Source: an uncultured Sphingomonadales bacterium (GTDB taxonomy: Bacteria > Pseudomonadota > Alphaproteobacteria > Sphingomonadales > Rhodothalassiaceae). From it: 64,000 bases of DNA. Where the stretch lies: assembly GCA_947499155.1 (NCBI GenBank), contig CANMND010000002.1, forward strand, positions 62,001 to 126,000, read 5' to 3'. The translations under genes and the position numbers were made by a program. The notes beneath the pieces are model-generated. The model saw only the letters and a list, made by a program, of their open reading frames with translations. It searched no databases and was not told where the DNA came from. Shown here piece by piece: positions 1-64,000 of this stretch. The number at the start of each line of letters is the position of its first letter. Positions within the stretch are counted from its first letter, which is position 1.

Positions 1-101
1 CCCAGGTTTGTCTCCAAGGGCAGGTTCGGCGGATTTTTCAGCTTTTTCCATTGGTAGGCTCATATTAAAGGGAGAATTATGCAGCAAAAAAGCTGCAAGG
101 A

Positions 102-1166
102 TCAGACGCGATCAAGACACTGGTCAAGATGCTCCAGAATGGTGTTTGCCATGTGCGACGTGCTGGCTGTCCCGCCCAGATCAGCCGTACGACAATCGGC
201 AAGGGCAAGGGTGACAGCCTCACGAACAGCCTGGGCTTCGCGCGGGAGTCCAAGGCTCAATTCCAGCATCATGGCAATGCTTTCAATCATGCCGATTGGA
301 TTGGCCTTGTTCTGGCCTGCAATATCAGGGGCAGATCCATGGACAGGCTCGTACAATCCGGTAGTCTCCGCGCCAATGGATGCAGATGGAATAAGGCCGA
401 TAGAGCCCGTCAGAACGCTTGCCTCATCGGTCAGTATATCACCAAACAGGTTTTCAGTGACAATCACGTCAAAGTCGCGCGGTCGGGTGATCAGATGCAT
501 GCTGGCTGCATCCACCAGCAGAATTTCCAGTTCCAGATCATGGTAATCCGCCTCGATAATCTCTTCCGTCACCCTGCGCCACAAGCGGCTGGTCTCCATG
601 ACATTGGCCTTGTCAACCAACGTAATTTTCCCGCGTCTGGTTCTGGCCAGATCAGCGGCAATTCGGACAACACGCTCTATTTCCAATCGACTGTACCGGC
701 AGGTGTCATAGGCACCATCTTCAAGAACACCCTTGTCACCAAAATAAAGCCCGCCAGTCAGTTCGCGGACAAACAGGATATCGGTACCTTCAGCGATTTC
801 ACGTTTGACGGGCGAGAGGTCAACAACTTCTGACCGAACATGAATAGGCCGCAGATTGGCATAGACTCCAAGGGCTGAGCGCAAGGCCAGAAGCCCCGCC
901 TCAGGTCGCTTGTCGCCCGCAAGCGCCGTCCATTGAGGCCCGCCAACAGCGCCCAGAAGTATGGCGTCAGCTTTCGTTGCCGCATCCCTGGTTGCTTGGG
1001 GAAAGGGTGATCCGGTTTCCTCAATGGCAGCGCCGCCGATCAACCCGTTTTCGAAAGCCAGATCAAGGTCAGTCCGTTCAACAAGGCGATCAAGCACCTG
1101 TCTTCCGGCATCAGCAACCTCAGGTCCTATGCCGTCACCAGGCAGCAGCAGAATACTCCATGTCAT
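102..1166 (-). CDS. leuB: 3-isopropylmalate dehydrogenase
   Basis: This cytoplasmic enzyme oxidatively decarboxylates 3-isopropylmalate in leucine synthesis. The 354-residue length is normal for LeuB. The N-terminus reads MTWSILLLPGDGIGPEV, with the GDGIGPEV signature of the isocitrate/isopropylmalate dehydrogenase family. The substrate and metal region VDKANVMETSRLWR and the late NLFGDILTDEAS block are both present. It is the last recognised gene of the ilv/leu operon and lies 37 bases after ilvE. Just past the stop, bases 80-97 form a perfect TGCAGC/GCTGCA inverted repeat with a six-T loop on this strand. No U-tract follows it, so it is not a clear terminator. leuC and leuD are not in the window. 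Confidence 0.96.
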   Translation of the reverse strand: MTWSILLLPGDGIGPEVADAGRQVLDRLVERTDLDLAFENGLIGGAAIEETGSPFPQATRDAATKADAILLGAVGGPQWTALAGDKRPEAGLLALRSALGVYANLRPIHVRSEVVDLSPVKREIAEGTDILFVRELTGGLYFGDKGVLEDGAYDTCRYSRLEIERVVRIAADLARTRRGKITLVDKANVMETSRLWRRVTEEIIEADYHDLELEILLVDAASMHLITRPRDFDVIVTENLFGDILTDEASVLTGSIGLIPSASIGAETTGLYEPVHGSAPDIAGQNKANPIGMIESIAMMLELSLGLPREAQAVREAVTLALADCRTADLGGTASTSHMANTILEHLDQCLDRV

Positions 1167-1203
1167 GTATCAGTTCCCGTTTGTCTGGATGAAGGCTTAT
1201 GAA

Positions 1204-2139
1204 TCAGCCTTTACTGTCTGCACCTACTGGCTGAAGCCATCCCCACTTGTCTTCGGTTTTGCCGTTAAAGAGGCCAAAGAACGCGTCTTGAATACGACTT
1301 GTTATGGGGCGGCTGCCTGTACCGATGGAGAGGCGGTCGATGGAACGGATTGGGGTTATTTCCACAGCGGTACCTGAAAAGAACATCTCGTCGGCGATAT
1401 ACAGCATTTCGCGGGGCAGGGTTTGTTCGACCACAGCTATACCCATGTCTTTGGCAAGGGATATAACGCTGTCGCGGGTAATCCCAGATAAAATGGATGC
1501 AGAGGAAGGCGGCGTATAAAGTGTGTCTTTATAGACGACGAACAGATTCTCACCTGCACCCTCACTTACCAGGCCGTCGGTGCCAAGGCCAATACCTTCA
1601 GCAAAGCCACGGGATTTGGCCTCAAGCGAGATGAGCTGGCTGGACAGATAATTTCCGGCTGCTTTTACACCTGTTGGGACAGTATTGGGAGCCAGGCGCT
1701 GCCAGCTCGAAATGCAGACATCAATCCCGTCCTTAAGGCTATCCTCACCTAAATAGGCACCCCATGGGAATGCTGCGATGGCAATGTCAATGGGACTACC
1801 TTCACCGACAACACCGATACTGCCATAGCCCTTATAGGCAAGAGGCCGGATATAAGCGCTTTTAAGGTCATTGACGCGGATGATTTCCTTGGAGGCATCA
1901 ATGATCTCTTGCACTTCATAAGGGATATCAATCTGGTACACCCGTCCGGAATGAAACAGGCGGGTGATATGTTCATCCAGACGGAAAATCTGCGGGCCGG
2001 ACGGGGTGTCGTAACACCGGATACCCTCAAATACCGCGGATCCATAATGAAGGGCGTGGGTCAGAACATGGGTGGTGGCGTCAGCCCAGGGCTTGAGTTC
2101 GCCGTTCATCCAGATAAATTTGGTCGGAGTAAGTGCCAT
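1204..2139 (-). CDS. ilvE: branched-chain amino acid aminotransferase
   Basis: This PLP enzyme of aminotransferase class IV performs the last step of isoleucine, leucine and valine synthesis. The PLP lysine lies in TGVKAAGNYLSS, and a typical FEGIRCYDTPSG segment lies near the N-terminus. I chose the ATG at 2139, giving 311 residues. A GAGGA Shine-Dalgarno sequence sits about nine bases upstream, whereas the in-frame TTG three codons earlier would overlap that spacing. It sits between leuA (12-base gap) and leuB (37-base gap). Its operon position fits a biosynthetic role, unlike the second class IV aminotransferase at 28263-29204, which is linked to a sulfotransferase. Confidence 0.95.
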   Translation of the reverse strand: MALTPTKFIWMNGELKPWADATTHVLTHALHYGSAVFEGIRCYDTPSGPQIFRLDEHITRLFHSGRVYQIDIPYEVQEIIDASKEIIRVNDLKSAYIRPLAYKGYGSIGVVGEGSPIDIAIAAFPWGAYLGEDSLKDGIDVCISSWQRLAPNTVPTGVKAAGNYLSSQLISLEAKSRGFAEGIGLGTDGLVSEGAGENLFVVYKDTLYTPPSSASILSGITRDSVISLAKDMGIAVVEQTLPREMLYIADEMFFSGTAVEITPIRSIDRLSIGTGSRPITSRIQDAFFGLFNGKTEDKWGWLQPVGADSKG

Positions 2140-2151
2140 AATGATCAATCC

Positions 2152-3723
2152 TCAAGACGCTTCAATGGGTATAGGAGAAGCCGATGACTCCTTCTTTGGT
2201 ACAGAATGCATCATGCGGGCAAGGCGATTTATGGCATCAATATAGGCTGTGGCCCCTGCAAGGACGATATCCGTATCGACGCCAGCACCATGGGCCGACT
2301 TGTCATCCAGGCTTAGGCGTACATCCGACCGGCCTTGCGCATCTGCACCAGCGCCTATGGATCGCACGGAAAAGTCATCCAGTTTGGCGACAGAACCCGT
2401 CGCGCGCCGAATAGCCTTGAACGTTGCGTCAAGCGGGCCATTCCCCAGCGCCACTTCTTTTTTTACATGTCCGTCATCATGGGTCAGCATAACGGCTGCC
2501 GTGGTCATGGAAACGGGGCGGGATCCTGCGGACACGTTCAGGGATGACAAGTGCCATGGCCCGTTTGTTTTCGTTTCCCGGCCTAGGATCAGGCTTTCCA
2601 GATCACTGTTGGTAATGACTTTCTTCTTGTCAGCCAGTGTCTTGAAGGCCTTGAATGCTGATTCCAGCTTATCGGGTTCAAGATTATGGCCAAGACTTTT
2701 TGCGCGCTCGGCAAAGGCGTGACGGCCACTGTGCTTGCCCATGACAAGCTCGCTTTTGGGAACGCCCACATCTTCAGGCTTCATGATTTCATAGGTTTCC
2801 ACATTCTTCAGGACACCATCCTGATGAATGCCGGATTCATGGGCAAAGGCGTTTTCACCGACGATGGCCTTGTTGCGTGGAACCGCATGACCGGTAACGC
2901 CGGACAACAGCCGTGATGCCCCATAAAGACGCGTTGTATCGATATTGGTTTCAATGCCGTAGCTGTCAGAGCGGGTACGGAGCGCCATCACCACTTCTTC
3001 AAGCGCACAGTTGCCGGCCCGCTCGCCAATGCCATTAATGGCGCATTCCACCTGCCTTGCACCTGCACGCACAGCCGCGAGGGAATTGGCAACCGCCATA
3101 CCGAGATCATCGTGACAATGAGCGGATAAAATGACATTTTCCGCTCCCTTCACCCGACTTTTGATATCGGAGAACACCTGGAAAATATCTTCAGGGGTGG
3201 CATAGCCGACTGTGTCGGGGATGTTGATGGTATTGGCACCTGCGGCAATGACAGCCGTGAAAACCTCAATCAGGAATTCAGGCTCGGTGCGCAATGCGTC
3301 TTCCGCACTGAATTCCACATCGTCCACAAATTCACGTGCCATTCGGACAGCCTTGACCGCACGGTCCAGAACAGTCTGCTTATCCATATTGAGCTTGTAC
3401 TCGCGATGGATCGGGCTAGTCGCGATAAAGGTGTGGATACGCTTTTTCTTTGCAGGCTCAATGGCGCTGGCAGCCGCCCGGATATCACCTTCGGTTGCCC
3501 GTGCAAGGCCACAGATTGTCGATGTGGAGATGGCTTTTGCAATAGCGTTGACCGACTGGAAGTCGCCATCGGACGCAGCAGGAAAGCCTGCTTCAATAAT
3601 ATCCACCCCCATGTCTGCAAGTGCATGCGCCATGCTGAGCTTTTGGGCCTGGTCCATGGAAAAGCCTGGTGCCTGCTCGCCATCGCGCAAGGTGGTATCA
3701 AATATCAGAACACGATCAGTCAT
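2152..3723 (-). CDS. leuA: 2-isopropylmalate synthase
   Basis: This enzyme condenses acetyl-CoA with 2-oxoisovalerate, the committed step of leucine synthesis. FDTTLRDGEQAPGFSMDQ near the N-terminus is the HMGL-like TIM-barrel signature, and HCHDDLGMAVANSLAA holds the metal-binding histidines. The 523-residue length includes the C-terminal LeuA dimer domain (from about residue 390) that mediates leucine feedback in this family. I use the ATG at 3723, which has AGGAG upstream and matches family N-termini (MTDRVLIFDTTLRDG). A longer open frame to 3834 runs inside ilvM and is not homologous. The start overlaps the ilvM stop as ATGA, which suggests translational coupling. Confidence 0.96.
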   Translation of the reverse strand: MTDRVLIFDTTLRDGEQAPGFSMDQAQKLSMAHALADMGVDIIEAGFPAASDGDFQSVNAIAKAISTSTICGLARATEGDIRAAASAIEPAKKKRIHTFIATSPIHREYKLNMDKQTVLDRAVKAVRMAREFVDDVEFSAEDALRTEPEFLIEVFTAVIAAGANTINIPDTVGYATPEDIFQVFSDIKSRVKGAENVILSAHCHDDLGMAVANSLAAVRAGARQVECAINGIGERAGNCALEEVVMALRTRSDSYGIETNIDTTRLYGASRLLSGVTGHAVPRNKAIVGENAFAHESGIHQDGVLKNVETYEIMKPEDVGVPKSELVMGKHSGRHAFAERAKSLGHNLEPDKLESAFKAFKTLADKKKVITNSDLESLILGRETKTNGPWHLSSLNVSAGSRPVSMTTAAVMLTHDDGHVKKEVALGNGPLDATFKAIRRATGSVAKLDDFSVRSIGAGADAQGRSDVRLSLDDKSAHGAGVDTDIVLAGATAYIDAINRLARMMHSVPKKESSASPIPIEAS

Positions 3724-4043
3724 GCTGGCGCTCCTGTGGCCACTGCTGCCATGTGCGCATGGGGAGACGCTGACGTCTCGACAATTGCACATTCGTCTGT
3801 TTGTGTCGTTGAAACACCTATCTGACGAACACAAAACAGCTTGGTGACATGGCGTGTCAGCGTATCAAAAGATCCGGAATGGTGGCGGCTGCGCTCAATC
3901 TTGAGGCGCAGGGTTTGAGCATCATTGCCTTGTGAATCCATATCCATGGCCCGCACAACCCAACCGCGACGCTCGATCGTGCCAAGAACACGAAGAAGAG
4001 CACCATGCTGACTTTCGAGGGAGATTTCGATGTGTCTGATCAT
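3720..4043 (-). CDS. ilvM: acetolactate synthase small (regulatory) subunit, short IlvM-like form
   Basis: This is a 107-residue ACT-domain regulatory partner of the acetolactate synthase catalytic subunit encoded immediately upstream (4-base gap). The N-terminal segment HIEISLESQHGALLRVLGTIERRGWVVRAM has the one-ACT pattern in which a ligand-responsive beta-alpha-beta unit reads out branched-chain amino acids. It is much shorter than IlvN/IlvH proteins with two domains (about 160-180 residues) and resembles enterobacterial IlvM. The last 35 or so residues are Ala/Thr/His-rich and look unstructured. The SD is a good GAAAGG. The stop overlaps the leuA start by four bases. The subunit assignment is firm, but isozyme class and feedback properties cannot be read from the sequence. 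Confidence 0.85.
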   Translation of the reverse strand: MIRHIEISLESQHGALLRVLGTIERRGWVVRAMDMDSQGNDAQTLRLKIERSRHHSGSFDTLTRHVTKLFCVRQIGVSTTQTDECAIVETSASPHAHMAAVATGAPA

Positions 4044-4047
4044 GGGA

Positions 4048-5748
4048 TTACCTTTCTTCCATCATGTCATGATTGTCCGCTCCTGGCGGCACGAGTGGCC
4101 AGACATTGGCCGCGGGGTCGATGTGTACATGCATAAGGGCAGGCCCCTTGCATGAAAGAAGCCAGTCAATGGCACCGGGCACTTCTGCTCTCGTTGTGAT
4201 TGTCATGGCCTCAAGTCCGAATACGCGGGCGAGTGCCGCAAAATCGGGATTGTCGCTCAGGTCGATCTCACTGTAATTCCCGGCAAAAAACAGCTCTTGC
4301 CACTGGCGAACCATGCCAAGCGCCTGATTGTCCAGCAGGACAATCTTGAGAGGCAGGCCGTAGCGCTTCAATGTTGCCAGTTCCTGAATGTTCATCATGA
4401 TCGATCCATCACCGGTGACGGTGATGACCGTTGCATCAGGCTCGGCATAAAGGGCGCCAATACCTGCGGGGATGCCATAACCCATGGCTCCAAGACCACC
4501 AGAAGTGAGATGGGCTTCAGGACGGACAAAACGGCAATGCTGGGCCGCCCACATCTGGTGCTGTCCCACATCGCAAGTGACGATCAGATCGTCGCCTGCA
4601 CGCTCGGACAGTGTCTTCAAAAGGGCCGGGGCAAAAACCTTGTCACCGGGGGCATCATAACGTGCAGCATGGGTGACACGGTCATGCGAGCATTCACCTT
4701 GCCATGTGTCGATAGACAATATGCCGGGGTGAAGGGCGTTGAGGGCATAGGTCAGATTGCCGGGCAAAGCGTGATCAGCAGCACGAAGCTTGCCAATTTC
4801 AGCCGGATCGCCATCCAGATGCAGAACACGGGCATTGGGTGCAAATCCAGTCAATCGTCCAGTTGCACGGTCATCAAACCGGGCACCGCAGGTGATCAGA
4901 AGGTCACAGTTCTGAACGGCAAGGTTTGCAGCCCGACTACCATGCATCCCCAGCATTCCGAGAAATTCTGGCGCATCAGTTGGAACTGCACCAAGTCCCT
5001 TTAGTGTCGCGACAACCGGTATACCCGTTCTGGCTATGAAATTGCGAAGTGCGGGAACAGCACCGGAGATTCCAACGCCACCGCCGACATAAAGCAAGGG
5101 TCTGCGTGCTTCACGGATGAGGTGTTCTGCATGCTCATAATCGTCCCGGATGAGAATGGGCAGCGCTTCTTTCTGTGCAACCGGCGTTGGAGTGGGGGTC
5201 ATAATGGCTGCCGCCACATCCTTGGGTAGGTCGATCAGAACAGGGCCGGGGCGCCCCGACTGTGCAATGGCGAACGCTTCTGCCACGATTTCCCCGATTT
5301 TGTCAGGGTCGTCAATAATGAAGCTGTGCTTCACAATAGGTAGCGTAATGCCAAAGATATCCACTTCCTGAAAGGCATCTGTACCTATCAGAGGGCGCGC
5401 GACTTGTCCTGTGATAGCGACAACCGGAACGCTGTCCATAAAAGCATTCGCCAGACCCGTTACAAGATTGGTGCCGCCAGGGCCTGATGTAGCTAGACAT
5501 ACGCCTGGGCGGCCGCTGACACGCGCATATGCGTCGGCGGCGAATGATGCGCCTTGCTCGTGCCGGGTAAGGATATGGGTCAGCTTTGAACCGGGCAGGG
5601 CGTCATATACAGGCATGATCGCCCCACCGGGATATCCGAATACCACCTCGACGCCCTGGGCTTCCAGGGCGCTGATGAGCATGTGGGCACCAGTAAAACG
5701 GTTGCTTAATGGTGCTTTCGCAATGGTGGCAGGACTGGTCTTTGTCAT
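4048..5748 (-). CDS. ilvB: acetolactate synthase large (catalytic) subunit
   Basis: This thiamine diphosphate and FAD enzyme makes acetolactate or acetohydroxybutyrate from pyruvate, the first common step of branched-chain synthesis. It has 566 residues, the usual length. Visible motifs are [14 protein letters not shown], the TPP-activating glutamate in [16 protein letters not shown], and the C-terminal TPP-binding block [19 protein letters not shown] followed by [14 protein letters not shown]. Its ATG overlaps the ilvC stop (ATGA at 5745-5748), and ilvM follows four bases after its stop, so catalytic and regulatory subunits are probably made at matched rates. ilvB, ilvG and ilvI cannot be told apart by sequence alone. 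The short ilvM-type partner makes ilvG an equally valid name. Confidence 0.95.
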
Positions 5749-6761
5749 GATGCAGATCGTTCCTGATTATGTTGAGGATCAAGCCAGGCCATACGTGCAC
5801 GCAGATCGCGACCCGTTTTTTCAATCGGGTGATCCAGATCCTGCTGCATCATGGCCTTGTAGCGGGGGAGACCTGCCTGGTTTTCCAGGATCCAGTCACG
5901 GGCAAAGCTGCCGTTCTCAATGTCGGTCAGGACTTCACGCATCCGTTGCTTGGTCGAGTCATCAACGACGCGCGGCCCGCTTACGAAATCACCGTATTTG
6001 GCAGTTTCTGAAATGAAGCTGAGCATCTTGGTCAGGCCGCCTTCCTGCATGAGATCAACAATCAGCTTGAGTTCATGCAGACATTCAAAATAGGCGACCT
6101 CAGGGCTGTATCCTGCTTCCGTCAGGGTTTCAAAGCCCTTCAGGACCAGTTCACTCACACCGCCGCACAAGACCGCCTGCTCACCAAAGAGGTCAGTAAT
6201 GGTCTCTTCCGCAAAGCTGGTTTCCAGCACGCCTGCGTGGGTACCACCAAGTCCATGTGCATAGGCGAGGGCACGGGCCTTGGCGTGGCCTGTTGCATCC
6301 TGATAAACCGCAAGCAGACAGGGAACACCGCGTCCGCGCTCGAATTCACGCCGGACCAGATCACCGGGTGCCTTGGGTGCGATCATGACGACATCAACGC
6401 CTTCTGGCGGTGTCACTCGTCCATAATGAATGGAAAATCCATGGGCAAACAGGACCGTATCACCCGGGTTGAGGGCGGGTGCAATAGTGTCGCGATAAAG
6501 TGCTTCCTGCGCCATATCCGGGACAAGCATGGCGATGAGATCACCGGCTTTTGCCGCATCCGCTGGTTCAGCTACGTCAAGACCATCTTGCCGTGCTTTC
6601 TGCCAGCCTCTACCGCCCTTTCTGACGCCCACAATAACCTTGTGGCCGCTGTCTTTCAGATTAAGAGCGTGGGCACGCCCTTGGCTGCCATAGCCGATGA
6701 TGGCAACGGTTTTGCCAAGTAGGGCTTTTTCATCCACAGAGCTTTGATGAATGAGGGTCAT
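5745..6761 (-). CDS. ilvC: ketol-acid reductoisomerase
   Basis: This is a short class I reductoisomerase (338 residues) that isomerises and reduces acetolactate with NADPH and magnesium. It has the N-terminal Rossmann motif [17 protein letters not shown], where the usual GHAHALNLRDSG carries Arg for the first His. A substrate-loop [10 protein letters not shown] and the knotted all-helical C-terminal domain with [18 protein letters not shown] also appear. I chose the ATG at 6761 because AAGGAAG lies just upstream and homologues begin there. The open frame up to 6896 is only the end of ilvD in another frame. ilvD ends 14 bases upstream, and the stop overlaps the ilvB start by four bases. Confidence 0.95.
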
Positions 6762-6775
6762 GAATTGCTTCCTTT

Positions 6776-8452
6776 TCAGTCCGTATGGGTTTTTGTGTAA
6801 GGGAATGAGGTCGTGGCGCCTTCTGATGCAGAGGACACCAGGCGGGCGTATTTCGCATAAGCACCCTGCAAGGCACGTGGCGCAGGTGCCGCCCATGCTT
6901 TTCGCCGGTCTTCAAGATTGGCAGAAACTTCAATGGCGCGGTCGGTCACATCGATGGTGATCACGTCTCCATCTTTTATGAGGGCAATTGGGCCTCCATT
7001 GGCGGCTTCCGGGGCCACATGACCAACCATGAACCCATGGGTTGCACCGGAAAAGCGGCCATCAGTAATCAGGGCCACATCACCGCCAAGCCCTTGACCC
7101 TGTATGGCGGCAGTCACAGCCAGCATTTCGCGCATGCCGGGGCCGCCTCTTGGACCTTCATTGCGTATGACGATGACATCGCCAGCCTTGATTCTGCCCT
7201 TCTGGACGGCTTCAAAAGCTGCCTCTTCACCATCAAATACGCGAGCAGGGCCCATGAATACGTCTTTGTCCTGCCCTGAAAGCTTCAGAACAGCCCCTTC
7301 AGGTGCCAGTGACCCATGCAGGATGGCAAATCCGCCACGGGGCTTGAATGCAGTGTCAGTGGTGCGAACAACCTGCTGGCCGGGTTGCTCTTGGGCGTTT
7401 TTAACTTCGTCAAACAGGGAACGCCCGGTAACAGTCGGACCATCTTTCAAAAGACCGGCTTCCATCAAGCGGCGTGCGACCAGTGCAGTACCTCCAGCTT
7501 TTGACATTTCGACGGCTGTGAAGCGGCCACTGGGTTTCAGATCGGTAATGACAGGCGTACGGCTGGCGATCGCGTCAAAGCGCTCGATCGGCATTTCAAT
7601 TGAGGCCTCCCGGGCTATGGCAAGCAGATGCAGGATAAGATTGGTCGAACCAGCAGTTGCCGCACCGACTGTTGCCGCATTGAGGATGCTGTCCTCAGTG
7701 ATGAGGGTCGAGGGACGTATGTCTTTTTCCAGCAGTTCCATCAATAACTTGCCGCAGCGTTCTGCTTCCCAGGATTTACTCGGGTCTGTCGCAGGCACAT
7801 CATTCGCCCCCATGGGAGACAAGCCCAACATGCTGAGCGCCATGGCCATGGTATTCGCCGTAAACTGTCCTCCACAGGCTCCCGCGCCAGGACAGGCAGC
7901 CCGTTCGATGCTTGCCAGTTCGGCTTCTTCAATTTTTCCAGCAGCACATGCACCGACAGCTTCAAACACATCCTGAACGGTGATGAATTTGTCCTTGTGT
8001 CGGCCCGGCTGGATAGAGCCGCCGTAAAGAATGATCCCCGGCAGATCAAGCCGGGCGAGTGCCATGGCTGCCGCTGGAATGGTCTTGTCACAGCCAACCA
8101 GAATGGCAACGGCGTCAAGGCAATGACCACGGACTGCCAGTTCAATTGAGTCAGCGATTACTTCGCGAGAAATCAATGATGCGCTCATGCCAGGAGTACC
8201 CATGGCTATGCCATCGGTTACTGCGATCGTATTGAATTCAAAGGGAGTGCCACCGGCCTGCCTGATGCCCTCTTTCAAAGGTGCCGCCAGGGTACGCAGA
8301 TGTATGTTGCAAGGGGATACATCTGACCAGGTGCTGATCACACCGATCATCGGCCTTGAAAGCGCATCGTCGTCCAGTCCTGTGGCGCGCAGCATGGCAC
8401 GGGCAGGGGGTTGGCGCATTATGGCGGTACTGGGGAGGTCTTTTTTTGGCAT
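6776..8452 (-). CDS. ilvD: dihydroxy-acid dehydratase
   Basis: This iron-sulfur enzyme dehydrates dihydroxyisovalerate and dihydroxymethylvalerate. The 558-residue length fits the short IlvD form. Three candidate cluster cysteines are visible, in [27 protein letters not shown] and [16 protein letters not shown]. The C-terminal beta-barrel includes [20 protein letters not shown]. It is the first structural gene of the operon and starts 15 bases after the attenuator U-tract, so the whole ilv/leu run is downstream of that control element. The start has only a weak SD on the minus strand, in the sequence CCGGAAACCAATT. Confidence 0.95.
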
Positions 8453-8466
8453 AATTGGTTTCCGGA

Positions 8467-8499
8467 TAAAGAAAACCCCGCTTCTGCATGGAGCGGGGT
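8467..8499 (-). terminator. rho-independent terminator of the ilv attenuator
   Basis: On the minus strand ACCCCGCT pairs with AGCGGGGT (8 bp, loop CCATGCAGA) and is followed by TTTTCTTT. It lies between the leader peptide stop (8528) and the ilvD start (8452), so it cannot be the end of a separate gene. The 5' arm CCCCG (8498-8494) can alternatively pair with CGGGG inside the leader ORF (8544-8540), which would break the terminator. That makes it a regulated attenuator. Confidence 0.85.
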
Positions 8500-8527
8500 G
8501 TTGAACCTTTGGCGCGACAGTCTGATG

Positions 8528-8602
8528 TCAGCAAGGCGTCCCCGTCGGACCGCGAATAAGCGATACGATTAGAAGGACGAGTGTAATTATCATTGATTGC
8601 AT
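8528..8602 (-). CDS. ilvL: ilv operon leader peptide (attenuator)
   Basis: This is a 24-codon ORF whose product begins MQSMIITLVLLIVSLIRG and ends in PTGTPC. Ten of residues 5-16 are Ile, Leu or Val, including the rarer codons ATA, CTA and GTA. It is too short for ordinary gene calling, but its composition and its position 29 bases before a U-tract terminator are diagnostic of a branched-chain attenuator. A hairpin just after the regulatory codons (GCGGTCC with GGGGACGC, 8553-8536, one mismatch) competes with the antiterminator pairing CGGGG (8544-8540)/CCCCG (8498-8494). A ribosome stalled on the Ile/Leu codons would cover the first arm and free the second. The SD is weak. A second in-frame ATG at 8593 could be the true start. 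Confidence 0.85.
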   Translation of the reverse strand: MQSMIITLVLLIVSLIRGPTGTPC

Positions 8603-8701
8603 CCAGGGAACGGGCGCAAGCCAGCGTGACGCGCTGTTCCGAGCCTTGTGGCCGACAACGTAATCGACGTGATTTATGTGCAATGCAATATCCATATGGT
8701 C

Positions 8702-8729
8702 AGAATATGTATCTTTGTGTCCTTGTCAA
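8702..8729 (-). promoter_or_regulatory. probable sigma-70-type promoter of the ilv/leu operon
   Basis: A perfect -35 hexamer TTGACA (8729-8724) and a -10-like TATTCT (8707-8702) are separated by 16 bases. Transcription would begin near 8695 and give a leader of about 240 bases that contains the leader peptide and attenuator. This is a pattern match only. Confidence 0.5.
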
Positions 8730-8880
8730 CAGCCATTTTATAGATAAGTTACACATTCTTGAATTTATGCATCATATAAATAGTGTTGATGCGGACATTT
8801 CGCGTTTGCAGCATCTTTAAGTGTAATAAATCCTCTTTGAAGGCAGGATTCTGGTCACGGGCAAGGGGTGTAGCCGGCAC

Positions 8881-9543
8881 TTAAAGTGCTGAAATTGCTT
8901 TTGCAAAGGCCTGCTCAAACATCTCAGATGTGAGGCGCCCTGTGTTCACATTATACCGAGAGCAGTGATAACTATCGACAATGACAAGCCCGTTGATGTG
9001 GTGAGTAGCGCCATGGCCAAATGGATAATGGGCACGGACCTGGCCAAGAGTGGCGATTACGCTGTCATGGGCAATGTGACCCAGGCAAAATAGAACTTTA
9101 AGTCTGGGCAGGGCTTTTATGCGGCTGGCAAGAAAGGGGCTGCATTTTTTAATTTCAGCGGTCGTTGGTTTGTTTTGTGGTGGCACACAGCGGACTGCGT
9201 TGGTGATCATGGAGTCTTTTAATGCCAGTCCGTCATTCGCGCTCGCGCCGAACTGACCTGTGGCAAATCCAAATTTGATCAAAGTGGGATAAAGCAGGTC
9301 CCCAGCATAATCCCCGGTAAAAGGTCGGCCTGTACGGTTGGCACCATTAAGGCCCGGTGCCAGGCCTACGATCAGAATGCGGGCGTTTACATCACCAAAA
9401 CTTGGGACAGCACCGTTGAAAAAATCCGGATGTGCGAGCTTGTTTTCATGTCTGAATGATACAAGGCGTGGACAAAGGGGGCAGGTAGCGGGTGCTTCAG
9501 GGGGAAAACCCCCATCGCCTGCGCCGCTTTTTGCCATGTCCAT
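8881..9543 (-). CDS. uracil-DNA glycosylase family 5 (UdgB-type)
   Basis: This is a DNA repair glycosylase of the uracil-DNA glycosylase superfamily, 220 residues from the ATG at 9543. Motif 1 reads GLAPGLNGANRTGRPFTGD, with the non-polar first position typical of family 5. Motif 2 is HCSRYNVNTGRLT. Two N-terminal cysteines (CPLCPRLV) and the later NAVRCVPPQNKP block match the iron-sulfur cysteine pattern of family 4/5 enzymes. A TTG 11 codons further upstream is an alternative start. By family, the enzyme removes uracil, hypoxanthine or other deaminated bases. It shares strand with the NYN gene 48 bases upstream, and the ilv promoter lies downstream. Confidence 0.85.
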   Translation of the reverse strand: MDMAKSGAGDGGFPPEAPATCPLCPRLVSFRHENKLAHPDFFNGAVPSFGDVNARILIVGLAPGLNGANRTGRPFTGDYAGDLLYPTLIKFGFATGQFGASANDGLALKDSMITNAVRCVPPQNKPTTAEIKKCSPFLASRIKALPRLKVLFCLGHIAHDSVIATLGQVRAHYPFGHGATHHINGLVIVDSYHCSRYNVNTGRLTSEMFEQAFAKAISAL

Positions 9544-9591
9544 TGACCCCGCACCTTTAAGCTCTAATTCCCTCAAGCCGCTTCTTTCTGA

Positions 9592-10251
9592 TCATGAAGC
9601 GGCTGTCTCATCATCGCCTTCATCTATATAGCCTTCATCATCATCATAATATTCGTCGTCATCATCATATTGCGCTTCAAGCACTTTCTGAGGATAGACT
9701 TCATCACCGGTTGCCTGTGCCCGGCGCGGGCGGGCAAAAAGAGTACGGATATTGTCCAGATCGACATATTGATCCGCCTGACGACGCAGTTCATCAGCAA
9801 CCATTGAAGGTTGAGTGGCGTTTGAGGAAATTACTGTTACCCGGACGCCCTTGCGCTGGATAGCTTCAAGCAGACGCCGGAAATCTCCATCGCCGGAAAA
9901 CAGGACAATATGATCCAGGCTTTCAGCAAGAGCCAGAATATCGACTGCGATTTCGATATCCATATTGCCCTTGACCTTGCGACGGCCATATTCGTCCGTA
10001 AATTCTTTGATAGGCTTTGTAACCAGCGTGTAACCGTTATAATCGAGCCAATCAATAAGTGGGCGTAATGGAGAATAGTCCTGGTCATCCATAATCGCGG
10101 TATAATAAAACACACGCACAAGGCGTCCTTGCTCCGAGAAATAGGATTTCAACTTCTTATAGTCGATCTCCATATCAAGAGAGCGGGCAGTAGCGTAAAG
10201 ATTGGCACCATCGATAAATACACCAATCTTCTCTTCAGGATAAAAAATCAT
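9592..10251 (-). CDS. NYN-domain (LabA/DUF88-type) protein
   Basis: This is a predicted PIN-like ribonuclease of the NYN family, 219 residues. FIDGANLYATARSL, MDIEIAVDILALAE and LFSGDGDFRRLLEAI supply the conserved acidic residues that bind metal in this fold. The C-terminal 35 or so residues are a low-complexity acidic and tyrosine-rich tail (DDDDEYYDDDEGYIDEGDD). I chose the ATG at 10251 because family members begin close to FYPEE. A GTG at 10266 is possible, and neither has a strong SD. It is divergent from folK, with 126 bases between the starts. An RNA target cannot be inferred. Confidence 0.8.
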   Translation of the reverse strand: MIFYPEEKIGVFIDGANLYATARSLDMEIDYKKLKSYFSEQGRLVRVFYYTAIMDDQDYSPLRPLIDWLDYNGYTLVTKPIKEFTDEYGRRKVKGNMDIEIAVDILALAESLDHIVLFSGDGDFRRLLEAIQRKGVRVTVISSNATQPSMVADELRRQADQYVDLDNIRTLFARPRRAQATGDEVYPQKVLEAQYDDDDEYYDDDEGYIDEGDDETAAS

Positions 10252-10377
10252 TCCAAAACGATCCACATTACACGATCATTCAAGGCGACGATCGAATTTA
10301 CAGGTGATAACGCGCAGCAATAGGAAGTTTTTACATCTTCTGCAACATAAACCAATAGGAAAGGTAGCAATAAGCAT

Positions 10378-10908
10378 ATGATTTTGGTCGGACTTGGTAG
10401 TAACTTATCAACCTCCAGGAGAGGCCCAAAAGAAATACTATTATTTGCACTTTCTCTTTTTGCGGAATATGGTATCCCGGTGCTGCGTCTGTCATCATTT
10501 TACGAGACTGAGCCAGTCGGGCCGACAGATCAGCCATCCTTTATAAATGCCGTCGTGCAGGTTGACTGGAAAGGGGACGCGCCCACATTGATGTCAAGTT
10601 TGCATGTGATCGAAGATCGTCTGGGACGGCAGCGCGCCTATAGATGGCACGCACGAACACTAGACCTTGATCTCCTGGATTTCAAGCACATGGTGGTGCC
10701 GGACAAGAAAGCCTGGCGTGCGGCCGGGCTGACGATGTTGCCGCCAGAGACTCTGATTCTGCCTCATCCTCGTATGCACGAACGCTTGTTTGTTCTTGAA
10801 CCGCTTCAAGAAGTCGCACCGGACTGGGTGCATCCATGTCTTCACCAGACTGCAAAGACCCTCGCCGATGGTATCAAAGGTCAGACTCTTCACCGTATTG
10901 CGCCCTGA
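10378..10908 (+). CDS. folK: 2-amino-4-hydroxy-6-hydroxymethyldihydropteridine pyrophosphokinase
   Basis: This cytosolic folate-pathway kinase transfers pyrophosphate from ATP to hydroxymethyl-dihydropterin. It is 176 residues long. The N-terminus ILVGLGSNLS, the middle RWHARTLDLDLLDF (the HPPK R-x-x-R-x-x-D-L-D-L-D type signature) and LPHPRMHERLFVLEPL are all standard. The ATG at 10378 has an AGGAAAGG sequence upstream, although the spacing is somewhat long. It stands alone between the NYN gene and the dehydrogenase operon. rpoZ, a frequent neighbour of this gene in alphaproteobacteria, is not here. Confidence 0.93.
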   Translation: MILVGLGSNLSTSRRGPKEILLFALSLFAEYGIPVLRLSSFYETEPVGPTDQPSFINAVVQVDWKGDAPTLMSSLHVIEDRLGRQRAYRWHARTLDLDLLDFKHMVVPDKKAWRAAGLTMLPPETLILPHPRMHERLFVLEPLQEVAPDWVHPCLHQTAKTLADGIKGQTLHRIAP

Positions 10909-11042
10909 TTGACAGAGATTTATGGTAAATATGAGCCATCATTACGGCTTGTGGAGGCAGTGAATTCGCTTCAAGATAGATGCTGACAGGCGGCGCATAA
11001 GAACGCCGCTTCATTTCATGGGGCTGTTGTTTGGAGGATCTG

Positions 11043-12146
11043 ATGTCAAGACGCGTAGCTGCGCAAATAGATGATATTGAATATCTGTCCATTCTTGATG
11101 AAACGGGCAAAGTGGACAAGGACCTTGAGCCGGATATACCCGAAGACATACTTTTGAATATGTATCAAGCCATGCTGTTTGGCCGCAGGTTCGATGAACG
11201 CATGCTTAAGCTGCAAAGACAGGGGCGGATTGGTACATTCGCGCCTATCAAGGGGCAGGAAGCGGCGCAGATCGGTTCAGCTTTTCACCTTAGAAAAACA
11301 GACTGGCTTATTCCGTCGTTCCGGGAAGCAGCAGCCCAAATCTGGCGCGGGGCAACACCCCAGGATATCTGGCTTTTTGCAGCAGGCTATAACGAAGGTG
11401 TCAATATTCCCGAAGGGGCACATGATCTTCCTTTATGTGTTCCGGTTGGGACACAGCTTCTGCATGCGGCAGGCATTGCCTATGGCATAAAATATCGCAA
11501 GGAAGACGGCATCGCCATGTGCTTTCATGGGGATGGCGCAACCTCTGAAGGTGATTTCCATGAGGGCGTGAATTTCGCAGCTGTTTATGGATTGCCGGTG
11601 GTGTTTATTTGCCAAAACAATCACTGGGCCATATCTCTCCCACTAAGCAAACAGACACGCTCTGAAACCATAGCGCAAAAAGCTGTTGCCTATGGGATTC
11701 CGGGGATTCAGGTGGACGGCAATGATATTCTTGCCGTTTGGGCTGCAACCAAAGAGGCCGTAGAGCGTGCCCGTACGGAGCTTTGCCCGACTTTGATCGA
11801 GTGCGTTACTTATCGCATGGAGGTGCACACGACGGCAGATGATCCCACCCGCTACCGTGAAGAAGACGAAGTAGCGCCCTGGCGCAAACGCGATCCTATC
11901 GATCGTTTTGAGACGTACCTCAAGAAAAAGGGATTGCTCGATGACAAGGCTATCAAGGACCTGAACGATGCCTATCAGGAACAACTGTTGAAAGCCTGGG
12001 ATGATACGGAAAAGCGTATTCACGAACTGGATAGTGCGGACCCACTGTCAATCTTCGATGATCTTTACGAGGAAAGTCCGCCCCATTTAGAAGAGCAGAA
12101 GGCCTATTTTAAAAATCGTCTTCAAAAGGAGGCGCACAATGGCTGA
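11043..12146 (+). CDS. 2-oxoacid dehydrogenase complex E1 alpha subunit (pyruvate or branched-chain)
   Basis: This is the TPP-dependent decarboxylase alpha chain, 367 residues. The TPP motif is GDGATSEGDFHEGVNFAAVY followed by QNNHWAIS. The phosphorylation-loop region YRMEVHTTADDPTRYR is typical of the E1alpha family. GGAGG lies just upstream of the ATG at 11043, so the longer TTG start at 11031 is rejected. The stop overlaps the E1beta start by eight bases. Overall it looks closest to the pyruvate/branched-chain E1alpha group of Firmicutes-type two-subunit enzymes. Substrate choice between pyruvate and branched-chain 2-oxoacids cannot be settled by eye. Confidence 0.9.
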   Translation: MSRRVAAQIDDIEYLSILDETGKVDKDLEPDIPEDILLNMYQAMLFGRRFDERMLKLQRQGRIGTFAPIKGQEAAQIGSAFHLRKTDWLIPSFREAAAQIWRGATPQDIWLFAAGYNEGVNIPEGAHDLPLCVPVGTQLLHAAGIAYGIKYRKEDGIAMCFHGDGATSEGDFHEGVNFAAVYGLPVVFICQNNHWAISLPLSKQTRSETIAQKAVAYGIPGIQVDGNDILAVWAATKEAVERARTELCPTLIECVTYRMEVHTTADDPTRYREEDEVAPWRKRDPIDRFETYLKKKGLLDDKAIKDLNDAYQEQLLKAWDDTEKRIHELDSADPLSIFDDLYEESPPHLEEQKAYFKNRLQKEAHNG

Positions 12147-13116
12147 GCTCAATATGATTCAGGCCGTGAATCTTGCTATGCGCGAGGCACTGGCTGACGA
12201 TGAGTCCGTTGTAATTCTGGGACAGGACGTGGGCGTTGACGGCGGGATTTTCCGGGCAACCATCGACCTGATCGAAGAATTCGGTGAAGAGCGTGTCATT
12301 GATACGCCTCTGGCGGAGTCCGGCATTATCGGCATGTCTGTAGGGATGGCCGTCAATGGCCTGAAACCCGTGGCTGAGATGCAGTTCTCTGGTTTCGCCT
12401 ATCAGGCATTCCATCAGATTGAAAACCATGTCGCCCGTTTTCGCTGGAGAACCTCAGGCCGGTTTACCATGCCAATTGTGATCCGCATGCCATATGGGGC
12501 AGGGGTGCGCGCACTGGAACATCACTCTGAAAGCCGAGAAGCCTATTGGGCGCATACGCCCGGCCTTAAGGTCGTTATCCCGTCAGGTCCGCGGAAAGCG
12601 CGTGCGCTGCTTGCTGCTTCAATCAAGGACCCGGATCCGGTCATTTTTTATGAACCAAAGGCGCTTTACCGCTCGTTCAAGGAAGAAGTGCCTGACGAGC
12701 CTGAAACCCTTGTCATCGGCAAAGCAGAAGTTGTGCGGGCAGGTGAGGATATCACCATGATCGCCTATGGCGCCATGCTGCCTCGAACAATGGAAGCGGC
12801 AGAGCGTCTGGAAAAAGATGGTGTAAAGGCTGAGGTCATTGACCTGATGACGGTATCTCCACTGGATGAGGAAACGATCATCACATCTGTTAAAAAGACT
12901 GGTCGTGTGCTTGTGGTTCATGAAGCTGCCCGCAGCTTTGGTCCTGGTGCTGAAATTTGTGCACGGATTAATGACAAGGCTCTCTTCTACCTGGAAGCGC
13001 CGGTCAATCGGGTTGCCGGCTATGATATCCATCCGCCTTATTTTGCCCGTGAACACCATTATCTCCCAAGCGTCGCCCGCATTGTGGATGAGGCACGCGA
13101 AACTTTGAGCATATGA
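12139..13116 (+). CDS. 2-oxoacid dehydrogenase complex E1 beta subunit
   Basis: This is the beta chain of the heterotetrameric E1 component, 325 residues. Typical blocks include VVILGQDVGVDGGIFRAT, DTPLAESGIIGMSVGMA and the C-terminal VVHEAARSFGPGAEI. An AAAAGGAGG SD lies inside the 3' end of the alpha gene, and the ATG at 12139 overlaps it by eight bases. The E2 gene follows 13 bases after the stop. The three genes form one operon. Dihydrolipoamide dehydrogenase (E3) must be supplied from elsewhere. Confidence 0.92.
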   Translation: MAELNMIQAVNLAMREALADDESVVILGQDVGVDGGIFRATIDLIEEFGEERVIDTPLAESGIIGMSVGMAVNGLKPVAEMQFSGFAYQAFHQIENHVARFRWRTSGRFTMPIVIRMPYGAGVRALEHHSESREAYWAHTPGLKVVIPSGPRKARALLAASIKDPDPVIFYEPKALYRSFKEEVPDEPETLVIGKAEVVRAGEDITMIAYGAMLPRTMEAAERLEKDGVKAEVIDLMTVSPLDEETIITSVKKTGRVLVVHEAARSFGPGAEICARINDKALFYLEAPVNRVAGYDIHPPYFAREHHYLPSVARIVDEARETLSI

Positions 13117-13129
13117 AGGGAGGCCACCC

Positions 13130-14431
13130 ATGTTGAAGGAATTCAAGCTTCAGGACCCGGGTGAGGGGATTCACGAAGTTGAGGTGCAGGAAATTCTTGT
13201 AAAGCCCGGTGATTATGTCACCGATGGTCATACGGCTTTTGTGGTGGAGTCCGACAAGGCAGCGATCGAGTTGCCCTCCCCATTTCATGGAGTTGTGAAA
13301 GATATCCCTGTCTCTGTCGGCGATACTGTTCGTGTTGGTGACGTGCTTATGACAGTGGACACAGAGAGTGGAAGCGGCGCAAGCAAAGCAAAAAAAGACG
13401 AGGTGGACAGCATAGAAAAGTCACCACCCCCGTCACCAAAAGCAGTTTCAGAGTCCGGCGCCAAGACGCCAACAATTCCCGCAGTCCCGCCTGCGAAGAT
13501 CCAGCCCCAAGCCCGCGAAGGTCATACAGTGAAAGCTGCACCCACGGCTCGAAGGCTTGCCAAGGAAAAAGGTGTGTCCCTAAGGGACGTCCCTGCAACA
13601 GGTTCTAAAGGGCATATTACTCGGCAGGATGTGGAGCAGTATCTGTCGGCAGACAGTACGGCTGCGGCACCTTCTGAGATACTTGCTGCTTCGCCCTTGC
13701 CCGATTTTTCAAAGTACGGACCTGTCAGGCGCGAGCCATTGAAATCCATTCGCAAGGCGACAGCCAAGCATATGGCGAAAGCATGGGCGGAAATTCCCCA
13801 TGTCATGCTGGAAGACCGGCTTGATCTCACGCATCTGGAACGGATGCGGAAACGGCATGTAGATCAGGTGGCGCAACAAGGCGGTAATCTGACGCTTCTG
13901 GTGTTTGTCATCAAGGCACTATGCATCGCTCTCAAAAAACACCCGCGTTTTAATGCCAGTCTGGATATGGCCAAGGGCGAAATTATCGAGAAGGATTATA
14001 TCAATATTGGAGTTGCGACCGATTCCGATCGTGGTTTGCTGGTCCCTGTTTTGCGTGATGCTGATCGTAAAAGCCTGATTGAATTGGCCATTGACCTGAA
14101 AGAATTGGCGGAACGTGTCCGGGAAGGAAAAGCAGGGCCTGATGACCTGTCCGGTGGTACAATGTCCATTACCAATATGGGCGCCATGGGCGGGACCGGG
14201 TTTTTTCCGATCATCAACCATCCGGAAGTTGCGATATTGGGTATGGGACGAGGCAAGTTGGAACCAGTCATTGTTGGGGATATCGATCATTATCATGTGG
14301 AAGCGCGCTATATCGTGCCTTTCTCGCTCAGCTTTGATCATCGCCTGAATGATGGCGGCGATGCAGCACGGTTTTTAGCGAGCTTCAAGGAAGTCTTGAC
14401 CGATACTGAGCAATTGACGCTGCATGCATAA
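13130..14431 (+). CDS. dihydrolipoamide acyltransferase (E2) of a 2-oxoacid dehydrogenase complex
   Basis: This is an E2 core protein of 433 residues. It has one N-terminal lipoyl domain (about residues 1-76) with the lipoylated lysine in ESDKAAIELPSP, then a Pro/Lys/Ser-rich linker. An E3-binding subunit domain (about 125-165, APTARRLAKEKGVSLRDVPA) comes next, and the C-terminal catalytic acyltransferase domain carries SFDHRLNDGGDAARF with the catalytic His and Asp. A strong AAGGGAGG precedes the ATG. A single lipoyl domain fits branched-chain or pyruvate E2. It completes the E1alpha-E1beta-E2 operon. Confidence 0.93.
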   Translation: MLKEFKLQDPGEGIHEVEVQEILVKPGDYVTDGHTAFVVESDKAAIELPSPFHGVVKDIPVSVGDTVRVGDVLMTVDTESGSGASKAKKDEVDSIEKSPPPSPKAVSESGAKTPTIPAVPPAKIQPQAREGHTVKAAPTARRLAKEKGVSLRDVPATGSKGHITRQDVEQYLSADSTAAAPSEILAASPLPDFSKYGPVRREPLKSIRKATAKHMAKAWAEIPHVMLEDRLDLTHLERMRKRHVDQVAQQGGNLTLLVFVIKALCIALKKHPRFNASLDMAKGEIIEKDYINIGVATDSDRGLLVPVLRDADRKSLIELAIDLKELAERVREGKAGPDDLSGGTMSITNMGAMGGTGFFPIINHPEVAILGMGRGKLEPVIVGDIDHYHVEARYIVPFSLSFDHRLNDGGDAARFLASFKEVLTDTEQLTLHA

Positions 14432-14496
14432 TCTGTGCATTGGAGTTGGCTCTCGCTAGTGGTAAAACATAGTTAATCAGGTGAAAGGGCAGACAT

Positions 14497-15252
14497 ATGG
14501 GTTTTTCCAGAAATGTGCTGGCAGCTACCAGTCTCGCCGTTTTGTTGGCTGCCTGTTCGACAGCTCCGGTAACGGGGCGCAAACAGTTCATACTCATATC
14601 GCCTGAGCAATCGACGGCATTGGGAATTGAGGCTTATCAGCAGATCAAGCAACAGTTGCCAAGCGTTACCACTGGCGATGAAGCAAGGATGGTTAATCGG
14701 GCGGGCCACCGGATTGCTTCCGTTGTTGAAGGTGCCGATGGCTTTGATTGGGAATTCACCCTGTTCAAGGATGAGACACCCAACGCTTTTGCTTTGCCCG
14801 GCGGCAAGGTCGGCGTAAATACGGGTTTGTTTGCCGTAGCCAAAACAGAAGGGCAGCTGGCAGCTGTTATGGGGCATGAAATCGCCCATGTGATGGCGCA
14901 ACATTCTGCTGAACGCATGAGCCGGGACATGGCCACACAATTGGGCTTGGGGATACTTGGCGCCAGCATCAATAGTCCGGAAATGGTCAGTGCGGCAGCC
15001 AATGCTGCAACATTGGGGATTAGCATGCCCTTTGGTCGCAGTCAGGAATCTGAAGCGGACAGGATAGGCCTGATTTATATGGCAAAGGCGGGTTATGATC
15101 CGCGCGAAGCCGTAGACTTGTGGAAAAATTTTGCAGCCTATGGCGGCGACAGGCCACCGGAATTCCTGTCCACACATCCCTCACCGGAAAACAGGATAGA
15201 GCGACTTCAGCAATTCATGCCGGAAGCTCTTGCGTTATATCAGAGAAGGTAA
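14497..15252 (+). CDS. M48 family metalloprotease, lipoprotein
   Basis: This is a periplasmic, lipid-anchored zinc protease of 251 residues. The signal peptide ends in a lipobox, LLAAC, with the modified cysteine near residue 21. Zinc and catalytic residues appear in MGHEIAHVMAQH (HExxH), and the third ligand is in QESEADRIGLIYMAKAGYDP. The length and architecture match LoiP/YcaL-type M48 proteases that degrade misfolded outer-membrane proteins, although that role is inferred. It has its own position after the E2 gene (65-base gap) and converges with a membrane-protein pair. Compare the degenerate M48-like protein at 56878-57651. Confidence 0.92.
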   Translation: MGFSRNVLAATSLAVLLAACSTAPVTGRKQFILISPEQSTALGIEAYQQIKQQLPSVTTGDEARMVNRAGHRIASVVEGADGFDWEFTLFKDETPNAFALPGGKVGVNTGLFAVAKTEGQLAAVMGHEIAHVMAQHSAERMSRDMATQLGLGILGASINSPEMVSAAANAATLGISMPFGRSQESEADRIGLIYMAKAGYDPREAVDLWKNFAAYGGDRPPEFLSTHPSPENRIERLQQFMPEALALYQRR

Positions 15253-15272
15253 AACCTGATCCGGTAGACAGT

Positions 15273-15710
15273 CTAACTGTCGTCTGGAGGATTGGCGCTC
15301 GGCAATAACAGTTTCATGATGTCTTTTCGCAAGGACGGGTCAATCCCCATCGCAATGCCCGCAAGCAGTGCAAAACCCATGGTGGACTTTGGGTTTGATT
15401 TTATGGATTCGTGCAACAGGGTTGCCAGTACCGGATAGTCTGACTTGTGGTCCATTTGAAGCGCGTCATGAGCGACGCCAGATTTTGACCGGCTTCGGGT
15501 CGCTATCAGTAATGCAAGGATGACAATGAGTAAAAGGACTGCCGCAGTTGCCACAAGCGCTGCCCAAATCGGTATGTAATGGGTAAGGGCGACCGTCAGT
15601 GCCCCACATAAAAGTATGACGATAACACCGGTAAGCGTCGCTGCGATCAGGATCAGCAGCAACCTTTGGGCGGCATCAGCTAGAATCCGTCGAAGAAAAT
15701 CGCCCCCCAT
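15273..15710 (-). CDS. small membrane protein, holin-X/YqjE-like
   Basis: A 145-residue protein with two strong membrane segments (about residues 17-40 and 47-69: LLLILIAATLTGVIVILLCG and ALVATAAVLLLIVILALLIA) and a cytoplasmic tail with a further weak hydrophobic stretch (FALLAGIAMGI). This is the arrangement of the phage-holin superfamily III/YqjE-like proteins that commonly sit beside ElaB/YqjD-type proteins, as here (5-base gap). I do not recognise a defined biochemical function. Ribosome or membrane-stress roles are known for relatives of the neighbour and are only inferred for this one. Confidence 0.6.
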   Translation of the reverse strand: MGGDFLRRILADAAQRLLLILIAATLTGVIVILLCGALTVALTHYIPIWAALVATAAVLLLIVILALLIATRSRSKSGVAHDALQMDHKSDYPVLATLLHESIKSNPKSTMGFALLAGIAMGIDPSLRKDIMKLLLPSANPPDDS

Positions 15711-15715
15711 AAGTC

Positions 15716-16000
15716 CTATCGCCTGTTCAAAAAGGCACCGATGAGAAAGCCAATTCCCAGCGCAGCCATAAGAGATGTCATGGGGTTTTCTTCAACTGTG
15801 CGCTCGACATGCAGAAGGCCATCTTCACCTTTTTTCCGAGCCATTTTCATTTTTTCCTTGGCAGCCTGTTTTATGTCATCGCTTTTGGCCTCAAGATCAG
15901 TGCCAAGAGCCGAAATGAGTTTGCCAAGGTCGCTGCGCAGCGCTTTGACATCGCTACGTATTGCGTTCATTTCATCGGTATAGTTTTTATCAGCAGCCAT
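15716..16000 (-). CDS. ElaB/YqjD/DUF883 family membrane-anchored protein
   Basis: A 94-residue protein with a long charged amphipathic helix (residues 1-70, rich in Asp, Lys and Glu) and a C-terminal membrane anchor, NPMTSLMAALGIGFLIGAFLNRR-like, ending in two arginines. The pattern of NP before a glycine-rich C-terminal helix is characteristic of the ElaB/YqjD/DUF883 family. These are inner-membrane proteins that associate with ribosomes in stationary phase in E. coli. It is the first gene of a two-gene leftward unit with the holin-like protein. Confidence 0.8.
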   Translation of the reverse strand: MAADKNYTDEMNAIRSDVKALRSDLGKLISALGTDLEAKSDDIKQAAKEKMKMARKKGEDGLLHVERTVEENPMTSLMAALGIGFLIGAFLNRR

Positions 16001-16324
16001 ATGTTTTCTACTCCAAATTCAAAGTTAGGTTGAATCGCAAACCATGAGTCGTGACCGCAGCTCAGTACAATTAAGCAGATGGTTCGGGTTGGTGCACAGA
16101 TCAAGAGTAATTCTATCTTGCACAAAGAAGCCGACACAGGATCGCTGGATAATAAAAGATCTATGCAATCACATAACTAGCAGATCCATGTTGCATGGCT
16201 TTAAAGTCTCACATTTACGTAATTAATACTAGATAATATTGTGATATTATGAGCCGGAATGTCAATTCCCTCTTTCGTGGATTTTCGAGTGCACATACTG
16301 GAAGAATTGAGAAGGCGGTGCTAT
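16001..16324. other. intergenic stretch between the ElaB-like gene and the sodB leader
   Basis: No convincing coding region or RNA gene is visible. It is AT-rich around 16215-16250 (ATTAATACTAGATAATATT), where promoters for the divergent units could lie, but I see no clean -35/-10 pair. Confidence 0.4.
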
Positions 16325-16369
16325 ATGAGCGGAAAGGGGTGCCCGCCTTTAGCGCCCTATTATCCATAA
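16325..16369 (+). CDS. candidate 14-codon leader ORF upstream of sodB
   Basis: The ORF encodes MSGKGCPPLAPYYP, with an AAGGCGG Shine-Dalgarno sequence (16312-16318) six bases before the ATG. The stop codon coincides with the first base of a terminator-like hairpin. The SD can pair with CCGCCTT at 16343-16349 inside the ORF. A competing stem, GGGTGC (16337-16342) with GCGCCC (16352-16357), cannot coexist with it. Three proline clusters (PP, AP, YP) are the kind of sequence that slows ribosomes. Translation and regulatory function are inferred. It could be a chance ORF. Confidence 0.4.
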   Translation: MSGKGCPPLAPYYP

Positions 16370-16394
16370 ATCAGGCACGTAAAGCCTGATTTTT
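16368..16394 (+). terminator. terminator-like hairpin upstream of sodB
   Basis: AAATCAGGC (16368-16376) pairs with GCCTGATTT (16384-16392) around a seven-base loop, ending in a run of five T. It lies only 39 bases before the sodB ATG and in the same direction, so it would act as an attenuator or as the end of a short leader RNA. Confidence 0.6.
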
Positions 16395-16432
16395 CGCTAG
16401 TTTTGATCCCAAAAAAAATGGAGGTTTGTTCT

Positions 16433-17023
16433 ATGTTTGAACTGCCAGCACTTCCCTTTGCAAAGGATGCTCTTGAGCCACACATGTCGGCCCAAACGCT
16501 AGAGTTTCATCATGGCAAGCATCATGCAGCCTATGTCACTAACGCCAATAATTTGGCGAAGGGCACAGAATTTGAAAAAATGTCGCTTGAAGAAGCTATG
16601 AAGGCAAGCTTCGGCAAAAATCAGGCGATGTTTAATAATGTCGGCCAGATTTATAATCATAATGAGTTTTGGAAGTCCATGAAGCCCAATGGCGGTGGGT
16701 CTTTGCCCAAAAACCTTGAGGAGAAAATTGTCGAGTCCTTTGGCTCGGTTGATGCTTTCAAGGAAGAGTTTGTAGCTGGTGGGGCTGGGCAGTTTGGCTC
16801 TGGCTGGGTTTGGCTGGTCGTGAAAGACGGCAAGCTTTCCATCATGAAGAGCGCAAATGCGGATAACCCTTTCGTGCAGGGGGTACATCACCTGCTGGTG
16901 GCAGACGTGTGGGAGCATGCCTATTATCTTGATTATCAGAATCGGCGTCCAGACTTCCTGAAGACCTTCATCAACAAGTTGGTAAACTGGGATTATGTGG
17001 CCGAGCGCTTGGCCAAGGCCTGA
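16433..17023 (+). CDS. sodB: superoxide dismutase [Fe]
   Basis: This cytoplasmic iron-dependent superoxide dismutase converts superoxide to peroxide and oxygen. It is 196 residues from the ATG at 16433, which has a GGAGG 6-10 bases upstream. The ten extra codons from the TTG at 16403 are not family sequence. Metal ligands are visible in LEFHHGKHHAAYV (first His), NHNEFWKS (second His region) and DVWEHAYYLDYQNRRP (Asp and His). GGAGQFGSGWVWLV is the iron-type active-site glycine/glutamine signature. It is preceded by a candidate leader and followed by a strong terminator, so it is monocistronic. Confidence 0.95.
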   Translation: MFELPALPFAKDALEPHMSAQTLEFHHGKHHAAYVTNANNLAKGTEFEKMSLEEAMKASFGKNQAMFNNVGQIYNHNEFWKSMKPNGGGSLPKNLEEKIVESFGSVDAFKEEFVAGGAGQFGSGWVWLVVKDGKLSIMKSANADNPFVQGVHHLLVADVWEHAYYLDYQNRRPDFLKTFINKLVNWDYVAERLAKA

Positions 17024-17044
17024 TTTTTAGTCTGTTGAAAAAGC

Positions 17045-17077
17045 AAGGCGCGTCGATCTTTCGGCGCGTCTTTTTTT
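17045..17077 (+). terminator. rho-independent terminator of sodB
   Basis: AAGGCGCGTCGA (17045-17056) pairs over 12 positions, including two G-U pairs, with TCGGCGCGTCTT (17061-17072) around the loop TCTT. A T-run to 17077 follows. It lies 21 bases after the sodB stop. Confidence 0.9.
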
Positions 17078-17300
17078 GACTTATGCTTTCTTGAATCGCA
17101 GGATATACGGCAATTATTCCATGTCATATTAGGGATATCAAAACGACATTAAATTGGCTTATTCTATATACATATATATATTGTTAATTACGGTTGCCTG
17201 TTTTTTGTACAGTTTAATCTGTCTGGTTTTAAGGTAACAGATCGAATTCAACTGGCGAAAGCCAAACAGATGGAACACAGACCCAAACAAGGAGTGCTCC

Positions 17301-17792
17301 ATGTATACTGTTTCAAATGAGGTGCTTAGGGAGGAAATCCCTCATCTCCGGCGATATGCGAGATCTCTGACGCACGATATAGATCGTGCAGATGATCTTG
17401 TACAAGATGTGCTGGAGCGCGGAATATCCAGAATTGAAAGTTTCCACTCAGGAAGCAATTTGCGAACCTGGATGTTTGCGATCATGCATAATCTATACAT
17501 TGATCAATGCAGACGTGACAAACGCTGTGGTATTCATCTGCCTGTGGAGGACTGGATGGATTTGATTGAGCAGCCGGCAGCCCAGATATGGAATAGTGCA
17601 CTTGATGACTTTGCCAAAGGTTTTGAAAAATTGAAAAAGACCGAACAGACGGTTTTGTTCCTGGTTGGCCTTGAAGGATTAAAATATGAAGAGGCGGCAG
17701 ACCGACTGGGAATTGCAGTTGGTACGGTCAAAAGCCGCTTGTCACGAGCACGTGCAACTTTGCGTGTCTGCCATCAGGAATTTCCACATTAA
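17301..17792 (+). CDS. RNA polymerase sigma factor, ECF family
   Basis: A 163-residue two-domain extracytoplasmic-function sigma factor. Region 2 is represented by DDLVQDVLERGISRIESF and NLRTWMFAIMHNLYIDQCRR, and region 4 by LVGLEGLKYEEAADRLGIAVGTVKSRLSRAR, which carries the helix-turn-helix. An AAGGAG SD lies just before the ATG. No anti-sigma factor, NepR or PhyR gene is adjacent, so the activating signal and the ECF subgroup cannot be assigned. It resembles the general-stress EcfG-like group in region 2, but the context for that is missing. Confidence 0.85.
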   Translation: MYTVSNEVLREEIPHLRRYARSLTHDIDRADDLVQDVLERGISRIESFHSGSNLRTWMFAIMHNLYIDQCRRDKRCGIHLPVEDWMDLIEQPAAQIWNSALDDFAKGFEKLKKTEQTVLFLVGLEGLKYEEAADRLGIAVGTVKSRLSRARATLRVCHQEFPH

Positions 17793-17964
17793 ATATCAGG
17801 ATTTTTCATGTGATTGGCGATGGGTTCATGCTTTTTGCAGCAACTGAGCGAACTCGTCGGATTTTTGCCAGACTGTTTGTCATGTGCCATAAAAACAGCA
17901 TGATCATGTGAGAGCTGATCGTCCGAGTTTACAGTGACTTTGACCGCCAGGGGGTCCCTCGCTT

Positions 17965-19239
17965 ATGCGACCAGTTATATTCTCCATTACCGCTCTGCTT
18001 ATTTGTGCAGCCATTTTGCAGCTTGGTAATGGATTGCAGTTTACGCTTGTTCCGATCAGGGCGCAGGCAGAACTGTTTAGTGATATATCCATTGCATGGG
18101 TCGGATCCGGGTATTTTGCAGGATTCCTGATTGGCTGTCTTGTGGGTGGGCCATTGATTGGCCGTGTTGGCCATGTGCGGGTGCTGACGGCCGTTCTGGC
18201 TGGTGTATGCATATTTGCTCTTTTGTATCCGTTATTCATTAATGAGATTTTGTGGGTGATCGCCCGCATTGGGACCGGTATTTCCTTGGCCATTGCCTAT
18301 ATGTCGATTGAAAGCTGGCTTAATGAGCGCGCGCCCAATGCAGTTCGGGGATCTGTGTTATCTCTTTATTCCCTGATTGGTATGGTAATGCTTGGGGCCG
18401 GGCAGTTTTTGTTGGCGCTATACCCAATTAATAGCTATCAGCTGTTTTCAATTGTCGGCATATTGGCCGCCCTTGCTGCCATTCCAGTTGCCTTGACGAA
18501 AGCTCCCCAGCCCGTTCCTGTGCCGCAACCTCGTTTGCGGATGAAGTCGCTTTTAGATGTGTCGCGGGTATCTGTCGCTGGCAGTATTGTAGTTGGGTTG
18601 GTCAATAGTGCTTTCTGGGCATTTGGACCCATTTATGCAATTCGTGTGGGGATGACTGTGGAACAGATATCCCTGTTTATGGCAGCAGCTCTCATAGGCG
18701 GCGCGGCCCTAATGTGGCCTATGGGGTTGATCTCCGACCGGGTGGACAGGCGTCTGGTAGCGGGAATTGCCTGTGTAGGCGGTTCTGTTTCAGGAATAGG
18801 TCTTGTAATGGTTGGGGGGCAGTCACTGGCGTTCACTTTGGTGTTTGCTTTTATTTATGGCAGCTTTGCTTTCACCATCCACCCGATCTGTATGGCCCAT
18901 GCAAACGACCACACAGCACCTGACGACTATGTGAAGGTCTCCGGGGGCTTGCTGTTCTTGTATGGCGCCAGTTCCTTATTTGGGCCCTTTGCAGTGGCTG
19001 CTCTTGTTGAAAGCGTCGGTACATCCGCTCTTTTCGGATTTACCGCAGCCATTCATGGATTGGGCGCGATTGCTGTTTTTGCCCTTATGAGGTTGCGTGC
19101 TCCAACGCCTGATGCCGATAAAGGCGATTTCCAGCCGACACCCCGGACAACGGCAGCAGCTTTTCAATTACATAAGGATGCAGCTGCACGTAAGGGATCT
19201 GTACGTTTTGACAATCCTGACCTTGAATCAGGTGATTGA
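17965..19239 (+). CDS. MFS transporter (YcaD-type)
   Basis: An integral membrane transporter of 424 residues with about 12 hydrophobic helices. The loop 2-3 motif is partly conserved in GGPLIGRVGHVRVLTA, and RIGTGISLAIAYMSIESWLNERAPNAVRGSVLSLY is typical of the YcaD-like major facilitator branch. The substrate is unknown. A GGGGG stretch 12-16 bases before the ATG may serve as ribosome binding site. The C-terminal 45 residues are hydrophilic and cytoplasmic. It sits alone between the sigma factor and the NAGGN cluster on the same strand. Confidence 0.85.
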   Translation: MRPVIFSITALLICAAILQLGNGLQFTLVPIRAQAELFSDISIAWVGSGYFAGFLIGCLVGGPLIGRVGHVRVLTAVLAGVCIFALLYPLFINEILWVIARIGTGISLAIAYMSIESWLNERAPNAVRGSVLSLYSLIGMVMLGAGQFLLALYPINSYQLFSIVGILAALAAIPVALTKAPQPVPVPQPRLRMKSLLDVSRVSVAGSIVVGLVNSAFWAFGPIYAIRVGMTVEQISLFMAAALIGGAALMWPMGLISDRVDRRLVAGIACVGGSVSGIGLVMVGGQSLAFTLVFAFIYGSFAFTIHPICMAHANDHTAPDDYVKVSGGLLFLYGASSLFGPFAVAALVESVGTSALFGFTAAIHGLGAIAVFALMRLRAPTPDADKGDFQPTPRTTAAAFQLHKDAAARKGSVRFDNPDLESGD

Positions 19240-19370
19240 TCGACAAAGCTTTAATGCATCATCTGCATGGGCCTCTGGATTAAGCCATATTTTGCGCAAG
19301 CATTGCGTCCAGAGTGAGAGATCAGTATCGTTAGCTTGCCCGCGAGCAGGGGGCATTCAAGGCGTGTTGT

Positions 19371-19413
19371 GACGTTTTCCCTTAAGGGTAATCTGTAAAT
19401 GGATGAAAACGTC
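19371..19413 (+). other. long inverted repeat in the asnO upstream region
   Basis: GACGTTTTC (19371-19379) is the exact reverse complement of GAAAACGTC (19405-19413), and the inner bases 19379-19388 form CCCTTAAGGG, itself a palindrome. It lies in the 307-base gene-free stretch 19240-19546 ahead of the osmoprotectant operon, where I see nothing else convincing. It may be an operator, a structured leader or a terminator for the transporter gene. There is no clean U-tract. Confidence 0.4.
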
Positions 19414-19546
19414 CCCGTCAATTGTAGCTATTTTCGTGGCTATGCATCATGTCGGCACGGCTGACTTTAATCGTTGCAAACAAAATAGTGCGCAGCTCTA
19501 GCCCCGCCAATCCATAGGTTACGAAGACAGGAGAGTTTCACTTTTT

Positions 19547-21337
19547 ATGTGTGGTATTGCAGGAGAAATCCGTTTCGATTCACATCCGGCAGATCAGGCC
19601 GCTATTCAACGTATGATCGGCACCATGACTGGGCGCGGGCCAGATGATGAAGGACTTTACAGCAACGGACGGGTGGCGTTTGGGCACAGACGGCTGAAGG
19701 TCATTGACCTGTCAGATGACGCCCGCCAGCCGATGATCGACCAGGACTTGGGGCTGGGCATAGTTTATAATGGCTGCGTCTATAATTATCAGGACCTGCG
19801 ACAAACCCTGACTGAAAAGGGCTATAAGTTTTTTTCCCACAGCGATACGGAAGTGTTGCTGAAGGCGTACCACGCATGGGGCAAGGATTTCGTCCGGCAG
19901 TTAAAAGGCATGTTCGCTTTTGCCATCTGGCATCTTGATGATGGCCGGGTGTTGCTTGGCCGTGACAGGCAGGGGATCAAGCCCCTTTATATTGCCCGTA
20001 TGCCAGGTGCTTTGCGTTTTGCATCAACTCTTCCCGCTCTTTTGGCTGGCGGCGATGTTGACCAGAGCATCGACCCTGTCGCTTTGCAGCAGTATTTAAG
20101 TTTTCACGCAGTCGTTCCTGCACCGCGGACCATTTTGAAGGGTGTGCGAAAGCTTCCACCTGCGACTTTGCTTGAAGTTGCACCGGATGGCACGGAAAAA
20201 TCCACGACTTACTGGTGGGTCTCATTTGGCCCTGAGGAGGACGAGCGGTCTTACAGTGAAAGAGACTGGGAAGATGCTGTCCTTGAAACCTTGCGTCGTG
20301 CCGTTAAGCGCCGCCTGGTCGCTGATGTGCCTGTCGGTGTTCTTTTATCAGGAGGCCTGGATAGCTCTTTGGTGGTCGGCTTGCTGGCGGAAGCAGGACA
20401 AAAAGACCTGTCCACATTTTCCATCGGATTTGAAACGGTGGGCGATGAAAAAGGCGATGAATTTATTTATTCCGATATCATTGCCCAGCATTACGGCACG
20501 AACCACCATCAGCATTTCGTTGGCTCTGATATCGCTCTTCCAGCGTTGCAAGACTGTGTTGATGCCATGTCGGAACCCATGGTCAGCCACGACGCCATAG
20601 GCTTTTATCTTTTGAGCCGTGAGGTCAGCCAGCACGTGAAGGTGGTTCAGTCAGGGCAGGGTGCGGACGAGATTTTCGCGGGCTATCACTGGTATCCGCC
20701 AATGATGGAGTCAGATGATCCTGTTGCGGATTACGCCGCTGTATTTTGTGATCGCGATCGCGCGGAAATGTGCCAGACCCTTGCCCCACAATGGCAAGGT
20801 GAGAATGACCATGTCCTGCCCTTTATTAAGTCCCATTTCGCCAGACCAGGGGCAAAGAACGCTATAGACAAGGCTTTGCGGATTGATACGGAGGTCATGC
20901 TGGTGGAAGACCCGGTCAAGCGGGTCGATAATATGACCATGGCCTGGGGCCTTGAGGCGCGGGTGCCGTTTCTGGATCATGAAGTGGTCGAACTGGCTGC
21001 CCGTATCCCTGCACGCCTGAAGGTTCGCGACGGCGGCAAATATATCCTGAAGGAGGCCGCCCGCCGGATCATACCTTCGGCTGTTATTGATCGGCCCAAG
21101 GGGTATTTCCCGGTTCCTGCCCTCAAATATATAGAAGGCCCGTTCCTGGGGCTGGTGCGTGATGTTCTGCATGATCCGCAAGCGCGGGCACGGGGCCTTT
21201 ATAATGACGCTTATGTAAATCGATTGTTGGCGAACCCTTCCGACCATATTACGCCGCTTGGAGGATCCAAGCTGTGGCAACTGGCGCTTTTGGAGTACTG
21301 GTTTCAAAGACACGGGATTGCAGCCCATGGCTCATAA
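19547..21337 (+). CDS. asnO: N-acetylglutaminylglutamine amidotransferase (asparagine synthetase-like)
   Basis: A 596-residue class II glutamine amidotransferase fused to an asparagine-synthetase-type ATP pyrophosphatase. Cys2 in MCGIAGEIRF is the N-terminal nucleophile. The synthetase domain carries the PP-loop VLLSGGLDSSLVVGLL, and later EARVPFLDHEVVEL. With the next two genes it forms the known three-gene NAGGN cluster, where the AsnB-like enzyme amidates the dipeptide N-acetylglutaminylglutamine to make an osmoprotectant. An AGGAGA lies about 14 bases before the ATG. The stop overlaps the next start by 11 bases. Confidence 0.9.
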   Translation: MCGIAGEIRFDSHPADQAAIQRMIGTMTGRGPDDEGLYSNGRVAFGHRRLKVIDLSDDARQPMIDQDLGLGIVYNGCVYNYQDLRQTLTEKGYKFFSHSDTEVLLKAYHAWGKDFVRQLKGMFAFAIWHLDDGRVLLGRDRQGIKPLYIARMPGALRFASTLPALLAGGDVDQSIDPVALQQYLSFHAVVPAPRTILKGVRKLPPATLLEVAPDGTEKSTTYWWVSFGPEEDERSYSERDWEDAVLETLRRAVKRRLVADVPVGVLLSGGLDSSLVVGLLAEAGQKDLSTFSIGFETVGDEKGDEFIYSDIIAQHYGTNHHQHFVGSDIALPALQDCVDAMSEPMVSHDAIGFYLLSREVSQHVKVVQSGQGADEIFAGYHWYPPMMESDDPVADYAAVFCDRDRAEMCQTLAPQWQGENDHVLPFIKSHFARPGAKNAIDKALRIDTEVMLVEDPVKRVDNMTMAWGLEARVPFLDHEVVELAARIPARLKVRDGGKYILKEAARRIIPSAVIDRPKGYFPVPALKYIEGPFLGLVRDVLHDPQARARGLYNDAYVNRLLANPSDHITPLGGSKLWQLALLEYWFQRHGIAAHGS

Positions 21338-23129
21338 ATCGGATCGTTCGCGCCAATCGGGCGGACAGGCCTTGCAGCACCGCATTGAAAAGATGCGTGC
21401 CCAGTCATTGAAGCCCATGCCCACGGAAATGGGGGATGGCAAGACCCCAGGCGGATCTGAACCCAAGGCTTGGGTGGATTGCGGCTGGGGACGCCTTTAC
21501 TTTGCGCAGACCTATGACCGGATTTCCGACATGGTGGAGGCGCTCAGGGAAGAAAAGCCCGAACGCCGTGACATCGCCTTTTATGTACGGGATCCGCATG
21601 TGGCCTTGTCACTTGCGCCGATGGAATTGTTTTTGGATCCGTCCCATACCTACAGACTGGAGTTCCACGCCTATAAACCCTCGGCCAAGCGCTTTTCGAA
21701 TTTTCATATCAGACGCTTGTCCAACCGTTCGGATGCGGAAGGCGTGAACCGTATTTATGCAGCACGCAATATGGTGCAGGTGGATCCGGAATTTTTCTGG
21801 GACAGCCGCGACAGTCGCAATCTTACGCACTTTATCGCCGAAGACGACGAGACCGGTGCCTTGATTGGAACTGTGACGGGTGTTGATCACAGGCGAGCGT
21901 TCAATGACCCTGAGCGTGGGTCGTCTTTATGGTGTCTGGCAGTGGATCCGCAATCGTCTCATCCGGGAATTGGCGAAGCACTGGTACGCCGCCTGGCTGA
22001 ACATTTTCAGACCCGTGGTGCCGCATTCATGGATTTGTCGGTTCTTCACGACAATGAGCAGGCAATCAGTCTTTATGACAAGCTGGGTTTCATGCGCGTG
22101 CCATTTTTCGTGCTAAAACGAAAGAATCCCATCAATGAAAAGCTGTATGCCGGACCATCGTTTAAAACAGGTCTCAATCCCTATGCCCTGATTATTGTCA
22201 ATGAAGCGCGCAGGCGGGGTATTCAGGTAGAAGTTCTTGACGCGGAGGCGGGATATTTTCGTCTGTCTTTTGGCGGGCGCTCCATTGTCTGCCGAGAGTC
22301 TTTGACTGAATTGACAACGGCCATTGCCATGAGCCGATGCGATGACAAGGCGGTAACAACGCGGCTTTTGTGCTCGGCCGGGCTTAATCTCCCGGACCAG
22401 ACAAAAGCCGGTTCAGACAGTGATAACCATGCCTTTTTAAAGGCACACGGCTCCATTGTGGTGAAGCCTGCCCGGGGTGAACAAGGCCAGGGGATTTCCG
22501 TTGATATCACGGATGAAGCCAGTCTTGATGCAGCAGTGCATGCGGCTCGTCGCATTGATGACACGGTTTTGCTTGAACAGTTTTGTGAAGGCGATGATCT
22601 CAGAATTCTGGTCATCGGCTATGAGTGTGTGGCGGCAGCTATTCGACGCCCGGCTACCATTGCCGGTGATGGCGTGCGCAGTATCCGTGACCTGATCGAG
22701 CGGCAAAGCCGCCGCCGGATGGCCGCGACTGGCGGGGAGTCACGCATTCCCCTGGATCAGGAAACCGCCCGTACAGTTGCCAGACGTGGCTATAATATGG
22801 AATCTGTCTTGCCTGAAAATGAGTATCTCATAGTCAGAAACACAGCCAATCTGCATACAGGCGGTACGCTTCATGATGTGACAGACAAGCTGCATCCTGC
22901 CTTGAAAGAGGCAGCGATCGCCTGTGCCCGGGCCATAGATATTCCGGTGGTCGGTGTGGATATGATCATAAAAGACCCGGAAAAACCGGACTATGTGATT
23001 ATCGAAGCCAATGAGCGGCCAGGCTTGGCTAACCATGAACCACAACCAACAGCAGAACGGTTCATGGATGTGCTGTTCCCGCATTCGGCGACCACCGATC
23101 AAAGATCCGGACCAGAGACAGAGGGATAG
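21327..23129 (+). CDS. ngg: N-acetylglutaminylglutamine synthetase (GNAT + ATP-grasp)
   Basis: A 600-residue bifunctional enzyme that acetylates glutamine and ligates a second glutamine. An N-terminal domain of about 115 residues is followed by a GNAT acetyltransferase domain (roughly 117-265, with LAVDPQSSHPGIGEALVRRL and a YDKLGFMRV C-terminus). A C-terminal ATP-grasp ligase (roughly 340-595) has VVKPARGEQGQGISVDI for nucleotide binding and the metal-binding VDMIIKDPEKPDYVIIEANE. I use the ATG at 21327, inside the end of asnO. The frame up to 21258 is out-of-frame asnO sequence. The domain order is diagnostic of the NAGGN synthetase family. Confidence 0.9.
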   Translation: MAHKSDRSRQSGGQALQHRIEKMRAQSLKPMPTEMGDGKTPGGSEPKAWVDCGWGRLYFAQTYDRISDMVEALREEKPERRDIAFYVRDPHVALSLAPMELFLDPSHTYRLEFHAYKPSAKRFSNFHIRRLSNRSDAEGVNRIYAARNMVQVDPEFFWDSRDSRNLTHFIAEDDETGALIGTVTGVDHRRAFNDPERGSSLWCLAVDPQSSHPGIGEALVRRLAEHFQTRGAAFMDLSVLHDNEQAISLYDKLGFMRVPFFVLKRKNPINEKLYAGPSFKTGLNPYALIIVNEARRRGIQVEVLDAEAGYFRLSFGGRSIVCRESLTELTTAIAMSRCDDKAVTTRLLCSAGLNLPDQTKAGSDSDNHAFLKAHGSIVVKPARGEQGQGISVDITDEASLDAAVHAARRIDDTVLLEQFCEGDDLRILVIGYECVAAAIRRPATIAGDGVRSIRDLIERQSRRRMAATGGESRIPLDQETARTVARRGYNMESVLPENEYLIVRNTANLHTGGTLHDVTDKLHPALKEAAIACARAIDIPVVGVDMIIKDPEKPDYVIIEANERPGLANHEPQPTAERFMDVLFPHSATTDQRSGPETEG

Positions 23130-23130
23130 A

Positions 23131-24291
23131 ATGTCCGAAATACTGCCTGAAATTGATACGTCCTATCTTACGGATATCCTGTTTAAGCTTCTGAACATCC
23201 CCAGCCCCAGCGGTTACACTGATGAAATTGTGCACTTCTGCGCAGCTGAGCTGGAACGGCTTGGCGTGGGTTATGAATTGACCCGGCGCGGTGCGATCCG
23301 CGCCTGTATCAAGGGCCAGGACTCTTTGTCTGCCCGCGCCATTATTGCCCATGTGGATACTTTGGGTGCTCAGGTAAAATATCTGAAGGATAATGGCCGG
23401 CTGGAACTGGTGCCGGTCGGTCACTGGTCGTCGCGCTTTGCCGAAGGAGCACGTTGTACGATTTTCACTACACAAGGAGCATGGCGCGGGACGGTCCTGC
23501 CGCTGAAAGCGTCAGGCCACACGTACAACGAAGAAATCGACAGCCAGCCCGTTGCCTGGACCAATCTGGAAGTGCGCGTCGATTGCATGGCCTTTAACAG
23601 GGAAGACCTGGATACGGCCGGTATCGCCATTGGTGATTTTGTTTCGATCGACCCCATGCCTGAAATGGAAAATGGCTTTATCAATTCCCGTCATCTGGAT
23701 GACAAGGCAGGCGTCGCTTGCATGCTTGCGGCGATCAAGGCACTGGTGGATGGGGTGTATTCCCTGCCTGTTGACAGCTATTTCCTGTTTTCCATCGCCG
23801 AAGAAGTGGGGATAGGCGCATCAAGTGTTCTCCATGGCGATATCGCGTCCATGGTCTCAATCGATAATGGGACCACAGCGCCGGGACAGAACAGCCAGGA
23901 ATTTGGTGTAACGGTCGCAATGGCGGACCAAAGCGGGCCGTTTGACTATCACCTGACGCAAAAGCTTTTGACCTTGTGTACTGCCCACGATATCCGCCAC
24001 CAGCGCGATATTTTTCGCTATTACCGTTCAGACAGCGCGTCGGCGCTGGAAGCGGGCAACGACATTCGGACGGCTCTTATAACTTTTGGTGTGGATGCAA
24101 GCCACGGGTGGGAACGTATTCATCTGGACGCGCTCAAATCCGTGGCGGAACTGGTGACAGTCTATCTGCAAAGCCCGGTCAAAATCACCCGCGACCGCGA
24201 AGAACTCTCCGACATCAAGGGCTTCACCCACCAACCCCTCGACCCCTCAACCGCCGACCCACATGGCGACATCCCCGAAGGGGAAGGGTGA
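23131..24291 (+). CDS. NAGGN-cluster M42 family peptidase
   Basis: A 386-residue zinc aminopeptidase-like protein of family M42, always the third member of the osmoprotectant NAGGN cluster. Candidate metal and catalytic residues appear in IAHVDTLGAQVK, DDKAGVACMLAA, the Glu pair in AEEVGIGASS, and SIDNGT. GAGGGA lies directly before the ATG at 23131, one base after the synthetase stop. Earlier in-frame starts lie inside the ngg gene. The exact role of this member is not established. Dipeptide turnover or processing is the usual suggestion. The C-terminus ends in a Pro/Asp-rich tail. Confidence 0.87.
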   Translation: MSEILPEIDTSYLTDILFKLLNIPSPSGYTDEIVHFCAAELERLGVGYELTRRGAIRACIKGQDSLSARAIIAHVDTLGAQVKYLKDNGRLELVPVGHWSSRFAEGARCTIFTTQGAWRGTVLPLKASGHTYNEEIDSQPVAWTNLEVRVDCMAFNREDLDTAGIAIGDFVSIDPMPEMENGFINSRHLDDKAGVACMLAAIKALVDGVYSLPVDSYFLFSIAEEVGIGASSVLHGDIASMVSIDNGTTAPGQNSQEFGVTVAMADQSGPFDYHLTQKLLTLCTAHDIRHQRDIFRYYRSDSASALEAGNDIRTALITFGVDASHGWERIHLDALKSVAELVTVYLQSPVKITRDREELSDIKGFTHQPLDPSTADPHGDIPEGEG

Positions 24292-24325
24292 GGAATATAA
24301 CCATTTATGATTTTATAATCTGGAC

Positions 24326-25198
24326 TTAGAAGCATTTATTCGCTTCCTGCTTTAGATATACCTCATAAGGCTTCAGCCCGATTTCAGCCCTGAGAATATC
24401 GAGCTGGGTGCGGTCGGTAATATCCGGAGGCAAGAGTTTCCCGTCTTTGCACTCATATAAAATGCCATAAACAAGAGGGCGTCCTTCAATATCAGCAAGG
24501 CGATCAATAAGCATCGCGGCGCGCCGACCTGAAAATCGTTTTTCTTTGGCGGCACGAAGGAAAATTTCGGCGCCTTTGTGCTGAAGCCGTGGGGTGTTAT
24601 CCGCATGGAGGACCGCAAGCCACAGTGCATTGCCTGTACTGCTTGATAATTCTTTCCGGTCTAGCGTTTCCAGCAGATTTTCAGAAACGGCAATATAGGC
24701 TGTACGATATCTCAACACCGATACGACCAGAAAGGGATCAAGGCAAAGCGGTGGTTCTGGTGGATTGGCAAAAAATCGTCTTTGCCCTTCGCTGGTGATT
24801 TCACCTTCCAATGTTACAGAGAAAATAAAGTCGGCGAGTGCGTTTTCATCGGGATTGTCGCGTGGGGTCGATGTCCATATTTCTTGAGATAGGTTTTCGT
24901 AATAGCGGAGACCTTCCTTACGGCATCGCGCCCATGCCTCTGCCGACAGGTTTTGCCGAAGCTTTTTGCGTCGTTCAGCAAGGCCAGAAGGAATGTCATA
25001 GTCCGTTGTAAGGATATCTGGCAGAATTTGAGGTAGTCCACATCGGGCTGGAACCCGGGAAGGCTTTTCATCTTTATAGATCGCCTGATATATGGCTTCT
25101 ATGCACTGTAATGAGCCATCAGGGCTTGCATATGCCGCATGTGAAAATGCGAAGACAGTTATGAACATCCCTAAAAATCCGGCTATCAAAAATCGCAT
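24326..25198 (-). CDS. secreted DUF6624-like protein (paralogue 1)
   Basis: A 290-residue protein with a clear signal peptide (residues 1-24, ending AAYA before SPDG). It has no enzymatic motif I recognise. The C-terminal third (ALWLAVLHADNTPRLQHKG, then LIDRLADIEGRPLVYGILYECKDGKL) is the DUF6624 pattern of an invariant tryptophan/His/Asp stretch followed by a DR-x-GxPxxYGT-like block. It matches the next gene upstream over the same region, and the two are separated by 18 bases. The pair looks like an old duplication. Cysteines in the N-terminal half may form periplasmic disulfides. Confidence 0.65.
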   Translation of the reverse strand: MRFLIAGFLGMFITVFAFSHAAYASPDGSLQCIEAIYQAIYKDEKPSRVPARCGLPQILPDILTTDYDIPSGLAERRKKLRQNLSAEAWARCRKEGLRYYENLSQEIWTSTPRDNPDENALADFIFSVTLEGEITSEGQRRFFANPPEPPLCLDPFLVVSVLRYRTAYIAVSENLLETLDRKELSSSTGNALWLAVLHADNTPRLQHKGAEIFLRAAKEKRFSGRRAAMLIDRLADIEGRPLVYGILYECKDGKLLPPDITDRTQLDILRAEIGLKPYEVYLKQEANKCF

Positions 25199-25216
25199 AT
25201 CTGTTTTCTTTTGTTG

Positions 25217-26092
25217 CTATTCTGGTTGTGGACAGGGTCTGGGGAAGTTGGCCAGGTGCTGCTCCATCGGCAATAAGCCAAGTTCGGTGCGTCGTGCATC
25301 GAGCCCTTCAATATCTTCGATCGGAAATGGCCCGCGAACACCGTCTTTGCATTGAAGCTGTGTACCGAATTTCTGCTTTTTATGGAGTCCCACCATTGCG
25401 CGATCATAAAGGTAGGCGGAATGTACTTTCATCTGGCGCTTTTCGACCGATCCAAAATATTTGGACATTTCCAATTGATAATGGGGGACAAAGTCGCTGT
25501 GCTGGACCAGCAGCCACACATAATTGGCCAGTTCTTCATCGGCAGCCAACGTTGCGGGGTCTGTCCGTTTCAATAAGTCCCGTGCCACAGAATATGAAAA
25601 ACGTGCGTTGGCGCAAATTGCCACCCACTTGCTATTATAGGCAATGTCTTTGTTTTGTGCGTTAGTTGGGGGATTGAAAAAGCGAAGTGCCTGATCTCTG
25701 TCATGGAGAACCTTAAAGATGTCTCGCTCTGTTTTCAGGGCCTCCTGATTGAACGCAAAAAGGTCTGTAGAAAATAGCGCCTCCAAGGCGTCAGCGACCT
25801 TACGCCGGGATTGCCAGTCTTCCGGCCTGTCGCCAAAAGAGGCGAGGTCCGACACTGGTTGCCCCCGGCACATACCCGACAAAGCGGCTTCGGTCTGTGT
25901 CGGATTTTCCTGTTTATCCAAACGACAAAAACCGCTTTCGATTGAGGCAGACCCGCATGCTGCACCTGTTCGGATGACTTCGAGCAATTCTTTTTCCAAT
26001 ATGGGCCATTGTTCTAGGGGGGTTATTTTTTCAGCGAAGGCTGACGAGGAAAAACTCGCGATACCAAGAATAATAAGAGACAGAATTTTCAT
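25217..26092 (-). CDS. secreted DUF6624 protein (paralogue 2)
   Basis: A 291-residue protein whose preferred start is the ATG at 26092, giving the signal peptide MKILSLIILGIASFSSSAFA. A longer open frame to 26167 has no SD and would hide the signal sequence. The DUF6624 core is well kept: NYVWLLVQHSDFVPHYQLEM, SAYLYDRAMV and KFGTQLQCKDG. The function is unknown. It is transcribed first in a two-gene leftward unit with paralogue 1. Confidence 0.7.
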   Translation of the reverse strand: MKILSLIILGIASFSSSAFAEKITPLEQWPILEKELLEVIRTGAACGSASIESGFCRLDKQENPTQTEAALSGMCRGQPVSDLASFGDRPEDWQSRRKVADALEALFSTDLFAFNQEALKTERDIFKVLHDRDQALRFFNPPTNAQNKDIAYNSKWVAICANARFSYSVARDLLKRTDPATLAADEELANYVWLLVQHSDFVPHYQLEMSKYFGSVEKRQMKVHSAYLYDRAMVGLHKKQKFGTQLQCKDGVRGPFPIEDIEGLDARRTELGLLPMEQHLANFPRPCPQPE

Positions 26093-26232
26093 ATGATATT
26101 GCCTTAAGATATGGGTGTTTAAGGGTGCGCCCGCCTTTTGGCACGTTATTCTGTAATCGAATATCAAGGCGGTAGAGTAGTCGGTTGTGAGATAACAGAG
26201 AGTAATCTTATTTTCTGATACCCGCCTTTGTC

Positions 26233-26345
26233 ATTCCCCGACTTGATCGGGGAATCCATAGTGACGTTCGCGCGGATGTTTATGTTGTGGATCCCACGAT
26301 CAAGTCGTGGGATGACGTGGGGGGTAATTTGACCGTGGGATGACG
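26233..26345. repeat. palindromic REP-like elements in inverted arrangement
   Basis: Two near-identical palindromes face each other. The first is ATTCCCCGA-CTTGA-TCGGGGAAT (26233-26255) and the second is ATCCCACGA-TCAAG-TCGTGGGAT (26291-26313). A partial third copy, CCGTGGGATGACGTGATT, lies at 26334-26351. Each is followed or preceded by TGACG. This is the style of short dispersed palindromic repeats common in intergenic alphaproteobacterial DNA. It lies in the 328-base gap 26093-26420, which otherwise holds no gene, and may end the leftward asparaginase transcript or form paired hairpins. Confidence 0.6.
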
Positions 26346-26420
26346 TGATTAATTATTTGAGAGTTTGATGATGAAGGAGAGTGTGGAACAACGGGCGGGC
26401 ATCCCTTACTCCCTCTTCCA

Positions 26421-27434
26421 TCACTCCCCATAAATGCCGATAACTGGGTCCGGGTTGGCGCTGTTTAGGTGGGCGCGGTACATGCCTTCGGTGTTGAAGC
26501 TGTAGGCGGCGGATCCGTCATGGTCGAGGACGATGACGCCACCGTCGCCGCCTATCTCTGTCAGACGCTTTTGCACCACTTCGTCGGCGGCTTCCTGTGC
26601 GGAATAGCCTTTATATTCCATCAGGGCGCAGATTTCGCGGGCGATAGTCAGGCGGATGAAATATTCGCCGGTGCCCGTTCCTGATACGCCACAGCTTTTG
26701 TTGCTGGCGTAGGTGCCTGCACCAATGATCGGGCTGTCCCCGATGCGGCCCCATTTTTTGTTGGTCAGCCCGCCTGTGGACGTGCCAGCCGCAAGATTGC
26801 CGTCTTTATCAAGGGCAACCGCACCGACAGTGCCATATTTATGGTCGCCGTCATGATCAAGCATGAGTGCGTCCTTGTCGTTTTCCTGCACGGCCCGCAA
26901 CTGGTCGAAACGGCGCTGGGTGAAAAAATATGTGGGCGAGACGAGGGTTATGTTCTGTTCGCGGGCAAATTCTTCCGCACCAGCGCCCGCCAGCATGACA
27001 TGGGGGGATTTGTCCATCACGGCGCGGGCAAGCTGGATCGGATTGCGCACGCGGGTAACGCCGGCAATGGCGCCAGCATTAAGGGTTTTCCCATCCATAA
27101 TGGCGGCGTCCAGTTCATTGCGGCCGTCATTGGTGAACACAGCGCCTTTGCCCGCGTTAAAAAGCGGGCTGTCTTCCATCACCATGATGGTCGCCCCCAC
27201 GGCATCAAGAGCGGTGCCGCCGGACGCCAGAACCTCTTGTCCCGCACGCAGCGCTTCGGTGAGGGCTGCGCGATAGGCGGCTTCGGTTTCGGCGGTCATA
27301 TTGTCACGGGTGATGGTGCCTGCACCACCGTGGATAACCAGGGCATACTCCATATTCATGCTCCATGAGGGGGAGGCCACAAAAAGTGAGGCGGCGGCAA
27401 AAGCAAAGGCAATGAGGCGGGTGAAGCAAGCCAT
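26421..27434 (-). CDS. isoaspartyl peptidase/L-asparaginase, Ntn-hydrolase
   Basis: A 337-residue member of the plant-type asparaginase family with a predicted signal peptide (residues 1-25), so likely periplasmic. It begins the mature domain with LVIHGGAGTITRDN. The autocatalytic processing site and nucleophilic threonine are in KYGTVGAVALDKDGNLAAGT, and the substrate loop GRIGDSPIIGAGTYA follows. It hydrolyses asparagine or isoaspartyl dipeptides. The ATG at 27434 is chosen because it gives the signal peptide. The open frame beyond it is antisense to the next region. A separate type I/II asparaginase lies at 50304-51245. Confidence 0.88.
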   Translation of the reverse strand: MACFTRLIAFAFAAASLFVASPSWSMNMEYALVIHGGAGTITRDNMTAETEAAYRAALTEALRAGQEVLASGGTALDAVGATIMVMEDSPLFNAGKGAVFTNDGRNELDAAIMDGKTLNAGAIAGVTRVRNPIQLARAVMDKSPHVMLAGAGAEEFAREQNITLVSPTYFFTQRRFDQLRAVQENDKDALMLDHDGDHKYGTVGAVALDKDGNLAAGTSTGGLTNKKWGRIGDSPIIGAGTYASNKSCGVSGTGTGEYFIRLTIAREICALMEYKGYSAQEAADEVVQKRLTEIGGDGGVIVLDHDGSAAYSFNTEGMYRAHLNSANPDPVIGIYGE

Positions 27435-27516
27435 GACGGTTATTCCAATCCTGTCACTTAAACCATGGGTGCAGTTTAGAGGATGATGCGAGCTTGGCAA
27501 GAAAGCTGTTCCCGGT

Positions 27517-28266
27517 TCAGATCTTGATATGATGGGCCAGCAGGGTTTCATAGTAAGGTAGGCAGCGCTCGGCCAAATCTGCAAGCGTTCCTTCAAGGGG
27601 TGGCTTTTCTGCCGGGGGAGGGCCAAATCCAGTGGACTTTTCCACCGCATCATACCACCAGCGCGCCCAGATCCCGTCACTGTCACGGGGGCCTGAGGGC
27701 CAATTGAGCATGGCCTTGGTAAAGGGAATATCCAGGGTATCGCACAGTGCTGACAAAACGCCTTCGGGGTCTTCCAGAATACGCCTGCCGTCAATCACTG
27801 GCGGGGTCTTGCCGGTTTCATTTTGGATGCGCTCGAATAATGTGACCTGTACCTCAAGCCCGAGATCAGAGAGCGTCACATCCTGGCGCTTTTTCACATA
27901 GGACTGGATTACGTCTGACGGATTACGGATCAGAAAGACATTTTCAAGGGCGAGCACCCAGGACAGGTCCATATCCGGCAGCAGATGGTGCGTCATGTGC
28001 TTTTGGTAGAAAAGCGGGGCTTGGCCTGGGCTTTGGGTGGTGAGCATATCAACCACCTTGCGCCAATCAGTTTCCATATCGCCAAGTATGTCATCCCGGC
28101 CCGGATGGTCTATGCCGGTTTTAGCCAGAAAGGCTCCGTAAAGTGGCTCATCCGCTACCTCGCAATCGGGCCGGTTTTCCCAGGCGCGCATCATGGCGGT
28201 GGAGATATTGCGCGGCCCTGACCACATGGCGATACGGCGGGTGCTTTTTGCTGATTTTGCCGTCAT
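27517..28266 (-). CDS. sulfotransferase-family protein
   Basis: A 249-residue protein with the 5' phosphosulfate-binding P-loop-like motif IAMWSGPRNISTAMMRAWEN near the N-terminus and a later VFLIRNPSDVIQSYVKKRQ, which corresponds to the 3' phosphate-binding R-x7-S region of PAPS-dependent sulfotransferases. Its ATG overlaps the stop of the upstream aminotransferase (28263-28266), so the two are coupled. The acceptor is unknown. The pairing suggests a sulfated amino acid or amine, but no product can be named. Confidence 0.7.
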   Translation of the reverse strand: MTAKSAKSTRRIAMWSGPRNISTAMMRAWENRPDCEVADEPLYGAFLAKTGIDHPGRDDILGDMETDWRKVVDMLTTQSPGQAPLFYQKHMTHHLLPDMDLSWVLALENVFLIRNPSDVIQSYVKKRQDVTLSDLGLEVQVTLFERIQNETGKTPPVIDGRRILEDPEGVLSALCDTLDIPFTKAMLNWPSGPRDSDGIWARWWYDAVEKSTGFGPPPAEKPPLEGTLADLAERCLPYYETLLAHHIKI

Positions 28267-29204
28267 GACCGCACCTGTTTGGCCGCGTCTTTTGCAGCGA
28301 ATTCAAGATAGGCCTGACGCAGGCGTTCTGTTACCGGTCCGGGAAGGGCGGGTGCAGATGCGTCTTCTGTCTCACCAATGACCCGGCCATCCACCTCTCG
28401 CACAGGGATGAGTCCTGCAAATGTGCCGGTGACAAATGCTTCATCTGCGCTATAGACATCGGTTAATGAGAAAGCCTTTTCCTGTACATCCAGTCCAAGG
28501 TTCCGGGCAATTTCCAGCACGACGCCGCGGGTTATGCCCCCCAGACAATATTGTCCGGTCGAGGTCCAAAGCGCACCATTGCGCACGATGAAGAAATGGG
28601 TGGAGTTGCAGGTTGCGACAAAGCCGTGCGGATCGAGCATCAGGGCTTCATCAGCACCGGCCTTGTTTGCTTGTATGCAGGCAGTAATGCAGTTGAGCTT
28701 GGAGTGGCTGTTGAGCTTGTTGTCTTGCACATCGGGATAGCCGCGACGCACATGGACGGTAAAAAGTTTGAGTCCCGTGGTCAGGATATCGGTTTTCGGA
28801 ACCTTGAATTCCGGGATAATCACAACTGTTGCTTTTGAGATTGTGGCGCTGGGAGCCTGATAGGGTGTGGCCTTGATACCCCTTGTCACCATCAGACGAA
28901 TATGAACGCCCGTATCCATGCCATTGGCCTCAAGGGTCTCATATATGCGTTTGGTTAGTTCTCGACGGGTGATGCCGATATCCATATCAATGGCTTTGGC
29001 ACCTTCATAAAGGCGGTTGAGATGGCGATCGAGGAAGGCAATGCCGCCCTTGTGGTGGACGCGCAATCCTTCCCATACGCCGTCACCCAGAATATAGCCG
29101 CTGTCGAAGACACTTACCTTGGCCTCATCGCGCGGATAAAGCGTGCCATTGATGTTGATTTTGATCCCGGAATTTCTTGAATCATCGTGATAATCATGCG
29201 TCAT
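28263..29204 (-). CDS. class IV aminotransferase (BCAT-like/D-amino acid aminotransferase-like)
   Basis: A PLP enzyme of 313 residues with the fold-type IV signature: INGTLYPRDEAKVSVFDSGYILGDGVWEGLR at the N-terminus, the PLP lysine probably in NKLNSHSKLNCIT, and GGITRGVVLEIARNLGLDV. The strong SD AGGAGGAG precedes the ATG at 29204. It is more divergent from typical IlvE than the operon copy at 1204-2139, and its coupling to a sulfotransferase makes a catabolic or specialised role more likely. Substrate specificity is open (branched-chain, aromatic or D-amino acids). Confidence 0.82.
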   Translation of the reverse strand: MTHDYHDDSRNSGIKININGTLYPRDEAKVSVFDSGYILGDGVWEGLRVHHKGGIAFLDRHLNRLYEGAKAIDMDIGITRRELTKRIYETLEANGMDTGVHIRLMVTRGIKATPYQAPSATISKATVVIIPEFKVPKTDILTTGLKLFTVHVRRGYPDVQDNKLNSHSKLNCITACIQANKAGADEALMLDPHGFVATCNSTHFFIVRNGALWTSTGQYCLGGITRGVVLEIARNLGLDVQEKAFSLTDVYSADEAFVTGTFAGLIPVREVDGRVIGETEDASAPALPGPVTERLRQAYLEFAAKDAAKQVRS

Positions 29205-29489
29205 TCATTGCTCCTCCTGATGATAGAGACGGTAGCCTAGTGAAGTGCCTTGGAAAAGCCCTGTTTGACCTGCTGATATCTTATTGATTTAAATGAGCTA
29301 AATTAAAGTTTTTCCTTTTTTGAAATTCATGCTTGTAATGGGGGGCATGATCAGTCATATGGGCTTTAACGTACGCGCACGTGCCACTGGCCCTGATGGA
29401 TTGGTTACGTAACGACGCGTGCTCTTTTTGTTGGTTGGGTCGACGGCCATTTTCAATGAGTCGACACTGATTGATGAAGGGAGACGCCA

Positions 29490-29618
29490 ATGGCCTCCTC
29501 AGACATGCGCAATCCGGGCGGAATATCCAATCGAGGGATTAAAATCCTCGCCAGTGATCGTGGATTCTGGCGCTTTCGCTTTGTGGTTCTCGACAGACAT
29601 AGTCCGAAGTACGCATAA
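29490..29618 (+). CDS. 42-codon upstream ORF of the decarboxylase leader
   Basis: An ORF with a good SD (GAAGGGAG, 29477-29484) and an ATG at 29490 whose product ends in GFWRFRFVVLDRHSPKYA. The C-terminal 25 residues are rich in Arg, Phe and aromatic amino acids and look selected rather than random. The TAA at 29616-29618 lies at the foot of the first hairpin of the structured leader, so translation would act directly on the RNA fold. This arrangement recalls the ornithine-sensing arrest peptide SpeFL of gammaproteobacteria, which also ends in Arg/Phe/His-rich sequence, but I see no direct homology. Translation is inferred. Confidence 0.55.
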   Translation: MASSDMRNPGGISNRGIKILASDRGFWRFRFVVLDRHSPKYA

Positions 29619-29737
29619 GCTCCTTTAAGGAGCATTGCCGTGCCCCCCGTCTCTCAGGCTGACTTTACGCGCAAGGGAGGGCGGCCGGTGAACCTGTTCT
29701 GGTTATGACATTAAGGAATGTCAGGCCGAAGTTCACC
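29619..29737 (+). promoter_or_regulatory. structured cis-regulatory leader RNA of the decarboxylase (speF-motif-like)
   Basis: Several stems fold here. GCTCC/GGAGC closes at 29619-29633. GCC-GCCC-CCC (29637-29648) pairs with GGG-GGGC-GGC (29675-29685) with bulges. GGTGAAC (29687-29693) pairs with GTTCACC (29731-29737), enclosing TGACATT/AATGTCA (29706-29712 with 29717-29723). It sits 14 bases before the decarboxylase ATG. Corbino and colleagues described a speF RNA motif upstream of alphaproteobacterial ornithine decarboxylases. Position, taxon and structure fit it, but I could not align it to the Rfam model. Confidence 0.65.
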
Positions 29738-29751
29738 TAAGGACAAGTGCC

Positions 29752-30993
29752 ATGACTGCAATGTACGCTTACGCACAGCCTGCGCCGGACATCGTATACG
29801 ACACCACGCTCACACATTTTTCTTCTGTAGAAGATGTGGTGGCAACTATTGCTGACGATCTGCCGATTCATGTCATTTACAAACGGACGATCGAGCAGGC
29901 AGCTCATGCCTTTCTCACCAGCTTCCCCGGTGAGGTGATGTATGCGGTGAAGTGCAATCCCACGCCTGCCGTGCTGGATATGCTGGCCCGTGCAGGAATC
30001 TCGGCTTTCGATGTGGCATCAATCGAAGAGATTGACGCCGTGCGCCGTATTGCGCCTTTGGCAAAAATGTATTTCATGCATCCGGTGAAAAGCCGCAAGG
30101 CAATCCGTCATGCCTATATGGCAGGGATCCGGGACTTTTCCCTGGACAGCCAGGACGAGCTTGTGAAAATCATCGAAGAAACCGGGGCGGATGACCTGTC
30201 TTTGGTTATTCGGCTGGGCCTTCCAAAAGGGGATGCAGCGCTTGATCTCTCCGGCAAGTTCGGTGTCATAGGGGATGAGGCGGTCGCGCTCATGCGAGAT
30301 GCGCGCAAGATTGCGTCGTCGCTTGCCATTTCCTTCCATGTCGGTTCGCAGTGCATGAATCCCGACAGCTACGCCCGCGCCATAGCCATGGTGCGAGAGT
30401 TGGTTGATCAGGCAGGCGTTGATATTGATATGTTGGACGTGGGTGGCGGCTTTCCCGTTGCCTACCCCGGCATGACGCCGCCCCCTTTGGCTGACTTCAT
30501 GAAAGCCATAACGGATGCGGTCGAACTCTATGACTTCGGTCACCTTCCACTCGTTTGTGAGCCGGGCCGGGCCTTGGTAGGGGAAGGTGGATCTGTTCTG
30601 GTAAAGGTGGAGCTGCGTAAAGATGACAAACTTTACCTGAATGATGGGACCTTCGGTGCCTTGTTTGATGCAGGTGCCATTGGGTGGCGTTATCCTGTAC
30701 GTGTTGTCGGTGATCGCAAGCAAGAGGATGCAAAGGTACAATCCTTCAGCTTTTACGGCCCCACTTGTGACAGCATGGACTACATGGAAGGACCATTCCT
30801 GTTACCCGATGATATTGAAGAAGGCGACTGGATTGAAGTGAGCCACCTTGGAGCCTATGGCATGGCCATGCGAACAAGGTTCAATGGTTTTTATTCGGAT
30901 CTGACCGTATCTGTCGGGCCGAACGAAGCGACGGGCGCAGTTATTTTACCTATGCCATGCCATCAAGGTGCGGCAATGGCTGGTACAGTTTGA
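29752..30993 (+). CDS. ornithine/lysine decarboxylase, fold III (alanine racemase-type barrel)
   Basis: A 413-residue PLP decarboxylase of the group IV (alanine racemase fold) family. The PLP lysine is in EVMYAVKCNPTP. The glycine-rich phosphate loop is DVGGGFP, and CEPGRALVGEGG and YGPTCDSMDYM (with the intersubunit catalytic cysteine) are standard. The product is putrescine or cadaverine, and ornithine is the likelier substrate given the polyamine neighbour. The ATG at 29752 has AAGGA upstream. It is controlled by the leader RNA and upstream ORF described above. The deoxyhypusine synthase-like gene follows 17 bases after the stop. Confidence 0.9.
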   Translation: MTAMYAYAQPAPDIVYDTTLTHFSSVEDVVATIADDLPIHVIYKRTIEQAAHAFLTSFPGEVMYAVKCNPTPAVLDMLARAGISAFDVASIEEIDAVRRIAPLAKMYFMHPVKSRKAIRHAYMAGIRDFSLDSQDELVKIIEETGADDLSLVIRLGLPKGDAALDLSGKFGVIGDEAVALMRDARKIASSLAISFHVGSQCMNPDSYARAIAMVRELVDQAGVDIDMLDVGGGFPVAYPGMTPPPLADFMKAITDAVELYDFGHLPLVCEPGRALVGEGGSVLVKVELRKDDKLYLNDGTFGALFDAGAIGWRYPVRVVGDRKQEDAKVQSFSFYGPTCDSMDYMEGPFLLPDDIEEGDWIEVSHLGAYGMAMRTRFNGFYSDLTVSVGPNEATGAVILPMPCHQGAAMAGTV

Positions 30994-31010
30994 TTTTGAA
31001 AGGACGGATC

Positions 31011-32060
31011 ATGGCAGAAACAAAAGCAAGGCCAAATCGCAAGGCAGAACTGCTGTCACGGCCGGTTGAGCATATAGATATCACCCAGTTTGATGCGCGT
31101 CCGCTTGTGGAAGCCATGGGGAAGATGTCGTTCACCTCTCGTGATACTGCGCGTGCCGCTGAGATATATAACCTTATGCTGGCCGATAAGGACTGCTCGG
31201 TGATCCTGACCCTTGCCGGTTCTACATCGGCGGGTGGTTGTATGCATGTCTATCGCGATCTTGTGAAAGCGGGCATGGTGGATGCGATTGTGTCCACCGG
31301 TGCATCCATTGTCGATATGGATTTCTTTGAAGCCCTTGGATACAAGCACTATCAGGGTGATTCCACCCTTGATGACGGTGAACTGCGCGAGATGTATATC
31401 GACCGCATTTACGACACCTTCATTGATGAAGAAGAGCTTCAGGCTTGTGACATGGCCATCAAGGACATTACCGACAGTCTGGAAGCGCGTCCTTATTCCA
31501 GCCGTGAATTCATCCATGAAATGGGTCGCTGGCTGAAAACAAATGCCAAGAAAAAAGACAGCCTGATTGAGGCCTGTTTTGATCATGGCGTTCCGATCTT
31601 TTGTCCCGCCTTTACCGACAGCTCTGCAGGCTTTGGCCTTGTGAAGCATCAGGTAGAGAGGATGAAGGAAAAGAAGCCTTATCTGACTATTGACGCCATT
31701 GCTGATTTTCGTGAATTGACGGATATCAAGATTGAGGCGGGAACCACTGGCCTTCTTATGGTGGGCGGCGGTGTCCCGAAGAATTTCGCACAGGATACAG
31801 TTGTGTGTGCTGAAATCCTTGGCCACGATGCGGAGATGCACAAATATGCGATCCAGATTACGGTCGCAGATGTGCGTGACGGGGCCTGTTCGTCATCCAC
31901 CCTTAAGGAAGCCTCAAGCTGGGGCAAGGTGGATACGGTCTATGAGCAGATGGTCTATGCAGAAGCGACAACTGTCATGCCGTTGATTGCGTCAGACGCG
32001 TATCATCGCGGCCTTTGGAAAGGGCGGACTCCACGGCAATTCTCAAAGCTGTTCGACTGA
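31011..32060 (+). CDS. deoxyhypusine synthase-like protein
   Basis: A 349-residue member of the deoxyhypusine synthase family. The conserved C-terminal block contains SSWGKVDTVYEQMVYAEATT, where the Lys corresponds to the catalytic lysine of the eukaryotic enzyme, and GTTGLLMVGGGVPKNF provides a nucleotide-binding glycine-rich segment. Bacteria have no eIF5A. Related bacterial proteins have been linked to homospermidine-type polyamine synthesis, so a role downstream of the decarboxylase is likely but inferred. The ATG at 31011 has AAAGGA upstream. A strong terminator follows the stop. Confidence 0.85.
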   Translation: MAETKARPNRKAELLSRPVEHIDITQFDARPLVEAMGKMSFTSRDTARAAEIYNLMLADKDCSVILTLAGSTSAGGCMHVYRDLVKAGMVDAIVSTGASIVDMDFFEALGYKHYQGDSTLDDGELREMYIDRIYDTFIDEEELQACDMAIKDITDSLEARPYSSREFIHEMGRWLKTNAKKKDSLIEACFDHGVPIFCPAFTDSSAGFGLVKHQVERMKEKKPYLTIDAIADFRELTDIKIEAGTTGLLMVGGGVPKNFAQDTVVCAEILGHDAEMHKYAIQITVADVRDGACSSSTLKEASSWGKVDTVYEQMVYAEATTVMPLIASDAYHRGLWKGRTPRQFSKLFD

Positions 32061-32083
32061 TAGAAAGACTGACCTAAGAATTT

Positions 32084-32124
32084 ACCGGCGCATTCCTCAA
32101 CAGGATGCGCCGGTTTTGTTTTTT
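32084..32124 (+). terminator. rho-independent terminator after the polyamine operon
   Basis: ACCGGCGCAT (32084-32093) pairs perfectly with ATGCGCCGGT (32105-32114), followed by a T-rich tract broken by one G. The fliP stop faces it from the other side at 32130. Confidence 0.88.
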
Positions 32125-32129
32125 CATGT

Positions 32130-32885
32130 CTAACCGCTGGCAAAGCTCTGGATCAGGCTGCCTGCCACCAGATGCCAGCCGTCCACAAGAACAAAGAAAA
32201 TCAGCTTGAATGGCAGGCTGATGAGAACGGGCGGCAGCATCATCATCCCCATGGCCATCAGGATCGAGGCGATCACAAGATCAATGACGATAAAGGGGAT
32301 ATAAATCAGGAATGCGATTTCAAACGCCCGGCGCAACTCGCTGATGACAAAAGCCGGGATAAGGCTGGTTAGTGGAACCAGTGCCGGAGATTCAGGACGT
32401 TCACCGCCTGCCGCATCCATAAACAATTCCAGATCTGCATCGCGGACATTGGCAAGCATGAACGTCTTGAATGGTGCAGTGGTTGCAGTAAAGGCTTCAC
32501 CAGGCTCGATTTCTTCCGCCATCAAGGGCGCAACGCCATCTGTCCATGCCGCCTGAAGCGTGGGTGCCATAATAAATCCGGTCAGGAACAAGGCGAGGCT
32601 GATCAGCACCACATTGGGAGGTGTCTGTTGCGTACCAAGGGCCGAGCGTAAAACCGACAGGACGACGACAATCCTTGTAAATGACGTCATAACAACAAGG
32701 ATCGACGGCGCAAGGGTAAGCACTGTGACCAGCAAAAGCAGTTGTACGACCCGACCTGACAAAGTGCCATCCTGTCCCAGATCCACTGATATGGATTGGG
32801 CAAGGGCGGGCGCTGGCAGGGCGAGCGCAAGAAGGCTGATTAAAGCAAGCGTAATGCCGACAAGGGCAGGCAGACGACTGTTCAT
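32130..32885 (-). CDS. fliP: flagellar type III export protein FliP
   Basis: A 251-residue integral membrane component of the flagellar export gate. It has a cleavable signal peptide (residues 1-29, ending ALAQ), as is usual for FliP, then four membrane helices. Family blocks are [56 protein letters not shown]-like sequence and [26 protein letters not shown]-like sequence. It pairs with FliQ and FliR, encoded divergently. The ATG overlaps the fliO stop by four bases. Confidence 0.95.
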   Translation of the reverse strand: [251 protein letters not shown]

Positions 32886-33199
32886 AATGCCCGGTCCTTG
32901 ACCACGGAAACGCTGTTTGCGAGTGGAATGGAAGCCGCTTCCCTATCGATGACCAGATCGCCGTTTGGTCCAAGGAGCACCAGATATTCCTTGTCGTCCC
33001 GGCGTAACAAGACAAGACGGTGACGGGCACCGACAGAAATGCTTTCGCTCACAGTCAGGCGCCGGGTGGACTTTGACAGGGTTCTTCCCGCAAGTCCTGT
33101 CAGCCCGCCCCATCTTCGGATCAGCCAGGCAATGGCCCCGATCATTCCAAGAACGATAAGCAATGAGAAAATAGCGTTGGCGATGTCAAAGCCTGTCAT
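32882..33199 (-). CDS. fliO: flagellar biosynthesis protein FliO
   Basis: A 105-residue single-pass membrane protein. The N-terminal helix (IANAIFSLLIVLGMIGAIAWLIRRW) is followed by a small cytoplasmic domain with SVGARHRLVLLRRDDKEYLVLLG, the typical FliO/FliZ pattern. FliO assists assembly of the FliPQR gate. It starts a two-gene leftward unit with fliP, divergent from flgB across a region containing a CtrA-type box. Confidence 0.85.
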   Translation of the reverse strand: MTGFDIANAIFSLLIVLGMIGAIAWLIRRWGGLTGLAGRTLSKSTRRLTVSESISVGARHRLVLLRRDDKEYLVLLGPNGDLVIDREAASIPLANSVSVVKDRAL

Positions 33200-33312
33200 G
33201 ATGCGCTTTCTGCGGCAGTAGCGGTTTTAAGTCTCATGGCGCATCAGAACCCCGCTATGGTAAAAATTATCTTAACAGCCGGATATCTTTGTCTTTTTCG
33301 GATCTGCCCGGT

Positions 33313-33327
33313 TTAACTCGCTGTTAA
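33313..33327 (+). promoter_or_regulatory. CtrA-type binding site upstream of flgB
   Basis: TTAA-CTCGCTG-TTAA is an exact match to the TTAA-N7-TTAA CtrA consensus. It lies 73 bases before the flgB ATG in the divergent fliO/flgB region. By analogy with Caulobacter and relatives, it would activate the class II flagellar operon. Binding is inferred. Confidence 0.65.
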
Positions 33328-33399
33328 CTCTCTGTGGACGACAATGAGGCTGGAATGCCGTTTAAAGGCTTGGCTTGTGTCTGGAAGGGACGTCCTCTT

Positions 33400-33840
33400 A
33401 TGGATCTGATGAAGATTCCGTTGATGGCCGCAATAAAAGACCGAATGCAGTGGCTGAACCGCAACCAGAAGGTTTTAGCGGGAAATATCGCCAATGCGGA
33501 CACACCGGGATACAAGCCACAACGTCTGGCCGAACAGGACTTTAGTGCGCTGGTGAACAGCCAGAAAGCAGCAGCCCAGAAAAGGGCTGCAGGTGGCCCT
33601 ATGGTCTCCCAGGTCTCCCTGCTTGCGACCCGGCCCGGCCATATGGGCGAAAGCAATCAGCAGGGTTCCGTGCGCATGATGGATAAGGACACCAGTCAGT
33701 CAGCCCCTGATGGCAATGCGGTGGATCTGGAGAACGAGCTTTTGGCCGTGGCGCAAAATCAGATGGACTACAATTTGATGATCGAGCTTTACCGCAAGCA
33801 GGTGGGGCTTTTGAGCGTCGCCATGCGCAGCAACGATTAA
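33400..33840 (+). CDS. flgB: flagellar basal-body rod protein FlgB
   Basis: A 146-residue proximal rod subunit. The N-terminal NQKVLAGNIANADTPGYKP is the rod/hook family signature, and NAVDLENELLAVAQNQMDYNLMIELYRKQVGLL is the usual C-terminal helix. I chose the ATG at 33400, which has GGAAGGGA upstream, over the GTG at 33334 whose extra 22 residues are not family sequence. It is the first gene of the rightward flagellar operon. Confidence 0.92.
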   Translation: MDLMKIPLMAAIKDRMQWLNRNQKVLAGNIANADTPGYKPQRLAEQDFSALVNSQKAAAQKRAAGGPMVSQVSLLATRPGHMGESNQQGSVRMMDKDTSQSAPDGNAVDLENELLAVAQNQMDYNLMIELYRKQVGLLSVAMRSND

Positions 33841-33863
33841 CTGTAGATAAAGGATAAAAGGTC

Positions 33864-34277
33864 ATGGACAGCGACCTGATGAAAGCAATGCAGATTTCCG
33901 CCTCCGGTCTTAAGGCGCAGTCGACGCGCATGCGGGTGATCGCGGAAAATCTTGCCAATGCCGGGTCTGAGGCGTCCACGCCGGGCGAAGATCCTTATCG
34001 TCGCAAGATGGTGACTTTTTCAAATGTTCTCGATCGGGACCTGGGTGTTGATACGGTCCGCGTCAAAAAGGTGGGCTTTGACCTGTCTGACTTTGGAACG
34101 CGGTTTGACCCAGGGCACCCCGGCGCTGATCAGGACGGCTATGTGAAAACCACCAATGTCGCCAGCATGATCGAGGCCATGGATATGGGGCAGGCGCAGC
34201 GAACCTATCAGGCAAATATCAATACTATTGAAGCAATCAAGTCCATGTCCATGCGGACTCTTGAAATTCTGCGCTAA
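33864..34277 (+). CDS. flgC: flagellar basal-body rod protein FlgC
   Basis: A 137-residue rod subunit. ISASGLKAQSTRMRVIAENLANAGSEAS is the N-terminal rod motif, and the C-terminus has VKTTNVASMIEAMDMGQAQRTYQANINTIEAIKSM, typical of FlgC. It is 23 bases after flgB with AAAGG before the ATG. fliE follows eight bases later. FlgB, FlgC and FliE together form the proximal rod and its export-gate junction. Confidence 0.94.
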   Translation: MDSDLMKAMQISASGLKAQSTRMRVIAENLANAGSEASTPGEDPYRRKMVTFSNVLDRDLGVDTVRVKKVGFDLSDFGTRFDPGHPGADQDGYVKTTNVASMIEAMDMGQAQRTYQANINTIEAIKSMSMRTLEILR

Positions 34278-34285
34278 GGAAACTG

Positions 34286-34588
34286 ATGATGGATATCAAG
34301 GCTTTTGATGCAGCAAATGCATATGGATCGGCGCTTGGGCGTGGCGCGTCGTCTGGCGCTGCTGGTGCCGATAGTGGTTTTGGCGCTCTTGTTGAGACAA
34401 TGGTGCAAAAAACGAGTGAGGCCGTGTCCAATGCAGAATCCGTAAGCACCCAGGCGGTTGCCGGGACTGCGGATATGGTTGATGTAGTCACCGCCATTTC
34501 CAATGCCGAGATGGTCATGGAAAGTGTGACAACTGTCAGGGATAAAGTGATTTCCGCATATCAGGAAATCATGCGCATGCCGCTCTGA
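34286..34588 (+). CDS. fliE: flagellar hook-basal body protein FliE
   Basis: A 100-residue adaptor between the MS ring or export gate and the rod. The C-terminal segment DMVDVVTAISNAEMVMESVTTVRDKVISAYQEIMRMPL is the FliE signature, ending in MRMPL. The N-terminal half is Gly/Ala/Ser-rich. Two adjacent ATG codons (34286 and 34289) are possible starts after AAGGA. The 134 bases to fliQ contain no other gene. Confidence 0.92.
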   Translation: MMDIKAFDAANAYGSALGRGASSGAAGADSGFGALVETMVQKTSEAVSNAESVSTQAVAGTADMVDVVTAISNAEMVMESVTTVRDKVISAYQEIMRMPL

Positions 34589-34722
34589 TTATATCAGATA
34601 GCTAGCATTTCATAAGCCAAGTCACTTCAGGTATAGTGATTTTTGTAAATGGCAAGAATGCGTTAACCATATACTCCTAGTCTTGCATTTGTTCTGTACG
34701 GTAAGTTTGGAAGGCAAAGCCT

Positions 34723-34989
34723 GTGAACGGTGCTGACGTACTTGATATCGCCAGAGACGCAATTTACTCCCTGCTTATAATATCAGGGCCGGTGATGGCC
34801 GTAGGTCTTGGTGTCGGCCTTTTGATCGCCTTGTTTCAGGCGCTCACGCAGATTCAGGAAATGACTCTGACATTTGTGCCCAAGATTGTTGCAATATTTA
34901 TCTCGCTTTTGGTGTTCCTGCCTTTAATGGGCGGGCAAATGAACGACCTGATGGCGCGTCTTATGGACAGGGTGGTGAGCGGAGGATAA
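34723..34989 (+). CDS. fliQ: flagellar export protein FliQ
   Basis: An 88-residue two-helix membrane subunit of the flagellar export gate. GPVMAVGLGVGLLIALFQALTQIQEMTLTFVPKI is the family signature. It starts with GTG at 34723 after GGAAGG. The next gene starts six bases after the stop. Confidence 0.92.
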   Translation: MNGADVLDIARDAIYSLLIISGPVMAVGLGVGLLIALFQALTQIQEMTLTFVPKIVAIFISLLVFLPLMGGQMNDLMARLMDRVVSGG

Positions 34990-34995
34990 TAAGCC

Positions 34996-35754
34996 GTGTT
35001 GCAGGATGTACTCCCTGCCGAGGCGTTCGGCTTTCTGCTGGTGCTTGTAAGGCTGGGTGCCCTGTTCGCATTCGCTCCGGCTTTTGGCGAGCAACAGATT
35101 CCACAGCGTATCCGTGTCGCCACCGCCTTGTCTGTCACCGGTGTTGTCTATTTTATGGTGCGTGACGGACTGCCGGGCATTCCTGACAAGCCACTTTTAA
35201 TGGCAGGCCTTATTGTCGTTGAATTTATGATCGGCCTGATGATTGCCATGTCCATCAGGCTGTTGTTTAACGCACTTAATATAGCAGGGACCGTCGTTGC
35301 TTTTCAGACCAGCCTTGCAGCATCGCAGCAGTTTGACCCGACGCAAGGGACACAAAGTGCCATTTTTGCGAGTTTTATGTCGGTTTTGGGTGTTACATTA
35401 ATTTTTGTGACCGACCTACATTTATTGATGCTGGAGGCCATGATTGACAGCTATCTCTTGTTCCCTGCGGGAAATATGCCGCCATTGGATGATTTTGCCC
35501 AAGCGGTACTTGATATTGTGGCGACGGCTTTTTTGCTGGGGATTCAGATAGCGGCACCTTTTATTGTCTTTGGTGTGGTTTTTAATATCGGATTGGGGCT
35601 GACGGCCCGTCTCATGCCACAATTGCCTGTTTTCTTTGTAGCCATGCCTTTAAACATCTTTGTTGGCTTTTTGATTTTGCTGATTGCCCTTCCGGCAATG
35701 ATGATGTGGTTTTTGCGTGCGTTCGAGCAACACATTTCCGTTTTCCTGGCATGA
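34996..35754 (+). CDS. fliR: flagellar export protein FliR
   Basis: A 252-residue polytopic membrane subunit of the flagellar export gate. LPAEAFGFLLVLVRLGALFAFAP and VAFQTSLAASQQFDPTQGTQSA are characteristic. The GTG at 34996 is used as start, with GGAGG ending about 12 bases upstream. It overlaps nothing. flhB follows 11 bases after the stop. Confidence 0.92.
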   Translation: MLQDVLPAEAFGFLLVLVRLGALFAFAPAFGEQQIPQRIRVATALSVTGVVYFMVRDGLPGIPDKPLLMAGLIVVEFMIGLMIAMSIRLLFNALNIAGTVVAFQTSLAASQQFDPTQGTQSAIFASFMSVLGVTLIFVTDLHLLMLEAMIDSYLLFPAGNMPPLDDFAQAVLDIVATAFLLGIQIAAPFIVFGVVFNIGLGLTARLMPQLPVFFVAMPLNIFVGFLILLIALPAMMMWFLRAFEQHISVFLA

Positions 35755-35765
35755 AGTGGTGAGCC

Positions 35766-36860
35766 ATGGCGCAAGATGAAGATGATTCCCAAAAGACAGA
35801 AGAGCCAACTCCGCGAAAACTGGAGGAGGCGGCGAAAAAGGGCGATATCGCCCAAAGTCAGGAGTTCAAGCACTGGATCATGCTTCTTACCGGTGCCCTA
35901 GCCTTTCTGATGACCGCTGATTTCGTTGCGCGGACGATAAATGGTCAGATTACCGGCTTTTTAAACCATGCCCATGACATTCCAATGGATGGGCACGCCA
36001 TTCTGGTCATGGCACGCGAGGTAGGCGGCACCATGCTGCTGGTTATATTGTTGCCGTTCTCCGTCTTGATGGTGGGTGCATTTGCCGGGAATCTGTTGCA
36101 GCACAAGGTGACGTTCACCACTGAAAAAATTACGCCGAAACTGAGCAAAATCTCTCCGCTGGCTGGCATGAAACGCATGTTTTCGGCTCAACGTGTCGCG
36201 GACTTTCTCAAAAGTGTTGCCAAGCTTTTGATTGTTTCGATCGTTGTTACCATGATCTTGTGGCCGGAACGATCGCTCCTGGTGTCCCTGATTAGTCAGC
36301 CCGTAAGCGATATTACAGAGGTTATCTCTGTTCTGGCCTTAAAGTCCCTGTTTGGCGTGATCGGGGCCATGACACTTGTGGCGGGTCTTGATGTGATTTT
36401 TCAACGCATGCAGCACACCAAGAAAATGCGCATGACGAAACAGGAAGTGAAAGACGAGCACAAGCAGATGGAAGGCGACCCTATGGTGAAGCAGCGCTTG
36501 CGGCAGATCCGGATGGAAAAATCTCGTCGCCGCATGATGGCAGCTGTTCCGGAAGCCAGTGTCGTTATTACCAATCCCACCCATTATGCAGTCGCACTCC
36601 GTTATGCTCATGGTGAAATGGATGTGCCAAAGGTTGTTGCAAAGGGTGTTGACGCGGTTGCCTTGCGTATCCGCGAAGTGGCTGATGAACATAAAGTGCC
36701 TATGGTTGAAAACAGACCGCTTGCACGGGCGCTATATGCAGCGGTTGAGGTGGACGAGGATATACCGGCTGAACATTATCAGGCAGTGGCACAGATTATC
36801 AGCTACGTGTTACGTCTAAAAAAGGGTGAGCGGGCGCATTACAAGTCCGGAAGCGCGTAA
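35766..36860 (+). CDS. flhB: flagellar export switch protein FlhB
   Basis: A 364-residue export-specificity switch with four membrane helices followed by a cytoplasmic domain. The autocleavage site NPTH is intact at about residues 270-273 (TNPTHYAVALRY). The N-terminus DSQKTEEPTPRKLEEAAKKG is the family hallmark. It ends 21 bases before cckA on the same strand, with no terminator between them, so both are likely on one transcript. Confidence 0.95.
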   Translation: MAQDEDDSQKTEEPTPRKLEEAAKKGDIAQSQEFKHWIMLLTGALAFLMTADFVARTINGQITGFLNHAHDIPMDGHAILVMAREVGGTMLLVILLPFSVLMVGAFAGNLLQHKVTFTTEKITPKLSKISPLAGMKRMFSAQRVADFLKSVAKLLIVSIVVTMILWPERSLLVSLISQPVSDITEVISVLALKSLFGVIGAMTLVAGLDVIFQRMQHTKKMRMTKQEVKDEHKQMEGDPMVKQRLRQIRMEKSRRRMMAAVPEASVVITNPTHYAVALRYAHGEMDVPKVVAKGVDAVALRIREVADEHKVPMVENRPLARALYAAVEVDEDIPAEHYQAVAQIISYVLRLKKGERAHYKSGSA

Positions 36861-36881
36861 GCTGGTCCTCCGGGAGTATTT

Positions 36882-39266
36882 ATGACGGCACCACAAAAAA
36901 AAGTGCGTATCGATCACCGTCAGCCATTGGCGCTGACAGGTGAGCCACTGGTGAATCTGGATTTGGGTAATCAAGGACAATGGCCCGCTTTTGTGGTGTC
37001 TATGGCAGGTTTCCTGATTGCCATGGCGTGTGTGGCACTACTTGGAGCTCGGGGGGACTGGACAACAGGTCTGACCCTTGGAGCCATTGTTCTGTTTATT
37101 GCGGGTGGTGGCCTGCTTCTTATTCTCGGCCGTTGGAAAATAAATCAAACTGCGCCCAAGCCAGCGCTGTTGATGGAAGTTGTCGCGTCATTGCCGATGC
37201 CTGCAGCTTTGACCGATAAAGATGGGTCAATCCTTGGCTCCAATCTCGCCTTTCGCGCACTTTTTGGCTCCAGTTCTCCTCATCCCCTCGAAAATTCAGG
37301 GTCTGGAGAGTTTGGCGTCCCGGAAGGTCTTTTGGCGACTGACTGTTGGGGGTATCGCCTGTGGACGGTTGAGCAATCGGTATCTGAAAAGGCTACACTG
37401 TTTGATCTGGACGTCTTGGAGCTTCTTGGGAAGGGCCTGACAGCGCTGAACGTGGGCCTGGCCCTGGCTGATGACAAAGGATCTTTGCTCTATGTCAATG
37501 ACCGCCTGACCATCTGGCTTGGCGTGCAGAATATGGCGGATATTCCTGCCCTGACCGTTCGCATGTTGCTGGATGAACGTCGCAATGACCTCAATACTGG
37601 TGGTGGCGGAACATTGCTGAAAACCGTGCAGACAACGCGTTCCATCTTAGGCCAAGGTGAGGATCAAGATAAAAACTCCGACAAAACAGGTGCCCGCGTC
37701 GTCCTTGTCAACCGCCCCCAGCCTTCAGGGGCTGGCAGCAGTGAAGTGGATGCGTCCTTGCTGCGGACATTATTTGATGCAGCCCCTGTTGGATTGGCAC
37801 TGGTGAACTCTGAGGGATGTTTGATTGAGTTCAACAAGGCGTTCAAGCGCTTTGCGCCTAATCGCATTCCTCGACATGGGGACGTGCTCTCTTCCTATAT
37901 GACTATGGAAGATCAGGATCCTGTGGTGGCTGGTCTCAGGTTAGCATTGGAGGACGGGAAAGCAGTATCCCCCAGAGAAGTGGTATTTAATACCCAGCCA
38001 GCACGGACGGGTCAGGTTTTTATCACGCCACTGGAGCGGGCCGATGCGTCAACCGAGACGCCAGAAGATGAGCCAGCGGTATTGGTCCATCTCATCGATA
38101 CCACTCAGCAACGCAGTCTTGAGCGTCAGTTCGTTCAGGCTCAAAAAATGCAGGCCGTGGGACAGTTGGCAGGAGGTGTGGCCCACGACTTCAATAATCT
38201 TCTGACGGCCATTATCGGATTTTGTGATCTCTTGCTGGTCCGGCATGGACCGGGTGAACAGTCCTTCTCCGATATTATGCAAATAAAACAAAATGCCAAT
38301 CGTGCGGCAAATCTGGTGCGACAACTTCTGGCATTTTCCCGTCAGCAGACCATGCGCCCCAAAGTGTTGATGGTGACCGATGTTTTGGCGGACCTGTCCA
38401 ATCTCTTGCGACGCTTGATTGGTGAAACGGTTCAGCTCCACATGATTCATGGTCGCGATGTGGGGGCCGTGCGTGTTGATCAGGGCCAGCTTGAACAGGT
38501 TATTATCAATCTTGCGGTCAATGCCCGTGATGCCATGGATAATCACGGCACTCTCAAAATCAGAACCAAGGCCGTTGGACCCGATGACAGGATGGTTCGA
38601 CATTATTCGGTTATGCCGCCCGAGCACTATGTGTTGATCGAAATGACCGATTCCGGCCACGGCATTCCGGCAGATCTTCTTAACAAGATTTTTGAACCAT
38701 TCTTTACCACCAAGGACGTGGGCAAGGGGACCGGTCTGGGATTATCCACGGTTTATGGCATTATCAAGCAGACCGGCGGCTTTATTTTTGTTGAAAGCGC
38801 GCCGGGAGAAGGGGCGACATTCCGTATTTATCTTCCGGTCCATGATAAGGATGAAGAGGAAGTGGAGGTCCTGGTCGAAGGGCCGCGGGATTTGACTGGT
38901 AAAGGTACGATATTGCTGGTGGAAGATGAAGATGCCGTACGCATGTTTGCCAGTCGTGCTCTCACCAATAAGGGATACAGGGTGCTTCAGGCTGCGTCTG
39001 GCGAGGATGGCCTTGCTATTGTTCGCGGGGAAGAGGGCAAGATCGATCTGCTCATATCCGATGTGGTAATGCCTAATATGGATGGCCCAACACTGGTGGC
39101 CAAGGCGACTGCCTTGCGTCCCGATATGCAAATCATTTTTATTTCCGGATATGCTGAAGATGTCTTCCGCAAGAATATTGGCAAGACCGGTCAGGATTTC
39201 CGCTTTTTACCCAAGCCGTTTTCCCTGAAGCAACTAGCTGAATCAGTGAAGGAAGTCTTGGGCTGA
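36882..39266 (+). CDS. cckA: cell-cycle hybrid histidine kinase CckA
   Basis: A 794-residue membrane hybrid kinase. Two N-terminal helices (about 35-55 and 62-82) precede PAS-like regions (about 90-200 and 290-400). The kinase core carries the H-box [17 protein letters not shown] with the phospho-histidine near residue 435, then the N, G1 and G2 boxes ([27 protein letters not shown]). A C-terminal receiver domain has its aspartate near residue 727 in [13 protein letters not shown]. In alphaproteobacteria CckA phosphorylates ChpT and so CtrA. It is the last gene of the flgB-to-cckA run, whose promoter region carries a CtrA-type box, which suggests feedback. Confidence 0.93.
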
Positions 39267-39276
39267 CCAAGTTTTT
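39257..39276 (+). terminator. possible terminator after cckA
   Basis: CTTGG (39257-39261) pairs with CCAAG (39267-39271) around GCTGA, which contains the cckA stop codon. TTTTT follows. The 5 bp stem is short, so this is tentative. Confidence 0.4.
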
Positions 39277-39333
39277 CCGTACCGGTGTTTTTCTACTATG
39301 CACGAGTTGAGCCATGCCTTTTGAAAGTGTAAG

Positions 39334-39381
39334 GAACAAAGGGTGAATTTCTTTCTTGAGTCATAAGAACAAAGCAGGTAC
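39334..39381 (+). promoter_or_regulatory. two near-consensus LexA-type half-site pairs upstream of recA
   Basis: GAAC-AAAGGGT-GAAT (39334-39348) and GAAC-AAAGCAG-GTAC (39367-39381) each match seven of eight positions of the alphaproteobacterial LexA box GAAC-N7-GAAC. They are 52-99 bases before the recA ATG. No perfect box is present, so LexA control of recA is plausible but not proven. Confidence 0.35.
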
Positions 39382-39432
39382 GCTCCTTTCAATTGATCCA
39401 TAGCCCAAGACATGAAATAAGGAGCGGATGAA

Positions 39433-40497
39433 ATGGCCACAGCGACATTACGTGTTGTAGGGGAGCAATCCGTGGATAAACAAAAAGCACTCGACGCCGC
39501 TCTGGCGCAGATAGACCGGGCATTTGGCAAGGGTTCTGTGATGAAACTGGGCGCGCGTACCGGCTCGGTTGAGGCAGAAGTAATTTCAACAGGCTCCTTG
39601 GGCCTTGATATCGCCCTTGGTATTGGGGGCCTTCCAAAAGGCCGCATTATCGAAATCTATGGTCCGGAAAGCTCGGGCAAGACGACACTGGCTCTTCATG
39701 TGGTTGCTGAAGCCCAGAAAAAGGGTGGTGTCGCGGCCTTTGTTGATGCGGAGCATGCACTGGACCCAAGCTATGCGAAAAAGCTGGGCGTTGATGTGAA
39801 CGAATTGCTGATTTCCCAGCCTGACACAGGCGAACAGGCGCTGGAAATCGCTGATACGCTGGTGCGGTCAGGGGCTGTGGATATTCTGGTTGTGGACTCT
39901 GTTGCAGCCCTCACTCCTCGGGCTGAGATCGAAGGAGAGATGGGGGACAGCCATGTGGGCCTTCAGGCGCGGTTGATGAGCCAGGCCTTGCGCAAGCTCA
40001 CCGGGTCTATCTCCAAGTCCAATTGCATGGTGGTCTTCATCAACCAGATTCGCATGAAGATAGGGGTGATGTACGGAAGCCCGGAAACCACCACTGGCGG
40101 TAATGCTCTTAAGTTTTATGCATCAGTCAGGCTTGATATCCGTCGTATCGGACAAATCAAGGACAAGGACGAAATTGTTGGTAACGCCACCCGCGTGAAG
40201 GTGGTGAAGAACAAAATGGCGCCGCCGTTCAAACAGGTCGAATTTGACATCATGTATGGTCAGGGCGTCTCAAAAACCGGAGAGCTGCTGGATCTTGGCG
40301 TCAAGGCCGGTGTTGTTGAAAAAGCAGGGTCATGGTACTCCCATGACAGTCAGCGGATCGGGCAGGGGCGCGAAAATGCCAAGGTCTTTTTGCGTGACAA
40401 TCCGGAAATGGCAGACGCCATTGAGCATGCTGTACGGGAATCTGCGGGCCTTGTATCCCAGAAGATGCTGACAGATCCTGGCACGGAAGATAAATAA
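39433..40497 (+). CDS. recA: recombinase RecA
   Basis: A 354-residue DNA strand-exchange ATPase and SOS co-protease. The P-loop is [14 protein letters not shown] (residues 77-90). [31 protein letters not shown] and [15 protein letters not shown] are canonical RecA segments. AAGGAG precedes the ATG, and recX or lexA are not adjacent. The order cckA-recA-alaS places a cell-cycle kinase, DNA repair and a tRNA synthetase together, although recA is likely a separate transcript. Confidence 0.97.
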
Positions 40498-40653
40498 GGC
40501 GCGATGTTTTGGGTCCGGGCGGCATGATTTTCTGACATGGATGTCAAAATCGTTTCATGACAGTCTTGACGGACGTCGTATGATGGATGACATCGTAATA
40601 ATCGTTTATAGCGATACGACATATCCCGTCCCTAGTTTTATGATTGCAGTTTC

Positions 40654-43329
40654 ATGAGCCGCCCCGACACCACCAATGACATCCGCCAAAGTTTTATCGA
40701 CTTTTTCCGCTCCAGAGGGCATGAGCCGGTGGCCTCTGCGCCATTGGTTCCGAACAACGACCCAACATTGCTGTTCACCAATGCCGGCATGGTGCCGTTC
40801 AAGAATGTTTTCACCGGGCAAGAGACCAGACCCTATAATCGGGCTGTGTCGTCACAGAAGTGCCTGAGGGCCGGTGGCAAGCACAATGATCTTGATAATG
40901 TAGGCTTTACGGCACGGCATCACACCTTCTTTGAAATGCTGGGGAATTTTTCCTTCGGTGATTATTTCAAGGAAGAGGCGATTCTGAATGCCTGGGAGCT
41001 TTTGACGGGAACCTATGATCTGTCCCCGGACAAGCTTCTGGTTACGGTTTATCATGACGATGATGATGCCCATGCCCTGTGGCGTAAAATATCCGGCCTA
41101 CCGGATGAGCGGATAATCCGGATCGCGACCGCAGACAATTTTTGGTCCATGGGCGATACGGGGCCATGTGGACCATGTTCTGAGATTTTTTATGATCATG
41201 GGGCGCATATCCCCGGCGGTCCCCCCGGCAGCCCGGATGAAGATGGCGACCGCTTCATTGAAATCTGGAATCTGGTTTTCATGCAATTTGACCAGATGGA
41301 AGATGGTACACGCGTTTCCCTGCCAAAGCCTTCCATCGATACAGGCATGGGGCTGGAGCGGATTGCCGCCGTGCTGCAAGGCGTTCATGACAATTATGAT
41401 ATCGACCTGTTCAAAAGGCTTGTTGCGGCCTCTGTTGACGCAACAGGCGTGCAGGCGGACGGGAAACATCGGGCGTCTCACCGGGTTATTGCCGATCACC
41501 TGCGGGCCATGAGCTTTTTGATTGCGGATGGTGTTCTTCCTTCAAATGAGGGGCGGGGCTATGTTCTGCGCCGGATCATGCGTCGGGCCATGCGCCATGC
41601 GCATATGCTGGGCGTGCAGGAACCGCTGATGCATCGGCTGGTGCCGGTACTTATCGGGGAAATGGGGGCAGCCTTTAAGGAATTGCGCCGGGCAGAGCCG
41701 TTGATTACTGAAACCCTCAAGCTGGAAGAAGACCGTTTCCGTAATCTGCTGGTGCGCGGCTTGCGGTTGCTGGATGACGAATGTGCCGGTCTCGCTGCGG
41801 GTCAGCCATTGCCAGGTGACGTGGCGTTTCGTCTTTACGACACCTATGGCTTTCCCCTTGATCTCACACAGGATGCCCTGCGCGGCCAGGGCATTGCGGT
41901 TGATGTGGCAGGATTTGATACCGCGATGGCTGAACAAAAGGCCAAAGCGCGTGCTGCCTGGTCAGGCTCGGGGCAAAAGGTAACTGACCAGATCTGGTTT
42001 GATATCAAGGATGAGCACGAGGCCACGGAGTTTCTTGGATATAGCACCGTTCAAAGTGAAGCCCAGGTGGTGGCGCTTGTGAAAGACGGCGACCGGGTGG
42101 AGAGGGCAGGCGCCGGTGATACGGTGATGCTGGTGGTCAACCAAACGCCATTCTATGCCGAGTCAGGCGGGCAGGTCGGTGACAGCGGCACCCTGAGCGG
42201 TCCTGATGGTTTACGTGCCCATATCGTTGATACCCGCAAAGAGGCTGGTGGGCTTTGGGTCCATAAGGCGGTAATTGAGCAGGGATCCATTTCTGTAAAG
42301 TCAGTTGTGAACCTTGTGGTTGATGATGAAAGACGCTCCAGAATTCGCGCCAATCATTCAGCGACCCATCTGCTTCATGCGGCCTTGCGCCGACATCTGG
42401 GGGACCATGTCACGCAAAAAGGCTCGCTGGTGGATGATAATCGTCTGCGATTTGATTTTGCCCATCCAAAAGCGTTGTCGGATGAGGATAAACGAAAGAT
42501 CGAAGCGGATGTAAATGCCAGAATCAGGGAAAATTCCGAGGTCTCCACTCGTTTAATGTCTTATGAAGAGGCGCTGGAAGCGGGCGCGGTTGCGTTGTTT
42601 GGGGAGAAATACGGGGACGAGGTGCGGGTGCTTGCCATGGGTGAGGACCACAAGACCCTGAAACCCTATTCCGTTGAGCTGTGCGGCGGCACCCATGTGA
42701 GACGGCTTGGCGATATTGCCCTGTTCAAGATTGTCTCGGAAAGCGCCGTTGCATCGGGCGTGCGACGGATCGAGGCTCTGACGGGTGAAGAAGCGCGACT
42801 CCATCTTCTGGAAGAGCAAAGTATACTGCACGAGGCAGCCGCCAGTCTGAAAATACCCCCGGCTGATCTTCCCCACAGGGTCGCCCATATGGCGCAGCAG
42901 GTGAAGACGCTGGAACGCGCGCTGGCGGACTCCAAAAAAGCGCTGGCACTAGGAGGCGGTGCTTCATCGGGGCCGGATATTGAGAAAATCGCGGACCTGG
43001 CCTTTATCGGGCAGGTCTTGAAGGACGTGAATCCCAAAGACCTGCGCGGCCTTGCCGATGCTGCAAAGAAAAAGCTGGGATCAGGTGTCACCGCATTTAT
43101 TGCCGTCAATGATGGCAAGGCGGCGGTGCTTGTGGGTGTAACCGACGACCTGACGGACCATATAAGTGCCGTGGACCTTGTGCGCACCGGCGCTGCGGCG
43201 CTGGGTGGCAAGGGAGGCGGCGGACGCGCGGACATGGCGCAAGCAGGTGGGCCGGATGGGGACAAGGCGGATATGGCCCTTGACCAGATCCGTTCGGCAT
43301 TGGCGGACTGTGTATCGGCGGCGGAATAA
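40654..43329 (+). CDS. alaS: alanyl-tRNA synthetase
   Basis: An 891-residue class II synthetase that charges tRNA-Ala and edits mischarged serine and glycine. The catalytic N-terminus has [16 protein letters not shown] and [15 protein letters not shown]. The editing domain holds zinc ligands in [13 protein letters not shown] (HxxxH) and [14 protein letters not shown] (CxxxH). The C-terminal DHHA1-like region ends in [16 protein letters not shown]. It follows recA by 156 bases. msrA begins about 21 bases later and may be cotranscribed. Confidence 0.96.
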
Positions 43330-43350
43330 TCTGAAAGGCGGAATGTGACT

Positions 43351-43878
43351 ATGGAAAAGGCAACTTTGGCAGGCGGTTGTTTCTGGTGCACAGAGGCCGT
43401 GTTCAATGAATTGCGGGGCGTGGACTCAGTGGTTCCGGGCTTTATGGGCGGTACTGTGGATAACCCCAGTTACAAACAGGTCTGTGCCGGTGGTACGGGG
43501 CATGCGGAAGTCTCCCACATTACCTTCGACCCAGCGGTGATCAGCTACAGCGATCTGTTGGATGTGTTCTTCACCATGCATGATCCCACCCAGTTAAATC
43601 GTCAGGGCAATGACATTGGCGAACATTACCGCTCCGCTGTTTTTTATCATGATGACGCACAAAAAGCGGCGGCTGAACAGGCGATAAAGGCCGCAGCCGC
43701 TGTCTGGGACCGTCAAATTGTAACGGAAGTCACAAAGGCAGGCGCATTCTGGCCCGCTGAAGACTATCACTACGACTATTTTACCAACAACCCCGACCAG
43801 CCCTATTGCGAAGCCGTCGTCGCCCCCAAGGTCGCCAAAGCCCGCAAGCAATGGGCTGATAAATTGAAAACAGCCTGA
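43351..43878 (+). CDS. msrA: peptide methionine sulfoxide reductase MsrA
   Basis: A 175-residue protein-repair reductase for methionine S-sulfoxide. The catalytic cysteine lies in LAGGCFWCTEAVF, and PTQLNRQGNDIGEHYRSAVFY and AEDYHYDYFTNNPDQPYC are family motifs. AAAGGCGG lies nine bases before the ATG at 43351, which I prefer over the GTG at 43345. Only cysteines near the active site and in the C-terminal PYCEAVV segment are seen, so recycling probably uses one of these. Confidence 0.92.
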   Translation: MEKATLAGGCFWCTEAVFNELRGVDSVVPGFMGGTVDNPSYKQVCAGGTGHAEVSHITFDPAVISYSDLLDVFFTMHDPTQLNRQGNDIGEHYRSAVFYHDDAQKAAAEQAIKAAAAVWDRQIVTEVTKAGAFWPAEDYHYDYFTNNPDQPYCEAVVAPKVAKARKQWADKLKTA

Positions 43879-43941
43879 GTGCTGGCTTTCCGGTTTTGTG
43901 ATATTATGGGGCCTCTTTTCTCATAAAACTGGATCAGCACC

Positions 43942-44727
43942 ATGGGACGCCTGAATGGTAAAACAGCGCTGATAACCGGGGCAGCCCGTGGTATTGGTGC
44001 TGCTATCGCGCACGCTTTCAAGGCGGAAGGCGCGTCTGTTATTTTGACCGATATTGACGAAGATGACGGGGCTGCATTGGCAAGCTCACTGGGTTGCCCG
44101 TTTTTTAAACTCGATGTGGCGGACGAGGCAGACTGGGATGCTGTAGCTGGGCACGTTCAACATCTGGATATTCTGGTAAATAATGCTGGCATTATCGGGC
44201 TGGAAGACAAACAGGCCCGGCATGACCCTGAACATGCAACTCTGGAGGCCTGGCGAGCAGTTCACAGCGTCAATCTGGACGGCACCTTTCTTGGCTGCCG
44301 TTTTGCCATTCGCGCCATGAAAGAAAAGGGTGAGGGCAGTATTATCAATCTGTCCTCACGTTCTGGAATGGTTGGCATACCGGCAGCAGCGGCCTATGCG
44401 TCGTCCAAGGCAGGGATTAGAAATCACACCAAAAGCGTTGCACTTTATTGCGCAGGCCAAGGGTGGAACATCCGCTGTAATTCTATTCATCCAGCGGCAA
44501 TCATGACCCCCATGTGGGATCCAATGCTAGGTGAAGGCGCTGGCAGGGAAAAAGCCATGGCGGCAATCACCGCAGGGATTCCACTACGCCGGTTTGGCCG
44601 TCCAGAAGAAGTAGCCGCACTAGCCGTTTTTCTGGCGTCCGACGACGCCCAATATATGACAGGCGAAGAACTGACCATCGACGGGGGGATTTTAGCCGGT
44701 TCTTCTGCAAGTCCTGTGGGCGATTGA
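43942..44727 (+). CDS. short-chain dehydrogenase/reductase (SDR)
   Basis: A 261-residue classical SDR. The NAD(P) motif is TGAARGIGAAIA, NNAG follows, and the active site is in LSSRSGMVGIPAAAAYASSKAG (Ser, Tyr-x3-Lys). The end, TGEELTIDGGILAG, is the usual SDR C-terminus. An Asp after the second strand (VILTDIDEDD) favours NAD. The substrate is unknown. It converges with the isovaleryl-CoA dehydrogenase gene. Confidence 0.85.
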   Translation: MGRLNGKTALITGAARGIGAAIAHAFKAEGASVILTDIDEDDGAALASSLGCPFFKLDVADEADWDAVAGHVQHLDILVNNAGIIGLEDKQARHDPEHATLEAWRAVHSVNLDGTFLGCRFAIRAMKEKGEGSIINLSSRSGMVGIPAAAAYASSKAGIRNHTKSVALYCAGQGWNIRCNSIHPAAIMTPMWDPMLGEGAGREKAMAAITAGIPLRRFGRPEEVAALAVFLASDDAQYMTGEELTIDGGILAGSSASPVGD

Positions 44728-44759
44728 GTGTAGCAATATGATTTATGGGTGCCGATTAA

Positions 44760-45929
44760 TTAGCCCGTTTCGCTGAAGAGTTCGCGGCCGATGAGCATGC
44801 GGCGGATTTCTGAGGTTCCGGCGCCGATTTCATAGAGCTTGGCGTCGCGCAGCAGGCGGCCTGCGGGGTATTCGTTGATATAGCCATTGCCGCCCAGTGC
44901 CTGAATGGCTTCCAGCGCCATTTGCGTTGCTTTTTCAGCAGCATAAAGAATGCAGCCAGCCGCATCTTTGCGGGTGGTTTCCTTGCGGTCACAGGCCTGC
45001 GCCACGGCATAGACATAAGACCGGCAGGCTCCAAATGTGGTGTACATGTCGGCGATTTTGCCCTGCATTAACTGGAATTCGCCGATCGAGCGGCCAAACT
45101 GCTTGCGCTCATGGATGTAGGGCAGGACCAGATCAAGGCAGGCGCGCATGATACCCAAAGGTCCAGCCGCCAGCACCACACGTTCATAATCGAGGCCAGA
45201 CATAAGGACGTTGACGCCCTTGTTTTCTTCACCAACAAGCTGTTCAAACGGCACACGGCAGTCTTCAAATACCAATTCACAGGTGTTAGAGCCGCGCATG
45301 CCCAACTTGTCCAGCTTTTGCGCTGTGCTGAACCCTTCATAATCCTTTTCAATCAGGAAGGCGGAAATGCCCTTTGAGCCTGCATCCGGTTGGGTCTTGG
45401 CATAAACCAGAAGCACGTCTGCATCGGGACCATTGGTGATCCACATCTTGTTGCCATTAATGACATAGCCGTCATTGTGCTTGGCCGCCCGGGTTTTCAT
45501 GGAGACCACATCGGAGCCTGCCCCTGGTTCCGACATGGCCAGGGCACCGACATATTCACCGGAAATGAGCTTGGGCAGATATTTTTCCTGTTGTTCGCGT
45601 GTGCCATTCAAGACGATCTGGTTGATGCACAGATTGGCATGGGCACCATAGCTCAGTCCCACAGACGCTGACGCCCGGCTGATTTCTTCCATCACAATGC
45701 AATGGGCGAGATATCCCATATCGACGCCACCGAATTCTTCCGGCGCTGTGATACCCAAAAGCCCGAGTTCACCCATGGCGGGCCACAGGTCACGCGGGAA
45801 TGTGTTGGTGGCATCTATTTCGGCGGCTCGGGGGGCAATTTTTTCTTCAGCGAAGCGGCGCGTGGTTTCACGCAGCATGTCCAGCTCTTCGCCATGATTA
45901 AACTGCAAGGTGGGAAATTCAAAAAACAT
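44760..45929 (-). CDS. ivd: isovaleryl-CoA dehydrogenase
   Basis: A 389-residue FAD acyl-CoA dehydrogenase of leucine catabolism. It has [15 protein letters not shown] and [17 protein letters not shown] in the FAD region, and the catalytic glutamate probably in [17 protein letters not shown], the position used by isovaleryl-CoA dehydrogenase rather than the C-terminal Glu of medium-chain enzymes. It ends with the RMLIGRELF sequence typical of the family. The other leucine-degradation (liu) genes are not adjacent, so the assignment rests on sequence alone. A C4-C5 branched acyl-CoA specificity is the best guess. Confidence 0.85.
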
Positions 45930-46061
45930 GAGGTGTCCTGATTGTGCAGGGTTGATTTACGGCCTGTTTAACCCGCTCAAATGGCTTTGCGCAATCCCCT
46001 TGGCCGCGTCATTGCGAAACTGTGCATTGAACTCCCACGGTCAAGTACAAGGGCTGTTAAA

Positions 46062-47285
46062 TTATCCTGTCGTCCGGCTTTCTGCATAATCTTCTACCGC
46101 TTTCCAGACGCGCATCAGATTGGTGCCAAGTATTTTCTCGATATCGGCTTCAGAATACCCGCGTTCCAAAAGGCCTTCCACGAGATTTGGATAGCTTGAG
46201 ACATCCTTAAGGCCTGTGGGCAGACTGTCACCCACACCATCATAGTCTGATCCTATGCCGACCGCATCAATTCCTGTTATGGCTACCACATGGTCAATAT
46301 GATTAAGGACATCAGAAAGATCAGCATAAGGGTAGGGGTTTTCTGTGCGATAGCGTTTTGCGAAAGCCTCTTTTGCGGCTTCATTGTCCGCCACTCCGTT
46401 CATCTGGAGCCAGTCCTCATAGGCGGCGTTCTGCTTTCCACCATAAGCATTAGCTTCTTCGGTGAGGAATGCAGAGCCATAGTTGATCATGATAACACCA
46501 CCGGCCTTGCCAAGCGCGTCAATCATCTCATCGGACATATTGCGTTCAAAACCCGGCGTGAAATGGCGTGCTGAGCTGTGACTTGCGATCACCGGGGCGG
46601 CACTTTCTTTCAGAACGTCCCAGAATGCATCGTCAGAGATATGGGAGACATCCACCATGATGCCGATCCTGTTCATTTCATGAACCAGAGCGACACCAAA
46701 AGGGCTGAGCCCCCCATTCAGGTGGTTAGTGTCATAGGAACTGTCGGAGATGTGGTTGGCCTTTGAATGGGCAAGGGTAATATAGCGCACACCGCGGTCA
46801 TGGAAATGGTAAAGGTTTTCCATGTTGCCAGCGATAGGTGCCCCGTTTTCCATGCCGAGAGGCAAGGCGATTTTTCCCGCCTCTTTTGCTGCCAGAACGT
46901 CTTTGGTCGACTTTGCAAGAACAAAGCGTTTGGGCGCCTTGGCGACAATATCTTCCACTAGGTCAATCATCGTATTGGCATGCCGTGTTGCCTTGTCTGT
47001 CCCCTCAAATTCGTAATTGGCCGGTGTGTAAATGGACATAAACGCTACGTCCAGTCCGCCAGCTTTCGCTCGTGGATAATCAAAATCACCGGCAGGAGTC
47101 GCTTGCGTTACATCTTCGAAATGTTCTTCAAGCCGGTAGGGAACGTCGATATGTGTGTCGACCACCAATAGATCATGGGCAAGCTCCACGGCCCTTTCAT
47201 TGGCAGTGGGGGCTACGGTTTGTGAGCTGTTGTCACAGGCGGCAAGCGCGAGAAAAATGACCGGAAAAAAACAGGCAGATTTCAC
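46062..47285 (-). CDS. membrane dipeptidase (peptidase M19), lipoprotein
   Basis: A 407-residue renal-dipeptidase-type zinc peptidase. It starts at GTG 47285, with AAAGGAGAAGGG just upstream, giving a lipoprotein signal sequence ending in LALAAC. Metal and active-site sequences are VVDTHIDVPYR, VDVSHISDD, ASHSSARH and VGIGSDYDG. It hydrolyses dipeptides, often with D-residues. The GTG start overlaps the stop of the M28 peptidase gene (GTGA), so the two are coupled and both likely sit in the periplasm. Confidence 0.88.
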   Translation of the reverse strand: MKSACFFPVIFLALAACDNSSQTVAPTANERAVELAHDLLVVDTHIDVPYRLEEHFEDVTQATPAGDFDYPRAKAGGLDVAFMSIYTPANYEFEGTDKATRHANTMIDLVEDIVAKAPKRFVLAKSTKDVLAAKEAGKIALPLGMENGAPIAGNMENLYHFHDRGVRYITLAHSKANHISDSSYDTNHLNGGLSPFGVALVHEMNRIGIMVDVSHISDDAFWDVLKESAAPVIASHSSARHFTPGFERNMSDEMIDALGKAGGVIMINYGSAFLTEEANAYGGKQNAAYEDWLQMNGVADNEAAKEAFAKRYRTENPYPYADLSDVLNHIDHVVAITGIDAVGIGSDYDGVGDSLPTGLKDVSSYPNLVEGLLERGYSEADIEKILGTNLMRVWKAVEDYAESRTTG

Positions 47286-48982
47286 ATCCCTTCTCCTTTC
47301 GATTGAAGGCGAGCGGCCCTGAATTCCGAACCTTCGTACCATGTCGGCCAGTCGGTCCCCTGAGCATGCTTTCTACCGACGATATAGTACAGCTCCAGAT
47401 CATCGACAGCGCCGGACAGATCCCAGTTTGGGTCATATTCATCGCTCGGCTTGTGGTAGGAATCCCTGATATAGGCTTCACGTTGGGCAAGGGCCCAGTC
47501 ACGGCCATGTTCGCGACTCATGACACCTGCATCTGCGTAAAGAACCGGGATGCCGATCTTGGCCAATTCAAAATGGTCTGAACGGTAAAACGAGCCTTGT
47601 TCTGGTGTCGGCTCAGGCTCAACGGTGCGGTCCTGTGTCCGGGCGGCCTCGATCAGGTCATCCTGCAAGCTGTTTTGTCCCCAGCCGACAATCGTTATAT
47701 CGGCCATCGGTCCAAGGAGGTTGATGCCGTCCATATTGATGGCAGCGACGGTTCTCTCAGGGGGAATGGCGGGGTTGGCTGCGTAATAGGCGGACCCCAG
47801 CAAGCCCTGTTCTTCAGCGGTTACAGCTACAAAAACCATGGATCGCCGGGGCTTTTCTTCGTCACTGGCAGCTTTTTGGGCAAGTTCCAAAAGCCCTGCC
47901 ACACCGGATGCATTATCAAGGGCGCCATTATAAATATTATCGCCGCTGGCATCGGCAGGACCAATTCCCAGATGATCCCAATGGGCCATATAAAGAATGG
48001 CTTCATCAGGGCGTTCAGTTCCCTCGACCATACCAAGGATGTTGGCGGAATTGGCGTGTCGAACGGTGTTGTTTAATTGAGCCGAAAAAGCCTGACCAAG
48101 ATCGAAGGCCTTAAAGCCAGGCTCTATCGCTTTAGCGTGGGCTTCCATCAAAGTGGTACCGGCACGCTTGAACATGGCCTGGGCGACAGCTTCGGTGATC
48201 CAGCCTTCAACGGCAATCCGGCTGGCTCCTTCATCGGGATGAAGCAGGTCAAATTGTGGGCCTGACCAACTGCCGGTTACCACCTCCCACGGATAGGCTG
48301 CGGGTTTCGTCTGGTGAATAATAATTGCAGCGGCTGCACCCTGACGGGAGGCTTCTTCAAACTTGTAGGTCCAACGCCCGTAATAGGTCATGGCCTTGCC
48401 GTTAAAAAGCGCGGGATCGCCCGTAGCAAAACCGGGATCGTTGATCAGCATCACTACGGTCTTGCCGGTAACGTCCATGCCTTCATAGTCATTCCAGTCA
48501 TATTCAGGCGCTACAATGCCAAAACCGACAAAGACCATTTCGGACTGATCCATGTGGATTGTTTCTCTGACGCGTTTTGTCCAGACGGTAATATCCTCAA
48601 GATAGCGCAAGTCCGTGACGTCTTCGCCCTGGGTGATGCTGGCTGCGAAACTATTTGCGTCGGCGGTAATTTCAACCAGCGGAACCGATTGCCGGTAACT
48701 GCCGTTAACAGGTTCCAGTCCCATCGCCTTGAAGTGGTCTTCAAGGTAATTGAGTGTTTTTGTTTCCCCTTCGGTGAAGGGTGCGCGGCCTTCAAATTCA
48801 TCGGATGCAAGGATCTTGATATGGCGATGAAGGTCGGCTTCAGTAATCTCGGGCGATGTATCTGAAAGCACCGATGTATTTAGGGTGCCGGTATCATCTT
48901 TGATCGATGGCGAGTCGTCTTTGCATGCGGAAAGAAGTGCAAAAACAGGGATGAGAAAGGATGCGACAATGAGACGTTTCAT
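47282..48982 (-). CDS. M28 family zinc aminopeptidase, lipoprotein with PA domain
   Basis: A 566-residue periplasmic lipoprotein (signal ending FALLSAC). After an N-terminal segment and a PA-type insert, the M28 catalytic part shows MAHWDHLGIG, NGALDNASGVAGLLELA, the Glu pair in VTAEEQGLLGSAYY, INMDGI and DSYHKPSDEYD, the five zinc and catalytic positions. The ATG at 48982 is preferred because it gives a standard lipoprotein signal, although an ATG at 48997 is also open and neither has a good SD. It is transcribed before the M19 dipeptidase. Confidence 0.87.
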   Translation of the reverse strand: MKRLIVASFLIPVFALLSACKDDSPSIKDDTGTLNTSVLSDTSPEITEADLHRHIKILASDEFEGRAPFTEGETKTLNYLEDHFKAMGLEPVNGSYRQSVPLVEITADANSFAASITQGEDVTDLRYLEDITVWTKRVRETIHMDQSEMVFVGFGIVAPEYDWNDYEGMDVTGKTVVMLINDPGFATGDPALFNGKAMTYYGRWTYKFEEASRQGAAAAIIIHQTKPAAYPWEVVTGSWSGPQFDLLHPDEGASRIAVEGWITEAVAQAMFKRAGTTLMEAHAKAIEPGFKAFDLGQAFSAQLNNTVRHANSANILGMVEGTERPDEAILYMAHWDHLGIGPADASGDNIYNGALDNASGVAGLLELAQKAASDEEKPRRSMVFVAVTAEEQGLLGSAYYAANPAIPPERTVAAINMDGINLLGPMADITIVGWGQNSLQDDLIEAARTQDRTVEPEPTPEQGSFYRSDHFELAKIGIPVLYADAGVMSREHGRDWALAQREAYIRDSYHKPSDEYDPNWDLSGAVDDLELYYIVGRKHAQGTDWPTWYEGSEFRAARLQSKGEGM

Positions 48983-49177
48983 GGGAGGGTATTCCATTTC
49001 GGCTATCCGGGACTGTCAATGGTCCGCAACGCTTGCAGGAACATACGCTGTCGTCAAGTAATCCTGAGCTTGGCCAGAACAGATAATTGGACAAGACAGA
49101 CGCTGGATCGGAATGTATAACGACCCTGTCTAAGGACATGTTTTCCCAGAATAGTCATAGTGAACGGAGATGCCTCG

Positions 49178-50296
49178 ATGCTCATCGGTGTGCCAAAAGA
49201 GATCAAGAACCTTGAGTTTCGTGTCGGTCTGACGCCACCGAGCGTGCGCGAACTGATCACCCATGGTCATAAAGTAATTGTCCAGAAAAATGCCGGCTTT
49301 GAAATCGGCCTTGATGATGAAGCCTACAAGGCGGTGGGCGCGGAAGTCGTAGATACACCTCAAGAGGTGTATGCGCGCGCTGACATGATCATCAAAGTGA
49401 AGGAGCCGCAAGCGCCTGAACTTGATATGTTGCGTGAGGGGCAGATTTTGTTCACCTATTTGCATCTGGCACCGGATCCCGCGCAAACCAAAGGTCTTCT
49501 GAAGTCCGGCTGTATCGCCATTGCTTATGAGACAGTGACGGATGATCGCGGCGGTCTGCCTCTTCTTGCTCCCATGAGCGAGGTTGCAGGGCGGATGTCC
49601 ATTCAGGCCGGTGCTCATGCTCTTGAGATGTCACAGGGGGGCCGGGGTGTGTTGATGGGTGGTGTCCCTGGTGTGGACGCTGCAAAAGTCGTCATCCTGG
49701 GTGGCGGTGTTGTAGGAACAAACGCTGCTCGTATGGCCATGGGGCTGGAAGCCCATGTGACGGTGTTTGATAAATCCGTCGCCCGTCTGCAGCAGCTTGA
49801 TTTCCAGTACGGGTCACGAATGAATACGGTCTTTTCCACTGTTGATGCAGTGGAAGAGCATGTCCTGACAGCGGATCTGGTGGTGGGTGCCGTTCTTGTT
49901 CCTGGCTCTGCTGCCCCCAAGCTGGTTTCCCGTGATCTGGTGTCACGTATGCAGCGTGGTTCAGTTCTGGTGGATGTGGCCATCGATCAGGGTGGTTGCT
50001 TTGCCACGTCAAGGCCGACGACACACGATGATCCGACATATGTGGTCGATGGTGTCGTGCATTATTGCGTCGCCAATATGCCAGGCGGTGTGGCACGGAC
50101 GTCCACTTTTGCCCTGAATAACACCACATTGCCTTACGTCCTTGCTCTGGCGGACAAGGGATACAAAAAGGCACTGGCGGATGATCGTCATTTCCTGAAC
50201 GGTCTCAATGTCTATGATGGCAAGCTCACCTATGAGGCGGCTGCTCGAGACCTTGGGCTGGACTATGTTTCAGCGCAAAGCGTATTGGGGCTGTAA
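49178..50296 (+). CDS. ald: alanine dehydrogenase
   Basis: A 372-residue NAD-dependent enzyme converting L-alanine to pyruvate and ammonia. The N-terminus LIGVPKEIKNLEFRVGLTP, the active-site region LFTYLHLAPDP, and the Rossmann motif ILGGGVVGTNAARMAMG are canonical. AACGGAG lies nine bases before the ATG at 49178; the longer GTG start at 49160 is unlikely. Asparaginase follows seven bases after the stop. Both release ammonia from amino acids, next to two peptidases on the opposite strand. Confidence 0.95.
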   Translation: MLIGVPKEIKNLEFRVGLTPPSVRELITHGHKVIVQKNAGFEIGLDDEAYKAVGAEVVDTPQEVYARADMIIKVKEPQAPELDMLREGQILFTYLHLAPDPAQTKGLLKSGCIAIAYETVTDDRGGLPLLAPMSEVAGRMSIQAGAHALEMSQGGRGVLMGGVPGVDAAKVVILGGGVVGTNAARMAMGLEAHVTVFDKSVARLQQLDFQYGSRMNTVFSTVDAVEEHVLTADLVVGAVLVPGSAAPKLVSRDLVSRMQRGSVLVDVAIDQGGCFATSRPTTHDDPTYVVDGVVHYCVANMPGGVARTSTFALNNTTLPYVLALADKGYKKALADDRHFLNGLNVYDGKLTYEAAARDLGLDYVSAQSVLGL

Positions 50297-50303
50297 CAAA
50301 ACC

Positions 50304-51245
50304 ATGACAATGCCGCGCATCGATCTTTTTACCCTGGGTGGAACCATCGCCATGGTGGCGCCGGATGAAGGTGGGGTTGTTCCCGTACTCACCGGCGAGA
50401 CATTGCTCAATGCAGTGCCCGGATTGGAAGGCATGGCAGAGATCGTGGTGCACCCGTTCTTGCAGACGGCCAGCGTCAATATCGGATTTGCCGATGTTAT
50501 CAGACTGGCAAAGTCTGTGAGGCAGGCAGCGGCAGAGGGCGCTGATGGTATTGTCATTACACAAGGTACGGACAGTATGGCCGAGACGGTCTTCTTACTG
50601 TCCGTACTGCTTCGACTGGACGTACCGGTGATTGTGACCGGAGCGATGCGTCATCCGGGGCAGGTCTCAGCTGATGGTCCGGCCAATCTTTTGGCGGCGG
50701 CCAGGGCGGCTCTATCCCCTCAATTGGTGCCGTGTGGTGTCCTTTTATGTATGAATGATAAACTTCATGCCGGACGCACTGTAGAAAAACTACATACATC
50801 AGCTCTGGACGCCTTTCGTTCGCCTGAGACCGGCCCCGTGGCAAGTTATGTGGAAGGGCGTATCATACGCCATATGGTCCCGGATCTGCCGCCGCATTTT
50901 CCAGTCGAGACAGAAACTGTCCCTTATGTGGCGTTGGTCACTGCGGTCTTTGACGATGATGGGGCCATGCTCGATCATCTTCCTGATGAGACCCAAGCCG
51001 TAGTCATTGCCGGATTTGGAGGCGGCCATTTGTCAGAGGTGATGGCAGACAAGGCAGCAGCTCTGGCACAGGACATGCCCGTAATTCTGGCATCCCAGAG
51101 CGGGTCAGGACCGGTCCTCGAAAAAACTTATGGTTATAAAGGCGGGGAAATTGACCTGATCAATCGTGGTCTTATACCTGCTGGAGCGTTGACACCCTCT
51201 AAGGCGCGGCTTTTACTTGCCTGTGCATTAGTTGATAAAAGGTAA
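50304..51245 (+). CDS. L-asparaginase (type I/II family)
   Basis: A 313-residue asparaginase. The first catalytic threonine is in LFTLGGTIAM, and TQGTDSMAET holds the second catalytic triad part. AMRHPGQVSADGPANLLAA provides the catalytic lysine region, although here the usual Lys/Arg context is AMRHP. There is no signal peptide, so it is cytoplasmic. The ATG at 50304 and another at 50310 are both possible starts; the frame before them lies in the ald gene. It hydrolyses asparagine to aspartate and ammonia. Confidence 0.85.
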   Translation: MTMPRIDLFTLGGTIAMVAPDEGGVVPVLTGETLLNAVPGLEGMAEIVVHPFLQTASVNIGFADVIRLAKSVRQAAAEGADGIVITQGTDSMAETVFLLSVLLRLDVPVIVTGAMRHPGQVSADGPANLLAAARAALSPQLVPCGVLLCMNDKLHAGRTVEKLHTSALDAFRSPETGPVASYVEGRIIRHMVPDLPPHFPVETETVPYVALVTAVFDDDGAMLDHLPDETQAVVIAGFGGGHLSEVMADKAAALAQDMPVILASQSGSGPVLEKTYGYKGGEIDLINRGLIPAGALTPSKARLLLACALVDKR

Positions 51246-51420
51246 AGCAGTTCAACCATAAAGGAAATATTCATCAATGTTTCATAATATAAGATCGCAT
51301 TGATAACACTTTCTTTAGTCCTGACCTTGTAAATTGTGATCTCGCAAACGATTGCTGTTGACGCAAAAGCATTTTGCACTCTGGTATTTGTTCTGGTTCT
51401 TAGAATCAATAAAGGCGGTC

Positions 51421-52464
51421 ATGATTTTCTCTGCCCTCAAGTCGGCTCCAAAGCCAGTGGATACCGGAAAGGTTCGGGCGCTCTTGTGGGCTCCTGACAA
51501 AAAAGCGGCGATCCAATTGGCAAGCTTGATGGAAAAACAGGGTTTTCCCGGCTTTGACACGAATTCGCAGAATGTTGTCGGCGTTTACGCAAGTGATGTC
51601 TCCAGCTTTGCCCAATCTCTTGGTGCATGTCTTGATCTTGAACAAAGACGGGAGATCAAGGCGCTGATTATCAACGGTTCAATGCCCAAGCTTGATGATT
51701 TCGCCCAGATCCAGACGGTGGAAAACCTGGTTCATCATCATTCGACATTATGGCTTGCGGACATGTTAAACGATGGCCGCTTTAAAAGCCTCATGCAGCC
51801 GATTGTCGAAGCGGAAGGACATGCTGTTCACGGCTATGAATTCTTGTTTCGGGGCATGAGCAAGGATGGCCAGATTATTTCACCGGTCGATATGTTCGCG
51901 GCAGCAACAGACGGTTTGCTATCGGCAAGGCTGGACAGCTTCGCGCGCGACTCAGCGGTCCGGACGGCATCATATTTTGACGTACAGGAACGTTTGTTTA
52001 TAAACGTGTTGCCCAGAAGTGTATCGGTTGCACAATCTGCTTTTACAGACACGCTGGATCTTATTGAAAACGCCGGTGTTGAGCCTGCACGTGTCGTCTT
52101 CGAAATCGTTGAAAGTGAAGCGGTCAATGATATCGCTGAGCTGTCAGACATGATCAACTTCTGCCGCAGTGCCGGGTATCGTATCGCTCTTGATGATTTT
52201 GGCAGCGGATTTAATAATCTGACTATGCTTATCGGTTTGTCCCCGGACTATATAAAGCTGGACAAGTCCTTGATTTCGCGCGTGAGTACGGAACCACCGA
52301 TTTGGAATCTGGTTGCTAATATGATTGATGCAGCCAAACAGTCAGGTGTTTTGGTCATTGCCGAAGGTGTGGAAGACGAGCGTACAGCACGGTTGTTGCG
52401 CGCTCTTGGCACCGACTTCATCCAAGGCTACTTAACAGGTCACCCTGCTGAACGCCCGCTTTAA
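51421..52464 (+). CDS. EAL-domain cyclic-di-GMP phosphodiesterase
   Basis: A 347-residue cytoplasmic protein. The N-terminal 130 residues have no recognised domain, and no GGDEF domain or membrane helix is visible. The EAL domain has YEFLFRG (EFL in place of EAL), INVLPRS, FEIVESEAVND, IALDDFGSGFNN, YIKLDKSLI, VIAEGVED and FIQGYL. The metal and catalytic Glu, Asn, Asp, Lys and Gln positions are therefore kept, and hydrolysis of c-di-GMP is likely. The ATG at 51421 follows AAGGCGG. The promoter region contains the palindrome GCAAAAGCATTTTGC (51363-51377), a possible operator. Confidence 0.85.
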   Translation: MIFSALKSAPKPVDTGKVRALLWAPDKKAAIQLASLMEKQGFPGFDTNSQNVVGVYASDVSSFAQSLGACLDLEQRREIKALIINGSMPKLDDFAQIQTVENLVHHHSTLWLADMLNDGRFKSLMQPIVEAEGHAVHGYEFLFRGMSKDGQIISPVDMFAAATDGLLSARLDSFARDSAVRTASYFDVQERLFINVLPRSVSVAQSAFTDTLDLIENAGVEPARVVFEIVESEAVNDIAELSDMINFCRSAGYRIALDDFGSGFNNLTMLIGLSPDYIKLDKSLISRVSTEPPIWNLVANMIDAAKQSGVLVIAEGVEDERTARLLRALGTDFIQGYLTGHPAERPL

Positions 52465-52484
52465 AAGCGTACGCAAATACGCGA

Positions 52485-54542
52485 CTAAAAGCCGACGAGA
52501 TTCCAGTGAAAAAGTGGAAATAACATCCACAGCATCAAGACGATAGCGGCAGTGTGGGTGGATTTGTGTCTTAATGTCCAAGTGCTGTCAGCCTGCCATA
52601 TAAACAGCAATCCAATCGCCATGAAACCCGTGAGCGCGATAGCCAGAAGATTTATTACGGCGAGGGCAGATGTCCATGTCGCTGTTATTGGGGCGGATAT
52701 GGTTAGATGGGTTATAAAAAGCACAAGCAAAAGGCTGCATGAAGCCAGCCATACCAAAGCTAGCACCGGTGTCAGAATGCCCGTTAGCTTTTCTGTCAGA
52801 TTGTCTGATGAGGGTAGGTGGCGTCTGTGCCAGGTTCCAGCAAGCAGAATGAGCGAAGCGAGGCCAACGGCTATAGCCATGATAAATAGCCAAATTGGTC
52901 TGCTATAAAAGCCGGTCTTCTCCATGGTTGTCTGACCAGATGGTGATGTCATATGTGTGACAGAGCCATCTTTTTCCTTGATAAATCTGATCCGGGATGC
53001 ACCTGCTTTTACGCCCTCGACCTCACTGTAAAGTCCAGGCCCGATCATTATGTAGCGCATTGAATCGTGAGACCCTGTGACTCGGAGGGTGCCGTCCTTT
53101 TCATGTCGCACCTTATATCGTGTACCTAAGGCGTCAAAAATGGCGTTACGGCTATTAATCGGACGATTAAGGTCAAAATAAATCCCTTCAACTGATACAT
53201 CCATCGGCATTTGACCGGGGTCGGATGTGGGTGTCTGTCCAGTCATTTCTTCGGGGAAGAAGTGGGCGACAAGCAAAGCAGGCAATGCATCGGCGAGGGC
53301 TTTTCCTTCGTCACTGTTGGTCGCAACGAATATGCCTAGATCAAGGTCAGGTATCATGACCAGGTTAGATGTAAAGCCGGGAACAGACCCTGTCTGGCCG
53401 AAGCCCCTTACGCCACCTGGCAACATATAATCGAGCAGGCCGTGCCTGATTGTTGGCAGGCGAAGGTCCGCTGTGTCTGATAACGGACTGTACATTCGTT
53501 TCATGGTTTCAGGCCGTAATATTCTGGCTTCATCCAGTTGGCCGAAATTTAGAACTGCCCGCATGAACCGGGCCACATCATGGGCCGTGGAGGACAAGGA
53601 AAGAGCGGGGGCTACAGTAGAATAATAGATATACGGCTGCTCACTCAGTGTTGCATTTTCAGAGCGGTACCCCATCGCCAATGACTCCGCCAAGGTCTTT
53701 GGAAGTGGTTGAGGCAGGCCGCGCACTTCTGCAAGATCTGCGCTCATGGGCTCACGGAAACTGCTGGATGTCATGCCCATGGGTGTAAAAATATTGTCTT
53801 CCACATAGCTGGGAAAATTGCGCCCCGTAACCTGCGTTATGACCGCACCGGCAAGCGTGGTCGCATAAACCGAGGGGACAGTATAAAGACCAGCAGGTCT
53901 GACTTGTTTTGGGCGGAGCTTTGCAAGCGCGTTTTCGGGCGAGGGCAAGCTCTCGGCACTTAAATGCGCAATCCGGTCGGGTTCGATTATATCAAGACCG
54001 GATTTATGATCCATCAGGTGACGGATCAGCAGCGGCCCCGTCGCGTGGACTGGCATGGAAAGACTGTCGGGCAATCGGTTATTAACGGGATCGTCAAGGC
54101 TGATATAGCCCGATTCCTCTATCTGCATCAGGGCAGTCCAGGTGAAAATGCCGGATATCTCCCCAAGCCTGAACAAGGTTTTATCAGCGCCAACAGCCTT
54201 GCCGTTTCCCGCCTGGCCGTACCCCTTTTCCAGAATGGATATGTCGTCTCTTACGATGGCAACGACGACTCCTGGAATATTATCTGCGCGCATATGTGCA
54301 CGCACCACACCGTCAATGAACGTGGTCAACTCATTGTGATTGGCGATGTTGGGCTTTGCATGGACAAGTGTAAGCTGATCTTCGTCCACCTCTGGTGGAG
54401 GATACGCGCCTGGCGACAGGTATTGAGCATCATCCAAGGACGAGGTGGCCAATATGGCTGTGGCAGGAGCAGTCACAGACAGACAGGCAATCGCAAGTCC
54501 TGCTGCAAAAGCAAATTTAAGCAAAGTCCCGTTAATGTTCAT
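52485..54542 (-). CDS. beta-lactamase-fold (pfam00144-like) protein with membrane C-terminus, catalytic residues lost
   Basis: A 685-residue exported protein (signal peptide about 1-30) with a serine beta-lactamase/esterase-type domain (about 70-420) and four or five C-terminal membrane helices (about 570-680). The expected SxxK site GSxSK is GEISG here, with Glu128 for Ser and Gly131 for Lys. The YxN motif is PSV (223-225), and the late HTG is QTG (Gln383). The fold is well kept otherwise (RHLMDHKSGL, GSVPGFTSNLVMIPD). All three catalytic motifs are altered, so it is unlikely to be a hydrolase. A receptor, scaffold or ligand-binding role is inferred. Confidence 0.75.
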   Translation of the reverse strand: MNINGTLLKFAFAAGLAIACLSVTAPATAILATSSLDDAQYLSPGAYPPPEVDEDQLTLVHAKPNIANHNELTTFIDGVVRAHMRADNIPGVVVAIVRDDISILEKGYGQAGNGKAVGADKTLFRLGEISGIFTWTALMQIEESGYISLDDPVNNRLPDSLSMPVHATGPLLIRHLMDHKSGLDIIEPDRIAHLSAESLPSPENALAKLRPKQVRPAGLYTVPSVYATTLAGAVITQVTGRNFPSYVEDNIFTPMGMTSSSFREPMSADLAEVRGLPQPLPKTLAESLAMGYRSENATLSEQPYIYYSTVAPALSLSSTAHDVARFMRAVLNFGQLDEARILRPETMKRMYSPLSDTADLRLPTIRHGLLDYMLPGGVRGFGQTGSVPGFTSNLVMIPDLDLGIFVATNSDEGKALADALPALLVAHFFPEEMTGQTPTSDPGQMPMDVSVEGIYFDLNRPINSRNAIFDALGTRYKVRHEKDGTLRVTGSHDSMRYIMIGPGLYSEVEGVKAGASRIRFIKEKDGSVTHMTSPSGQTTMEKTGFYSRPIWLFIMAIAVGLASLILLAGTWHRRHLPSSDNLTEKLTGILTPVLALVWLASCSLLLVLFITHLTISAPITATWTSALAVINLLAIALTGFMAIGLLFIWQADSTWTLRHKSTHTAAIVLMLWMLFPLFHWNLVGF

Positions 54543-54626
54543 TTTTTCCTTTACTGATCGGCGTGTTTATCAAACCCTGTTGAGGGTATACTACCGCATG
54601 GATTCTGTCAGAATAAGGACGATGAT

Positions 54627-55289
54627 ATGAGTACGGGGACATTAGGGCTCGATGAAGACCTGCGGGCCTATCTTCTGGAATATGGGGTCCGTGAACCTGA
54701 CATAATGCGCCGATTGCGAGAAGAAAGCGATCGTTTGCCTATGGCGCAAATGCGCAGCAGTGTCGAACAGGTCAATGCGCTGGGCCTGCTTTTGAAGTCA
54801 ATCGGGGCACGAACTGTGATCGAGGTGGGCGTATTCACAGGATACGCCACATTGGGCTTCGCCCGTGCCTTGCCTCTGGATGGTACAGTTCACGCCCTGG
54901 ATATTTCAAAGGAATGGACTGATATCGGCAAGAAATACTGGGATGAGGCCGGCGTATCCGACCAGATAAATTTGATCCTGTCTCCTGCAACAGACACATT
55001 GGAGGCAATGATCAAGAATGGCGATGCTGATAGCGCTGATTTTGCCTTTATAGATGCCGATAAATCAGGGTACGCTGCTTATTTTGAGGCATGTCTCACT
55101 CTCGTTAGGCCGGGTGGGCTGATTGCCATCGATAATGTATTATGGTCGGGCCGGGTGATTGACCAGTCGGATCAGGAAGAGAGCACTCAGGCTATCAGAG
55201 CCTTTAACAAAGCGCTTTATAAGGACAGTCGGGTTGATCTCGCCATGCTCCCAATCGGAGATGGGCTGACCCTTGCCTATAAAAAGTGA
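54627..55289 (+). CDS. class I SAM-dependent O-methyltransferase (caffeoyl-CoA OMT-like)
   Basis: A 220-residue methyltransferase of the CCoAOMT-like family. TVIEVGVFTGYATLGFARAL is the SAM-binding motif I, HALDISKEW supplies the acidic residue, and FAFIDADKSGYAAYFEACLTLVRPGGLIAIDNVLWSGRV is the metal-binding and motif IV region typical of this family. AAGGA lies before the ATG. The aldehyde dehydrogenase gene next to it is also annotated for phenylpropanoid-type compounds, but a pathway is not established. Confidence 0.87.
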   Translation: MSTGTLGLDEDLRAYLLEYGVREPDIMRRLREESDRLPMAQMRSSVEQVNALGLLLKSIGARTVIEVGVFTGYATLGFARALPLDGTVHALDISKEWTDIGKKYWDEAGVSDQINLILSPATDTLEAMIKNGDADSADFAFIDADKSGYAAYFEACLTLVRPGGLIAIDNVLWSGRVIDQSDQEESTQAIRAFNKALYKDSRVDLAMLPIGDGLTLAYKK

Positions 55290-55335
55290 TACAGTTCAGT
55301 CGCTCGGGCCTGAAGTGACTTCCAGGAGATGATTG

Positions 55336-56799
55336 ATGGCAACCCTTATTGACGATGCGGCAGCCGAACAGGCCCTGACCTCCTCTCTCATGGATGTTTT
55401 CGAAGCTCAGCGACGGGCATATATGGACGAGTGTCCAGTTTCACTTGATATTCGCCGTGACAGGCTTGATCGCGCTATAAACATTCTGATGACACATGGC
55501 GATGATTTGTGCGACGCGATGGCGGCGGACTTTTTATCCAGGCCGCGCTTGATGTCTATGTTCAGTGATATCGCACCGGCAGTGAAAGCGCTGCGTTATG
55601 CGAAAAAGCATGTTGCGCGCTGGATGCGTCCTGAACGACGGGCTCTGGAATTCCCACTGGGCCTGTTAGGTGCGCGCGGCGAGATACGCTATCATCCAAA
55701 GGGTGTGGTAGGTCTCATAAGCCCATGGAATTTTCCGGTTAATCTGACATTTGGACCCTTGGCGGGCATTCTGGCTGCCGGCAATCGTGCAATGATCAAG
55801 CCCTCGGAGATGACGCCTGAGACATCCTGTTTAATGGAAAGCCTGATTGGCCGGTACTTTGACAGCAAAGAGCTGTGTGTGGTGACTGGCGGTGTGGACG
55901 TGGGGCGAGCATTCTCTTCTATCCCGTTTGACCATATGTTGTTTACTGGTGCCACATCGGTGGGCAGACATATTATGCGCGCAGCGTCAGAAACCTTGAC
56001 GCCGGTCACACTGGAACTTGGCGGTAAATCCCCTGTTTTGCTGTCTCGTACCGCAGACATAGGGCAGGCGGCTGAACGCATCATGATTGGCAAGATGATG
56101 AACGCAGGCCAGATCTGTCTTGCACCTGATTATTGCCTTGTCCCCTCAGAACATATGCAAGAGGTTCATGATGAACTGGTGGCGGCAGCCGAGCGTCTTT
56201 ATCCAACTGTAAAGGACAATGCCGATTACACAGCGATCGTGAATGCGCATCATAAGACTCGTCTTTATGATCATATCGTTGACGCGCGTAACAAAGGTGC
56301 GTTGATAACCGACGTCAATCCGGCAAATGAAGCTTTTTCGCGCGAAGACACAGATACTGTGATGCCGCTTCATATCATTCAACGTACAACAAATGATATG
56401 ACGATTATGCAAGAAGAAGTGTTCGGACCGCTTTTGCCGCTGGTGCCATATGATTCAATCGATGACGCAATTACTTATGTGAATGAACGCGAGCGGCCCT
56501 TGGCGCTTTATTATTTTGGCAAGGACCGCAATGAAGAACGTCTGGTTCTCGATAAAACCTTGTCAGGTGGGGTCACGGTAAATGATGTGGTCTGGCATGT
56601 TGGCCATGAATCATTGCCATTTGGTGGTGTTGGGGCATCTGGCATGGGCGCTTATCATGGGCATGAAGGTTTTTTAACCTTTAGTCACGCCCGCGCGGTT
56701 TATCGCCAAACCGGCTTTAATCTGGCAAAGATGATCGGCTTGCTCCCGCCCTATGGCAAAAAGCTGAAACAGACTTTACGTATGCAGATTGGTAAATAA
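55336..56799 (+). CDS. coniferyl aldehyde dehydrogenase-type ALDH
   Basis: A 487-residue NAD(P) aldehyde dehydrogenase. TPVTLELGGKSPVL has the general base Glu, and GKMMNAGQICLAPDYCLVP contains the catalytic Cys. GLISPWNFPVNLTFGPL and the end PFGGVGASGMGAYHGHEGFLTFSHARAV are typical of the CalB/ALDH3-like group. The C-terminus PPYGKKLKQTLRMQI is a hydrophobic or basic tail of this group. The ATG at 55336 has AGGAG upstream. The real substrate could be long-chain or aromatic aldehydes. Confidence 0.85.
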   Translation: MATLIDDAAAEQALTSSLMDVFEAQRRAYMDECPVSLDIRRDRLDRAINILMTHGDDLCDAMAADFLSRPRLMSMFSDIAPAVKALRYAKKHVARWMRPERRALEFPLGLLGARGEIRYHPKGVVGLISPWNFPVNLTFGPLAGILAAGNRAMIKPSEMTPETSCLMESLIGRYFDSKELCVVTGGVDVGRAFSSIPFDHMLFTGATSVGRHIMRAASETLTPVTLELGGKSPVLLSRTADIGQAAERIMIGKMMNAGQICLAPDYCLVPSEHMQEVHDELVAAAERLYPTVKDNADYTAIVNAHHKTRLYDHIVDARNKGALITDVNPANEAFSREDTDTVMPLHIIQRTTNDMTIMQEEVFGPLLPLVPYDSIDDAITYVNERERPLALYYFGKDRNEERLVLDKTLSGGVTVNDVVWHVGHESLPFGGVGASGMGAYHGHEGFLTFSHARAVYRQTGFNLAKMIGLLPPYGKKLKQTLRMQIGK

Positions 56800-56877
56800 T
56801 AGCCATGGCGTCGCTGGGTTGTGCAGTATAATCTGGTACACTGTTTATAGGGACCTTATACGCGTGCTGGCCGCGCC

Positions 56878-57651
56878 ATGAGTAGGAGACAGACCATTTT
56901 TTTAAGGCTTTTTGTTTTGTTTATCATGTTTGCCTTGCCAGCGGCATTTTATGCTCCAGGACTGTCTGCGTCTGAAGCGCTTGATCTGGCGCAGAATCTG
57001 CTTGACCAGGCTGCCGAGCCCTTGTTTGAAGCAGCAGAGATTGAGCCTGAATTACGTTTCAGAATAATCGCGGTTGAAGGTGAGCGTCCTGTGGCAACCA
57101 TGCTGGGCGATGACAGGGCAGAGATATCACTTGCTGTTTTCAGACTTGCTGAAACGCCAGAAGAAATTGCAGCCGCCATTGCCCGTGTGATCGGTCAAAA
57201 AGAAACTAAATTGCCGTCGTTGGGTGCGCGAAAAGGCTATAAGATTAGGCCACGCTTTCCCAGCAGTGATCGTTTGCGAGGATCAGTGACCAGTGTGGAC
57301 GAGGCCATTGCCAGACCAGGTATTGCAGCAGCGGAAGACACCCTTGACCGACGCGGTGGCTATGGCCCTTCAGTTGAAGAGATCCGTGTTCATGCCCGTA
57401 ATCTGGATTCCTATGCCATAACCTTGTTGCGCAAGGCAGGGCTCAGGGGAGATTCTCTGCTTCATCTTTATGAAGCGATGGCGGCTGATGGCGCTGGATT
57501 ATTCGAGCGTGATGATTTTGAGGGTCGAAAGATACTGCACGAACAAATTTCCTGGCTCCGTGAACGGCTCGATGAAAGAGATGGCCGCAACCCTTATTGG
57601 CGTGCACTTGATGACCAGCTGGCCGCTACCAAGGCAGCACTTGGTTATTGA
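56878..57651 (+). CDS. secreted M48-like protein lacking the HExxH motif
   Basis: A 257-residue protein with a signal or anchor sequence (about residues 7-30). The region ISLAVFRLAETPEEIAAAIARVIGQKE resembles the M48 block that normally ends LAAVLAHEIGHV, but the zinc motif position reads ARVIGQKE (about 102-109). The later VHARNLDSYAITLLRKAGLRGDSLLHLYEAM resembles the ExxAD segment but has no Glu-Asp pair in place. It therefore seems to be a non-catalytic relative of M48 proteases. This is inference from pattern similarity. Confidence 0.55.
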   Translation: MSRRQTIFLRLFVLFIMFALPAAFYAPGLSASEALDLAQNLLDQAAEPLFEAAEIEPELRFRIIAVEGERPVATMLGDDRAEISLAVFRLAETPEEIAAAIARVIGQKETKLPSLGARKGYKIRPRFPSSDRLRGSVTSVDEAIARPGIAAAEDTLDRRGGYGPSVEEIRVHARNLDSYAITLLRKAGLRGDSLLHLYEAMAADGAGLFERDDFEGRKILHEQISWLRERLDERDGRNPYWRALDDQLAATKAALGY

Positions 57652-57917
57652 TTAATACGTAACAGCATAACTTGATATATGATCAGGCCTGAGCATGTTT
57701 GTTCTGGCGACACATATTTTTAGTAACTTGTTATATAATCTCTGACATTTAGAGTCATTGACATTGCTGTGATGGAAAAATATACATTTTTATAATTAAA
57801 GTTCTAAGTAACATCTAATATAATTAGTGTTGCAATAGATATGGGTATGTTATTTATTGGGCAGTGCTGTCCAGATGGGCTGAAAATCTAGTTTGTTCTG
57901 AATACGAGTAATGGATA

Positions 57918-59258
57918 ATGGATGTTGAGCGGTCTGTTTATTGCTGGATATGCCAGCAGTTAAGGCTGCTCTTTAGAAGTTTTATATATCTTATAACATT
58001 CATTTTATGCACCTCCGTTTCAGTTCACGCCAAGATCAGGCCAGTCTTCATCGATCAGGAAGTAGCGGATAATCTGATTGCCGCTCGTGAAATGAAACGA
58101 CACTCTGACGAGTTTCTCGACAGGTGTTCAGATCTGCGCTCCACTGAAATTGTGCTAAATAATGATCTTCTTTCAGCAGGAATTTTGCTGGCGGAAGATG
58201 CTGCTCAATATTCTCTTTCATCCTTGAAAAACTATCGCGATGCACATCTTGCATGGGCAGGACAGATCTATACCGCAGATGGTGAAGTTTTGCGGGCAAG
58301 CATGGATCTGAGTATGGCTCAATTAAAAGCAGAAACAGTCCTGTCAGAATTAAAAAGTACGCGTACTGCGCAAAAATTGCGAATACAGTGGGTATGGCCG
58401 ATTTTAATGCTTGTTATAGGCGCGGGAGCGCTTTTCTTATTTATCTGGCAAAAGCGGATGGCGGTGGCGCTGGATGATAGCCGTCGCTTGGCAGAGCAGG
58501 CAAACGCAAGCAAATCGCGCTTTCTGGCCCATGTCAGTTATGAGATGCAGGCACCGCTTCATATCATTATTAAAGCATCAAATACTGTGGCCAATCAAGA
58601 ATTTGGCAAATTGGAAACCGACACTTACCGAACTTACGCCGTTGCCATCAACCAGTCCGCCCGACATCTGTTATCAGTTATTAATGAGATTATGACGTAT
58701 TCCCGTATCGAGTCCGGCAGGTTTGCTCTTAATGAAGAGCATGTTGACCTGGACGTGTTGCTGACGGACTTGATGAAAGACATGACACCCGGCGCTGAAC
58801 TGAAAGGTATCAAGCTGAGCTTGTCGCTCGCCGAAGACCTGCCAGACCTTTTTGCGGACCGGGGCCTTGTTTTGCAGGCTTTGGAAAATCTCGTCTCCAA
58901 TGGCATAAAATTCAGCCAGAGGGAAGGATCAGTCACTGTAACTTGCGATATAACCGTTGATGGGACTCTGCGTATTGTCGTGAGTGATAACGGCTGCGGT
59001 ATGAGCGATGAAGATATTGTACGGGCCTTGGAGCCGTTTGAACAAGCACAATCAATTTTTGTTCGTGCACATGGTGGAACTGGTCTTGGTCTTCCTTTGG
59101 CTGATTTGTTCATACGTCGACATAAGGGTCGCTTGCTTGTGGGTTCAAAGCAAGGGAACGGAACTCGATTGTCTATCATATTCCCGAGAGAACGGCTGGT
59201 TCCGCGTAATACATCAGATAGAATAGACCCAGATTCCAACCCAAAGAGGTCTGGATGA
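57918..59258 (+). CDS. membrane histidine kinase-like protein lacking the phospho-acceptor histidine
   Basis: A 446-residue protein with an N-terminal signal/membrane segment (about 18-38), a helical periplasmic region, a membrane helix (about 158-176) and a cytoplasmic kinase core. The H-box reads FLAHVSYEMQAPLH, where Tyr208 (TAT) stands at the usual His (SHELRTP). The ATP-binding parts stay intact: N-box ENLVSNGIKF, G1 VVSDNGCGM and G2 HGGTGLGLPL. Its stop overlaps the next kinase start (ATGA). It probably binds ATP but cannot autophosphorylate on the usual residue, so it may modulate the partner kinase. Confidence 0.75.
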   Translation: MDVERSVYCWICQQLRLLFRSFIYLITFILCTSVSVHAKIRPVFIDQEVADNLIAAREMKRHSDEFLDRCSDLRSTEIVLNNDLLSAGILLAEDAAQYSLSSLKNYRDAHLAWAGQIYTADGEVLRASMDLSMAQLKAETVLSELKSTRTAQKLRIQWVWPILMLVIGAGALFLFIWQKRMAVALDDSRRLAEQANASKSRFLAHVSYEMQAPLHIIIKASNTVANQEFGKLETDTYRTYAVAINQSARHLLSVINEIMTYSRIESGRFALNEEHVDLDVLLTDLMKDMTPGAELKGIKLSLSLAEDLPDLFADRGLVLQALENLVSNGIKFSQREGSVTVTCDITVDGTLRIVVSDNGCGMSDEDIVRALEPFEQAQSIFVRAHGGTGLGLPLADLFIRRHKGRLLVGSKQGNGTRLSIIFPRERLVPRNTSDRIDPDSNPKRSG

Positions 59259-60820
59259 CCTTTTTGCGTGTTACAAAAATTCATTGCAAGGATGAGTTGC
59301 GGCTTGTGATTCTGGGTGTCATGTGGGCCCTGTTTCTGGCTTTTGCAGTGAATGCGTGGCCTTCAAAGGCTGATATTTACAATCCGTCTGCTAACCGGAT
59401 TGTTGATGATTTTATCGACCATGAGCACATCATGCTGCCTTGCCGTTTCGCAGGGTGGAAGACAGAACTGCAATTTTATGAAGTTGAAGGTCGGCTTTTT
59501 CCGTTGTTCAAGGAGGCCTGCCTTTATGCCTCGCTTAAGGATCAATCCGAGTTACAGGAAACAGCTCAGGCCCTTTTGGATGAGGTCATTGCTCCGGCCT
59601 ATAATCCGACTAGTGACTATGCGTTATCATTTGATTATGCACACAGAGCACTGGTTATATCCCCACTTCATGACATAACAGGGTTTGAATTTAGCCTGAT
59701 AGCATTACTTAATCAGACTGCACCTGGGCGGCCAGATGACGTGGCTCCATATTATTCAATGTTATCAGGCACTATTGCGGATAATCCTGATGCAGGGACG
59801 CCTAATAAAGATCATAACAGACGCCGTATTGACGCTGTCCGGAAAAATTTTGCCGACGACACTCAAAGTTTCAACTTGCGGGCAGATGTATATTACGAAA
59901 TTGAAAGCACTGAACTCCCGAAGCTCGAAAAGAAAATTCTTGAATCGCTTCAGACTTTGCGATTGCGCTATATAGTTCTTGGAATTGTAACCGTGCTGGC
60001 CCTATTTGCATTTGGTGTGCTGGCCTATCAGCGCCACATGATTAAGGCATTGCAAAACAGCAGGAGGCAAGCGGATCGTGCAAGTGCGGCCAAGAGTAGT
60101 TTTCTGGCCAATATAAGCCACGAATTACGTACACCACTGAATGCTATTCTTGGTTTTTCTGAAATGATAAAAGATGAAATTCTCGGCCCGGTTGGACACC
60201 CGGAATATAAACGGCATGTGAGCGAAATTTATATTGCGGGCCGCCATCTCCAGACTCTTATCAATGATACCCTTAATATTTCCCGGGCAGAATCTGGCCT
60301 TATGGTTCTGGATAAAGAGCAATGGGATCCACATATTCTGGCATATGAGGCCGTTGATCAGGTGAATTACTGGAACAAGGGTCAAAAAGCACAAATATCC
60401 ATTGATATTGCATCGGATATTCCACCAATCCAGGTAGATGGTCGTCTGATCAGGCAAGCCCTGGTCGCGCTTTTGACTAATGCCATAAAATATACGCCCA
60501 TTGAAGGTCATATCGGTCTGGCTTGCTCCGTCAATCCTGATGGGACAATCAGCTTTATTGTGACTGATACCGGCGAAGGCATGACCGAAGCTGAGATAGA
60601 TAAAGCCCTGAGTCCGTTTGGTCAGATTCTCAATGAAGCCCATCCGGTTGGAGAGGGTAATGGTTTGGGTCTGAATCTGGTGAAATCCTATGTGGAAAGT
60701 CATGATGGAAAATTTGAGGTGGTGTCACAAAAAGATGTGGGTACAGTGGCGCGGATAACGCTGCCAAATGCCAGTGTGCTTCATGGCCAAGCGCGTACTG
60801 TCAATGATGTTGGTACGTGA
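59255..60820 (+). CDS. membrane sensor histidine kinase
   Basis: A 521-residue sensor kinase. It has a membrane helix at about 16-35, a periplasmic sensor of about 200 residues without a recognised fold, a second helix at about 239-257, and a kinase core. The H-box FLANISHELRTPLNAILGF has an intact His289. The N-box reads ALVALLTNAIKYT, G1 VTDTGEGM and G2 GNGLGLNL. The start overlaps the preceding His-less kinase by four bases, and the linker before the H-box (SRRQADRASAAKSSFLA) is like that of the neighbour (SRRLAEQANASKSRFLA). No response regulator is adjacent. Confidence 0.85.
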   Translation: MTFLRVTKIHCKDELRLVILGVMWALFLAFAVNAWPSKADIYNPSANRIVDDFIDHEHIMLPCRFAGWKTELQFYEVEGRLFPLFKEACLYASLKDQSELQETAQALLDEVIAPAYNPTSDYALSFDYAHRALVISPLHDITGFEFSLIALLNQTAPGRPDDVAPYYSMLSGTIADNPDAGTPNKDHNRRRIDAVRKNFADDTQSFNLRADVYYEIESTELPKLEKKILESLQTLRLRYIVLGIVTVLALFAFGVLAYQRHMIKALQNSRRQADRASAAKSSFLANISHELRTPLNAILGFSEMIKDEILGPVGHPEYKRHVSEIYIAGRHLQTLINDTLNISRAESGLMVLDKEQWDPHILAYEAVDQVNYWNKGQKAQISIDIASDIPPIQVDGRLIRQALVALLTNAIKYTPIEGHIGLACSVNPDGTISFIVTDTGEGMTEAEIDKALSPFGQILNEAHPVGEGNGLGLNLVKSYVESHDGKFEVVSQKDVGTVARITLPNASVLHGQARTVNDVGT

Positions 60821-60825
60821 GGTTC

Positions 60826-61998
60826 TTAAACGAGCGTACGAATAGCGCGTGCAATGCCTTCAGGTGTAAGCGGAAACATTCTGTCGTCCATCAGATCTTT
60901 TATCATCATGATGGATTGGCCATAGTTCCAATGTGCCTCATTGACGGGGTTAAGCCAGACAGCCTTGTCATAAACAGAAAGTGCACGGCGCAACCATGTT
61001 TCTCCCGTCTCCTCATTCCAATGTTCCACAGATCCACCAGGCCAGACGATTTCATAGGGACTCATTGAGGCATCGCCAACGAAAATCAATTTATAATCCG
61101 ACGGGTAGGTATGAAGTATCTGCCAGGTGTCGATCCGTTCCTGATGGCGTCGGCGATTGTCTTTCCACACGCTTTCATAAAGACAGTTGTGGAAATAATA
61201 AAATTCCAGATGACGGAACTCTGAACGGGCTGCTGAAAATAATTCTTCTGTCGTTCTGATATGATCATCCATTGATCCGCCAATATCAAAAAACAAAAGC
61301 ACTTTGACTGCGTTACGCCGTTCTGGACGCATTTTGATATCCAGATAACCCTTGTGAGCCGTTGCGCGAATTGTGTCTTCAAGATCCAGCTCTTCCGCTT
61401 CGCCCGTGCGTGCAAAATGGCGCAAGCGGCGCAAAGCGATCTGAATATTCCGGGTGCCAAGTTCCACTGTGTCATCAAGATTTTTGAAATCTCGCCGGTC
61501 CCAAACCTTGATAGCTCGGCGATGGCGGCTTTCGGCTTGGCCTATACGCACACCTTCAGGATTATAGCCATAGGCACCAAAGGGAGAGCGTCCAGCTGTT
61601 CCAATCCATTTATTGCCACCTTGATGGCGTTCTTTTTGTTCTTCCAGACGCTTTTTGAGCGCATCCATAATGGCGTCAAAGTCACCGAGGCTTTCAAGCG
61701 TCTCCATCTCTTCCTTGCTTAGATGTAGCTCAGCAAGTTTTTTAAGCCACTCTTCCGGCAAGGTGATGCTGTCGGATTCATCTGCAAGATCAAGGCCTTT
61801 GAACGCATGGCTGAAAACACGGTCGAACTTGTCAAGATTGCTTTCATCTTTCACAAGCGCACTTCGGGAAAGATAATAAAAATCTTCAACTGAATAGGAC
61901 GCAAGACCTTTGTCCATTGCTTCCATCAGGACAAGATATTCCCTAAGGGATACGGGTATGCCCGCTTTGCGCAACGTGTTAAAAAACGATATAAACAT
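60826..61998 (-). CDS. VWA-domain CoxE-like protein
   Basis: A 390-residue cytoplasmic protein. The N-terminal 170 residues are mostly charged helices. The C-terminal VWA fold has the metal-ion-dependent adhesion site in LLFFDIGGSMDDH and a later FVGDASMSPYE. This is the pattern of CoxE-type proteins, which usually act with a MoxR-type AAA ATPase. None is adjacent. The ATG at 61998 has GAGGA upstream. Earlier in-frame codons up to 62124 lack family similarity. It converges with the histidine kinase operon. Confidence 0.75.
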   Translation of the reverse strand: MFISFFNTLRKAGIPVSLREYLVLMEAMDKGLASYSVEDFYYLSRSALVKDESNLDKFDRVFSHAFKGLDLADESDSITLPEEWLKKLAELHLSKEEMETLESLGDFDAIMDALKKRLEEQKERHQGGNKWIGTAGRSPFGAYGYNPEGVRIGQAESRHRRAIKVWDRRDFKNLDDTVELGTRNIQIALRRLRHFARTGEAEELDLEDTIRATAHKGYLDIKMRPERRNAVKVLLFFDIGGSMDDHIRTTEELFSAARSEFRHLEFYYFHNCLYESVWKDNRRRHQERIDTWQILHTYPSDYKLIFVGDASMSPYEIVWPGGSVEHWNEETGETWLRRALSVYDKAVWLNPVNEAHWNYGQSIMMIKDLMDDRMFPLTPEGIARAIRTLV

Positions 61999-62165
61999 GA
62001 TCAGACGTCCTCTTTCTTGCAGGCCTTCTATAGCCCGAAAATCGATCTGATCGAAAGGGCAGTTGCCCAGGACATTGATAAATGGTTCATAGTTGCTGGG
62101 AAGTATGCAGGAATTTATCGTCAATTAGCGGCGCTTAAAGTGTATAACTGATGGAGCAGTATGCG

Positions 62166-62615
62166 ATGAACCGAACAAGAAGACCTTTTGTTTTTGCCAT
62201 GGCTTTTGCCCTATTTGCGGGTTCCTTGTCCGGGACGGGGTTGGCCCATGGTCCGGGCTCTCATGAAGATGCAAAACCAAATGTCTATTTCATTAATCTG
62301 AAAGATGGTGAGACGGTAAAAAGCCCCGTTACAGTTCTGTTCGGGTTAGAAAATTATGCTATTGCACCGGCTGGAATTGATATTCCAGGGACCGGGCACC
62401 ATCATCTGCTTATTGATGCGTCACTGTCAGACGAGGACCGTCTATATTCCATTCCTGCAGACGATAACCATATTCATTTCGGTAAGGGTCAAACTCAGAC
62501 TACACTGGATCTTGCGCCGGGTACGTACAGTCTCCAACTTGTACTGGGAGATGCTAATCATGTTCCCTTTGATCCCTCGATAGAGTCCTCAACAATTACA
62601 ATTACGGTTGAGTAA
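62166..62615 (+). CDS. DUF4399 family secreted protein
   Basis: A 149-residue protein with a signal peptide (about residues 1-28, ending GLAHG). The mature part is the DUF4399 beta-sandwich, with VYFINLKDGETVKSPVTVLFGL, the HHHLLIDAS segment and GTYSLQLVLGDANHVPF. Histidines in HGPGSHED and GTGHHHL could bind metal. Function is unknown. The ATG at 62166 has GGAG upstream; 62151 is also open. It is a single gene between coxE-like and prfC. Confidence 0.75.
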   Translation: MNRTRRPFVFAMAFALFAGSLSGTGLAHGPGSHEDAKPNVYFINLKDGETVKSPVTVLFGLENYAIAPAGIDIPGTGHHHLLIDASLSDEDRLYSIPADDNHIHFGKGQTQTTLDLAPGTYSLQLVLGDANHVPFDPSIESSTITITVE

Positions 62616-62723
62616 GTCTGTCGCATTGCTTTTTTTTGCAACAGACAGGGTGACATGGGCCTTTCAATAGAGGTAGATCACCGCGACGTGCCTGATCACC
62701 TCATAACAAAAAGTTCGCTTTAG

Positions 62724-64000
62724 ATGTCAGAAGCCATTCTATCGTCACCTGAAACCGATTTGTCAGATGAAGTCGCCCGCAGGCGGACTTTTGCCATTAT
62801 CGCTCACCCTGATGCCGGTAAGACCACGCTGACAGAAAAGCTGTTGTTGTTTGGGGGGGCCATCCAACTGGCAGGTGAAGTGAAGGCGCGGGGCGAGCGT
62901 CGGCGCGCACGGTCGGACTGGATGAAGGTGGAACAGGAGAGGGGTATTTCTGTCGCGTCATCAGTTATGACGTTTGAGTGGGATGATACCATCTTCAATC
63001 TTCTTGATACGCCAGGGCACGAGGACTTTTCCGAGGATACCTACCGCGTTCTGACAGCGGTGGACAGTGCGGTGATGGTGCTGGATGGAGCCAGGGGAAT
63101 TGAGACCCAGACGCGTAAACTGTTTGAGGTGTGCCGGCTTCGCGACATGCCCATTACAACATTCATTAATAAACTGGACCGGGAATCCCGTGATCCATTC
63201 GAGCTACTGGACGAAATAGAACAAAGCCTTGCCCTGGATGTGACACCCATGACCTGGCCCATTGGAATGGGGCGCAATTTTCGCGGATGTTATGATCTGG
63301 TGAATAACAGATTGATCATGGTGGCGGCAGCAGACAAGAATATCAATGCCAAGGGAATTCGTCTTTCGGGACTTGATGACCCGAAAATGGCTGAATATTT
63401 GCCTGAGGATGTCATTTCAGATTTGCGCGAACAGGTGGAAATGGTGCGCGGACTTTGCAAACCATATGACCAGAGGGCTTTTTTGGAAGGTCATTTAACT
63501 CCTGTTTATTTCGGAAGTGCGCTTAACAGCTTTGGAGTGCGCGACCTCCTTGATGGGTTACGGAGAGAAGCGCCAGCACCTACGGGCCAGAAGGCACTTG
63601 AACGCACCGTATCTGCAAAAGAACCCAAGCTCACAGGCTTTATATTCAAGATACAGGCCAATATGGATCCCAAACACCGGGATCGGATGGCATTCATGCG
63701 GCTGGTGTCGGGGCGTTTCAAACGAGGAATAAAGCTTCGTCATGTGAGGCCGGGCAAAACTTTGGCCATATATAATGCCCAGCTGTTTCTTGCCCGAGAG
63801 CGCGAGCTTGCAGAAGATGCTGTAGCGGGCGACATCATCGGCATTCCCAACCATGGGGGGTTCCGAATTGGCGATACTCTGACGGAGGGTGAGGAGATAC
63901 GCTTTACAGGCATTCCAAGCTTTGCGCCTGAGCTTATGCAGCGTGTACGCCCTGAAGATCCAATGCGTGCCAAGCACTTGTCGCGGGCCCTTGAGCAATT
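62724..64000 (+). CDS. prfC: peptide chain release factor 3 (partial, runs off the window)
   Basis: A GTPase that recycles class I release factors. The 425 visible codons from the ATG at 62724 stay open to the last base. AIIAHPDAGKTTLTEKL is the P-loop, SDWMKVEQERGISVASSVM is the switch I region, LLDTPGHEDFSEDTYR is G3 and TFINKLDRESRDPFELLDE is G4. This is the RF3 pattern, distinguishing it from EF-G and LepA. The rest of the gene is outside the window. Confidence 0.94.
   Translation, partial: MSEAILSSPETDLSDEVARRRTFAIIAHPDAGKTTLTEKLLLFGGAIQLAGEVKARGERRRARSDWMKVEQERGISVASSVMTFEWDDTIFNLLDTPGHEDFSEDTYRVLTAVDSAVMVLDGARGIETQTRKLFEVCRLRDMPITTFINKLDRESRDPFELLDEIEQSLALDVTPMTWPIGMGRNFRGCYDLVNNRLIMVAAADKNINAKGIRLSGLDDPKMAEYLPEDVISDLREQVEMVRGLCKPYDQRAFLEGHLTPVYFGSALNSFGVRDLLDGLRREAPAPTGQKALERTVSAKEPKLTGFIFKIQANMDPKHRDRMAFMRLVSGRFKRGIKLRHVRPGKTLAIYNAQLFLARERELAEDAVAGDIIGIPNHGGFRIGDTLTEGEEIRFTGIPSFAPELMQRVRPEDPMRAKHLSRALEQ

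Follow-up and report, generated by a model that had tools for sequence, protein, structure and literature searches.

The speF motif has, to our knowledge, been an orphan riboswitch candidate without a known ligand since 2005. In its original description, it was left as an orphan after six metabolites had been tried and no binding was seen, and the section on this motif mentions no upstream open reading frame (uORF) (Corbino et al., 2005; PMC1273637); PMC7266159 refers to a later update on this motif (Greenlee et al., 2018). In Escherichia coli and Salmonella, the short uORF SpeFL/orf34 lies 5' of an ornithine decarboxylase gene and is followed by a hairpin just after its stop codon (PMC6386406; PMC8429421). 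SpeFL arrests the ribosome at termination (PMC8429421), and in Salmonella a pause at the orf34 stop prevents the "downstream of stop" hairpin, with orf34 translation also blocking Rho at speF (PMC6386406). A further design is the odc1 (uORF-25-1) motif of Sphingomonas, a decarboxylase leader that combines a pseudoknot with a stem whose right arm includes a ribosome-binding site (RBS); its conserved, UUG-started uORF of 11 amino acids nearly overlaps the UUG main start (PMC8632094).

Here, we describe a decarboxylase leader of an uncultured Sphingomonadales bacterium, found in a stretch of DNA of 64,000 nucleotides (the window); its features are collected in Table 1. The leader noticed in a first-pass annotation is real and more interesting than first described, as a speF-related RNA that is widespread and tied to polyamine genes probably gates its uORF. 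Our main reading, which we hold with a probability of about 0.6, is that a two-layer cis-acting leader, consisting of an RNA-gated uORF and then an arrest peptide, controls a decarboxylase-led polyamine operon.

Table 1. Features of the leader and of the adjoining genes (positions are those of the window).
Feature	Position	Strand	Basis
Leader RNA element related to speF, with 5' block (conserved), P1 stem (short), SD-sequestering hairpin (long) and uORF start codon	29368-29492	+	R1 83.9 bits, E 3e-17; R2 71.1 bits; covariation in 39 distinct leaders
P1 stem	29383-29410 (29383-29384 with 29409-29410; 29388-29392 with 29403-29407)	+	helices 1 and 2: 100% and 83% of cells paired
Long hairpin burying the uORF SD	29417-29487 (23-bp helix, 29422-29444 with 29460-29465/29467-29483, plus GCGU/ACGC base)	+	fold; covariation
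uORF Shine-Dalgarno (SD) AAGGGAG, pairs with CTCTTTT of the hairpin	29477-29483	+	sequence, fold
uORF, 42 aa, MASSDMRNPGGISNRGIKILASDRGFWRFRFVVLDRHSPKYA and stop	29490-29618	+	ORF list; homologues; pN/pS 0.32
Conserved C-terminal motif of the uORF (codons 23-39, DRGFWRFRFVVLDRHSP), presumably the arrest sequence	29556-29606	+	pN/pS 0.18; shuffle tests against the G004, G012 and G015 uORFs
Hairpin GCTCC/GGAGC (GCTCCTTTAAGGAGC) directly 3' of the uORF stop	29619-29633	+	fold; stop-proximal hairpins also in G001, G002, G004, G012
Second leader hairpin	29637-29689	+	fold
Third leader hairpin, GGTGAAC/GTTCACC enclosing TGACATT/AATGTCA	29687-29737	+	folds; in the window, long folds only
Ornithine/lysine decarboxylase-family gene, 413 aa, presumed regulated gene	29752-30993	+	PF02784, E 9e-42; 5gjm, E 4e-43
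Deoxyhypusine synthase-like polyamine gene	31011-32060	+	NF002699, 588.8 bits (cut-off 500); PF01916

The uORF, which starts with ATG and whose product ends in GFWRFRFVVLDRHSPKYA, is a real, protein-coding gene. Over four genomes of family f1 (G000, G001, G002, G005), its in-frame pN/pS amounted to 0.32, while the two remaining frames gave 1.26 and 1.36. A value of 0.32 or less was reached by none of 1000 column shuffles, and the substitutions per codon position (48/41/110) were dominated by the third position. Selection was strongest in the C-terminal half, pN/pS falling from 0.44 over codons 2-22 to 0.18 over codons 23-39. Such constraint on C-terminal amino acids together with synonymous freedom is a trait of arrest leader peptides in general. 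The uORF family was found in five genomes of family f1; homologues of 44-78% identity lie 5' of the orthologous decarboxylases in G001, G002, G005 and G003, i.e., in every other genome of the family with a strong match. The first-pass annotation thus holds for the 42-codon ORF and its good SD, for its prediction of codon-level conservation at the C-terminus and for an in-frame ORF in orthologous leaders.

In close relatives, a near-invariant block begins about 125 nt 5' of the uORF and consists of GCACGTGCC, a variable loop, AACGACG and then CGTCCTTTT or CTCTTTTT. By pattern search, this block was present in 41 of 103 alphaproteobacterial decarboxylase leaders, some loci having been entered twice. 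In the window, it is followed by a long hairpin (fold energy –31.7 kcal/mol, z –3.86), of which the 3' arm of the 23-bp helix holds the uORF SD, and the same arrangement with differing sequences recurred in nearly all of 35 leaders folded singly. A covariance model built from nine leaders (R1) gave 42 matches in 76 sources; the window is included at 83.9 bits, a score that has to be read with its membership in the R1 training set in mind. In a model-guided alignment of 39 distinct leaders, 88.2% of the cells paired versus 33-48% with the partners slid, the helix that covers the SD reached 98.6%, and both-sided changes occurred at 26 of the 29 pairs. This alignment was fitted to the structure and its pairing figures consequently favour it, while the single-sequence folds are independent of the alignment. 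The TTTTT tract of the leader was rejected as an intrinsic terminator (one weak terminator-like match against a shuffle mean of 0.5), as the anti-SD arm explains the U tract better. A scan of the leader for sigma-70-type promoters gave no match.

Previously, the stems 3' of the ORF had been assigned to speF. RF00518 remained without a hit in 29000-30200 and in 29300-29760, which take in the region 29600-29752, whether the threshold was E ≤ 1 or E ≤ 10, and the window leader stays below the gathering cut-off of the Rfam model; a single Rfam match at permissive thresholds was dismissed as chance, and none was obtained in twenty related leaders. The speF-related RNA sits instead 5' of the ORF and carries the RBS of the latter. 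A second model (R2), built from the 42 R1 matches and thus from decarboxylase leaders only, recovered every one of the eight RF00518 loci known to us from the class (L017-L024). Its matches coincide with the positions given by Rfam and score 21.5-27.8 bits, with E-values of 4e-4 to 0.01. One of them, L018, was among the 42 training sequences and was the only RF00518 locus matched by R1 (E 0.58), while the other seven were outside the training set. Because R2 recovers all eight loci at these positions, we consider the window element a divergent speF relative missed by Rfam; judged by these models, it is a homologue of speF RNA below the Rfam threshold. Both lie 5' of a COG0019-type ornithine decarboxylase and share the homologous block GCACGTGCC...AACGACG followed by the long hairpin. 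The window hairpin, however, hides the SD of a conserved uORF, and by-eye inspection of the eight RF00518 loci revealed no obvious one. Part of the enlarged element family may already be in print (Greenlee et al., 2018).

Like odc1, the window leader is an alphaproteobacterial decarboxylase leader with the uORF RBS inside a stem. Its RNA sequence, start codons and uORF are nevertheless all distinct, as tandem UUG starts and an 11-aa uORF are replaced by an ATG-started, 42-codon uORF whose end lies 133 nt from the decarboxylase start. Leaders of the odc1 type occur in family f6, which belongs to the same order as the window genome, and R2 gave no plausible match in three f6 loci. At f6 loci including L150 and L152-L158, an apparent odc1 motif (CTGCCCCATGGGAC..TTGAATTG) replaces the element, representing a second design of SD-in-hairpin plus uORF at the same gene.

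Across Alphaproteobacteria, R2 matched in 72 of 385 genomes. Among 80 matches read in detail, 67 precede a decarboxylase of the same fold family, five a homospermidine synthase gene (hss; L224, L235, L253, L258, L264) and one speD-speE (L248; SpeD 127.7 bits, cut-off 75.65), with five more at contig edges (L221, L260, L271, L275, L286) and two before other genes (L240, L246). The training set of R2 held no hss or speDE leaders; the identity of the homospermidine synthase was established by a dedicated search for L224 and from the sequence for the other four. Many of these loci feature a uORF between element and decarboxylase, mostly beginning exactly where the model ends. All five hss-linked elements (starting near position 1500 in L224 and L235) are followed by a 14-codon, Pro-rich uORF, e.g., MNGHAPAPHPRTNR, and the element before speD-speE by one of eight codons (MSGSSLRG). 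The gene set of odc, hss and speDE suggests polyamine status as the common signal, and a polyamine is more likely to be sensed than ornithine. At L240, the element lies 5' of a class I glutamine amidotransferase-like gene, which is not a known polyamine enzyme.

The first-pass annotation had drawn a parallel with the role of SpeFL and suggested a nascent-chain polyamine sensor. These gene contexts weaken the idea of a SpeFL-like sensor, in which nascent peptide and ribosome would bind ornithine and the arrest would induce the decarboxylase: neither hss nor speD-speE uses ornithine as substrate, although the hss uORFs are different peptides and ornithine stays compatible with the window uORF. 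Gene context, similar length and position of the uORF, an Arg/aromatic-rich C-terminus and the stop-proximal hairpin are indeed shared with SpeFL. Nonetheless, peptide and leader RNA are unrelated to the SpeFL/orf34 system; as already supposed, homology is not apparent, as BLASTP with E. coli SpeFL returned no alignment at E ≤ 100. Furthermore, the conserved C-terminus of SpeFL ends at the stop codon, whereas the window motif is followed by a variable tail. On balance, we regard ornithine sensing of the SpeFL type as rather improbable. The window leader appears to work like SpeFL/orf34 and odc1, while none of our tests indicated homology to either.

The conserved part of the peptide, R-[GST]-x-x-[RK]-[FW]-x6-[RKM]-x-S-P, was found again before the same decarboxylase in two further families. 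Distant members in G004 (MAYVRGVTHPLFWADGTPRRIEPRTHWRWRFIAFDMISPFA), G012 (MTSITLAYHGTLLMCDLTAVFRPRTYIKWWYLVLDMTSPMLCNR) and G015 (MTFRDVRTRGRVSIHQLSRVFRARSYLRFWHTAESMLSPRLVS), each located 5' of the decarboxylase, have the C-terminal part alone in common. Scored with a profile of five family f1 uORFs against 2000 shuffles per sequence, no shuffle reached the value of G004 (f1) or G012 (f7) and two reached that of G015 (f4); after G004 and G012 had joined the profile, G015 scored 26.9 bits with 0 of 2000 shuffles as good. Over the three families, the first Arg stands at a constant distance from Ser-Pro, about 17 residues are kept, and 2-5 variable residues follow Ser-Pro. Other candidates were set aside: the uORF of G009 (f4) has xLSPR in common by eye and alone is not significant against shuffles, profile matches in unrelated genomes (e.g., L048, L054) had no decarboxylase found adjoining and were treated as chance, as were two plasmid tblastn matches at E = 1.

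Conservation of the peptide, together with a position next to an enzyme gene with which it is probably co-transcribed, could also be accounted for by a small trans-acting protein, e.g., an antizyme-like binder of the decarboxylase. Such a role is very unlikely in our view, given that just the said 17 or so residues are kept over families, that other lineages have a different peptide at the same position and that the start site lies inside a regulatory hairpin. Hardly any weight falls to a general translation-stress attenuator placed before a polyamine operon by chance: the R-x-R of the f1 peptides (WRWR/FRFR) resembles motifs at which macrolides and ketolides stall the ribosome (PMC8298421), but it is absent from G012 (KWW) and G015 (RFW), and the gene set of the RNA family is polyamine-specific.

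RNA element and uORF are not strictly coupled. G003 keeps the uORF without a recognisable 5' element, which argues for a role of the peptide of its own. Conversely, the element does not require the uORF, since in other lineages the decarboxylase directly follows the element or unrelated-looking uORFs stand in between. The dissimilar uORFs of other lineages and the case of G003 thus mark RNA and peptide as two separable layers. Alternatively, the RNA could be the sole sensor and the uORF a translated relay, opening the leader or blocking Rho by ribosome traffic, with a peptide sequence of little importance. In line with this, the decarboxylase is the first ORF after the hairpin, without a uORF, in L214, L216, L220 and L225, and the RNA is kept while uORF sequences vary by lineage. 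Strong purifying selection on the C-terminal codons speaks against it, as it is seen not only in the window uORF but independently in the Rhodospirillaceae-type uORFs, which end in ...CRHIAWDGHDLVVLSRFDVIRD and show a pN/pS of 0.18 over 22 codons; so does the constant spacing of the conserved residues to Ser-Pro. We therefore consider an RNA-only sensor unlikely, and prefer the two-layer leader.

In the first layer of this leader, the speF-related RNA keeps the uORF SD in the long hairpin, whose opening would be set by a signal. This signal is most likely the level of polyamines, to which the conserved 5' block could respond by itself or via a protein. In the second layer, the C-terminal motif of the translated uORF would slow or stop the ribosome around Ser-Pro, which lies a few codons short of the stop. 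In its paused state, the ribosome could melt the post-stop hairpin, whereupon the downstream leader refolds or Rho is kept off, and the output of the decarboxylase is set. For this step we propose, by analogy, a coupling of the Salmonella orf34 type, in which regulation depends on the position of the ribosome.

Compared with 200 shuffles, four of which were as good, the 3' leader (–50 kcal/mol) is modestly more stable (z –2.06). Both stems named in the first-pass annotation are present (GGTGAAC 29687-29693 with GTTCACC 29731-29737, TGACATT 29706-29712 with AATGTCA 29717-29723), but the outer one is outside the minimum-energy fold of the 3' leader alone; it forms when the whole leader is folded, and likewise in the folds of two relatives. 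The third hairpin stops 1 nt before the decarboxylase SD (AAGGAC, 29739-29744). Across families, neither a conserved intercistronic fold nor a general masking of the decarboxylase SD by the 3' leader was found. Without such conserved masking, Rho control is an equally good candidate for the last step.

The decarboxylase of the window and that controlled by SpeFL/orf34 belong to different fold families. The former comprises the domains PF02784 and PF00278, and the nearest solved chains are lysine/ornithine decarboxylases (5gjm). The polyamine gene behind it is probably part of the same operon. This gene also scores above the threshold that NCBIfam sets for 1,9-bis(guanidino)-5-aza-nonane synthase.

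In a broader, tentative reading, which is well conceivable although we would not favour it outright, a single RNA family related to speF would control, ahead of odc, hss and speDE, the translation of arrest peptides that differ from lineage to lineage, and the window-type peptide would be a new nascent-chain polyamine sensor unrelated to SpeFL. If such peptides arrest ribosomes, the few arrest peptides that respond to metabolites would be joined by new families. For speF itself, our data suggest that the conserved hairpin is an SD-sequestering switch, and that the family is much larger than Rfam shows, standing before several polyamine genes and often controlling a uORF. Constructs for speF ligand tests could consequently take in the uORF, with homospermidine as a candidate.

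The uORFs of other lineages show further patterns of conservation. In the Rhodospirillaceae-type uORFs of L065, L067, L068, L070, L072 and L076, it reaches the stop codon (..SRFDVIRD), which in L067 and L076 is placed inside a short hairpin. The strings NPLSS, SSIG or SSMRAPD occur a few residues 5' of the stop in the uORFs of L222, L229, L230, L255, L236, L250, L251, L259, L261, L263 and L270. Homology of the window uORF to the Rhodospirillaceae, NPLSS or SSIG types was rejected as not significant against shuffles. The R2 element was not found in the leaders of Henriciella (L057, L060, L061, L063), which feature another conserved-looking uORF (..DADY.AAVAELIRP) about 270 nt before the decarboxylase.
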